Shown: positions 1 through 35,784 of the stretch, one piece after another | Numbering within the stretch: the stretch's first letter is position 1 | Layout of the letters: each line of letters begins with the position of its first letter | IMG/VR virus record: IMGVR_UViG_3300035698_014836 | Coordinates: 1-35,784 of that record | Length of the DNA: 35,784 nucleotides | Strand: one strand, 5' to 3' | Source: a virus | Position numbers and translations under genes: made by a program | Notes under the pieces: model-generated | The model's database searches: none | The model's input: only the letters and a program-made list of their open reading frames with translations | Told to the model about the DNA's origin: nothing

Positions 1-1
1 A

Positions 2-154
2 TGTGGGTTTTCGTGGCCCACTGATACCTGCGGATATGATCAGCATATTAAATTCGTTAGGCACAAGAACAAAAACTGGAATGGTACAACCAAAGCCAGT
101 TTTGTAGAGTTTGTTTCAGAATATGCAGCCGCCCTGAAAGGTGGTGACGCATGA
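2..154 (+). CDS. C-terminal end of an unidentified protein (5' truncated)
   Basis: An open frame with no start runs in from the left edge and gives 50 residues before a TGA that overlaps the next ATG as ATGA. The visible part contains WPTDTCGYDQH, then a basic stretch (FVRHKNKNW) and an amphipathic tail ending AAALKGGDA. The ATGA overlap and the tidy chain of coupled genes that follows are the main reasons to believe it. I do not recognise the family. It does not look like the C-terminus of the methyltransferase that is cut off at the other end of the window, so the two ends do not simply join. Confidence 0.6.
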   Translation, partial: CGFSWPTDTCGYDQHIKFVRHKNKNWNGTTKASFVEFVSEYAAALKGGDA

Positions 155-366
155 ACGGCCACACGCCATGCGGCTGCGACGTCTGCATAGAAACCCGACG
201 GATCAAACGCCTGCACAATTACTACCCTGCGAGCTTCAAGAACCTGCCGGAAGAACCAGACAGCGCCGCCTCGCCGTATGACCAGGAGCCCTATGTCTTG
301 CCTGAGTGGGTGGTCTGGTTCGCCTTTGTGTGTCTCGGGATTGTGCTCGGGGGGGTGATCGCATGA
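151..366 (+). CDS. Small putative membrane protein with cysteine-rich N-terminus
   Basis: A 71-residue protein. The N-terminus carries three cysteines (CGCDVC, residues 8-13). The C-terminal third is a single hydrophobic helix (VVWFAFVCLGIVLGGVIA), long enough to span a membrane. The ATG overlaps the previous stop and its own stop overlaps the following ATG, so it is translationally coupled on both sides. No family is recognised. A small inner-membrane protein is inferred only from the hydrophobic segment. Confidence 0.6.
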   Translation: MNGHTPCGCDVCIETRRIKRLHNYYPASFKNLPEEPDSAASPYDQEPYVLPEWVVWFAFVCLGIVLGGVIA

Positions 367-749
367 GAGACCGCATTGCAGAGATAATTGATGACGCTGT
401 TTCTGAAATAGATTGGCCCGAGGCTTCATGGATGATGGACCCAGAAATAGCGCACAAACAGGCGCTAGATCTGGTTTCCGCTGAACGTGGTAAGATTGCC
501 GACGCCATCATCGCAGCCCTGCCAGAGATGATTGCGCCGCTGGTTTTTAACGGGAATCCCCATTGGCCCACATCATCAATTTCACAATGTTGCAAATACA
601 GCGTTGAGGAACAAGACGAGGGGAGTTGGTCAGTATCAATGGCTGATGACACAATAGGGTTCTACGACAGCCTTGATGAAGCGCTGGACGCGATGAACAC
701 CCACCACCGCGCAGCTATCATGGCCGCGTTTCAGGAGGTGAAGCCATGA
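363..749 (+). CDS. Hypothetical acidic protein, 128 aa
   Basis: The frame is open from 306, but the ATG at 363 overlaps the previous stop (ATGA) and is the better start. The protein is acidic and rich in predicted helix (RDRIAEIIDDAVSEIDW; ERGKIADAIIAALPEM), with a more strand-like middle (YSVEEQDEGSWSVSMADD) and a final helix containing SLDEALDAMNTHH. It has no signal peptide or membrane segment and no known motif. The stop overlaps the next ATG at 746. A small cytoplasmic early protein is the most that can be said. Confidence 0.6.
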   Translation: MRDRIAEIIDDAVSEIDWPEASWMMDPEIAHKQALDLVSAERGKIADAIIAALPEMIAPLVFNGNPHWPTSSISQCCKYSVEEQDEGSWSVSMADDTIGFYDSLDEALDAMNTHHRAAIMAAFQEVKP

Positions 750-1036
750 GCCGCGAAACAATCAAGCTCGCACCTTGCAGACCAGGCGAAGAGGCCCAGG
801 CATTTACCCAGGCGCTCGATGGCGCGCTGCCAGGTGAGCTGTTGCTTTACCATGTCGGGTTTACATGTGAGGTGCCGACCAGACTCAAGGCTGCGGTAGG
901 TTTAGCCAGCGACCAAGGGCTGTGCTTCCTGTCGCAACGGCCGACCACGAGCTCTGAGCATGTGGGAGAGCGAACCTTTCACTATCTGGCAACAAAAGCC
1001 CATCCTAAGCGGTCATCAAAGAGGTCTCGCCGGTGA
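746..1036 (+). CDS. Hypothetical protein, 96 aa
   Basis: Coupled to the previous gene by an ATGA overlap. GGAGG about 9 bases before the ATG gives a strong ribosome binding site. The sequence begins with a short polar segment, has a hydrophobic patch around LPGELLLYHVGFTCEVP and ends in a very basic tail (HPKRSSKRSRR), which could bind nucleic acid. No family is recognised. The stop overlaps the ATG of the next, very short gene. Confidence 0.55.
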   Translation: MSRETIKLAPCRPGEEAQAFTQALDGALPGELLLYHVGFTCEVPTRLKAAVGLASDQGLCFLSQRPTTSSEHVGERTFHYLATKAHPKRSSKRSRR

Positions 1037-1134
1037 TGGGCTATTTGATCCTTGGCCGCATTGTCCTGGCGGTGGCTTGCGCCGCCGGGGCGTTCCAGAT
1101 CCTACTCACGTTGTCCGAGATCCTGGGTCTTTAA
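1036..1134 (+). CDS. 32-residue single-helix membrane peptide
   Basis: This tiny frame starts at an ATG sharing one base with the previous stop (TGATG) and ends in TAA. Almost the whole product is hydrophobic (LILGRIVLAVACAAG, then FQILLTLSEILGL), consistent with one membrane-spanning helix. Overlap with the upstream stop is the rule in this phage, which supports real translation. A similar 32-residue hydrophobic gene lies on the minus strand at 30273-30371. Function unknown. Confidence 0.5.
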   Translation: MGYLILGRIVLAVACAAGAFQILLTLSEILGL

Positions 1135-1198
1135 CAGGGTAGTTTACCGAGATTGGGCTTTGGTGTAGCTTCGCGCAAAATTGGCCTGGAGAGATCAC

Positions 1199-1492
1199 AT
1201 GACACAAGCGGCGCTTAACACATGGCTGGCACTCCCAGCGGACACCTGGACCCTCGTATCCGAGATCGACTGCACGTTCGTTGTGGTCAAGGGTACGGTT
1301 GAGGTTTTAGGGATGGACGGCGCGGCTCCGGTCGATGCTAACCGCGGTATCCCCTACCGGATCGGATCTGGTGAGGACGTGGCAACCGGCACGCTTGCAA
1401 GGTTTATTGGTGCAGGAACCTCCGACCGCATTTATATGATCTCGCGTGGAGAAGTTGGCGCGGCGTTTGTGTCTCGCGCGGCCGTTTCCTAA
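1199..1492 (+). CDS. Small putative virion protein, 97 aa
   Basis: The frame is open from a TTG at 1181, but the ATG at 1199 has GGAGA seven bases upstream and is preferred. The product is rich in predicted beta strand (TWTLVSEIDCTFVVVKGTVEVL; RIYMISRGEVGAAFV) with many small residues, as in compact phage beta-sandwich or decoration proteins. Its stop overlaps the ATG of the next gene (TAATG). Coupling to a carbohydrate-binding protein gene and the position upstream of terminase suggest a structural role, but there is no direct family match. Confidence 0.6.
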   Translation: MTQAALNTWLALPADTWTLVSEIDCTFVVVKGTVEVLGMDGAAPVDANRGIPYRIGSGEDVATGTLARFIGAGTSDRIYMISRGEVGAAFVSRAAVS

Positions 1493-2679
1493 TGATCGGC
1501 ATTGCATCGCCACTTGACGGCCTGCCATCACCTTTAGGGGTTAATGTGGCGTCGGCCATTGCTGCCCTAAGCCTACCCGACACGCGCCTGTTTGACGGGC
1601 TGTATCAGCGCTCGGAATTGCTCTTTTCGTCCCTCGTGCCTCTTAGCCCTTTGCTGGACAACGGAACGGATAAGGTAGCCTTTGCTGTTGATACATCGCA
1701 GGGCGTGAACGTAACGGCTTCGGGAAGCACCCGGACCTTCTCGGGGCTTGGGGCTGAGAAGGTCACGAATGGCACTTTTGCAACAGACACAACCGGATGG
1801 ACCGAATCTGCGGTCGGAGCGATTAGCGCGGTAGGCGGTCGTTTACGTGTTGAAATGGTTGTTCAATTTGACCGGGCGCGGCAGTCGGTAACGACGGAGG
1901 TAGGAAAAACTTACATTTTTGAGTATGAAGCCTACGCGGGGACGACTGCGCCTCTGGTCAGGCTGGGGTCTACTAGTGACGGAACGCAATACTTAAATGC
2001 CGGCGCGGGCGCGGCGTCTGTGGTTTTCATCGCAACCACAACAACAACGTACGTCTCACTGTGGGTCAATAACAATGTAACGACCGGAGCATATGCGGAG
2101 TTTGACAACGTATCCGTCAAAGAAATCCCCGGCATCCACGGCGTTCAAACCACTCCCAACGACAAACCGTCTTATGATTGGGATAACCTCACGCTCGACT
2201 ACCCCGGCACGACGCAGCATCTTGATTACCTAAATGCGGCGCTTGGCGACGATGTGGTCATAATGATGTTGGTGAAGATCCCTGCCAGCGACACCGACGC
2301 CATATTGATTGGTGGCCCTGCGTCTGAGTTCGCGCTGATTTACGACGACGGCAACACAAGCACTACGCTTAGCTCCGGGGCTGGGTCGCCTTCCTACCGC
2401 CTAAACGGGGTCTCTGCATCATGGTCAACGCGCGACGATGTGCACACTGCAATAGCGACTGACGCATGGTCAATCGTTGGCATTCATGGCGCTGACCTTT
2501 CGGCATCGGCTTGGCGTGATTTGCGTCTGTCCGGTTACGGCAACGCCACAGACCAGAATATTGACGGCCTCGTCAAAGCGTCTGTTGCCATGCAAGCCCC
2601 AAGTCTCGCAGACCGCAATCAGGCGGGCAATTATCTCGCGTCTCTGATCGACGGCCTCTCATACACGGATGAAACCTAA
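1492..2679 (+). CDS. Putative virion adhesin with CBM-like and lectin-like domains
   Basis: A 395-residue protein. Residues about 95-215 follow the pattern of CBM4/9-like carbohydrate-binding modules often seen in phage fibres: VTNGTFATDTTGWTES, then alternating strands, and a closing FDNVSVKEI. Residues about 230-395 resemble a concanavalin/LamG-like jellyroll, ending in ADRNQAGNYLASLIDGL. The N-terminus may attach to a partner. The gene is coupled on both sides by TAATG overlaps to small proteins. The likely role is surface glycan binding as a head or tail fibre. Placement before the terminase, far from the main fibre gene at 25453, is notable. The fold assignment is pattern recognition only. 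Confidence 0.65.
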   Translation: MIGIASPLDGLPSPLGVNVASAIAALSLPDTRLFDGLYQRSELLFSSLVPLSPLLDNGTDKVAFAVDTSQGVNVTASGSTRTFSGLGAEKVTNGTFATDTTGWTESAVGAISAVGGRLRVEMVVQFDRARQSVTTEVGKTYIFEYEAYAGTTAPLVRLGSTSDGTQYLNAGAGAASVVFIATTTTTYVSLWVNNNVTTGAYAEFDNVSVKEIPGIHGVQTTPNDKPSYDWDNLTLDYPGTTQHLDYLNAALGDDVVIMMLVKIPASDTDAILIGGPASEFALIYDDGNTSTTLSSGAGSPSYRLNGVSASWSTRDDVHTAIATDAWSIVGIHGADLSASAWRDLRLSGYGNATDQNIDGLVKASVAMQAPSLADRNQAGNYLASLIDGLSYTDET

Positions 2680-3071
2680 TGACGGATGAGCCAACCCCGA
2701 TTGCCTACACCTGCGTCATGTGGGGTGCTGTTGAAATCAAGGACCAAATGAACGCGCTCGGAGCATTGTTCGGATGGTCAGGCGATAACTTCGCCATGCA
2801 AGCTGTCGTCCTCAGCGACCCAACTGTCGTGGTCGAGGTCTATGGATACAACGACGGCGTTTCAGTCGCTTGGCGGGACATGATTGTTAACCGTGTATTC
2901 GTCGTACCGGAAGGCTCTACAGCGGCGCAGATCAACGGCCTCTTGGACGCGATGGGCTTCCTGTTTCGCCCGATCATGGCGGGGCAATCTGGGCGGGATG
3001 TGCGCGACGGGCAGATTGCTGAATACCTGACGGCAAACGGCCTCACGGCTCTCGCCTCCCCCGACATTTGA
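2679..3071 (+). CDS. Hypothetical protein, 130 aa, coupled to adhesin
   Basis: Starts inside the adhesin stop (TAATG) and ends four bases before the terminase. It is mixed alpha/beta, with FAMQAVVLSDPTVVVEVYGY in the middle and a helical segment STAAQINGLLDAMGFLF before a C-terminal basic patch. No membrane segment or signal is present. Given its position it may be a chaperone or accessory for the adhesin, or a second small structural protein; this is inference from coupling alone. Confidence 0.55.
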   Translation: MTDEPTPIAYTCVMWGAVEIKDQMNALGALFGWSGDNFAMQAVVLSDPTVVVEVYGYNDGVSVAWRDMIVNRVFVVPEGSTAAQINGLLDAMGFLFRPIMAGQSGRDVRDGQIAEYLTANGLTALASPDI

Positions 3072-3074
3072 CCT

Positions 3075-4709
3075 ATGGTAACTCAGACCTGGACCTATGA
3101 AACCAGCCCGGTAGCCTGGCAGTACAAGCTCGACCGCTCGTTTGCCGCGTTCATCATCGGGCCGGTCGGGTCGGGTAAGTCTGTTCCATCCCTCCAGCGC
3201 ATCCTCGATATTGGCCAAGAGCAAGCGCCAAGCGAAGACGGGATCTGCCGGTCAAGGTTCGCGGTCATCCGCAACACCCTGCCCGAGCTCCGATCAACAA
3301 CAGCTGTCACCTATGGCCAGATCTACCCGAGCGATGCATTTGGCGATATCATTTGGCGTTCGCCTGCCACTCACATGATCCAGCCGCGAGGCTCTGGCTT
3401 GGAGATCGAGGTCAATATGATCGCGCTCGACAAGCCAAAGGACGTGAAGAAGCTCCTATCGCTTGAGCTTACCGGCGCGTTCATTAACGAAATGCGAGAG
3501 GTGCCGCGCTCGGTCATTACACGCCTGACTGAGCGTGTCGGCCGGTTCGGAGTGAACGAGCGCCCGACCACCTGGAGCGGGATCTGGGGCGACACAAACC
3601 CGCCCGACGCGGATCACTGGCTCTATGGATGGCACCACCGCGACACACCGGAGGGCTACACGTTCCACCAGCAACCGCCTGGCGTTCTGGAGGTCACTCC
3701 TCGCGGCGGCGGTGTCGAGATCACAGACGAGAATTTCCCAGGCTACAAAGGCGTTCGGCTGACTTCGGCTGAGGTGCTGGTTTACTTCCGAGGCAAGGCC
3801 CGGCGTGTCGATTGCCCCATCGAGGTTATACGGGCAGCCGAGCGGTTCTGGATCGTGAACCCCTGGCAAGAAAACCTTGTCGCGCTGTCCCGTGTCGATG
3901 CTGGGTCCAATCCCCTGGGCAAGCGCAGCTACTATGGGCGAGCCCTAGCCGGTAAAACCCTTGAGGAGATCCAGAGTTACCTCCAGGGCGTCTACACGTT
4001 CGTTAGCGATGGTCGGCGCGTCGTGCCGCAATACAATGGCCAGGTGCACGGGCGTGAAGATGTGCCGATCCTGGAGGACGAGCCAATCTATATTGGCGCG
4101 GATATCGGTGGCGGAACGCTCCAGCCCTCAGCTCTCCTCTTTCAAAAGCACCCTCGTGGCGTCCTCTTGGCGCACCGCGAGGTTGTTTGCTTTGATATGG
4201 GGATCAAGCGCTTCGGTGATCTGTTGGGCGAGGCCCTGGTTAAATACTTTCCTGACCATGTGTCGCGCGGCCTGGCTGGCACTGGCTGGGGTGATCCGGC
4301 CGGGGGTAAGCGTGACGAGATATTCGAGACCGCGAGCTTCGACTTCCTGCGCGAGCACCACAACATAAAGCTGCAACCTGCACCAACCCAAGACCCCAAG
4401 ATGAGGATCGGTGCCCTGGCTGGCCCATGCGAGCGGATGATTGACGGCAAGCCGGGCTTGATGCTGAACAAGCGCAACTGCCCGATGCTCCACAAAGGCC
4501 TGATGGGTGCCTGGCACTTCAAGCGCTTGGCGGTATCTGGCGAGGATCGCTATGCTGATGCGCCATCAAAGAACGACGTGAGCCACATTTGCGACGGTGC
4601 GGGCTACGGCTTCCTTGGCGTAGGGGAGTTTGCGCACCTGGGCGGGCGTAATGTGCGCGGCAGATCCAAGCCACAAGCCCAGGCCGATGGTGAATTTAGC
4701 GTATTCTAG
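3075..4709 (+). CDS. terL: Terminase large subunit (packaging ATPase/nuclease)
   Basis: At 544 residues it has the usual length of a phage packaging motor. It carries the N-terminal ATPase with Walker A GPVGSGKS at residues 29-36 and a Walker B-like strand GAFINEM near 134-140, whose acidic residue follows the hydrophobic strand. The C-terminal RNase H-like nuclease starts at YIGADIGGG (D343), continues through GDPAGGKRDE and ends near DVSHICDGAGY. This enzyme would pump genomic DNA into the prohead through the portal and cut the concatemer. The ATG at 3075 has no obvious Shine-Dalgarno but follows the previous stop closely. The small subunit is not adjacent; it lies at 35186. Confidence 0.95.
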   Translation: MVTQTWTYETSPVAWQYKLDRSFAAFIIGPVGSGKSVPSLQRILDIGQEQAPSEDGICRSRFAVIRNTLPELRSTTAVTYGQIYPSDAFGDIIWRSPATHMIQPRGSGLEIEVNMIALDKPKDVKKLLSLELTGAFINEMREVPRSVITRLTERVGRFGVNERPTTWSGIWGDTNPPDADHWLYGWHHRDTPEGYTFHQQPPGVLEVTPRGGGVEITDENFPGYKGVRLTSAEVLVYFRGKARRVDCPIEVIRAAERFWIVNPWQENLVALSRVDAGSNPLGKRSYYGRALAGKTLEEIQSYLQGVYTFVSDGRRVVPQYNGQVHGREDVPILEDEPIYIGADIGGGTLQPSALLFQKHPRGVLLAHREVVCFDMGIKRFGDLLGEALVKYFPDHVSRGLAGTGWGDPAGGKRDEIFETASFDFLREHHNIKLQPAPTQDPKMRIGALAGPCERMIDGKPGLMLNKRNCPMLHKGLMGAWHFKRLAVSGEDRYADAPSKNDVSHICDGAGYGFLGVGEFAHLGGRNVRGRSKPQAQADGEFSVF

Positions 4710-4739
4710 TTGACTGTGCAGTAGGGTGCGCTGTATGGC
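4710..4739 (+). promoter_or_regulatory. Possible promoter after terL
   Basis: TTGACT at 4710-4715 matches five of six bases of the sigma70 -35 box. Eighteen bases later TATGGC at 4734-4739 is a weak -10. It lies in the 58-base gap between terL and the clamp block, followed by a GGTTAACC palindrome just before the next ATG. It would drive the 4768-7091 small-gene operon. The -10 match is poor. Confidence 0.3.
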
Positions 4740-4767
4740 TTTTACCACATAACAAGGGGTTAACCTT

Positions 4768-4968
4768 ATGTGGAACAGAAGTGTGCAGATGGGACCGATA
4801 CCACCACCCTGGGCAGAGCACGCAAAAGCCGAAGAAAAACAACGCCTTGAGGTAATACATCAGCGATTAGAGCGCAAATCCGCGTCAATCGAGGAGCTAT
4901 TGACCGAACGCCGCAAGATAATGACCAGGTGCATCAGACGTATGCGCCGGAAAGAGGGGAAGACATGA
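4768..4968 (+). CDS. Small helical basic protein, 66 aa
   Basis: After a proline-rich start (MGPIPPPW), residues about 17-55 form a continuous charged helix with heptad character (HAKAEEKQRLEVIHQRLE; IEELLTERRKI), ending in a strongly basic tail (RCIRRMRRKEGK). AGGGG lies upstream of the ATG with loose spacing. A short coiled-coil, possibly nucleic-acid-binding, protein is inferred. No family recognised. Its stop overlaps the ATGATG of a 22-residue frame. Confidence 0.5.
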   Translation: MWNRSVQMGPIPPPWAEHAKAEEKQRLEVIHQRLERKSASIEELLTERRKIMTRCIRRMRRKEGKT

Positions 4969-5033
4969 TGCCTTATGGTTGGTGGATCCTTCCCGGTGCC
5001 CTGGTTGGCGCTGTCACCACGTCAAACCTGTAA
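4965..5033 (+). CDS. Possible 22-residue hydrophobic peptide
   Basis: ATGATG at 4965 overlaps the previous stop as ATGA and has AGAGGGG about 7 bases upstream. It encodes a short hydrophobic peptide (YGWWILPGALVGAV) ending in TAA. It is barely long enough to cross a membrane. It could instead be a translational leader for the clamp gene. Support is positional only. Confidence 0.35.
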   Translation: MMPYGWWILPGALVGAVTTSNL

Positions 5034-5086
5034 ATATCAGGCGGCGGCTTAACAGCCCCGCCCGCCACCCAACTGGAGCAAACCAA

Positions 5087-5800
5087 ATGAAAACCATCAC
5101 ACCCACACCGACCCCTACCACGTTTTTTCTACCTGCTAACGATCTACGCGCGGCGTTCAAGTGCATCAGCACTGAACAGGCCCGTTACTATCTCGGCGGC
5201 GTGTTTGTCGAATCTGACAAGCTGGTCGCACTGGACGGCAACCAGATGATCACGATTGACTTGCCGGACGGCCACCACGTCGGCACGGAATGTTTCACCC
5301 AAGGCATGGAATGTTTCACCCAAGGCATGGACGCGCCACGGATGCCCGCCGCGACCGGCGCGCCTCCGGGCGCAGGGTTCATCCTGTCCTGTGACGCAAC
5401 CGACAAAGCGTTCAAAGCCAAGGTGGCTGGCGGCGACCTTTGGGTTTACGGTGACACCACGACCGGCATCCTGCAATTTGCGATCAACCACGGCAAGGGC
5501 GGCGAGATGTTCCGCACCGGCGTGCTGGAATTTACCGTTATCGACGGCACATATCCCGACTGGCGGCGCGCGGTGGCCAAAGGCGACGGGGGCACGTCCG
5601 TTATGTCCTACGATCCGACCGTGCTGAACAAGATGATCAAGGCCGCCGACGTGATCGAAAAGGGCCGACCGATCCGGATGACCAGCGGTCAATCCGAGGG
5701 CGATCCGATCCGGGTGGAGTTCAAAGGGCTTGGTCGGCTGCGCGGCACGCTCATGCCAGTGCGGTGGACTAAGGCAGTTATAGCATCGGTGCGCAAGTGA
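5087..5800 (+). CDS. DNA polymerase sliding clamp (beta-clamp-like)
   Basis: The frame is open from 4979, but the ATG at 5087 with GGAG upstream starts the clamp-like sequence. At 237 residues it is about two thirds of bacterial DnaN. Residues about 15-60 (AAFKCISTEQARYYLGGVFVE, split by a strand, then LVALDGNQMITIDL) fit a clamp domain. Residues about 155-170 (LEFTVIDGTYPDWRRAV) match the DnaN IDGxFPD motif, and GTLMPVRW near the C-terminus matches the MPMR motif. It should encircle DNA and tether a polymerase. The length suggests two domains per subunit, as in PCNA or T4 gp45. An imperfect GC hairpin lies at about 5041-5062, just upstream. No polymerase gene is visible in the window. A 21-base tandem duplication lies inside (5288-5329). 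Confidence 0.75.
   Translation: MKTITPTPTPTTFFLPANDLRAAFKCISTEQARYYLGGVFVESDKLVALDGNQMITIDLPDGHHVGTECFTQGMECFTQGMDAPRMPAATGAPPGAGFILSCDATDKAFKAKVAGGDLWVYGDTTTGILQFAINHGKGGEMFRTGVLEFTVIDGTYPDWRRAVAKGDGGTSVMSYDPTVLNKMIKAADVIEKGRPIRMTSGQSEGDPIRVEFKGLGRLRGTLMPVRWTKAVIASVRK
5288..5329 (+). repeat. Perfect 21-bp in-frame tandem duplication in clamp gene
   Basis: Two identical adjacent copies (5288-5308 and 5309-5329) encode ECFTQGM twice. The absence of any mismatch, including at third codon positions, indicates a very recent slippage duplication, or an assembly artefact. It lies in the loop between the two clamp domains, where an insertion could be tolerated. Confidence 0.9.
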
Positions 5801-6093
5801 CCCACGCCATCTTCATTTGCGAGGTGTGCGGCGGGGTGTTCGACCAGACGTGCCCGACCTGCCCTGATCGCGGTGGTGGTCGCGGCTTCACAGTTGGCGA
5901 GATCATGGACCACCTGCGCGCCTGCAAGACGGTGGCGGATGTGAACGCCTGCGCTACCAACTTCGGATCTCACGTTCGTGCCCTGCTCGCGCCTGGTCAC
6001 GGTGTCGAGGGTGCCAAGACGATGGCTATACAGATCAAGAACCTGGCCAAATACCGGCGCTGGTTCATTGGCGAAACCTGGAGGAAGAAATGA
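5797..6093 (+). CDS. Zinc-ribbon-like small protein, 98 aa
   Basis: Starts at a GTG overlapping the clamp stop (GTGA); the next ATG would remove the cysteine pairs. Residues 8-11 (CEVC) and about 19-22 (CPTC) form a compact four-cysteine zinc site, followed by a helix (GEIMDHLRACKTVADVNACA) and a basic, aromatic C-terminus (KYRRWFIGETWRKK). It probably binds DNA or RNA, or a protein partner. Coupling to the clamp gene suggests a replication or repair role, but no family is recognised. Confidence 0.55.
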   Translation: MTHAIFICEVCGGVFDQTCPTCPDRGGGRGFTVGEIMDHLRACKTVADVNACATNFGSHVRALLAPGHGVEGAKTMAIQIKNLAKYRRWFIGETWRKK

Positions 6094-6515
6094 GTAACCG
6101 AATGACAGCGGCCAACCTACGGGCGTTCCGTGCAGCTGATGGCGACAACACGGCAAAGCGGAGCTACACAGACCGAGAGGGGCCAATCCATAAGGCGATT
6201 TTGGAGCTCCTTGACCTCAAGCTCCCGCCTTTTTCTATCTACCACCACAGCCCTAACGAGCTGGACATGAGAGGGCCGGAGGCGGCGCGTCAGATCGCCA
6301 AGGCTCGCAATCTCGGCACCCGCAAAGGCTGGCCGGATATCGAGATCATATGGCAAGGCCAGGCGTTCTTTATAGAGGTTAAGGCGGGTAATGGTCCGCT
6401 GAGCGCAGACCAAGTAGCCTGCCATCAAGAGTTGATGGAAGCTGGGGCTGAGGTTGCCCTGGTGCGCTCGGTGGATGATGCCGAAACGGCGCTTAGGGTC
6501 TGGGGGATGACATGA
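6090..6515 (+). CDS. VRR-NUC domain nuclease
   Basis: 141 residues, coupled by ATGA overlap, with GGAGGAA before the ATG. The C-terminal half has the VRR-NUC signature of the PD-(D/E)XK superfamily: GTRKGWPDIEI at about 76-86 with the metal-binding D83, then FFIEVKAGNG at about 94-102 with the ExK pair (E96, K98), then the LSADQVACHQELMEAGAEVAL helix-strand segment with the conserved Q108. Stand-alone phage VRR-NUC proteins are putative structure-specific endonucleases, such as Holliday junction or flap cleavage; here it could trim branched replication or packaging intermediates. Confidence 0.85.
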   Translation: MSNRMTAANLRAFRAADGDNTAKRSYTDREGPIHKAILELLDLKLPPFSIYHHSPNELDMRGPEAARQIAKARNLGTRKGWPDIEIIWQGQAFFIEVKAGNGPLSADQVACHQELMEAGAEVALVRSVDDAETALRVWGMT

Positions 6516-6559
6516 GGATATTGATTGCTTGCGAGTATTCCGGGGGCGCGCTGATATGA
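6512..6559 (+). pseudogene. 15-codon N-terminal relic of a phage cytosine-C5 methyltransferase
   Basis: Starts with an ATGA overlap to the VRR-NUC gene and reads MRILIACEYSGGALI before TGA. MRILIACEYSG is the standard first strand and SAM-binding turn (the FxGxG-equivalent motif I) of phage Dcm-like methyltransferases; everything after it is missing. The stop overlaps the ATG of the next gene, so an internal deletion seems to have removed the body while keeping the coupled start and stop. It may still be translated as a leader peptide. The call rests on only 11 residues. Confidence 0.5.
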
Positions 6560-6753
6560 AATGCACCAGATGCAACGCACGCCAAGAGCGGATCGTGCTG
6601 TTTCCGTGCCTCCCCCAAACGTCTGCCATCCCTTACGGTGAAGAGGCGGTGCCATCGCCTGAGCCAATAAGGTTGCGCTGGGCCTGCCATGATTGCGGCC
6701 GGTATCACAACAAGGACGGCACCGCTTACGAGCCAGACGGAGAAGGCCTATGA
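6556..6753 (+). CDS. Zinc-ribbon protein, 65 aa
   Basis: The ATG at 6556 overlaps the stop of the methyltransferase relic; an upstream TTG at 6529 is less likely. Two CxxC pairs (CTRC at 3-6, CHDC about 48-51) flank a 40-residue insert, which gives a split zinc ribbon. The last third is polar and acidic. Its stop overlaps the HNH gene. It may be a small nucleic-acid-binding or transcription-modulating protein, but no specific family is recognised. Confidence 0.55.
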   Translation: MKCTRCNARQERIVLFPCLPQTSAIPYGEEAVPSPEPIRLRWACHDCGRYHNKDGTAYEPDGEGL

Positions 6754-7091
6754 ATACGCCGGAAAAGCGCCGTGACCGGATCCTGTCTAAGATCATGGAT
6801 CGAGTGATCGAGGATGAAGAAACCGGCTGTTGGGAGTGGCAAGGGCCAACCTCCGGCGGTGGTCGCGGTGGCGGATATGGCCGGATGCACCTGGACGGGC
6901 AGACGGTCGCGGTCCACCTGGTAGTGTTCTGCCATTTTCATGGCTACATCCCAGGCAAGAAGCAGGTTGACCACACCTGCGAGAACCGCCGGTGTTGCAA
7001 TCCTGACCATCTTGACCTGGTGACGCACCTGGAGAACCAGCGCCGCAAGACACGGCGCGAGCTGGTGCAAATTTTGGAGGAAGCCCGTTGA
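6750..7091 (+). CDS. HNH endonuclease
   Basis: The ATG at 6750 overlaps the previous stop (ATGA), giving 113 residues; the open frame upstream is discarded. It has the compact phage HNH_3 arrangement: GCWEWQG near 26-32, then VHLVVFCHFHGYIP, then VDHTCENRRCCNPDHL at about 73-88 with the catalytic DH pair, NR, and the CxxxxH zinc or structural elements, then LVTHLENQRRK. Such enzymes nick or cut DNA. In phages they are either free-standing homing endonucleases or packaging helpers near terminase. Here it sits in the clamp/VRR-NUC operon. Confidence 0.85.
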   Translation: MNTPEKRRDRILSKIMDRVIEDEETGCWEWQGPTSGGGRGGGYGRMHLDGQTVAVHLVVFCHFHGYIPGKKQVDHTCENRRCCNPDHLDLVTHLENQRRKTRRELVQILEEAR

Positions 7092-7573
7092 GTAATCCCG
7101 ACCTAAACCTGTCCGTCCCGTCGCTCATGGCGGCGTGTAAGGGCAACGTATCAATGCTGCCCAGCTTCATGGTGCACGACAATGACGTGTGGCCAAGGTC
7201 CGCAGTGATCCGCACGGACAGCAAAGGCAGGATCCACATGCGCCGGGCCGCGTTTGAAGCCGTCGTTATGGGGCAACTGCCTCTGCGCGCCGGTCTTTGG
7301 CAGCGTGTCGATGTGCAAGAGTTCTTTATCGCCCTTGAGGCGCATCACCTGGGCGGCGGTTCTGACCAGGTGGGAGGTGATCGCATGGGAGCTGCGCGTG
7401 GCGTGGCAATGGCAGACAAGGCCGGAAGGCTGGCAGGGGATCAGGGATATGGCGAGGCTTTACGAGGGGATCACCGGAAACAGGACCTTGCACGAGATGT
7501 GCGAGAAGCTAAGGAAGCCGGAACGAGCGGAAGCGTTGGCTCAAATGTCTTCACTGGAGTTCGTAGCGAATAA
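7088..7573 (+). CDS. Hypothetical protein, probably frame-shifted after about residue 88
   Basis: A TTG at 7088 overlaps the HNH stop (TTGA) and has GGAGG at good spacing. Residues 1-88 (from MSNPDLNLSVPSLMAACKG to VDVQEFFIALEAHH) read like a normal protein. After about position 7345 the frame becomes rich in codons ending in A and in low-quality Gly/Ala/Arg/Asp sequence. At the same time the +1 frame becomes coding-like. The true product therefore probably either continues in the other frame (see 7377-7904) or overlaps it. No family recognised for the N-terminal part. Confidence 0.45.
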   Translation: MSNPDLNLSVPSLMAACKGNVSMLPSFMVHDNDVWPRSAVIRTDSKGRIHMRRAAFEAVVMGQLPLRAGLWQRVDVQEFFIALEAHHLGGGSDQVGGDRMGAARGVAMADKAGRLAGDQGYGEALRGDHRKQDLARDVREAKEAGTSGSVGSNVFTGVRSE

Positions 7574-7904
7574 CGCCAGATGGTCTTGGACCTTAGAGGA
7601 TGATGACGGCGAGTTCCTATGCAGCATGGCTATCCTGCCCGACATTGGGCGGCGCGGCTGGTTCGTCTCATACCCTGGCGCAGCGGTGCGCTCGGCAGCT
7701 CAGATCCGGTGCATGTTTCGGGTCTACAAGATCATGCGAGACGACGCCCAGATCTATGACGAGCTCCGCGCCTGGGTCGCGCACGACGACGCGCGAGCAA
7801 TAAGGTTTGCCGAATGGTTCGGTTTCCGGTTAGATTGCGGCCCAGCGGCCGGGTTTTCACCCACAGGCCGTGACATGAGTTTATTCCTCTGGAGGTTGTC
7901 ATGA
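7377..7904 (+). CDS. GNAT-like protein (T7 gp13-like position), start uncertain
   Basis: Residues after the ATG at 7545 (MSSLEFVANNARWSW) follow the layout of small GNAT-like proteins found just before the portal gene in T7-like phages: strand pairs around FLCSMAILPDIG, a helix, then ARAIRFAEWFGFRLD and the closing PTGRDMSLFLWRL. Upstream, the same frame is convincingly coding back to about 7350 (VIAWELRVAWQWQTRPEGWQ), so I place the start at the GTG at 7377 with AGG six bases before. A +1 fusion with the 7088 frame is equally possible. In T7 the equivalent protein aids virion assembly; acetyltransferase activity is not shown. Confidence 0.6.
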   Translation: MIAWELRVAWQWQTRPEGWQGIRDMARLYEGITGNRTLHEMCEKLRKPERAEALAQMSSLEFVANNARWSWTLEDDDGEFLCSMAILPDIGRRGWFVSYPGAAVRSAAQIRCMFRVYKIMRDDAQIYDELRAWVAHDDARAIRFAEWFGFRLDCGPAAGFSPTGRDMSLFLWRLS

Positions 7905-8110
7905 GCGGAATGTTTGGCGGTAAGAGCGGTGCGCAAGATGAGGCTAAGCGGCAGGGGGCGGCAGCGCGTCGGCAAACCCAGACCGGAAACGAGGAAGCCA
8001 ACCGGGCACAGCAACGCGGCGAGCGCGGCGGATCTGGCGGCGGCACGCGCGGCCGGGATATGCTGATGGGCAACCTGTCCAAGCGCCTCAAAGGCACATT
8101 GGGAGGCTAA
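7901..8110 (+). CDS. Small basic Gly/Arg/Gln-rich protein before portal
   Basis: 69 residues beginning MSGMFGGKSGAQDEAKRQG and continuing as a low-complexity, basic and polar chain to GRDMLMGNLSKRLKG. ATGA overlap with the gene before; its last codons contain the GGGAGG used by the portal gene. Short proteins of this style commonly precede portal genes in podoviruses. A role in head assembly is inferred from position. It is probably disordered. Confidence 0.55.
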   Translation: MSGMFGGKSGAQDEAKRQGAAARRQTQTGNEEANRAQQRGERGGSGGGTRGRDMLMGNLSKRLKGTLGG

Positions 8111-8113
8111 TCT

Positions 8114-9736
8114 ATGGCACAGTGGACGGTAGAGCACGCCTGGAAGGCGATCAATAGGGCCAAGACCGACAAGACCAGCTCAGATACGCTTTACCGCGAA
8201 GCTATGGAGCTGGTGTTTCCAGATCGAGAGAATTTCAACAAGTCTGCCGAGGGGCAGCAAAAGGCGGCTTACAATTGGGACAGCACGCCCCAGGTTTCCG
8301 TCATTCGCGCGGCTAACCGGCTCTCTGCCGACTTCACGCCACAGTTCCAGGATTGGTTCGAGGTAGGCTTGGGCCCGGCAGCTGAGCAAATGCCTGACCA
8401 GGCCTTCAAGGAAGCGGTAGGTAAATCGAAAGAAGAAGCCAAGGCAGAGCTTGAGGGCATTACCAACATTTGCCAGGCGGTGTTTAACGGTCCAGGCTGG
8501 CCCACAGCGTCAAACGAGACCTACATAGATTGGCACTTTGGCCAGGGCGGTATGAAGATCATGCCGAATGAGGATCACATGGGCGAGCCGGTGATCTTTC
8601 AATCCATGCCGCTATCGCACTTCTACGCCTACGAGGGGCCAAACGGCCGTCTTGATCGGTGGTTCTTTTGGCATGAGGTCCGCGCGGATGTAATCATGGC
8701 TGAGTGGCCTGATGCGAAGCTGCCCAAGCACATCGAGGAGGAGGCCGCAAAGCCTGCCCCTGCGAATATCAAGCTCGCCTCGTGCGTTTACCGAGACTAC
8801 GACGAAAAGGACAAGCCTTTCCGTTACGAGGTGTTTTGGCGGAAGGGTGCAGAAAAAGCGCGGATCGTTGAACGTCAAAGCCGCACTGGGGCCTTTGTTA
8901 CCCCGCGTTATGCAAAGCTGCCCGGCGAGAACCGTGGGCGCGGCCCGGTGACTTTCGCCCTGCCTGATATCCGCACGGCAAACAAGATTGTCGAGCTCAC
9001 GCTGCGCTCTGTCGCCATCGCTGTGGCTGGTGTCTACACGGCTGTTGATACAGGAGTGGTTGGTCCAATCTCGATCAAGCCTTACTCGATCATTCAGGTA
9101 CGCAAGAACGGCGGGCCGGATGGTCCAAGCCTCCAGCGTCTTGATAATCCGCAACGCATCGACTTCGGCCAGATCGTGCTTGAGAGCCTCCACGAGAACA
9201 TCAAGAAGATCATCGGTGACAGTAGCCTACCGCCCGAGGCTGGCGCTATCCGCACCGCAACCGAGTTCATTCAGCGCGCGCGCGAGCTCGTGGCGGATCA
9301 AGCCGGTGGCCTCGGCCGCTTGTATGCTGAGCTTATCATCCCGGCCGTTCAGCGCGTCGTTGATATCCTGGAAAGCAAGCAGATCTTGCCAACGGACGGC
9401 TTGAAGATCGACCAGTTTTTGATCGAGGTCCGCATGACCAGCCCGCTTGCGCGTGGTGAGGCGATGGGCGAGGTCGAAAACATTGTGCGCTTTATGGAGA
9501 TGCTTAAGGCGCTGGGTGGTGACGAGCTCATGGCGTTTGAGGTTAACCTTGAAACGACCACGCCGTACCTGGCGGATCTGATGAACGTGCCCCAAAAACT
9601 GCGCACTAATGAGGCTGAAAAGGCCGCAATCAAGAAGGCGGCGGCTCAGCAAGGCGCAGCGGCGCAGGGCGCAGATCCCAACGTCGCGGCGGAAGCGATG
9701 GATGCACAAGAGGAGCAAATGCAAGGTGGCCAGTAA
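8114..9736 (+). CDS. Portal (head-to-tail connector) protein
   Basis: 540 residues, the normal size for T7 gp8-like connectors, with GGGAGG before the ATG. Characteristic features are the N-terminal helix repeat (WKAINRAKTDKTSSDTLYREAMELVFPDREN), a segment VSVIRAANRLSADFTPQFQDWFEV, a wing domain, the stem-like SVAIAVAGVYTAVDTG region, and the crown with ATEFIQRARELVADQAGGLGRLYAELI. The Ala/Gln-rich C-terminal tail lies inside the capsid. Twelve copies should form the DNA channel at one capsid vertex and dock the terminase. The stop overlaps the next gene by 11 bases. Confidence 0.92.
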   Translation: MAQWTVEHAWKAINRAKTDKTSSDTLYREAMELVFPDRENFNKSAEGQQKAAYNWDSTPQVSVIRAANRLSADFTPQFQDWFEVGLGPAAEQMPDQAFKEAVGKSKEEAKAELEGITNICQAVFNGPGWPTASNETYIDWHFGQGGMKIMPNEDHMGEPVIFQSMPLSHFYAYEGPNGRLDRWFFWHEVRADVIMAEWPDAKLPKHIEEEAAKPAPANIKLASCVYRDYDEKDKPFRYEVFWRKGAEKARIVERQSRTGAFVTPRYAKLPGENRGRGPVTFALPDIRTANKIVELTLRSVAIAVAGVYTAVDTGVVGPISIKPYSIIQVRKNGGPDGPSLQRLDNPQRIDFGQIVLESLHENIKKIIGDSSLPPEAGAIRTATEFIQRARELVADQAGGLGRLYAELIIPAVQRVVDILESKQILPTDGLKIDQFLIEVRMTSPLARGEAMGEVENIVRFMEMLKALGGDELMAFEVNLETTTPYLADLMNVPQKLRTNEAEKAAIKKAAAQQGAAAQGADPNVAAEAMDAQEEQMQGGQ

Positions 9737-10034
9737 AACCCAGGGGATTGACGCCCTATTCGAGAACGCAGACAGCCCGGCCTGGGTGGACCTGATGGAA
9801 CGGGCTCAGGAGCAGGCCCCAATTCCCCAGGGCGTTGACCCTGGGCTCTACGCTGTTGTCTTCAACACGCCAGCTGGGCGCGAGCTCTTGGCCGAGATGT
9901 ATAACCAATACGTCAACGTCACGCGCTGCGTTCCAGGTCAGGGCACAGAGGCGGCGTTCTACCGCGAGGGCATGGCGCAAGTCGTGTTCAACATAGTCCA
10001 CAACATCAACCGAGCTGAACAAGGAGAAGACTGA
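9726..10034 (+). CDS. Bbp19-like small phage protein, 102 aa
   Basis: The start is taken as GTG at 9726 with AGGAG 11 bases upstream, inside the portal gene end; upstream codons in this frame are low quality. The core PGLYAVVFNTPAGRELLAEM, followed after a loop by EAAFYREGMAQVVFNIVHNI, matches the pattern of the small Bbp19 family (F-x-TPxGR-x-VL followed by a FxxGxR/xxV helix), which sits between portal and scaffold genes in many podoviruses. Its exact role is unknown; it is presumed to take part in head assembly. Confidence 0.7.
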   Translation: MASKTQGIDALFENADSPAWVDLMERAQEQAPIPQGVDPGLYAVVFNTPAGRELLAEMYNQYVNVTRCVPGQGTEAAFYREGMAQVVFNIVHNINRAEQGED

Positions 10035-10453
10035 TGCCCAAGAAAGATGATCTGATTGACGCGGCAAATGCCCGAGGGCTCGTGCTCGACGGTAACGAAA
10101 CCATCGCCATGCTTGAGGGCATGATTGATCGCCATGACGAACACCAGGGCGATGGTGAAGGCGATGGTGAAGGCGAATACCAGGGCGATGGTGAGGGCAC
10201 CAGCCGGGACTTCGAGGAGCGACAGCCACCAAATGTGGTTCGCGCGAAGGTCACACGCGGATCACGTCGCCGGATTGAGCGCGCTATGGCTCGCCTCAGC
10301 CTGGATCTGGATGAAGCGATCAAGGAATTTGACGCCCAGGTGTTTGAGGCCGACGCGGAAGGCAATCGCACGGGCGATTGGTCGGTGGTCAAGGGCCTTA
10401 AAGGTGTCAAGAAAGGCGTGAACGACGCGGTGAACGACCTCCTCGCAATTTAA
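10034..10453 (+). CDS. Acidic repeat protein near scaffold, 139 aa
   Basis: Starts at the ATG overlapping the previous stop (TGATG), with AAGGAGAAG before it. The N-terminus (DDLIDAANARGLVLDG, then ETIAMLEGMIDRHDE) resembles a small HeH/SAP-like helix-turn-helix module. It is followed by a disordered acidic Gly-Asp-Glu repeat (residues about 39-54) and a basic helical half with RGSRRRIERAMARLSLDLDEA. Position between portal and scaffold suggests an assembly factor. No firm family. Confidence 0.6.
   Translation: MPKKDDLIDAANARGLVLDGNETIAMLEGMIDRHDEHQGDGEGDGEGEYQGDGEGTSRDFEERQPPNVVRAKVTRGSRRRIERAMARLSLDLDEAIKEFDAQVFEADAEGNRTGDWSVVKGLKGVKKGVNDAVNDLLAI
10145..10198 (+). repeat. Short GC-rich direct repeats encoding Gly-Asp-Gly-Glu
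   Basis: Units of the type GGCGATGGTGAA are repeated three times, twice introduced by CAG, giving an alternating Gly-Asp-Gly-Glu linker. Small wobble differences show it is somewhat older than the clamp duplication. Likely a slippage-prone, disordered linker. Confidence 0.75.
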
Positions 10454-10497
10454 TACACGACCACGACCACACCCCAAAAAACTAGGAGATATCTTGA

Positions 10498-11493
10498 ATG
10501 TGGAAATTTTGGCAACATCATGCCCCCGTATGGAAGCCCGAAGGTGAGGGCGCAGGCGCAGGCGGTGGCGCTGGTGAAGGTGGCCAGGGCGAAGGCGGCG
10601 AAGCTGGAGCTGGCGAAGGTGGAGAGGGCCAAGGCGGTTCCTCAATACTGGACTTTGCACAGAAGCCCGCTGCCCCTGGCGATAAGACGCCAGAGGGAGA
10701 GGGTGGAGAGTGGAAGCTGCCCGAGGGTGTTGAGCTGCCAGATCACCTCATGGGCACGACGGCTGATGAAACTCTGGCTAAGCTAAGCAAGGCTTACCTG
10801 GGGTCGCGCAAAGAGCTGTCCCAGAAAGGCAGGGCTGAGGGCAAGCTGGAAGGCTCGGTTCCCGATAGCCCAGACGGTTACAAGTTCGAGGCCGAGGGCG
10901 ATGACGACAAGGTAGCTCAGGAGCTCAACAGTGAGGCCTCAAAGCCCTATGTCGATGCCTTCCGCAAAGCTGCGCACGAGCTTGGGATGCCAGACCAGGT
11001 GTTTTCACAGCTCATGCGCCAGGGTCTTGCTGGCATTGCTGAGGGGGGGATGCCTATTGGTGCCTCTACAGAGGAAGCGCAGCAAATTAGCGGAGACGCT
11101 GAGATGAAGGCGCTTAGCGATAATGTGGGAAAGGCTGAGGCCAGAACCATCATCAACACAATCGGCGTTTACGCTGACAAGCTGCAAGCTCGCGGCGTCT
11201 TGAAAGATGATGCCGATATCGCGGAGTTTTCGCAAATGGTCGGCACCGCTCGTGCGGCTGAGATCTTCCATACCATTTTGACCGGCGAGCTTGGTGAAAA
11301 GCCAATCCCGCCGAGTGAAGGAATGGACGCGACTGTCTCATCTACTCAGGCTTACGCCAACCACGCGGCCGCAAGTAAAATGCCACCAGGCGCAGAGCGT
11401 GACGAGGCCATGAAGGAGGCTCAGGCAGGCTTCGGCAAGGCGTTCGGCACGAACCCCACGGCTACTGGATCTGTGCGCTCGAACGTGCTATAG
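10498..11493 (+). CDS. Putative capsid scaffolding protein
   Basis: 331 residues directly upstream of the capsid gene, as in T7-like phages (gp9 before gp10). AGGAG lies about 9 bases before the ATG. The first 70 residues are a Gly/Ala/Glu/Gln low-complexity tract. The rest is acidic and helical: TADETLAKLSKAYLGSRKE, DSPDGYKFEAEGDDDKVAQ, PYVDAFRKAAHELGMPDQVF, and a C-terminal helix-rich part with AASKMPPGAERDEAMKEAQ. High charge, helicity and disorder are typical of internal scaffolds that guide coat assembly and then leave the prohead. Homology by sequence alone is weak; position carries the call. Confidence 0.8.
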   Translation: MWKFWQHHAPVWKPEGEGAGAGGGAGEGGQGEGGEAGAGEGGEGQGGSSILDFAQKPAAPGDKTPEGEGGEWKLPEGVELPDHLMGTTADETLAKLSKAYLGSRKELSQKGRAEGKLEGSVPDSPDGYKFEAEGDDDKVAQELNSEASKPYVDAFRKAAHELGMPDQVFSQLMRQGLAGIAEGGMPIGASTEEAQQISGDAEMKALSDNVGKAEARTIINTIGVYADKLQARGVLKDDADIAEFSQMVGTARAAEIFHTILTGELGEKPIPPSEGMDATVSSTQAYANHAAASKMPPGAERDEAMKEAQAGFGKAFGTNPTATGSVRSNVL

Positions 11494-11536
11494 ATCTGGC
11501 CTGCTCTATCCCAGGCCAGTAAGCTACTAAAACAAC

Positions 11537-11580
11537 ACCCGCCCCGCCTCTCAACGATGCGCCTCTGGGCGGGTTTTTTT
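11537..11580 (+). terminator. Rho-independent terminator after scaffold gene
   Basis: ACCCGCCC (11537-11544) pairs with GGGCGGGT (11567-11574) around a 22-base loop that may fold further, and is followed by a run of seven Ts (11574-11580). It separates the portal/scaffold transcript from the capsid gene. Confidence 0.8.
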
Positions 11581-11588
11581 GTGCCCGC

Positions 11589-11617
11589 TTGCCAGGTGCT
11601 CTATCTTCCGTCATATT
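11589..11617 (+). promoter_or_regulatory. Possible capsid promoter
   Basis: TTGCCA at 11589-11594 and CATATT at 11612-11617 are separated by 17 bases, immediately after the terminator and 107 bases before the capsid ATG. The hexamers match the sigma70 consensus moderately. The 231-base gap 11494-11724 contains only this and the terminator as far as I can see. Confidence 0.3.
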
Positions 11618-11724
11618 GCCGCCCAAGATGCAGACCCGCGAGACACGGCACCCGGCTTCATGCAAGGCCCGTCACCCTCAAGGCCCTCGATCTGAACGAT
11701 TGAAACCTTGAAGGAGCATCGGCC

Positions 11725-12717
11725 ATGAAACGCCTTATGATCGCATCTACACTTTCCGCCTGCCTCGCTGGGTCTGCCGCCTACGCATCGGCGGCAATCT
11801 CCCATCTTGAAACACGGTTTTCGTTACCGTTTGACTTCCAAGTCTCGCATTTCCTGGCGTCTGAGGCCGGGTCGATCTCGCTGTCTGTCGCGGCAATCGC
11901 CAGCTTTGACGCTGACGTGAAGCACGCATATCAAGACATGGGCAAGCTGCGCGATACTGTCCGTATCAAGAGCGGCGTTGTCGGCTCGACACACCGTTTC
12001 CCGAAGCTCGGCAAAGGCCTGGCCACTCGTCGCGTAAAGCAAACCGACGTGGTGCCCATGAACCTGGTGCACACGAACACCACCGCCACGCTGGAGGATT
12101 GGAACGGGGCCGAATATACGGACGTATTCGACAACGACAAAACCAACGTCTCCGAGCGTGAGGAGCTGGCTGGTTCCATCGCCAAGGCTATCAGCCGTCG
12201 TGAGGATCAGCTTTTGATCGACGCGCTGGAGGCGACAAACTCCACTCTTGCTGTTGCCTCGTCTGTTGGTGGTGCCAATACTGACCTGAACGTGTCCAAG
12301 CTGCGCCGTGCATCGCGCCTCTTGGGAGATGGCGGTGTCGGTGAGGATGAAAGCATCACTTATGTGGGCTCCTACATCGGCCGCGAGGGTCTGCTGGGAG
12401 AAACCGAGGCCACGAGCGCGGACTTCAACTCGGTTCGCGCCCTGGTCAACGGGGATATCTCTTCCTTCCTCGGCATGGCTTTCAAGTGGATTGCCACGCG
12501 CGCAGAGGGTGGCTTGGACCTTACCGGCGGGGATCGCACCACTTTCGCTTATGCGCGCTCGGCCATTGGCCACGCCATCGGTATGGATCAGCGCATGGAG
12601 GTTAACTACATTCCGACCAAAACCTCTTGGCTGGCAAACATGCTGTTCTCGGCTGGCTCGATTGAGATTGACGCTGGCGGCGTTGTCGAAGTGACCTGCG
12701 ACGAAAACGGCGCATAA
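11725..12717 (+). CDS. Major capsid protein with atypical signal-like N-terminal extension
   Basis: From about residue 51 the protein is a clear T7-like/podoviral major capsid protein: SVAAIASFDADVKHAYQDMG, then RIKSGVVGSTHRFPKLGKG, then TDVVPMNLVHTNTTATLEDW, the SIAKAISRREDQLLIDAL helix and a closing strand region. The first 50 residues are unusual: MKRLMIASTLSACLAGSAAY plus ASA look like a Sec signal peptide with a cleavage site, then about 25 unrelated residues. AAGGAG eight bases before the ATG at 11725 is an excellent ribosome binding site. Codon 51 is ATC exactly where related capsid proteins would start with ATG, and GAGG lies nine bases before it. Hundreds of copies form the icosahedral shell. 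Confidence 0.88.
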   Translation: MKRLMIASTLSACLAGSAAYASAAISHLETRFSLPFDFQVSHFLASEAGSISLSVAAIASFDADVKHAYQDMGKLRDTVRIKSGVVGSTHRFPKLGKGLATRRVKQTDVVPMNLVHTNTTATLEDWNGAEYTDVFDNDKTNVSEREELAGSIAKAISRREDQLLIDALEATNSTLAVASSVGGANTDLNVSKLRRASRLLGDGGVGEDESITYVGSYIGREGLLGETEATSADFNSVRALVNGDISSFLGMAFKWIATRAEGGLDLTGGDRTTFAYARSAIGHAIGMDQRMEVNYIPTKTSWLANMLFSAGSIEIDAGGVVEVTCDENGA

Positions 12718-12724
12718 TTCACTG

Positions 12725-12752
12725 AGGGGGCGGGCCAGGCTTGCCCCTTTTT
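12725..12752 (+). terminator. Terminator after the capsid gene
   Basis: GGGGC (12727-12731) pairs with GCCCC (12743-12747), extendable by a wobble and an A-T pair, around an 11-base loop, then five Ts. Its place just after the coat gene recalls T7 Tphi, a leaky terminator that boosts capsid over tail transcripts. Confidence 0.65.
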
Positions 12753-12776
12753 GAAACTTAAACGGGAGAAAGTAAG

Positions 12777-13259
12777 ATGGCTTTCGATTATCAATTCCTC
12801 CAGAATTTCTCTGGTTCGGGCGCTGGCCTTAAGATGTTTGGCTATTTGAGTGCAACTGACGACGCGACCGCTATTGCCGCGTCTGGCTACTTCAACACTG
12901 CCGCTGATATCCTTAACGTGGGTGATCGCATTGTTTGCCAGGCCTCCGATGGCCAGCTTGACCGCACAGTCCTTACGATCACGGCGGGCGTTGTTGTTAC
13001 TCGCGGCCTTGGGCTTGAGGCGACTGATACCTGGAACGCGGGCTCTATTGCCGATGGCGACGAGGTAGCCGTGGATATCACTGTGACGGGTGCTGAGCTT
13101 GGCGATTTCGTCCTGGCTTCGGTGGCTGTTGATGTGGCTGACCTGGCGCTGAGCGCTGCGGTGACTGCCGCAGATACCGTCACGGCTGTTCTGTCAAACA
13201 ACACGGGTGGCGCAATTGACCTTGCCTCTACGGCATTGAAAGTTCGCGTTATCAAATAA
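12777..13259 (+). CDS. Putative head decoration protein
   Basis: 160 residues following the coat gene, with GGGAGAAAG before the ATG. Residues about 15-70 (FGYLSATDDATAIAASGYFN, then LNVGDRIVCQAS) form a beta-rich unit common beside podoviral coat genes. The second half (VTGAELGDFVLASVAVDVAD, then TVTAVLSNNTGGAIDLAS) is a second beta module seen in capsid-binding proteins. It is probably displayed on the capsid surface. Exact fold and site unverified. Confidence 0.7.
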   Translation: MAFDYQFLQNFSGSGAGLKMFGYLSATDDATAIAASGYFNTAADILNVGDRIVCQASDGQLDRTVLTITAGVVVTRGLGLEATDTWNAGSIADGDEVAVDITVTGAELGDFVLASVAVDVADLALSAAVTAADTVTAVLSNNTGGAIDLASTALKVRVIK

Positions 13260-13286
13260 TCCGCTGGGGTGTGGATGACGAAGGAC

Positions 13287-13319
13287 GGGCCGGGGTCGCA
13301 AGGCTTCGGCCCATTTTCT
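13287..13319 (+). terminator. Weak hairpin terminator or attenuator
   Basis: GGGCCG (13287-13292) pairs with CGGCCC (13307-13312) around a 14-base loop, followed by ATTTTCTT. The stem is short and the U-tract interrupted, so partial read-through into the tail tube gene is expected. Confidence 0.4.
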
Positions 13320-13332
13320 TAGGAGGCACTCG

Positions 13333-13974
13333 ATGACCACAGATAGCCGCGAAGACGTAGCCTCTCAGGCTCTCGCCCGCTTAGGCGAGCCCGCAATCTC
13401 CTCGTTTGAGGAGGACAGCGACACCGCCGAGAAGGTGAACCAGCTTTACGAGCCAACCATTTTGCAGCTTCTCAGCTCCCACGATTGGAGCTTTGCCACC
13501 AAGCGCAAGGCTCTTGAGGAAGACGCTGCGGGCGTGCCGGTGAATGAATGGGCGCGCGCGTTCTTGCTGCCTAACCTGCGCTCAGATCGGGTGGGCAAGC
13601 CCCTGAGTGTTTTCAACTCAACAGAGCGAGGCGCAAAGCCGGTCTTTGAATATGAGATCGAGGGGCGCTGGCTGTTTACGGACTATACGACGGTAGTTAT
13701 TGAATACATTTACCGCGTGCCGGAAAGCCAATGGCCGGGCTATTTCCACACGCTCGCCATCGAAGCTACGGCCGCAACCCTCGCGCTGCCTATTACTGAG
13801 AACGCGAGCAAGGAGCAGCTGCACCGCGCCGTCGCATACGGCAGCCCAAACGAGAAGGGCCGGGGCGGGCTGTTCGGAACAGCTACAAAGGCAGACGCAA
13901 CAGGCGAGCCTACCCGCTCGCTTCTTGACGATCACGATCCGATCTGGATCGCTCGCTTTGGAGGCTTCCGATAA
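13333..13974 (+). CDS. Tail tubular protein A-like (T7 gp11-type adaptor)
   Basis: 213 residues, with AGGAGG before the ATG. The opening (EDVASQALARLGEPAISSFE), then the helix YEPTILQLLSSHDWSFATKR, is the hallmark of the podoviral head-tail adaptor family. The middle WLFTDYTTVVIEYIYRVPES and the helix FHTLAIEATAATLALPITEN complete it. A dodecamer should sit below the portal and connect it to the nozzle. The stop overlaps the next ATG (TAATG), matching the universal gp11-gp12 pairing. Confidence 0.88.
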   Translation: MTTDSREDVASQALARLGEPAISSFEEDSDTAEKVNQLYEPTILQLLSSHDWSFATKRKALEEDAAGVPVNEWARAFLLPNLRSDRVGKPLSVFNSTERGAKPVFEYEIEGRWLFTDYTTVVIEYIYRVPESQWPGYFHTLAIEATAATLALPITENASKEQLHRAVAYGSPNEKGRGGLFGTATKADATGEPTRSLLDDHDPIWIARFGGFR

Positions 13975-16529
13975 TGCCTAGAGGTCGCCATGTTCAAACC
14001 AGCCTCTCAGCCGGAGAGTTCGACCCGCTTCTGTGGAGCCGGGAAGATGTATCGTTTTTCTACAACTCGGCGCGGATTATTGAGAACGCGGTGCCGCTGC
14101 CCCAGGGCGGCGCAAAGCGTCGTGAAGGCTGGCGCTTCCGAGCTCTACAGCGCGGGCCGATCACTGCCATTGATCTGAGTGGCGCGACCATCACCGCCTC
14201 CAACGGCGGCACCGCTGGCAACCTGACCGACACAGACCGCGCGACGGTTGTTTTGACCACGACTGATATTGACGACGATACGATATTCGAGGTTCTCAAG
14301 GTGGACTTGACCGGCGCTGTCGCCGTCTCCCTGGTGGACTTGCACGACGCAAAATTTGTGGGCCTACCCGACGGAGTATCCAGCGCAGTTCTGACCCTTC
14401 AAAGCAGCGCGGACAATTCAGCATGGGCCGACGAGGCGACGTTCAACGTCGGGAACGTCGCCTATGATCGACGCTTTGCGGATCTTCCAAACACGCGCCT
14501 GGGAACCAAGAGATATTGGCGCGTCGTTGTCGCCAACCCTGACGCGGTTGACCTGGGCGGGGCCGCTGTTTCGATCTCTGGACTGCGCTTCCATGTCGAG
14601 GCGGGATATTCCCATTCCGGTACTGTAGGCAATTTCAGCGTGCGCCGCCTGACTTCCTCAATCGAAAACGAGTTCATCCTGGTCTTCACGGCGGGCTGTT
14701 GTGACATTTACACAAAGGCCGGTGCCTGGGTGGCGGCGGTGTCTGTGCCGCACACGGACACGCAGGTTAGTCAGATCAAGCAAGCGCCCAACTTGGACAC
14801 GCTGATAATTTACCACGAGGACCAGCCAACCTATGACATTCAACGCCTGAGCTCTGATGGTGATTGGAAGTCTGGCGAGCTGGTGTTTGACACAGTGACC
14901 GAGTTTGCGTTCGATGACGACGCCACCGCCGGTGGAGAGAACGAGATCCAGTTTGTTAGCTTTGCCAGCATGGGTGCGGGCAACAAGGTCTTAGTCGAGC
15001 TCAACGGTGACACGAGTGCCGAGATCACCTGGAATAGCAACGCGACGACAAATGCGGCAGCGGTCGAGACTGCGCTGGAAAGCCTCTCTGACATTACATC
15101 AGTGAGTGTAAGCGTGAGCGAAGGATCCGGCGTTGATGCCGGGTTAGATATCGAGTTCACGGGCGTTGATGGCAAGATATCTTGGCCAATCATGATTGTG
15201 GACATTCTCACGGGATCAGGGACAGTCGTGCTGTCGCGCAAGCAGTTCGGCAAGAAGGATTTTGACCAGCTCTGGAGCGCCACGCGCGGCTATGCGAGCT
15301 GCGGCACGTTCTACCAGGGGCGGCACTTCATGGGCGGATTTAAGGCCCGTAAGGATCTCATTATCGCCAGCCGTGCGGGCGCGCTGTTTGACTTCAAAGA
15401 AGATATGGATCCGGTCGCAGCATCGCCCATTGTTGTTGCGCCCAACATCGACGACCAAGTGACGATCCACAACATTTACCCTGGGCGGCACCTGCAAATT
15501 TTCACGAGCTCGGCTGAGCTTTACATCCCATCAGAGCCGATCACGATTGATAACATCGCGCTCAAAGTGACAAGTCGGCATGGCAGCGCGCCAACAGTAA
15601 CACCCGTGGACATGCAAGGCGGCACACTGTTCGTTGATCGCAATGGCCGGGCGCTGCGCGAGTATCTATTTACCGATACCGAGCAAAGCTATTCGGCTGA
15701 GCCGGTGTCTCTTCTGGCCGGGCACCTCATGTCTTCCCCGCGCTCCTTGGTGTTGCGCAGGTCGCGCGATGTGGACGAGCCCACAATTTTGCTCGTCGCC
15801 AACACGGGCACGGATCGCAACGGCGTCACGGTGCCCGCTGCAATGGTTGTTATCGACCGAGCGCAGCAAGTGACCGGCTTTTTCCGCATAGCGACCCAGG
15901 GAACGCCCTTAGACTTCGCCACCACTCAAAGCGGCGAGGCCTTTGCTATGGTGTCGCGTGATCTCGCTGGATCCGCCTGGAATTACTTAGAGCAATTCGA
16001 CGAGGCGTTCATGTCGGATTGCTCCGTCTCGGTATCTGGGTCGGGCTCAACTATTGATGTGTCTGATTACCCCTGGCTTGAGGGTGAGATCGTTGAGGTT
16101 CATGGTGATGGGCTCCCCCTGGGGGCCTACACGGTTGCCTCTGGCTCGATAGACCTGGGCACGGCAACATATGCGAGTGTCGCCCATGTCGGGCTTAAAC
16201 AGGTGCCGCGTATCGTTCTGCACCCGTTTAAGGGTAGAGGGGAAACCTCGCCCACTATGCAAAATATGAGGATATTCCGCGCGCTGTTGCAGCTGGAGCG
16301 CACGGGGGCGGCAGCGATTACCGGGCACGACGGCGGAAGACCAAGAGAGATACCGTTTTTCAATTACGATAGCGGAACCACAGATCCGACACTTGAGGAA
16401 ACTCTGTTTACCGGGCCAAAGCGTGTATCAGGGATGGGGAAGTGGCAGAAAGAGCCTACAATCGAGATCACACAGATAGAGCCTATGCCGTTTTTGTTGC
16501 GTTCGTTGACCTACGACGTCCGATATTGA
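13974..16529 (+). CDS. Tail tubular protein B-like (T7 gp12-type nozzle)
   Basis: 851 residues, the usual size for this family. It begins QTSLSAGEFDPLLWSREDVS, then YNSARIIENAVPLPQGGAKR, the standard start of gp12/stabilisation-type nozzle proteins. Later it has FLVFTAG-like strand repeats (EFILVFTAGCCDIY), PTYDIQRLSSDGDWK and RHFMGGFKARKDLIIASRAG, all typical. A hexamer should form the tail tip that contacts the fibres and the cell surface. Insertions around residues 60-200 and 320-400 look like extra immunoglobulin- or coiled-fibre-like modules. Confidence 0.9.
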   Translation: MPRGRHVQTSLSAGEFDPLLWSREDVSFFYNSARIIENAVPLPQGGAKRREGWRFRALQRGPITAIDLSGATITASNGGTAGNLTDTDRATVVLTTTDIDDDTIFEVLKVDLTGAVAVSLVDLHDAKFVGLPDGVSSAVLTLQSSADNSAWADEATFNVGNVAYDRRFADLPNTRLGTKRYWRVVVANPDAVDLGGAAVSISGLRFHVEAGYSHSGTVGNFSVRRLTSSIENEFILVFTAGCCDIYTKAGAWVAAVSVPHTDTQVSQIKQAPNLDTLIIYHEDQPTYDIQRLSSDGDWKSGELVFDTVTEFAFDDDATAGGENEIQFVSFASMGAGNKVLVELNGDTSAEITWNSNATTNAAAVETALESLSDITSVSVSVSEGSGVDAGLDIEFTGVDGKISWPIMIVDILTGSGTVVLSRKQFGKKDFDQLWSATRGYASCGTFYQGRHFMGGFKARKDLIIASRAGALFDFKEDMDPVAASPIVVAPNIDDQVTIHNIYPGRHLQIFTSSAELYIPSEPITIDNIALKVTSRHGSAPTVTPVDMQGGTLFVDRNGRALREYLFTDTEQSYSAEPVSLLAGHLMSSPRSLVLRRSRDVDEPTILLVANTGTDRNGVTVPAAMVVIDRAQQVTGFFRIATQGTPLDFATTQSGEAFAMVSRDLAGSAWNYLEQFDEAFMSDCSVSVSGSGSTIDVSDYPWLEGEIVEVHGDGLPLGAYTVASGSIDLGTATYASVAHVGLKQVPRIVLHPFKGRGETSPTMQNMRIFRALLQLERTGAAAITGHDGGRPREIPFFNYDSGTTDPTLEETLFTGPKRVSGMGKWQKEPTIEITQIEPMPFLLRSLTYDVRY

Positions 16530-16543
16530 GGGGAAAACCGTAA

Positions 16544-17128
16544 ATGTCATCCGTTTTCACGGCTATAAGCGCGGCCGTCGCCGCGACAGCGGCAACTGTC
16601 GGAACAGCGGCCGCTTCGGTTGGCACCGCATTTGGCATGACAGCTGCAACCACAACAGCTGCAACCACAACAGCGGCCGTGTCCACAGCTGCCGCGAGCA
16701 CGATCACGCTTTCGCAGGTTCTCAGCGCAGGATCCGCGCTGGCAGCTATCGGGCAAGGCTTCGCGGCAAGCGCTGCGGCTAAGGACCAGGCGGCGTTCGC
16801 CCAGGTCCAGGGGCTCCAAGAGGAAGCACAGGGCGCGGCCAAGGCGCGGGATCTTAGCCGGGAGTATGCCGAGCTTACGGGTGAACAAAAGGTCATCCAG
16901 TTAGCCAACGGGCTAGATATTGGAGTAGGCACGCCGGTTAATGTTGCGCAAAGCACGAGACGCCTTGCTGAGCGCAACCTAGATGTGACCAGGCAGGGCG
17001 CGGATAACCGTTCTGCAATGTCTCGGCTGCGCTCAAGAGGGCTTATGTCGGAGGCTCGCAGTTCTGTTCTAGGCGGCTTCGGCCGGTCGGCCGCTATCGG
17101 TGCCGATGCGTTCCAATTAACGGGGTAA
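16544..17128 (+). CDS. Small internal virion protein (gp14-like)
   Basis: 194 residues. Residues 1-90 are an Ala/Thr-rich hydrophobic, strongly helical tract suited to membrane insertion. The rest is a charged helix (AKDQAAFAQVQGLQEEAQGA) and a C-terminal region with DNRSAMSRLRSRGLMSEA. It follows the nozzle gene and precedes the two large ejection proteins, which is where T7 gp14 sits; gp14 forms the outer-membrane part of the ejection channel. An internal 15-base repeat encodes the Ala-Thr tract. Confidence 0.75.
   Translation: MSSVFTAISAAVAATAATVGTAAASVGTAFGMTAATTTAATTTAAVSTAAASTITLSQVLSAGSALAAIGQGFAASAAAKDQAAFAQVQGLQEEAQGAAKARDLSREYAELTGEQKVIQLANGLDIGVGTPVNVAQSTRRLAERNLDVTRQGADNRSAMSRLRSRGLMSEARSSVLGGFGRSAAIGADAFQLTG
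16640..16669 (+). repeat. 15-bp perfect tandem repeat in internal virion protein gene
   Basis: ACAGCTGCAACCACA occurs twice back to back, with a partial third copy, encoding alternating Thr-Ala. Slippage in the low-complexity hydrophobic segment is the likely cause. Confidence 0.8.
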
Positions 17129-17132
17129 AACC

Positions 17133-19646
17133 ATGCCATCTATTCGACGTTACGGGCCTTCTATGGTCACTCCTCAGATCTCTCCGCGCCCTGAGCTTGG
17201 CCAAGGCCGGGAGAAGTCGTTTGAGGCGTTCGGAAAGGTCTTGGGCTCAGCTCAAGAGTTTATCCGTCCTGCCGTTGTGGCCACGAGAACCGCGCAAGGT
17301 GAGCGCGACAGCCTAGAGCAAATAAATAACGACACCTTTGAGCCGCGCCAGCCGTTCACGGTCTACGATCAAGCGTTTAACGCTTCGGCGGATCGGGTCA
17401 TTGGGGCTCGTGCCCAGGGCGCGCTTGAAGAGGGGATGCGGGCCGCTCAAATCAAGGCAAATGGCAATGTTGGTGTGCTGCGCGTTGAGATGGAACGCAC
17501 GCGCCAAGAGATCATAGGCAGTCTTCCGGTCGAGCTGCCTGGCTTGGCAACCGAGATCCAAGCTAATTTTGATCGAGGGAAGCTCGCAGCCGAGCGCCAG
17601 GCTATCCAGCTGGCTCAGCGGCGTGTTGTGCAGCAACAGAGATCTGCCCTGGATGCGTCCATCACCGCAACCAGGCTGGAAGCGGATCGCCTAGCATTGA
17701 CCGGCGCGACAGCTGAGGAGCTGGCTGACCACCTGGCGCAATCCACAGAGGCGCTTGCACAGTTCGGGCCGCGCGGTGAGTTCGAGGTCGCGGGCCAGGT
17801 CTTCGCGCCGGATGCTTCGCGGGCGGGCACGGTAACGCAAGCTCGCATTACAGCAGAGATGGCCGATATCGCGGAGGACACCAGCCGCCTTATGATCGAG
17901 GCCGACTTCATGCGGTCGGAAGCTCCTGGGCAATACGTGGCCGAGTTTAGGCGCCAGGTCTTTGCGGGCAATTCCCCGCTTCCAGCTGGAGAGAGCTTGG
18001 AGGTTCTTCGCTCGATGGAGGGGCGCGCGCGCACCACGGAAAGCGCACGGCTTCGAGCTTCTAATGCTGAAAGGTTAATCCTCGAAAAAGGAATGACTGA
18101 CACGATAAACGGCTACGTTCAAATGGGCGAGGCGGGCGTGCCAGTGGCTATCCCTCAAGAAGAGCGCGCCGGTATTATCAATAACCTTTCCCCGCATCCA
18201 GACCTGCAACGGAGGGCACTGACAGAGTTTGCGGTCGCTGATGCGCAAGTAGCAACGCACGGCATGACCGGAACCGAGCTCATGAGCTATGTGTCCTCAG
18301 TTCGTGCCGATATGACTGCGGCAGTGGAGCGCGGCGAGCTAGATCTGCAAGGCGCGGCTATAATTGAGAGCCTGCAAGACCAGATCAAGAGAGTTCGAGA
18401 CGCGGTGTCTGCCGAGACCGTGGGGCTCCCAGTAATAGAGCAACTGATCCGTGACGGAGGGACTGCCGACGACGTGGACTATGACGCCATGCGCGAAAAC
18501 GCGGCAGGGAACCAGGATGTGATTAACGCAATCGCTGAGGTGGAGGCGTTCCACCGTGACGCTGAGACCTTTTCCGGCATGAGCGCCGAGGAACGGGAGG
18601 TCGCGCTGGAAGGCGCTCGCGCTTCGCTTACCGTGCTGGCGGCGCAGGCGAAGGGATACGGGTCTCACGCGCTAACAACGGGCGCAGTAATGGATCGCCT
18701 AGAGGCGTGGTCAGATCACCGCCAAGCCCTCGCATCTAGCGACCCGGTTGCGTTCGCTCAATCGGTCGGCGTTGTCCTGCCAGGCTTCGGGGACGCGGAG
18801 AATATGGCCCAGCTCGGCGCTCTGATTGGTGTGCGTGTTTTGCTTCTGGCGCCAGCTTCGCGCGCGGAGGGTGTCGATAACCCGGTGCCGCTGACACAGG
18901 CTGAGATTGACGGAATATCTGAGGTCTTTGAGGGCAGCTCACGCTCTGAGCGCGCGGAGTTTTTGGCGAGCGTTTCTGCGCTGGGTGAGGATCAAGCGAT
19001 GGCCATCTTCTCACGCGTTGGTCAATCTGAGCCGGTCATATTTGCGGCCGGGTCCGTCTACGCAAACGGGAACCAGCAAGCGGCCGGGGTCATCCTGCGC
19101 GGAGCGGTAGACACCAAGCTCCAGGGCGGTGGACCTATCGAGCAATCTGCGGCGCGCGAAGTATCGCTTGGCCCGCTCCTAGAGCTGGACATGCTCGCGC
19201 CCGAGGGTTTGGCAGATCTTGACGTAACGGCGCTGGCCTATGCGCGCGGCCTGGCGATGGCTGCGGGTGGTCGCATAATCGAGCAGGGCGATATCGAAGC
19301 AGGCTACCAGGTAGCCCTTGGCAGGCAGGCTGACGGGACCGGCGGGATTGTCGAAACCTCCTACGGGACCACTATCCTGCCTGCTGGATGGAATCGTGCA
19401 CGGCTTAACCAGGCAATCTTTTTCATGACCGAACAACAATTAACCGATCACGCGAAGGGTCTTGTTGTGGACCGTCTCGGGCGTCGGTTTTCTGTGGCGT
19501 CTCTCCTCGACAATATCGAGCAACTCAAACCGTCTTCTGAGGATCCGACCATTTTGATACCGCTTGATGCGGACGGCGCAGCCTTTGGGACAGATAACGG
19601 CGGCGAGCGCGGGATCCTTACATTCGACCTCAAGGAGATGGACTGA
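17133..19646 (+). CDS. Internal virion/ejection protein (gp15-like)
   Basis: 837 residues, predominantly helical. It begins with the structured-tail-like SPRPELGQGREKSFEAFGKV and continues with YDQAFNASADRVIGARAQGA and long coiled segments (RVEMERTRQEIIGSLP). The second in a 194-837-1108-823 series of virion proteins, it corresponds by order and composition to T7 gp15, which lines the periplasmic ejection tube. No catalytic motif is visible. GGGG precedes the ATG. The stop overlaps the next gene start (TGATG). Confidence 0.75.
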   Translation: MPSIRRYGPSMVTPQISPRPELGQGREKSFEAFGKVLGSAQEFIRPAVVATRTAQGERDSLEQINNDTFEPRQPFTVYDQAFNASADRVIGARAQGALEEGMRAAQIKANGNVGVLRVEMERTRQEIIGSLPVELPGLATEIQANFDRGKLAAERQAIQLAQRRVVQQQRSALDASITATRLEADRLALTGATAEELADHLAQSTEALAQFGPRGEFEVAGQVFAPDASRAGTVTQARITAEMADIAEDTSRLMIEADFMRSEAPGQYVAEFRRQVFAGNSPLPAGESLEVLRSMEGRARTTESARLRASNAERLILEKGMTDTINGYVQMGEAGVPVAIPQEERAGIINNLSPHPDLQRRALTEFAVADAQVATHGMTGTELMSYVSSVRADMTAAVERGELDLQGAAIIESLQDQIKRVRDAVSAETVGLPVIEQLIRDGGTADDVDYDAMRENAAGNQDVINAIAEVEAFHRDAETFSGMSAEEREVALEGARASLTVLAAQAKGYGSHALTTGAVMDRLEAWSDHRQALASSDPVAFAQSVGVVLPGFGDAENMAQLGALIGVRVLLLAPASRAEGVDNPVPLTQAEIDGISEVFEGSSRSERAEFLASVSALGEDQAMAIFSRVGQSEPVIFAAGSVYANGNQQAAGVILRGAVDTKLQGGGPIEQSAAREVSLGPLLELDMLAPEGLADLDVTALAYARGLAMAAGGRIIEQGDIEAGYQVALGRQADGTGGIVETSYGTTILPAGWNRARLNQAIFFMTEQQLTDHAKGLVVDRLGRRFSVASLLDNIEQLKPSSEDPTILIPLDADGAAFGTDNGGERGILTFDLKEMD

Positions 19647-22600
19647 TGGGTAACGGCTTAGTCAAGCTCCAGCCAACAGACGCGCGGATCACTTCGGGCG
19701 AGCGAACCACCTTTCGGGACGCGGTGTCGAGCGGCTTCACGAGTGAGAGAGAGCAGATGTGGACGCAAGATAGGCGTCGTGAGGCCGAGGCAATCGAGCC
19801 GCTTGATAACTTTTTGCGCACCATCACCTCTGGCGACAAAACCGTGTCAGAAGACACTGTAAACCGCTTGTTCGAGCAAGACTTCAACCCAGACGACGCT
19901 CTTCTTAACTCGGTTCTGACTGAGGCTGAGGGCCTGGGTTACGAGATCCCAGACGATGTGCGACCAGCGAGCCTAACCGAGCGCCGCAATAAGATCATGG
20001 GTGACGCGGCGGGGCGCGTTGAAGCTGCCGGGGAAGTCCTTTCGCGTGCTGGCGGCTTCGATAGGAATGTTGGTGCCCTGGTTGGTGGCTTGGCTGCCGG
20101 GATGACTGACCCGGTAAACCTCATGACACTTCCGGCCGGTGCCCCTATGCGTGCTGGCTTCCTGGCAACGGTCCTTATCGAAGGTGCGGTCAACGCGGCT
20201 ATCGAGGCGGCGCAAACGCCAGGGCGAAACGTGACGAGGGCTGAGCTTGGCCTTGAAGATGAAAGTATCCTCGAAAACGCTCTGTTTGGTGCCCTTCTCG
20301 GCGGCGCATTTGCCGGAACCATAAAGGGTGCGCAGCTCGGAGATCCTTTTATTCGGGAGGCTGGCGCAAAGGCGATGACGAGCATCGGCCGCTTCCTACC
20401 AGATCGGAAGGCGCTAATCGAAACCGCTGAGGCGTCGGGTGATGCTGAGGCTCAGTTCATAGCCCAAGTTCTGCGGCGCGACATGGAAGACCAGGAGGCG
20501 TCAACGTCGGGCGCGGATGCAGGAGAGGTGCGCGAGCACCAGGAACGCGCCCAGGCGGCGGCTGTGTCGGCCCTGGACGGCACAACGCCCGACATGCCCG
20601 ACCGCCCGACATTTGCGCAGCCTCGCGCTTCTATAATCGGTGGCGAGATCGAGGAAATTAACCCGAGCGAGTTGCTGGTGCAGCCTGACGTTTTCCAGTT
20701 CCGCTCCAATGCCGTGGCAAGCGGCGGGCAGACTGAGCGGCTTCTCAAGGTAACTGAGTGGATGCCGGAGCGTGCTGGCGTGGTGATCGTTTACGAATAC
20801 GCTGACGGGTCGAGGGCAGTAGCAGACGGACACCAACGCACAGGCCTGGCCGCGCGGATCTCGGCGCAAACAGGTCAAGAGATCAGGATGGCGGCAAAAG
20901 TCTATCGTGAGGTCGATGGCTTTACGCCCGAGGATATCCGATATTTGGCCGCGCTCAAGAATATCGGAGAGGCAAGCGACGGCATGTCTCAAGCTATGGC
21001 GCGGGATGCTGCGCGTGTTTTGAGGGTTAGGCCCGAGGCAATCATGCAGCTGCCAGCCGGTCCAGGTATCGGCCGGGCGCAATCCTTAGCCAAACTGTCA
21101 GATGACGCCTTTGACATGTTCATAAACGAGGTGGTTCCCGAGCGCTTTGCGGAGCTGGTCGGCCGCATGGTTGAGAACCCAGATATGCACGGCGCTATGA
21201 TGACGCTCCTAAAGCGCACCGCGCCGGAAACGTCGGCCCAGGCAGAGAGCATACTGGCCCAAGCACTCGAAGCGCCGGTGTCGCGCGAGGTCACAAACGA
21301 CCTTTTCGGAGAGCAAGAGATCGTTGAAAGCCTATACTTGGAGCGCGCCAAGGTTCTGGAGCGTGCCACGCGATTGATGCGCGATGATCGCAGTGTCTTT
21401 CGCACGCTGGACGAGCAAGCTGAGCGGATCCAGGGAACCGGGGCCAACCGGCTCGATGAAGCCAGCAACAAGCAGACCAGGCAACAAGTGGAACAAGCTC
21501 TCGCGGCGGTGCAGAAATTGGCACACCGAGCCGGGGCAATATCGGAGGCACTAAACGATGGCGCGAAAAGCTATAAAGAAAACGGCCGTCTCAAAGACGC
21601 CGCCCAAAGAGTTGCCGATGCTGTCCGACAAGAGGTTGAGCGAAATGGCCTCTCTGGGGCAGGAGATGGCCCTACTGGACGCAATTCAGAACCTCAAGGT
21701 GCGAGCACAAATGCACCTGATCCGCTCGAAGGGTTCTCAGACCCATTAGGCCAGGGGTCTAAAGACCAGATAGCCAACACTCAAATAGATCCCATTGTCG
21801 AACCTCAAATTGACACCTTGGCGGATATGACACCTGCCCAATCAGCCAAGCTGGAAAACGGCCTAAAGGATGCGCAGGCTTTCCGTGACGTTGACGAGCT
21901 CATGATGCGCAGCGCGGCCAATCATGCTGAGCTTACGGGCAGCATTGAAATGGCGGCGCAGAACGCCGGGGTAACGCCTAGATCCGCACCAATTAAAGAG
22001 CTGCACCGCGTAGAAGAAAAGATCCGTGATAAGTATTCAGGGAATATAAACCGCATTACCGACGTTGCGCGCGGCGGTGTCGAAGCCCAAACCCCAAAGG
22101 CGGCAAACGCTTTTGTCGCTGCGCTCGCGCGCCGTTACCGTGTTCTGGATGAAGGGTGGAACCTGGTCGATGGAGGCTATTTTGACCGCAAACTGACAGT
22201 TGTTTTTGATGATGGCCAGTTAGGCGAGGTGCAAATTTGGGTGCCTGGCATGTTTGAGGTGAAGGAGGCTCGTGGCGCTGCTCTGTATAAAATATACAGA
22301 AGCAAGAAAGCCTCCCAAAAGAAGAAGGCGGCGGCGCTTAGGGATATGGAAGCCCTTTACCGAGGCGTGATGGATAAGCTGCCACCGCAATGGCGCACGC
22401 TATTCGATCAAGAAACGCCTGGGACTGATGCGCCGAGCTCCGCGACGACGGAAACGAATATCTCCTCGGATACCTCCGGCGATCCCTCGTCAGAAAGCAC
22501 TTCGGCGGGCTTGACCGGCGACCAGGTGCCGTCAGTTCCAAGCAGTAGCATTGACCCCGGCTCTTCCTCCACAGCGGGGATTGAGCGGTCAACTAGAAAA

Positions 22601-22972
22601 AATCTCATGGGGGATACCTCCAATGCAGATATAAGCAACAATGGTCGCAGTGTCAACGTAGAGCAAACAGACGCCGGATCTCAGGGCTTGTTCGATGGTG
22701 TCGAGCCTATCACACAACGCACGAGACTTGACCAGGAAGCGGCTCGCCCAATGGGTAAAGGTGGAACGCAGCCGGATCAAACGGAAATTGGCGGAATGTT
22801 CGACCCGGCAGACCCGTCTCGGTTTGACCTGTTTGACCAGGTGCCGGTCGCGCGTGGGTTTGACGACGAGGGCAACGAAGTGTCGATAACAAAATCGCGG
22901 GGGGATCTTGCGGCAGAGCTCGATGCAGACGACGAAGCCGTAGCTGTCCTAGATATTTGCATAAAGGGATAA
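19646..22972 (+). CDS. Large ejection protein with ParB-like and RelA/SpoT-like domains
   Basis: 1108 residues. Residues 1-235 resemble the N-terminus of T7-like ejection proteins, with hydrophobic glycine-rich helices (VGALVGGLAAGMTDPVNL; LFGALLGGAFAGTI). Residues about 336-460 form a ParB/DdrB-like domain: INPSELLVQPDVFQFRS, then RAVADGHQRTGLA and YLAALKNIGEASDGMSQAM. Residues about 560-780 are linkers. Residues about 784-895 match the RelA/SpoT synthetase pattern: HRVEEKI (R788), ITDVARGG (D806), GGYFDRKLTVV, GEVQIWVPGMF (E861) and RGAALYKIYR. The tail after 895 is disordered Ser/Thr/Asp-rich. It is probably injected into the host with the DNA. A 63-codon frame with its own RBS is embedded at 21558. 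Confidence 0.8.
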   Translation: MGNGLVKLQPTDARITSGERTTFRDAVSSGFTSEREQMWTQDRRREAEAIEPLDNFLRTITSGDKTVSEDTVNRLFEQDFNPDDALLNSVLTEAEGLGYEIPDDVRPASLTERRNKIMGDAAGRVEAAGEVLSRAGGFDRNVGALVGGLAAGMTDPVNLMTLPAGAPMRAGFLATVLIEGAVNAAIEAAQTPGRNVTRAELGLEDESILENALFGALLGGAFAGTIKGAQLGDPFIREAGAKAMTSIGRFLPDRKALIETAEASGDAEAQFIAQVLRRDMEDQEASTSGADAGEVREHQERAQAAAVSALDGTTPDMPDRPTFAQPRASIIGGEIEEINPSELLVQPDVFQFRSNAVASGGQTERLLKVTEWMPERAGVVIVYEYADGSRAVADGHQRTGLAARISAQTGQEIRMAAKVYREVDGFTPEDIRYLAALKNIGEASDGMSQAMARDAARVLRVRPEAIMQLPAGPGIGRAQSLAKLSDDAFDMFINEVVPERFAELVGRMVENPDMHGAMMTLLKRTAPETSAQAESILAQALEAPVSREVTNDLFGEQEIVESLYLERAKVLERATRLMRDDRSVFRTLDEQAERIQGTGANRLDEASNKQTRQQVEQALAAVQKLAHRAGAISEALNDGAKSYKENGRLKDAAQRVADAVRQEVERNGLSGAGDGPTGRNSEPQGASTNAPDPLEGFSDPLGQGSKDQIANTQIDPIVEPQIDTLADMTPAQSAKLENGLKDAQAFRDVDELMMRSAANHAELTGSIEMAAQNAGVTPRSAPIKELHRVEEKIRDKYSGNINRITDVARGGVEAQTPKAANAFVAALARRYRVLDEGWNLVDGGYFDRKLTVVFDDGQLGEVQIWVPGMFEVKEARGAALYKIYRSKKASQKKKAAALRDMEALYRGVMDKLPPQWRTLFDQETPGTDAPSSATTETNISSDTSGDPSSESTSAGLTGDQVPSVPSSSIDPGSSSTAGIERSTRKNLMGDTSNADISNNGRSVNVEQTDAGSQGLFDGVEPITQRTRLDQEAARPMGKGGTQPDQTEIGGMFDPADPSRFDLFDQVPVARGFDDEGNEVSITKSRGDLAAELDADDEAVAVLDICIKG
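21558..21749 (+). CDS. Embedded small basic protein, overlapping gene (63 aa)
   Basis: Lies entirely inside the 1108-residue ejection protein gene in the +1 frame. GGAGG sits nine bases before the ATG, as good a ribosome binding site as any in the window. The product has a basic N-terminus (MARKAIKKTAVSKTPPKEL) and then one regular amphipathic helix (LSEMASLGQEMALLDAIQNL). Its codons mostly end in G or C like real genes here, whereas the main frame at this place encodes a Ser/Gly/Asn-rich linker. It could act in nucleic acid binding, virion assembly, or control of the RelA-like domain that follows; function unknown. Confidence 0.55.
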   Translation: MARKAIKKTAVSKTPPKELPMLSDKRLSEMASLGQEMALLDAIQNLKVRAQMHLIRSKGSQTH

Positions 22973-22976
22973 GATC

Positions 22977-25448
22977 ATGAGCCTAGACGAATGTGTCAGA
23001 CGTGCGGTTGCCGGTGGCGAGATGGACCCGGCGCGAGCGCAAAGAATTGTCGCGCAATACAACGGTGCGTTTGCACAGTTCCAGCAAAGCATGGGCTACA
23101 ACCAGGCTCAGATAGCGGCAGCGCAGCATGTAGCCAAGGCCGCGCGCATTGCTGCCTCTGAAAAGCGCCGCGTGATGCAACTCCAAGCGTCGTCTACAAA
23201 GCGATTAGGCAACCGGATGCAGCAGCACCGCAACATTCGCGGCGATCTGGACCCGGCGCAATTCATGGAGGATCTGGTTTCAAACGCGCGCGGTGCAGGC
23301 GGCGCAACCTTATCTGGCCAATATGAAGCGGTGCGCCGCTCCTTCCGGCGCGATCTGACTTTGGCGATACAGTCATTCAGGGCTAATCTGTTGGGCACCC
23401 GGCGCAAGCAAGAGCTTCTTGACGATGTGGGGCGGTCCATCTTTGGGGAGACTGTTACCGACAAAAAGGCAACCGGCATTGCAGCCTCTTGGGCTGGCGT
23501 AGCCGAGCGCGCGCGATTGCGAGCGAACGCGGCTGGGATGCACATTGGCAAACGTAAGGATTGGGGGCTTCCGCAAAGCCACAGCACAAAAGAGGTGCGC
23601 AAGGCGGGATATCAAGAATGGCGAGACTTCATTCTCCCGCGCCTGGATCTGGACACAATGGGCCGCGAGTATAACAACGGCTTGCCATTCACACCTCAAA
23701 GCATCGAGGCGCTCCTGAAGGACGCGCACGAGGCCATCCGAACGGACGGATATTCTCGCCGGTCGGCTGCGGCTCGCAACGGTTCAGCGATGTATAACAA
23801 GCGGTCAGATCATCGGTTCTTCAAGTTCAATTCTTATGATGATTGGAAGGGATACAATACGCGGTTTGGCTCGGGCCAGGATATCTTTAGGGTGATGATG
23901 GGGCACCTGGACAATGTGGCGATGGATATCTCCATGATGGAGGTCTTAGGGCCGAACCCAACTCACAGTTTTCGCTTCTTGTCGGACGCAGCCAAGCAGC
24001 TCGCCAGCAGATCACCAGACCCCAAGGCTCTGGACCGCGCCACGCGCGTAACCAAGAACGCTGATGATATGATGGACGTGTTTACCGGCCGTTCCAATAT
24101 GCCTCAAAACGAGATGCTTGCGCGCGGTGGGTCGGCCTTGCGAAGCTACCTCACGAGCGCGCACCTCGGATCTGCCGTGGTTACAAGCGTGACGGACTTC
24201 AACACGCAGCGCGTAGCGGCGGGCTTCATCGGCATGAAAAAGCTAGGCTTTATGAAGCAGCTCGCGGCCTTGGCTACGTCACCAGATATGCGCGCAGAGG
24301 CGAACCAGGCGGGCCTTATTTTCGAGAACGCCGTGGACATAGGTAACGCCGTTGGGCGTTTTGAGCTTGAGGAAATGCACATCGAGACGGCCACGCGGCT
24401 GGCTGACTTCACTATCCGAGCTTCCGGCCTGGGCTGGCTTACTGAGGTTCAGCGCCAATCGTTTGGGCTGGAGTTTATGAGCCAAGCAAGCAAGTGGGCG
24501 CAGGGGTCTTGGAAGGATATGGACCCACGGTCTCAGCGCATGTTTAAGAGCTATGGCATAGGCGAGAACGATTGGCCGGTCATCCAGCGCGCAAAGATCC
24601 ACCAGGCAAGTAATGGGCTTCGCATGTTGCGCAGCCAGGAGATCGAGGCAGCAGGCAGTGCCGCCATTGCTGATAGGTATATGGAGGCGATCACGAGCTT
24701 AATAGAGTTTGCGGTTCCATCGACTAGCATCTACGGCAAGGCTGTTGTTCTGGGTCGGACGCAGCCCGGCTCTATTGGTGGCGAGTTCTTGCGGTTTGGC
24801 CTCCAGTTCAAGAGCTTCCCCGTCACGGTGCTGGTAACTCAAGTGGGCCGCATGATGGCTGAGAGCAACCAGGGGCGAAAAAGCTCGGCGCTGTCTTATG
24901 CTGCCGGGCTTCTTGTTGGAAACACAATCCTTGGCGCGCTGGCTATGCAGATGAAAGAAGTAACCAAGGGTAAAGACCCGCGAAGCATGGACAGCATGGA
25001 GTTTTGGTTGTCCGCTATTGCCCAGGGTGGTGGCTTTGGCCTGTTTGGTGACTTCCTGTTCTCGGATGTGAACCGCTTTGGCGGCGGGGTTGGTGAGAGC
25101 TTGGCTGGTCCTGGGGTTGGCTTCCTGGATGACATGCTCCGGTTTACCGTGGGCAACGCGCGTGAGGGGATCATGGGCGAAGACACAAAGGTAGGCCGTG
25201 AGTTCGTGCATCTCTTGCGCAATTACACGCCGGGCGGTTCGCTTTGGTATCTGCGCCTCGCTTATGAGCGCGAGGTTCTTGACCAGCTCCAGCGTATCGT
25301 GGATCCCAAGGCTGCGCAGTCATTCCGTAGGCGCGTTCAGAACGCGCGGGACTACGATACACAGTTCTTCGCGCCGCCGGGTTCTTCTGTTATGCAGGGC
25401 ACAGGTCGCGTTCGGGCACCAGATATAGCAAACGCTTTCGGAGGTTAA
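22977..25448 (+). CDS. Large internal virion/ejection protein (gp16 C-terminal-like)
   Basis: 823 residues, the last of the ejection set. It is helical throughout, with an N-terminal EMDPARAQRIVAQYNGAFAQ region, a central FNTQRVAAGFIGMKKLGFM part and C-terminal hydrophobic, glycine-rich stretches (YAAGLLVGNTILGALAMQM; AIAQGGGFGLFGDFL). It ends with the family pattern GGSLWYLRLAYEREVLDQL, then PKAAQSFRRRV, common in podoviral gp16-like proteins. I see no transglycosylase motif, so cell-wall cutting at entry must come from elsewhere. AAAGGG precedes the ATG. Confidence 0.75.
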   Translation: MSLDECVRRAVAGGEMDPARAQRIVAQYNGAFAQFQQSMGYNQAQIAAAQHVAKAARIAASEKRRVMQLQASSTKRLGNRMQQHRNIRGDLDPAQFMEDLVSNARGAGGATLSGQYEAVRRSFRRDLTLAIQSFRANLLGTRRKQELLDDVGRSIFGETVTDKKATGIAASWAGVAERARLRANAAGMHIGKRKDWGLPQSHSTKEVRKAGYQEWRDFILPRLDLDTMGREYNNGLPFTPQSIEALLKDAHEAIRTDGYSRRSAAARNGSAMYNKRSDHRFFKFNSYDDWKGYNTRFGSGQDIFRVMMGHLDNVAMDISMMEVLGPNPTHSFRFLSDAAKQLASRSPDPKALDRATRVTKNADDMMDVFTGRSNMPQNEMLARGGSALRSYLTSAHLGSAVVTSVTDFNTQRVAAGFIGMKKLGFMKQLAALATSPDMRAEANQAGLIFENAVDIGNAVGRFELEEMHIETATRLADFTIRASGLGWLTEVQRQSFGLEFMSQASKWAQGSWKDMDPRSQRMFKSYGIGENDWPVIQRAKIHQASNGLRMLRSQEIEAAGSAAIADRYMEAITSLIEFAVPSTSIYGKAVVLGRTQPGSIGGEFLRFGLQFKSFPVTVLVTQVGRMMAESNQGRKSSALSYAAGLLVGNTILGALAMQMKEVTKGKDPRSMDSMEFWLSAIAQGGGFGLFGDFLFSDVNRFGGGVGESLAGPGVGFLDDMLRFTVGNAREGIMGEDTKVGREFVHLLRNYTPGGSLWYLRLAYEREVLDQLQRIVDPKAAQSFRRRVQNARDYDTQFFAPPGSSVMQGTGRVRAPDIANAFGG

Positions 25449-25452
25449 TCAC

Positions 25453-26766
25453 ATGACGGTTGCGGCAAATGATCTTTTGGTAGGGCCGCTTGTCCCGGCT
25501 GATGGCGTCACGTTAATCTCCTTAGATTTCTACTTTGAGGACAACGGGCACCTAGAGGTCTACAAGGATGGCTCCGAAACGCCTCTCGTAATCTCGACGG
25601 ATTACACTGTCGCAGCACCAAGCACAGTCAACGCGACAGACGGCTCCATATCGCTCGTGGTCGCAGCTGATGGGGTAAGCAGTTACGCGGTTTTCCTAAA
25701 TCAGCCAATCGTTAGAACGGCAGATATCCAGTTCAGAGGCGAGCTTCGCAGCCCTATTTTTAACGTGTCCCTGGATCGGATTATTAGGTCAATGCAGGGG
25801 CTAAACACCCTTACAAATAGGGTTCTAAGGTTCTCTCGCAATTCCCTGGTGCCTGGCCCATTGGAAACGCTGACCGCTGCGGGTCGCGTGGGAAAGGCGA
25901 TTGGTTTCAATGCTGATGGAACAGAGCTTTCGCTGGTTGATGCGCCCGATGGAGTGGCGGCGTCTGCGGCCACGGCAACAGCGCAGGCCGGGATTGCCAC
26001 AACAAAGGCGGGTGAGGCATCGACCAGCGCCGCCGCTGCCGCAACTTTTGACCCAGCCCTATTCCAAGGCATACGAGCCACGCTGACAAGCATAGGTCTT
26101 CTAGGCACGGCTGCGGGCAAGATGATCTACACGACGGCTGAGAGCGTATGGGCCGAGGCGGATTTAACTACCGCTGCGCGCACTTTCTTAGCGCAAGCGA
26201 GTGCAGCGACGCAGCGGACCGCGCTCGGCGTTGCCGAAGACAGCGCAGACGCTGACCTAACCGTCACCCCAGACGGCGCGTTGCGGCGCGACATTGGCAA
26301 GGCATATATTGATGCGCACGGGGTGGTTCAAAGGGTTCGTGCGGAAATCAACGCTGTCTCTACGTCCACGGCAACTATCCCCGAGGACGACACCATTCCG
26401 CAAAATACAGAAGGCAATGAGCTTCTAACACAAGCAATTACACCGACAAACTCATCTAACAAACTGCACATACAAGCAATCGTATACGCTGGTGTGTCTA
26501 CTGGGCGAGAACTAATACTAGCCTTGTTTCAAGACAGCACGGCCAACGCGGTTGCTGCGATGATCCAAAACTGCCAATCATCCCTCGCACCCCATGCTGT
26601 CATTCTTGACGCGTATTTAACCGCTGGAACCACGTCTGAGACAACTTTTAAATTAAGAATTGGACTCAATAGTGGTGCAACGATGACAATAAACGGGCAA
26701 AGTGGAAATCGGCGGTTTGGTGGTGTTATGGTTTCGTCGCTTACGATCACGGAGATAAAGGCATGA
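25453..26766 (+). CDS. Tail fibre protein (T7 gp17-like N-terminus)
   Basis: 437 residues, with GGAGG before the ATG. Residues 1-150 resemble the T7 tail fibre N-terminal domain that docks to the nozzle: DFYFEDNGHLEVYKDGSETP, then DYTVAAPSTVNATDGSISLV and FRGELRSPIFNVSLDRIIR. Residues 160-200 are an Ala/Thr coiled shaft. The C-terminus from about 300 (IPEDDTIPQNTEGNELLTQA) is a small beta-sandwich tip seen in many phage fibres, likely the receptor-binding part. Trimeric by analogy. Confidence 0.85.
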   Translation: MTVAANDLLVGPLVPADGVTLISLDFYFEDNGHLEVYKDGSETPLVISTDYTVAAPSTVNATDGSISLVVAADGVSSYAVFLNQPIVRTADIQFRGELRSPIFNVSLDRIIRSMQGLNTLTNRVLRFSRNSLVPGPLETLTAAGRVGKAIGFNADGTELSLVDAPDGVAASAATATAQAGIATTKAGEASTSAAAAATFDPALFQGIRATLTSIGLLGTAAGKMIYTTAESVWAEADLTTAARTFLAQASAATQRTALGVAEDSADADLTVTPDGALRRDIGKAYIDAHGVVQRVRAEINAVSTSTATIPEDDTIPQNTEGNELLTQAITPTNSSNKLHIQAIVYAGVSTGRELILALFQDSTANAVAAMIQNCQSSLAPHAVILDAYLTAGTTSETTFKLRIGLNSGATMTINGQSGNRRFGGVMVSSLTITEIKA

Positions 26767-26820
26767 TGGGTCTATCCCTCGGGTGCAGCGCACATAGTGG
26801 CAAGCAGGTAGGATTTGCAA

Positions 26821-27117
26821 ATGGCCTCTGAAAACTGGCACCTCGATAAGCGGGTGCCTCTCGCCCTGATTTTAACAATCGCAATCCAAACGGGCGCGGC
26901 GCTCTGGTTCATGGCAACGCTGAGCGCGCAGGTCGGCGTGAACTCAGCCGAGATTGCCCGGCTCAACGTGCGAACCAGCACCGTTGAGATCATCGGCCAA
27001 GCCCAAGCGGTGCAGCTCGGACGGATCGAAGAACAGATTTCGGGCGTGCGTAGCGACCTGAGCAGGCTTCTCAACGCCATTGAGCGCCAACGCCCTAACC
27101 CCCAACGCAGGAGATAA
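26821..27117 (+). CDS. Small membrane protein with coiled coil (holin candidate)
   Basis: 98 residues from the ATG at 26821 (AGGA upstream; the TTG at 26815 is discarded). A short polar N-terminus is followed by one membrane helix (VPLALILTIAIQTGAALWFM) and a charged coiled coil (QLGRIEEQISGVRSDLSRLL), ending in a basic proline-rich tail. It lies right before the amidase and spanins, so a class III-like holin or lysis regulator is plausible. A single-helix plus coiled-coil protein could also be a virion or superinfection protein. Confidence 0.6.
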   Translation: MASENWHLDKRVPLALILTIAIQTGAALWFMATLSAQVGVNSAEIARLNVRTSTVEIIGQAQAVQLGRIEEQISGVRSDLSRLLNAIERQRPNPQRRR

Positions 27118-27119
27118 AC

Positions 27120-27767
27120 ATGCGTAAAATCACCGAAATAATTATCCATGCGACTGCGACCCGCGCCGATTGGTGGGCTAACCGCAGCACCTCGGACAAG
27201 GTTGCGGAGGTCAAGAAGTGGCACGTTGACGGGCGCGGCTGGTCCGACATTGGCTACCACTTCCTAATCGACCGAGATGGCACAGTAGCCGAGGGGCGAC
27301 CGATTGAACGCACGGGCGCACACGTTAAGGGCCACAACACGGGCACCATCGGCGTCAGCCTGTTTGGCGGTCACGGCGGCGAAAAAGACGGCGCATTTGA
27401 CGACAATTTTACCGAGGACCAAGGCGCGGCGTTGCGCACGTTGATTGCGCGCTTGCAGTCCGAATACGGGCCGGGATTGAAGCTGTCCGGGCATCACGAA
27501 TACGCCAACAAGGCTTGCCCTTGCTTCGATGTGCGGGCGTGGTTCGCGCGCAAAGCGCCTACAGCCCGCACTAGCCCCGCGCAATCAACCACACTGCAAG
27601 CGGCGGCGGTGCAAATCGCGTCTGGCTTGGGCGCAGGCGGCACAGCTATTGGCGCGCTAGACGGCACGGCGCAAATCGTGGCGATGGTATTCGCTGGCGT
27701 TGTCATTCTTGCAGCGCTCTGGATTGTGCGCGAGCGGCTTTCTAAATGGGCGGCGGGCGACAGATGA
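27120..27767 (+). CDS. Endolysin: N-acetylmuramoyl-L-alanine amidase with C-terminal membrane segment
   Basis: 215 residues, with AGGAGA before the ATG. Residues 1-143 are an Amidase_2/T7-lysozyme-like domain: IIIHATAT with zinc ligand H10, WSDIGYHFLIDRDG with the catalytic Y46, GTIGVSLFGG, and GHHEYANKACPCFDV holding the second histidine (H125 or H126), K131 and C133. It cleaves the amide bond between MurNAc and L-Ala in peptidoglycan. Residues about 160-203 are unusual for this family: a small-residue hydrophobic stretch and a strong membrane helix (IVAMVFAGVVILAALWIV), then a basic end. Coupled (ATGA) to the spanin gene. Confidence 0.93.
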   Translation: MRKITEIIIHATATRADWWANRSTSDKVAEVKKWHVDGRGWSDIGYHFLIDRDGTVAEGRPIERTGAHVKGHNTGTIGVSLFGGHGGEKDGAFDDNFTEDQGAALRTLIARLQSEYGPGLKLSGHHEYANKACPCFDVRAWFARKAPTARTSPAQSTTLQAAAVQIASGLGAGGTAIGALDGTAQIVAMVFAGVVILAALWIVRERLSKWAAGDR

Positions 27768-27994
27768 TCGGCTGGTTCCTAACATCGCGCATCGGTCGCG
27801 GCCTCGCCTATCTCGGGCTGGCCGCGTTGGCAGTGCTGGCAATCTGGACGGGCGGGGGGCGATCCGAGCGCGCTCGTCAAAACGCAAAACGAATGGAGGA
27901 ATATCGTGAGACACGCAAGCGCGCGGACGAGGCTGATATTGGCGACGGTGATCCTGACGCTGACCGTAAGTGGTTGCGCGACCGTGGCGAGTAA
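27764..27994 (+). CDS. Rz: Inner-membrane spanin (Rz-like)
   Basis: 76 residues from the ATG overlapping the endolysin stop. An N-terminal membrane helix (GLAYLGLAALAVLAIWTGGG) is followed by a highly charged helix (RSERARQNAKRMEEYRETRK) that would extend into the periplasm. It is short for an i-spanin. The outer-membrane partner starts inside it in another frame, the classic Rz/Rz1 arrangement, which is the main support. Confidence 0.7.
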   Translation: MIGWFLTSRIGRGLAYLGLAALAVLAIWTGGGRSERARQNAKRMEEYRETRKRADEADIGDGDPDADRKWLRDRGE

Positions 27995-28130
27995 CGATGC
28001 AGCCCGCGACGTGCTGGGGCCGCGTATGACCGCCCATGCCGCCGCTCTGGCCGAGGACGGTGGCCCGCGCAGCCTCACGACCGGGCGGGCGCTCATAGCC
28101 ACGTTTGACGCTGTTTTCGGGGTGCAGTGA
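27906..28130 (+). CDS. Rz1: Outer-membrane lipoprotein spanin (Rz1-like)
   Basis: 74 residues starting at GTG 27906, with GGAGG seven bases before. It has a basic N-terminus, hydrophobic core LILATVILTLTVSGC and a lipobox ending at C24, so the mature protein would be a 51-residue outer-membrane lipoprotein. It overlaps the Rz-like gene out of frame by 89 bases. Together the pair fuses inner and outer membranes at the last step of lysis. It confirms a Gram-negative host. Confidence 0.78.
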   Translation: MRHASARTRLILATVILTLTVSGCATVASNDAARDVLGPRMTAHAAALAEDGGPRSLTTGRALIATFDAVFGVQ

Positions 28131-28142
28131 TGCAAAGAAACT

Positions 28143-28175
28143 GCCCCGCCCGGTTGGTCCCGGTGCGGGGCTTTT
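28143..28175 (+). terminator. Strong terminator ending the late operon
   Basis: GCCCCGC (28143-28149) pairs with GCGGGGC (28165-28171), with a further CCGG/CCGG pairing inside, followed by TTTTG. It lies between the convergent lysis genes and the minus-strand operon. On the minus strand the following bases are less T-rich, so it probably works best on plus-strand transcripts. Confidence 0.85.
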
Positions 28176-28191
28176 GTTTGCGTGGTAGTGG

Positions 28192-29082
28192 TTATCCCAG
28201 CGAAACGCGGTTCGCGTCTGCCTTGGTCGCTGTATCGAAGAGCTCGCGCTTGATCGGTTTGAGTTTTTGGCGCTCGGCCTCTTCAATCTCGGTGGTGAAA
28301 TAGTACGTGATCCGCTCGATACCCTCATGGGCAATGCGGCGTGCTCGATCCCACAGCGCCTTGTCAGGGCTTTCGACAGTCTCGCCTCGTGACCATGCCG
28401 CAAGCATCGCCCCTGCCTCTGCGCTGACGTGCTGGCCGGGGTTAAAGCCCATTCGGTGCTGGTCCTGGATCTTATGCGGCAATCCCAGGTTCACGACGCC
28501 TGGCGCGGTTGGCTCCATCGTGAGGGATAGGGTCATCTCGTACTTGAACCGCTTTTCACAGATCGGCACCCAGCCTTGAGACTTCGGCACCACCTTTCCA
28601 CGGTCATCCTTCTGGCTGAGGTCTAGCTTTTCGTCGGCACGCAGGCAAAAAATGATATCGGATCGCACCTGCAAAAACCCGTTCATCATCTTCTTGTGCC
28701 GGGCCTTGGCTTGCAGCCACTTGCCTGGACCGGTCCCTGGGCTTGCCTCCATGATATCGAACAAACCGCCCTGGCCGTCGTATTCGTGTGACGCGCTGTC
28801 CAGGACGATTGCCTTAAACCCTGCCGCCTCAGCAGCCTTGACCGCCTGTAAATAGCGCTCGGGTGTGAATGGCGGCGCGAGGTCCAGGTGCTTGAAGTTG
28901 AAGTTGCTGCGGTAGTGCTTGGCGCGGCCTGCCTCAGTGTCGATCACCGCAAAGGGTTCATCGCCACAAATCCCCGTGGCCAGCTCCATAGCTGACCAGG
29001 TTTTCCCGCCACCGGACGCGCTCGCAATAGAGATCAACAGATGGTTGTCGCCCTCGCCTGGATCTTTGAATGTGAAGCTCAT
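28192..29082 (-). CDS. RecA-like/AAA_24-type ATPase (Sak4-like recombination protein)
   Basis: 296 residues from the ATG at 29082, which overlaps the upstream stop (ATGA); the in-frame extension to 29154 is discarded. The P-loop is SGGGKTW at residues 23-29 (K27, T28), and a Walker B strand AIVLDSASHE lies at about 91-100 after the AVIDTEAGRAKHY segment. This is the pattern of the AAA_24/Sak4 phage ATPases, distant RecA relatives that promote single-strand annealing or strand exchange with an exonuclease partner. The neighbour upstream is such an exonuclease. It is the last gene of the minus-strand operon, before the terminator region. Confidence 0.8.
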   Translation of the reverse strand: MSFTFKDPGEGDNHLLISIASASGGGKTWSAMELATGICGDEPFAVIDTEAGRAKHYRSNFNFKHLDLAPPFTPERYLQAVKAAEAAGFKAIVLDSASHEYDGQGGLFDIMEASPGTGPGKWLQAKARHKKMMNGFLQVRSDIIFCLRADEKLDLSQKDDRGKVVPKSQGWVPICEKRFKYEMTLSLTMEPTAPGVVNLGLPHKIQDQHRMGFNPGQHVSAEAGAMLAAWSRGETVESPDKALWDRARRIAHEGIERITYYFTTEIEEAERQKLKPIKRELFDTATKADANRVSLG

Positions 29083-30068
29083 TCGATCACGTCCCGCTCG
29101 TCTTGGTTCGCGCCCTGGACAGCTGCCGGTTGCCATCCGTCTGGCGCTTGCCACTTGATCGCCATTTCCAGCAGATCCTTGCCCGCGTCTTTGGCAGCCA
29201 GCTCGGCGTCTTTATCCGCGACCAGGTTGCGCTCGTGCCATTCGGGGCACTCCAGCTTGATCGTTTTGGAGATCATGCCAGGCCAGTTGTTTGAGCTCAG
29301 GCATCGCCCCCAGATGTGCAGCGCACGCTCGCGCCGCATGAGGGCGTTAGCCAAGAATGTGGGATCAACCTGGGCAACCAGCAGGAGATAAGGCGCGCTC
29401 GTTTCTTGCACCACAAAGTATTGCTCGGGGTCTTTGCCGGTAAGCATTTTCGCGCCCATGTGGTAGTGCGCGGCCGTCAGATCCCAACCGGCTCCGGCCG
29501 CAAACTTGGCCAGGCTGTTAGGTGAGATATCGGTGCCAGTGGTCTTGTAGTGGATGACGATATTCGCCTCTTTCGAGTAGAAGTCAGGACGGCACCGGCA
29601 CATAACCCCCGCTTCTTTCCACATAATTGTGCCCTCTCGCACAAGCGAACCGGCGTTCTCTGGCCGGAAGAATCTCCCAATCTCAGGGTTCTCCATGACC
29701 TGCTCGCGCGCGGCCTGCGCCATAGCACGCACTCGGGGCATGTTGCTCTTGAGGATTGGCGTTTTGCCTAGAGCATAGGCGACTTCGCGCGCGTCCTTTG
29801 CTGCGCCTGACCGGAAATCTTTGGCGTCAATCTCCGCAATGGGAGAGCCCACACCAGTGAACATGCGGTGCGCGGCCGACCCGAGGTCGAAGATGGCCTT
29901 CTCCTCGCTCTCGGCGTCTTTGTTGAGGCGCGGGGTATTCTGCCAGACCTTGCGGGCTGCGGTGGTCAAAAGATTGCGCACCAGGGAGCTTGTTAGGCTC
30001 GGCTCGTCCATTGGATCCGCCAGGTAGGTTTTGAAATCCATGTCCTCAAGAATTTTTGGCAGTTGCAT
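29079..30068 (-). CDS. PD-(D/E)XK exonuclease (RecE/Cas4-like) with altered catalytic motif
   Basis: 329 residues with AGGAGA before the ATG. The fold signature is clear: FDLGSAAHRM at 60-69 (the GxxxH motif), CRPDFYSKEANIVIHYKTTG at 159-178 (PD then xxK), and GWDLTAAHYHMGAK (the QxAxY-like helix). In a typical member the motif is D-x-K, but here residue 173 is His, not Asp (HYK). The enzyme family makes 3' single-stranded tails for recombination with a RecA-like or annealing partner, here the ATPase at 28192. The His may disable it, may be tolerated, or may be a sequencing error of one base. Confidence 0.8.
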   Translation of the reverse strand: MQLPKILEDMDFKTYLADPMDEPSLTSSLVRNLLTTAARKVWQNTPRLNKDAESEEKAIFDLGSAAHRMFTGVGSPIAEIDAKDFRSGAAKDAREVAYALGKTPILKSNMPRVRAMAQAAREQVMENPEIGRFFRPENAGSLVREGTIMWKEAGVMCRCRPDFYSKEANIVIHYKTTGTDISPNSLAKFAAGAGWDLTAAHYHMGAKMLTGKDPEQYFVVQETSAPYLLLVAQVDPTFLANALMRRERALHIWGRCLSSNNWPGMISKTIKLECPEWHERNLVADKDAELAAKDAGKDLLEMAIKWQAPDGWQPAAVQGANQDERDVIE

Positions 30069-30276
30069 CGTCTATCTCCTTTTTCATTTTGGCTTTCATC
30101 TCGACAAGCCCCTTAAAATCTTCGGCTAGTAGCATATCCACCAGCGTTCCGCCGCGCCTGGCCTTCCAGGATCCTCGGCGCTTTTGGCAGGTCTCGCAGC
30201 AAAACCGTTGCCGACCGTCATCCGGCGCAAATGTCTTGTTGCACTCGTGCCAAAGGCAGACCCTCGCGGGCCTCAC
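30046..30276 (-). CDS. Zinc-finger protein, 76 aa
   Basis: GTG start at 30276 overlapping the upstream stop (GTGA). Residues 7-30 hold a compact zinc site (CLWHEC then RFCCETC) of the type C-x4-C-x13-CC-x2-C, followed by a basic helix (QKRRGSWKARRGG) and a helical acidic-basic tail ending MKKEIDDATAKNS. It resembles small phage DNA-binding zinc proteins. Its end overlaps the exonuclease start by 23 bases, indicating co-translation. Confidence 0.6.
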   Translation of the reverse strand: MRPARVCLWHECNKTFAPDDGRQRFCCETCQKRRGSWKARRGGTLVDMLLAEDFKGLVEMKAKMKKEIDDATAKNS

Positions 30277-30371
30277 GGCATCACCGCACTGGCCAGAAGT
30301 AAGAGGATCCAGCCCGTCCCGAAAATGGCGAGCACTCCGATAAGGTCGCCAATCACATCCCTAATCCGCAT
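30273..30371 (-). CDS. 32-residue membrane peptide
   Basis: ATG at 30371-30369, overlapping the end of the gene upstream. It reads MRIRDVIGDLIGVLAIFGTG, then WILLLLASAVMP and TGA, and the stop overlaps the GTG of the zinc-finger gene. A charged N-terminus and one long hydrophobic helix suit a small inner-membrane protein. The double overlap supports real translation. Confidence 0.5.
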   Translation of the reverse strand: MRIRDVIGDLIGVLAIFGTGWILLLLASAVMP

Positions 30372-30600
30372 TTTCAAACTCCACTTCATTCCAAAGCGAA
30401 CGGATCGCCTCGGCTAAGTCTGTGGGCAGCTTGTCAATATCCACATGAACATCGAGGATCTGGAGGGTGGTGATCTCGATGGTGTCGGGGTTCACGCTGT
30501 CCCATGTGGGGGAGCCCGGCACCCCGTAACTGTCGGGCGAGGTGGTGGCGCTGAATACCACCGTAACTTCCTCGCCCGAGTGTGTGCCCTGGACGTTCAA
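30361..30600 (-). CDS. Hypothetical acidic protein, about 79 aa
   Basis: The frame is open from an ATG at 30636, but the TTG at 30600 overlaps the stop of the preceding gene (TTGA) and has GAGG upstream, the pattern used throughout this phage. The product is beta-rich at first (EVTVVFSATTSPDSYG), then acidic and helical (DIDKLPTDLAEAIRSLW). No family recognised. If the ATG is used, the protein has 12 extra residues at the front. Confidence 0.45.
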   Translation of the reverse strand: MNVQGTHSGEEVTVVFSATTSPDSYGVPGSPTWDSVNPDTIEITTLQILDVHVDIDKLPTDLAEAIRSLWNEVEFENAD

Positions 30601-31721
30601 GTCTGAACCTCGACGTGCGGGATCCGTCCCGCCCATAAGGCATCAGTCAACGCGATATCATCAAGGCTCTTGTCGCCGGTCGTGATCTGCACAACCGCCG
30701 CGAGGATATCAGCACGAATTGCCGCGCGGCGGCTCACGTCATTGGCGCGCACTGTCTCGGCCTCAGCTTCCTCGCGCGCGATCTGGGCAGCCTCAGCGGC
30801 CTCTGCCTTGACCTTGGCCGCAGCGTCCTCGGCGGCCTGCGCCACTTGACGCTCAGCCTCGCGCACAGCTTCGGCCTTGGCCTCTACCAGTTCGCGCTGG
30901 TGGCGCTCATCAGCTTCAATCCGCGCGGTTTCGGCCTCTTTGCGAGCGGCCTCAGACGCCTCAGCTGCAATACGGTCCCGCTCTTTCGCAGCGGTAGCGT
31001 CCTGTTCGGCCTTGCGGCTTTCTTCCAGGCGCTGGCGGGCGGTCTCTTCGGCCTCCAAGCGCATCTCCTCTTGCTTGCGCTGGCTCTCAGCCTCTACGGC
31101 CTTCATCCGCTCCATCTCCACGCGCATGGCCTCTTGCTTAACCTCTTGCGCCTCACGGTCCTCAACCATAACCAGCTGAGCCTTGAAGCCCGTCAACGCA
31201 TCGCCAAGCTCGTTAACCGCGCGGAGCTGAAAGTCGGGATCGAACCGCTCTGTTATGTTGATCGCTCTCAGCTCCTCAATGATTGGCACGATATCCGCAG
31301 CCTTCATGTCCCAGCGCACGCGGTTCATGTTGAACACATCAAGACGCGCTTCCTGCTCTGCCAGGCGCGCTTCCTCGGCCTCCTCCCATTCCTTTAGGGG
31401 CTTGCGAACCTCGTCGCTCAAGGCCTCCAGGCGGTCCACGATCAGCCGCCGGGTCTTGTTTACGCCGTCAATCTTGGCGCGCGCGTCGGCTGTGATGGTT
31501 TTGCCTACCCGGTCCATCGTCGTTTTGGACCGCGTGATTTTGTAAGCGTAAGACGTGATCGCATCGCGGCCCTTCTTGCTGGAAAGGTCGGGCACAATCG
31601 AACGCGCTTCCTCCTCGATGCGAACGATAATCGCCTCGATCTTGGTTTCATCGGCATACGCTGCAAGGATGCTTGGCATTTCGGGCAGCGCCAGGAACGT
31701 GGCTATGTCAGGTGTTGTCAT
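30597..31721 (-). CDS. Long coiled-coil protein in recombination operon, 374 aa
   Basis: Starts at the ATG at 31721 (AGAAGG nearby; the extension to 31751 is discarded). Residues 1-100 are a folded alpha/beta part (IEAIIVRIEEEARSIVPDLS; RDAITSYAYKITRSKTTMDR). Residues about 170-340 are a very long charged coiled coil rich in Glu, Ala, Arg and Gln. A short C-terminal helix pair follows (DKSLDDIALTDALWAGRIPH). Such coiled-coil proteins beside phage exonuclease/Sak genes are common, for example those with a DUF1351-like N-terminus, and are thought to serve DNA recombination. The role is inferred from context. Confidence 0.65.
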   Translation of the reverse strand: MTTPDIATFLALPEMPSILAAYADETKIEAIIVRIEEEARSIVPDLSSKKGRDAITSYAYKITRSKTTMDRVGKTITADARAKIDGVNKTRRLIVDRLEALSDEVRKPLKEWEEAEEARLAEQEARLDVFNMNRVRWDMKAADIVPIIEELRAINITERFDPDFQLRAVNELGDALTGFKAQLVMVEDREAQEVKQEAMRVEMERMKAVEAESQRKQEEMRLEAEETARQRLEESRKAEQDATAAKERDRIAAEASEAARKEAETARIEADERHQRELVEAKAEAVREAERQVAQAAEDAAAKVKAEAAEAAQIAREEAEAETVRANDVSRRAAIRADILAAVVQITTGDKSLDDIALTDALWAGRIPHVEVQT

Positions 31722-31734
31722 TTTGGATTGCCTT

Positions 31735-32007
31735 CTAAGCTTTGTCGCCAAGCAGGGCGTTGATGCGGTTAATTTGCTTGGCGATAACCTGGGCAGGAGG
31801 GCAGCGTTCCGCTTCCCGAGTGGCGGTTTTCAAGAAGTAGGGAATATCCATCACCATTTTAGGGTGCTGATATCCGGCCAAATTGTCCAAAACCGTCCGC
31901 GAGAATTGCAGCTCGTCTTTCAATTTTGTGACCATTGCATTTGCGTCATAGACGAGCGCCGTTACGCGGTCGCTTTCATCCATGTGTTCCTTAACTGTGC
32001 GGCTCAT
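31735..32007 (-). CDS. Hypothetical protein, 90 aa
   Basis: AAGGA lies about 11 bases before the ATG. It is helical and mildly acidic: VKEHMDESDRVTALVYDANA, then MVTKLKDELQFSRTVLDN, ending VIAKQINRINALLGDKA. No known motif. It lies directly upstream of the coiled-coil protein gene and may assist it. Confidence 0.55.
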   Translation of the reverse strand: MSRTVKEHMDESDRVTALVYDANAMVTKLKDELQFSRTVLDNLAGYQHPKMVMDIPYFLKTATREAERCPPAQVIAKQINRINALLGDKA

Positions 32008-32032
32008 TTGGTAGGATCCTTTCGGGGTTTCG

Positions 32033-32254
32033 TTAACGGTCCCAAAGCAACAGGACGGTGCCTATTGCCTTGGATGAAGTTTTCACCAAATCGTCATTGT
32101 CGATCAGGTTGATGAAAAAGCGCTCAAGATCCTGGAGGTTTTCAAACTCCAAGCGCGTGATGCTCGCGCCGTGATCGTTCACGACGGTGCTTTGTCGGCA
32201 CCGCGTATTCCTGGCCACGATATCGCTGGCGGTTTTGTAGGGTCGCGGGCTCAT
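32033..32254 (-). CDS. Hypothetical protein, 73 aa
   Basis: AGGG before the ATG; the start overlaps the upstream stop (ATGA). A basic first third (MSPRPYKTASDIVARNTRCR) is followed by mixed helix/strand LEFENLQDLERFFINLIDN, then a hydrophobic end (AIGTVLLLWDR). No family recognised. Confidence 0.55.
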   Translation of the reverse strand: MSPRPYKTASDIVARNTRCRQSTVVNDHGASITRLEFENLQDLERFFINLIDNDDLVKTSSKAIGTVLLLWDR

Positions 32255-32367
32255 TTGCTGGCCCTTTCTACGCGTGCTTCGCGCAATATGCGGTGGATAT
32301 CATCGCGCACCTCGGCGCTGGTCGGGTCGCGCCCCAGCTTGAGGGCCAGGGCGTCCCAGATCGTCAC
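32251..32367 (-). CDS. 38-residue helical peptide
   Basis: A GTG at 32367 overlaps the upstream stop (GTGA), and its TGA overlaps the downstream ATG. The product (WDALALKLGRDPTSAEVRDD, then IHRILREARVERASK) is a tidy pair of helices with good codon quality. Double overlap and composition support it. It may be a small DNA-binding or regulatory peptide. Confidence 0.5.
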   Translation of the reverse strand: MTIWDALALKLGRDPTSAEVRDDIHRILREARVERASK

Positions 32368-32621
32368 GCAGCGGCCTTCGCTTGGTCATAGAGGGGATCG
32401 CCAGGCATCAGGCGGATCACGTCGTTTTCAAAGTAATCCTCGCGGCCGTTGCTGTTGTTCTCAACGTCCAGGGAGTGACGGACCCAGGCAGGAAAGCCGA
32501 TTGCCTTCTTGCAGCGCACCTTTATCAGTTCCTCGGGAACACCTGCGGCCCAAGGCTTTGCGGTTATCTGGACACCGCACCGATTGCGGCCGTTCATCAA
32601 CATTCCGTTGCTTATTTTCAC
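32364..32621 (-). CDS. Hypothetical protein, 85 aa
   Basis: The GTG at 32621 is preferred because AAGGAG lies six bases before it; the ATG at 32645 has no such site. The protein is basic and mixed (GVQITAKPWAAGVPEELIKV), then polar (HSLDVENNSNGREDYFEN), ending DPLYDQAKAAA. No recognised family. Confidence 0.55.
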   Translation of the reverse strand: MKISNGMLMNGRNRCGVQITAKPWAAGVPEELIKVRCKKAIGFPAWVRHSLDVENNSNGREDYFENDVIRLMPGDPLYDQAKAAA

Positions 32622-32651
32622 GCTGATCTCCTTTTTCTGGCGCATTGGAAG

Positions 32652-32669
32652 GGATCCCCGCGAGGATCC
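32652..32669 (-). repeat. Hairpin of two GGATCC palindromes between genes
   Basis: GGATCC at 32652-32657 and again at 32664-32669, separated by six GC-rich bases, can pair as a short stem on either strand. It lies in the gap between the DUF3560 gene and the next gene, without a T-tract, so it could be an RNA processing or stability element rather than a terminator. Confidence 0.3.
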
Positions 32670-32680
32670 GAGCCGATGTG

Positions 32681-33628
32681 TCAGGCCTCAACGCCCTGGG
32701 ACCGCAGGAACCGCTTAGCCGCTTCCCGTGCTCCGTTGTTGAGCTGCCGCTGCCAGGCGCTTTGCGATGGTGCCCACCGAAACCCATTGCTCTTGAGCTC
32801 GGCCCGCACGTCATCACGGGGCTTGCCTGCAAAAAGGATCTGGAGCCGGTTTTCGTCAAAGTTATCGACCACCGCGCACAGGCCTTCGTACATTTTAGAG
32901 ACGTTCTCGCCGCCTGCTGCCTCGGCCTCGGCGTGAGCTGCCCGCAATACCGAAACCCGCTTTTCCATCCGCTTGATGTTGGCGCTGTTGTTGCTCAACT
33001 GGTATCCAGCAAAACCGATCCGATTGGCAAAATCTGGCTTGAGCGCCTTCCGTATGGAACCCTCGCCCCAAGGCTTGCCGGTTGCCTGAGCCGCCTTTTC
33101 CATCCACGGCTCCAGCTCTTCAATAGGGCTTTCAGCGTTCATGCCAGCCTTGACCGCCTTACGGATCACCTTGTTTGCTTCCCGCATGAAGTCTTGAAGG
33201 CCTTGCGCCGCGTCAATCTGGTCTTGGAGCTTCCGCACTGCGGCCGGGTCGTCTGAGCTGATCCCGCCGGAGCCTACGCTATCGGCTGCACCCCGCAACT
33301 GCGCGGCCTTCTTGCCGTTCTCGACGCTGGACCGCATGGCATTATCTGCCCGCTTGAGTGCTGCCCGGTGCCGTCCCTCACTGTGGTGCCCGACCAATAT
33401 CGGCTGACCCAATGGGATCCCGCTGACACCTTCCCGCATGTCTGACCGCGCATAGGCGTCCAGGCTGGCCCGCTCGGCCCGATCCGCTGCCATTGACAGC
33501 CGGTCCCGCCGCGCTTCTTGTTTCTGTTCGTATGCGTTCACTTTTTTCTCCTGGATTAAAAGCTCAAGGTCGGTTTGCCGCTCGCCTGGCTGGCTGTCGC
33601 TTGCGTTGTCGAAAAGATCAAACTGCAT
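32681..33628 (-). CDS. DUF3560 family protein
   Basis: 315 residues from the ATG at 33628 (GGAGG seven bases before; the open frame to 33697 is discarded). The N-terminal third is the DUF3560 hallmark: a helix of charged residues (RLSMAADRAERASLDAYARS) then IPLGQPILVGHHSEGRHRAA, which is diagnostic. The C-terminus (LQILFAGKPRDDVRAELKSN, then GFRWAPSQSAWQRQLN) is the matching conserved end. DUF3560 proteins occur on plasmids and phages, often with anti-restriction genes, and their biochemical role is unsettled. As the first gene after the divergent promoter region, it would be expressed early. Confidence 0.85.
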   Translation of the reverse strand: MQFDLFDNASDSQPGERQTDLELLIQEKKVNAYEQKQEARRDRLSMAADRAERASLDAYARSDMREGVSGIPLGQPILVGHHSEGRHRAALKRADNAMRSSVENGKKAAQLRGAADSVGSGGISSDDPAAVRKLQDQIDAAQGLQDFMREANKVIRKAVKAGMNAESPIEELEPWMEKAAQATGKPWGEGSIRKALKPDFANRIGFAGYQLSNNSANIKRMEKRVSVLRAAHAEAEAAGGENVSKMYEGLCAVVDNFDENRLQILFAGKPRDDVRAELKSNGFRWAPSQSAWQRQLNNGAREAAKRFLRSQGVEA

Positions 33629-33749
33629 CTCTGGGCCTCCTTTTGAGCTGGGCACCATCACCCTGCAACAATGGTTATGACGTAAGACGCTGGACAACGC
33701 AACAGCTATTTGTCAAATATAAGTAAGAAATTTGATGAGGGGTGCACAA
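33629..33749. promoter_or_regulatory. Divergent control region with palindromic operator-like site
   Basis: This is the only divergent intergenic region. ATTTGTCAAAT (33708-33718) is a perfect 11-base palindrome around a central T. It contains TTGACA, read on the minus strand at 33716-33711, and is followed on plus by TATAAG. AAATTTG lies a few bases further. I could not find a -10 at ideal spacing for either strand (CATAAC on the minus strand is a weak candidate). It probably holds promoters for both operons and a repressor or activator site between them. Confidence 0.5.
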
Positions 33750-34112
33750 GTGGACGATAATAAAGACGAATTGATACTGGCACGCGCCAAGGAGATTCGA
33801 GGCGAGCGCGGTGGGTCGCTCACTGACGCCATGATCCAGGCGGAGCACGATCTAACGCCACCAGAAGAGATTGCCCTGAGCTTCACAATCGAGGTTCATG
33901 TCAAAAAGCGTGTTTCCCGCTGGATCACTCAGGTGTTCACGCCAACCGACACGCACACAACAGAGGAGCGCCTGGCTGCATATGTATCCACGGTTCTCAA
34001 TCGGGCGCGTGTGACCTCGATACGCTTTGCAGAGGAAGCGCCCGACATTGGCGAGGGCGGCGCGGTCACGATGCGTCGGGCACAATTCCAAGAGAAGGCA
34101 CCAAAGTCATGA
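33750..34112 (+). CDS. Hypothetical acidic protein, 120 aa
   Basis: The GTG at 33750 has GAGGGG about seven bases upstream and is preferred over the ATG at 33735. The product begins with helix DELILARAKEIRGERGG, then a beta-rich middle (ALSFTIEVHVKKRVSRWITQ), and a helix EERLAAYVSTVLNRARV. It is the first gene of the right-hand plus-strand operon, so it may be regulatory, but there is no recognised DNA-binding motif. Confidence 0.55.
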   Translation: MDDNKDELILARAKEIRGERGGSLTDAMIQAEHDLTPPEEIALSFTIEVHVKKRVSRWITQVFTPTDTHTTEERLAAYVSTVLNRARVTSIRFAEEAPDIGEGGAVTMRRAQFQEKAPKS

Positions 34113-34363
34113 GCACCCCACTCGCGGAACGTATGAAGCTGCACAAGCCTGGACAGATCACCTGGCCCGAGCCTGAGTTGAAAGAAGAGTGCATATCTTG
34201 CCGCCACTACTACAAAGGTGACACGGCGCATGTTGACAAGGGCCGGTGTGATCTAGTGCGCAAGCACGACGCCAGGGCCATTGGTAGCGCTTTTTTCGGC
34301 GCTACAGCCACAGCCTGCTCGATGTTTTCGCCAGGCGTTTGCGACAGAAAGGACGAGTTGTGA
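34109..34363 (+). CDS. Cysteine-rich small protein, 84 aa
   Basis: Coupled by ATGA. Residues about 28-31 (CISC) with later cysteines in GRCDLVRKHDARA, then ACSMF and GVC form a possible zinc or iron site (C-x2-C ... C ... C ... C). The pattern is like small phage zinc proteins or NTP-binding accessory proteins. Function unknown. Confidence 0.55.
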   Translation: MSTPLAERMKLHKPGQITWPEPELKEECISCRHYYKGDTAHVDKGRCDLVRKHDARAIGSAFFGATATACSMFSPGVCDRKDEL

Positions 34364-34557
34364 AACTGAATAGCGAAAATCCCGGCGCGATCATGATGGC
34401 AGAGCTCAACGTGCTGGGGGCTGCGGTCAAGATCATCCTGGCGGGCGGTGCCGGTCTTACTGAGGACCAGGCAAAGCGGGCCAGCGGTGCCTCGTACCAC
34501 CTTTGGAAAGCCAAGAGCGACACCATCAACAGCCTCGTGTCTGACCTGGAGGGATAG
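34360..34557 (+). CDS. Hypothetical protein, 65 aa
   Basis: The GTG at 34360 overlaps the previous stop (GTGA) and has AAAGGA upstream; the ATG at 34339 is discarded. The product is mostly helical (PGAIMMAELNVLGAAVKIIL), with a gap, then DQAKRASGASYHLWKAKSDT. It lies right before the initiator gene and may be a helper. No family recognised. Confidence 0.5.
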   Translation: MKLNSENPGAIMMAELNVLGAAVKIILAGGAGLTEDQAKRASGASYHLWKAKSDTINSLVSDLEG

Positions 34558-34561
34558 CCAA

Positions 34562-35149
34562 ATGGCCGAGTACCCAGCAATGCCCCTCTTCACAGATGCC
34601 ATCATTGCGGACTGTATGCACCTGACCGGAGAAGAGTTTGGGCACTACATGCGGCTGCTTATATTCTGCTGGCGCACGACTGATTGCCGCCTGCCAAACG
34701 ATGACCTCCGGTTACGCACGATGCTTGGCTTGACGCCAAAAAAATGGCTGTCCATCAAGCCTATATTGCTGTCGTTTTTCGTGGAGATTGATAACGAGCT
34801 GATGCAGAAAAAGCTCACGAAAGTGCGCCGAGCGGTTCAACAATCGGTAGAACAAAAGCGAGACGCAGGGTTACGTTCTGTAGAAGCTAAGCGCTTGAGA
34901 TCATTCAAAGCGAAGTCAACGGGCGTTGCAACGGGCGTTGCAACGGGGAATGAACGGGCGTTGCAACAACCAAAACCAAACTTATCTAAAGATAAGGGGC
35001 GGGAGGCTTTTTTAGTTTTTTGGGCAGAGCAGATTAAGGAAGGAAAAAGGGTGCCTCAGACAGCTCTCAAGCCTAATGATGTGAGGGAGATCGCGGCACG
35101 CAACCTTGTCTCTCCTGAGCAACTTCTGGCGGCGGGGATAAGGATCTAA
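34562..35149 (+). CDS. DUF1376 protein, putative replication initiator
   Basis: 195 residues from the ATG at 34562, four bases after the previous stop. The N-terminal 80 residues fit DUF1376: MPLFTDAIIADCMHLTGEEF, then HYMRLLIFCWRTTDCRLPND and MLGLTPKKWLSIKPILLSFF. This domain occurs in phage proteins at the replication-initiator position, including those called YdaU. The middle carries a repeated Thr-Gly-Val-Ala encoded by iterons, then a Gln/Lys linker and a C-terminal helical part (GREAFLVFWAEQIKEGKRVP) of the kind that recruits helicase. It should bind the iterons within its own gene and load host replication proteins, by analogy with lambda O. Confidence 0.75.
   Translation: MAEYPAMPLFTDAIIADCMHLTGEEFGHYMRLLIFCWRTTDCRLPNDDLRLRTMLGLTPKKWLSIKPILLSFFVEIDNELMQKKLTKVRRAVQQSVEQKRDAGLRSVEAKRLRSFKAKSTGVATGVATGNERALQQPKPNLSKDKGREAFLVFWAEQIKEGKRVPQTALKPNDVREIAARNLVSPEQLLAAGIRI
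34918..35050 (+). repeat. Putative replication origin: three iterons plus AT-rich stretch
   Basis: The 15-mer AACGGGCGTTGCAAC occurs three times within 50 bases (starting at 34918, 34930 and 34953), the first two overlapping at 12-base spacing. Directly after them come an A-rich segment, the inverted repeat CTTATC/GATAAG (34981-34996) and a T-rich, A-rich stretch to about 35050. Iterons inside an initiator gene followed by an AT-rich unwinding region is the layout of lambda ori inside gene O. Function is inferred. Confidence 0.6.
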
Positions 35150-35185
35150 TGTGGCGCGCAGCGTTCGATTTTTTTGGAGGGCAAC

Positions 35186-35656
35186 ATGGCTCAGCGTGGC
35201 GTGATCGCTTTTACCGATACCAAGGCGCTTACCCTTCGTATCGACGCCTATTTCGACAGCCTTACCAAAACCCGCACATTCAGGGGTAAGGGTGACGACG
35301 GGAAGCCCATCAGTTGGGAAGAGGATTACCAGGTGCCTCCAACAATGGCAGGCCTAGCTCTCGCCCTCGACACCACCCGTGTGACCCTCCTGCACTACGG
35401 GAAAGGGGAGGGCACAAGAGACGATGGTTTTATCCCGGTAATCGCGCGGGCAAAGATGCGGATCGCTGAGTTTGCCGAAACAGCGCTCTACACCAGGGAG
35501 GCTGGAAGCGGTGCCCAATTTGCTCTGCGTGTGAACCACGGATATGGCCTGGAGGAAGAAGGAGGCAGGGGTGAGGGCTTCACGGTCGTTACGGTCCCGC
35601 CTGCGGCTAACGAGGCGCTTGTCGCCATACCTAAATGGACCCCAGAGGAGACCTAA
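35186..35656 (+). CDS. terS: Terminase small subunit
   Basis: 156 residues from the ATG at 35186 (GGAGG before it; the upstream in-frame start is discarded). The sequence VPPTMAGLALALDTTRVTLL, then ARAKMRIAEFAETALYTREA and AQFALRVNHGYGLEEE fits phage small terminases of the DNA-packaging gp3 type: an N-terminal DNA-binding segment, a helical oligomerisation core, and a disordered acidic/proline tail. It recognises the packaging site and activates the large subunit at 3075. Confidence 0.8.
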   Translation: MAQRGVIAFTDTKALTLRIDAYFDSLTKTRTFRGKGDDGKPISWEEDYQVPPTMAGLALALDTTRVTLLHYGKGEGTRDDGFIPVIARAKMRIAEFAETALYTREAGSGAQFALRVNHGYGLEEEGGRGEGFTVVTVPPAANEALVAIPKWTPEET

Positions 35657-35657
35657 G

Positions 35658-35784
35658 ATGGCCGCATATGAAACGCAGGGCGAAACTGACGAATGGTACA
35701 CTCCCGCGTATCTCTTTGATGCGTTGGGCGTATCGTTCAATCTGGACGTGGCTTGCCCGCCCGAGGGTCCGCGGCATGTGCCCG
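35658..35784 (+). CDS. dam: Phage N6-adenine DNA methyltransferase (Dam-type), N-terminal part
   Basis: Starts at the ATG one base after the terS stop and runs off the window after 42 codons. ETDEWYTPAYLFDALGVSFN, then LDVACPPEGPRHVP is the standard opening of phage Dam-like methyltransferases (family with DPPW/NPPF-type catalytic motif later in the protein): an EWxTP motif and D-x-A-x-P. It would methylate adenine in the phage genome to evade restriction. The catalytic motif lies beyond the edge. Confidence 0.85.
   Translation, partial: MAAYETQGETDEWYTPAYLFDALGVSFNLDVACPPEGPRHVP

What the first reader, a model, noticed from the sequence alone, without database searches (positions are those of the whole stretch)
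21998..22330. RelA/SpoT-like (p)ppGpp synthetase-type domain in an ejected virion protein
Residues about 784-895 of the 1108-residue ejection protein follow the RelA/SpoT synthetase pattern in order and spacing: HRVEEKI (R788), ITDVARGG (D806, equivalent of the Mg-binding Asp), GGYFDRKLTVV (the GY element), GEVQIWVPGMF (E861, equivalent of the catalytic Glu in EIQIRT), and RGAALYKIYR (equivalent of GxAAHxxYK). It sits behind a ParB-like domain in a protein that should enter the cell with the DNA. If active it could make or modify alarmone-type nucleotides at the first moment of infection, or poison host metabolism as toxSAS enzymes do. Some expected residues differ (the Arg after D806 is shifted, and the His of GYxSxH is not obvious), so it may be inactive.
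Basis: partly seen in the sequence, partly recalled or inferred. Interest (0 to 1): 0.85.

Follow-up and report, generated by a model that had tools for sequence, protein, structure and literature searches.

The report
Alarmone-synthetase effector in phage ejection protein
A bacterial virus carries, inside a protein expected to enter the cell with its DNA, an enzyme module of the family that makes stress-signal nucleotides, and close relatives swap this module for a different predicted toxin or for nothing, so it looks like an exchangeable weapon fired at the start of infection.

Summary
Confirmed and extended. Residues 741-925 of the 1108-aa ORF (21866-22420) form a RelA/SpoT-type synthetase domain. 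The window sequence alone finds Tas1, a (p)ppApp synthetase, in the PDB (E 1.7e-5). A broader profile finds only alarmone synthetases at significance. AlphaFold (pLDDT 91) superposes best on Tas1 (Z 15.6), then RelQ and RelP. The 'shifted' Arg is the Tas1 arrangement, not decay.

The domain lies C-terminal to a ParB-like fold, in a protein syntenic with the epsilon15/phiV10 internal-protein cluster, so ejection is likely but inferred. It occupies a swappable slot: phages 96-99% identical on both flanks carry a Zeta-toxin kinase or another domain there, others a Rel domain, an ART-like domain or nothing. No HD-type hydrolase was found in 20 records and no immunity gene follows in loci inspected; MuF/Apk2 toxins have both.

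RelA/SpoT domains in phage polyvalent proteins and MuF toxins are already known, so this is a new variant: a polymorphic, apparently immunity-free effector slot in podovirus ejection proteins. Activity, product (acceptor motif neither RSH- nor Apk-type) and delivery are untested.

The parts
19646..22972 (+). 1108-aa predicted ejection (internal virion) protein carrying the effector slot
   Evidence: ORF; PHROG matches; synteny with phiV10/epsilon15 internal virion protein cluster; relatives
20069..20323 (+). residues 142-226: Gly/Ala-rich hydrophobic segments, candidate membrane-inserting region
   Evidence: Kyte-Doolittle maxima at residues 142, 171 and 208; inference
20648..21271 (+). ParB/Noc-like fold, residues about 335-542
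   Evidence: AlphaFold confident region; Foldseek to Noc/ParB E 9e-6
21866..22420 (+). RelA/SpoT-type (Tas1-like) synthetase domain, residues 741-925
22061..22063 (+). D806, predicted Mg-binding Asp
   Evidence: invariant 33/33; aligned with Tas1 Asp
22070..22072 (+). R809, the 'shifted' Arg, same place as in Tas1
   Evidence: invariant 33/33
22175..22192 (+). GYFDRK acceptor loop (residues 844-849): GY plus DxK in place of SxH (RSH) or GxN (Apk)
22226..22228 (+). E861, predicted catalytic Glu
   Evidence: invariant 33/33
22421..22969 (+). low-complexity linker and C-terminal tail; the last part is kept in module-less relatives
16544..17128 (+). gp14-like internal virion protein
   Evidence: phrog_418 E 2.6e-7
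17133..19646 (+). 837-aa protein in the gp15-like position
   Evidence: weak PHROG head protein match; synteny
22977..25448 (+). 823-aa virion structural protein directly after the effector gene; no immunity gene between
   Evidence: phrog_684 E 5.5e-159; starts 5 nt after the stop

Best explanation
The segment is a Tas1/Apk-type RelA/SpoT synthetase domain used as an exchangeable effector module in a podovirus ejection protein. The protein is packaged in the head and expelled with the genome; its C-terminal part, carrying the domain, reaches the cytoplasm and transfers pyrophosphate from ATP to the 3'-OH of an acceptor (adenine or guanine nucleotide, or less likely a tRNA end). This gives an immediate pulse of alarmone-type nucleotide and/or ATP/GTP drain that slows the host as infection starts. 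The Rel module shares its slot with Zeta-type kinases and other domains, so the slot probably holds host-crippling or host-modulating activities under diversifying selection. Shown: fold, homology, residue conservation, purifying selection, cassette exchange, absence of a neighbouring immunity gene. Inferred: packaging, ejection, catalysis, product, benefit.
For: Homology to Tas1 from a single sequence and by profile. Confident model with Tas1, RelQ, RelP and SaEAS as top fold matches. Catalytic positions D806, R809, Y845, D847, E861, K784, K792 invariant in 33 sequences. dN/dS of the domain mostly about 0.07-0.10, one close pair 0.17. Module absent by clean deletion in close relatives and exchanged for a Zeta_toxin kinase (Pfam E down to 1.7e-21 in the slot) or another domain. 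At least about 20 changes of slot content on the ParB tree. Synteny with the internal virion protein cluster of phiV10; T7 gp16-C is placed in the host cytoplasm (PMC8954989). Distant MuF-toxin homologues make (p)ppApp and are toxic (PMC12226406).
Against: No assay; virion content and ejection are not shown. The acceptor loop is DxK, which is neither the published (p)ppGpp nor the published (p)ppApp signature, so the product cannot be read off. The window copy has Leu at 786 and Ala at 878 where most relatives have Arg and His/Thr. No immunity gene, so an active enzyme made late in infection would also act in the producing cell.
Confidence: 0.6

Rival explanations
1. The domain is a toxSAS-type tRNA pyrophosphokinase that blocks translation by modifying the tRNA CCA end, not a nucleotide-alarmone synthetase.
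For: Same fold family; CapRel is matched at Z 12.6; the loop lacks the RSH SxH.
Against: Nearest by sequence and structure is Tas1, a nucleotide-modifying enzyme; FaRel2 is only Z 7.6.
Confidence: 0.12
2. A catalytically dead or structural NTase-fold domain that binds nucleotide or DNA in the ejectosome.
For: Window copy has lost Arg786 and His878; ejection proteins are structural.
Against: The metal, base and phosphate positions are invariant over very divergent copies, and the module is dispensable and replaced by an unrelated enzyme fold, which a structural part would not be.
Confidence: 0.15
3. It is an anti-competitor, superinfection-exclusion or counter-defence device, acting on rival phages or on host nucleotide-signalling defences, rather than a host-takeover toxin.
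For: Polymorphic slot; Iyer et al. propose such roles for nucleotide enzymes in polyvalent proteins (PMC5512222).
Against: No defence or rival target visible in the data; an ejected protein acts at first infection.
Confidence: 0.13

Closest known systems
Tas1 (Apk1), type VI effector of Pseudomonas aeruginosa, (p)ppApp synthetase
   Same: Best sequence and fold match; same Arg spacing after the Mg Asp; GY, ExQ and GHxxYE elements in order
   Different: Delivered by T6SS with an immunity partner; acceptor loop GxN instead of DxK
Apk2 MuF polymorphic toxins of temperate phages (e.g. Streptococcus phage K13, L036)
   Same: Alarmone synthetase fused C-terminally to a virion protein; weak sequence match
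   Different: MuF head protein, followed by IapK and Aph1 (HD hydrolase) immunity genes; here a ParB-type podovirus ejection protein and no such genes
Phage polyvalent proteins with DdrB-like ParB and RelA/SpoT domains (Iyer et al. 2017, PMC5512222)
   Same: ParB-like plus RelA/SpoT in one late-gene protein; mosaic domains; Zeta and ART domains also reported in such proteins or in MuF fusions
   Different: Reported for spirochaete and epsilonproteobacterial (pro)phages and MuF fusions; here an epsilon15/phiV10-like podovirus ejection cluster with single-slot cassette exchange
Exported alarmone synthetases (SaEAS, 8vx3; PMC12691689)
   Same: Second best structure match by Foldseek
   Different: Sec-exported bacterial enzymes, not phage proteins

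Membership tests
RelA/SpoT synthetase (SYNTH) domain | Fold superposes on known synthetases | tested here: met
   VIA Z 15.6 Tas1, 14.9 RelQ (SAS1); unrelated Pol-beta NTases at about 7
RelA/SpoT synthetase (SYNTH) domain | Mg-binding Asp, GY stacking Tyr, catalytic Glu in order | tested here: met
   D806, Y845, E861, 33/33 invariant
RelA/SpoT synthetase (SYNTH) domain | Sequence homology to proven synthetases (profile against PDB) | tested here: met
   Tas1 1.9e-19, SaEAS 9.4e-6, RelA 5.6e-5. A direct Pfam PF04607 hit is absent, but a profile-linked relative passes its cut-off, 37.3 vs 27 bits
RelA/SpoT synthetase (SYNTH) domain | Pyrophosphokinase activity | not testable with these tools
   needs an enzyme assay
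(p)ppGpp synthetase (RSH/SAS) specificity | SxH in the acceptor loop | tested here: not met
   GYFDRK, i.e. DxK; SxH vs GxN from PMC12226406
Apk ((p)ppApp synthetase) specificity | GxN in the acceptor loop | tested here: not met
   DxK
Apk2 MuF polymorphic toxin | MuF N-terminal domain | tested here: not met
   No Phage_Mu_F match; ParB-like fold instead
Apk2 MuF polymorphic toxin | Downstream immunity genes including HD-type Aph1 | tested here: not met
   Next gene is a virion protein; no HD_4 in 20 records
Phage polyvalent protein | Several unrelated domains in a virion-associated late-gene protein | tested here: met
   ParB-like plus synthetase, in the internal-protein cluster
Podovirus ejection protein | Present in virion and delivered into host | not testable with these tools
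   synteny and PHROG only
Toxin-antitoxin toxSAS | Stand-alone toxin with adjacent antitoxin gene | tested here: not met
   domain is fused; virion gene follows directly

The most novel reading that the evidence does not exclude
A family of apparently virulent podoviruses uses its ejection protein as an immunity-free polymorphic effector carrier: each virion fires one of several exchangeable enzymes (alarmone-type synthetase, Zeta-type kinase, ART) into the host with the DNA, and the synthetase, with its own DxK acceptor site, makes a pyrophosphorylated product not yet known.
Probability: 0.3. Interest if true: 0.85.

Novelty: new variant of a known kind. Interest (0 to 1): 0.68.

Why it matters
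It would show that phages deliver alarmone synthesis as a protein, before any phage gene is expressed, and that podovirus ejectosomes are delivery devices for swappable effectors as well as DNA conduits. Published synthetases of this family reach about 100,000 turnovers per minute (PMC12691689); P22 injects about 12 copies of its gp16 (PMC8402733 abstract). At such a rate 4-12 copies could turn over 0.4-1.2 million nucleotides per minute, of the order of the whole ATP pool of a small cell (assumes 3 mM ATP in 1 fL, inference). The natural swaps between near-identical phages make the function directly testable.

Tried and rejected
Direct family assignment: Pfam, NCBIfam and PHROGs give no RelA_SpoT hit for the window domain; weak PHROG and Pfam hits (phrog_28256, TBCA, GRHL1_C and others) treated as chance. 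Pfam gave no ParB match; the ParB claim rests on the predicted fold. Immunity: HD_4 searched in 20 records, none. Integrase: none in the window, but two of ten records have one, including the Rel-bearing L087 contig, so 'strictly lytic' is not claimed for the group. Cultured phages: no close domain homologue; Bordetella PHB04 and streptococcal MuF proteins only remotely. The only close hit in bacterial genomes, L034, looks like an assembly chimera (phage DNA inside a xanthine-dehydrogenase-like gene), so it is no evidence of a prophage and weak evidence for a Rhodobacteraceae host. The five-contig domain of L080/L095/L108/L113/L117 may be a second, divergent Rel domain (hhalign 90%; best PDB hit RelP at E 0.6); not claimed. 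A search with the stand-alone alphaproteobacterial relative L051 in viral contigs found nothing. Papers on Tas1 (PMC6883173) and (p)ppApp hydrolases (PMC10083569) were not held.

Full report
Observation. The ORF at 19646-22972 encodes 1108 aa. A single-sequence phmmer search of the PDB with residues 749-925 returns one hit up to E 10: Tas1 (6ox6), E 1.7e-5, aligned through the K/R helix, the Asp, the GY element and the GE.Q strand. Profiles from relatives improve this to 1.3e-8. With two remote homologues added the profile gives Tas1 1.9e-19, the exported synthetase SaEAS 9.4e-6 and E. coli RelA 5.6e-5, with no unrelated protein among significant hits. The window-family profile also finds a stand-alone alphaproteobacterial protein (E 2.7e-12) that itself passes the Pfam RelA_SpoT cut-off.

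Structure. AlphaFold on ten aligned sequences gave pLDDT 91.1 and pTM 0.86. Foldseek ranks Tas1, SaEAS and RelQ/RelP first. VIA-align gives Z 15.6 for Tas1, 14.9 for RelQ, 12.6 for CapRel, and about 7 for unrelated Pol-beta nucleotidyltransferases. Among viral models the best hits are large polyvalent proteins of uncultured phages, some already named RelA/SpoT or DdrB-like.

Active site. In 33 sequences, including very divergent ones from the same slot, K784, K792, D806, R809, Y845, D847 and E861 are invariant, and K849 and K873 are present in 32. Arg at D+3 is the Tas1 arrangement. The acceptor loop is GYxDxK. Published signatures are SxH for (p)ppGpp and GxN for (p)ppApp synthetases (PMC12226406), so the product cannot be predicted. 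The window copy has Leu786 and Ala878, at positions that vary in the family.

Selection. dN/dS in the domain is mostly 0.07-0.10, with one close pair at 0.17; this is similar to or lower than the rest of the protein. The domain is being kept functional.

Setting. The window is a 35.8-kb virus record without an integrase match. Gene order (tail tube proteins, gp14-like internal virion protein, 837-aa protein, this protein, 823-aa virion protein) is syntenic with phage phiV10/epsilon15. The nearest named record, 'Dunaliella viridis virus SI2', has the same cluster but a 792-aa version without the domain. In T7 the C-terminal part of gp16 is placed in the host cytoplasm (PMC8954989), which would put a C-terminal enzyme inside the cell; for this phage that is inference. 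A ParB/Noc-like fold precedes the domain.

An exchangeable slot. Relatives fetched through the ParB region (80 loci kept of 220) carry after it a Rel domain, a Zeta_toxin kinase (17 of 29 scanned tails, E down to 1.7e-21), a weak ART-like domain, an unassigned domain, or a short tail. One phage has an added GNAT domain. L115 (Zeta) and L113 (unassigned) are 96-99% identical at the nucleotide level up to position 7178 and again from 8155, with no similarity between; L125 (Rel) has a ParB protein segment identical to that of L115 and 90% identical DNA upstream. L060 lacks the module but keeps a remnant of its flank, showing loss by deletion. The ParB tree needs about 22-23 changes of slot content in 66 sequences (one row, L089, is cut by its contig end and was counted as short), and starred branches alone force at least nine for Rel. 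A part that is replaced by an unrelated toxin-like enzyme, or dropped, is an effector and not a structural element.

No immunity gene. In streptococcal Apk2 phages and in Bordetella phage PHB04 an HD hydrolase gene lies two genes downstream of the synthetase gene. Here the virion gene follows at once in all 12 loci inspected, and no HD_4 hydrolase is found in the window or in 19 other contigs, 18 of them Rel-bearing and one Zeta-bearing, L105; most of these contigs are incomplete. A phage that does not form lysogens would not need one, but some relatives have integrases.

Known or new. Iyer et al. 2017 already reported RelA/SpoT domains with DdrB-like ParB in phage polyvalent proteins, and Zeta-like kinases in MuF fusions (PMC5512222). 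Apk1 and Apk2 are proven (p)ppApp synthetases (PMC12226406; PMC12691689). The idea is therefore not new. New here, as far as the held literature shows, are the epsilon15/phiV10-like podovirus ejection setting, the single-slot cassette exchange between near-identical phages, the lack of immunity genes, and the DxK acceptor signature.

Verdict. Real alarmone-synthetase domain (confidence about 0.97); catalytically active about 0.7; delivered to the cytoplasm about 0.65; the combined mechanism 0.6 in the broad form stated. These are judgements, not computed values.

Noticed in passing
L056, L074, L075, L128 and others (slot after the ParB-like region): A Zeta_toxin-type kinase replaces the Rel domain in podovirus ejection proteins of near relatives.
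   Followed up: yes
L080, L095, L108, L113, L117 (about 7300-7900): An unassigned, well conserved domain in the same slot; hhalign 90% to the Rel profile over 51 columns, perhaps a second divergent synthetase.
   Followed up: partly
L008 residues about 1015-1080: A GNAT acetyltransferase domain inserted in the C-terminal tail behind the Rel domain.
   Followed up: partly
L035 9254-11516 (Bordetella phage PHB04): Protein encoded next to the portal gene, with a C-terminal RelA_SpoT domain, followed two genes later by an HD_4 hydrolase: a synthetase/hydrolase pair like Apk2/Aph1.
   Followed up: partly
L052 733-2076: HD_4 hydrolase and Tas1-like synthetase fused in one 448-aa protein of a 1.1-Mb alphaproteobacterial genome.
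   Followed up: no
L034 1257-2090: Phage Rel segment inside a xanthine-dehydrogenase-like gene of a Rhodobacteraceae MAG contig; looks like an assembly chimera.
   Followed up: partly
L048 (NC_023841): 'Dunaliella viridis virus SI2' is a tailed bacteriophage related to this window; its algal host label is probably wrong.
   Followed up: no
L047 3847-12372: The same ParB-like region inside a protein of at least 2842 aa with helicase- and methylase-like regions.
   Followed up: no
window 6090-7091: VRR-NUC (6090-6515) and HNH endonuclease (6693-7091) genes between the terminase and portal genes.
   Followed up: no
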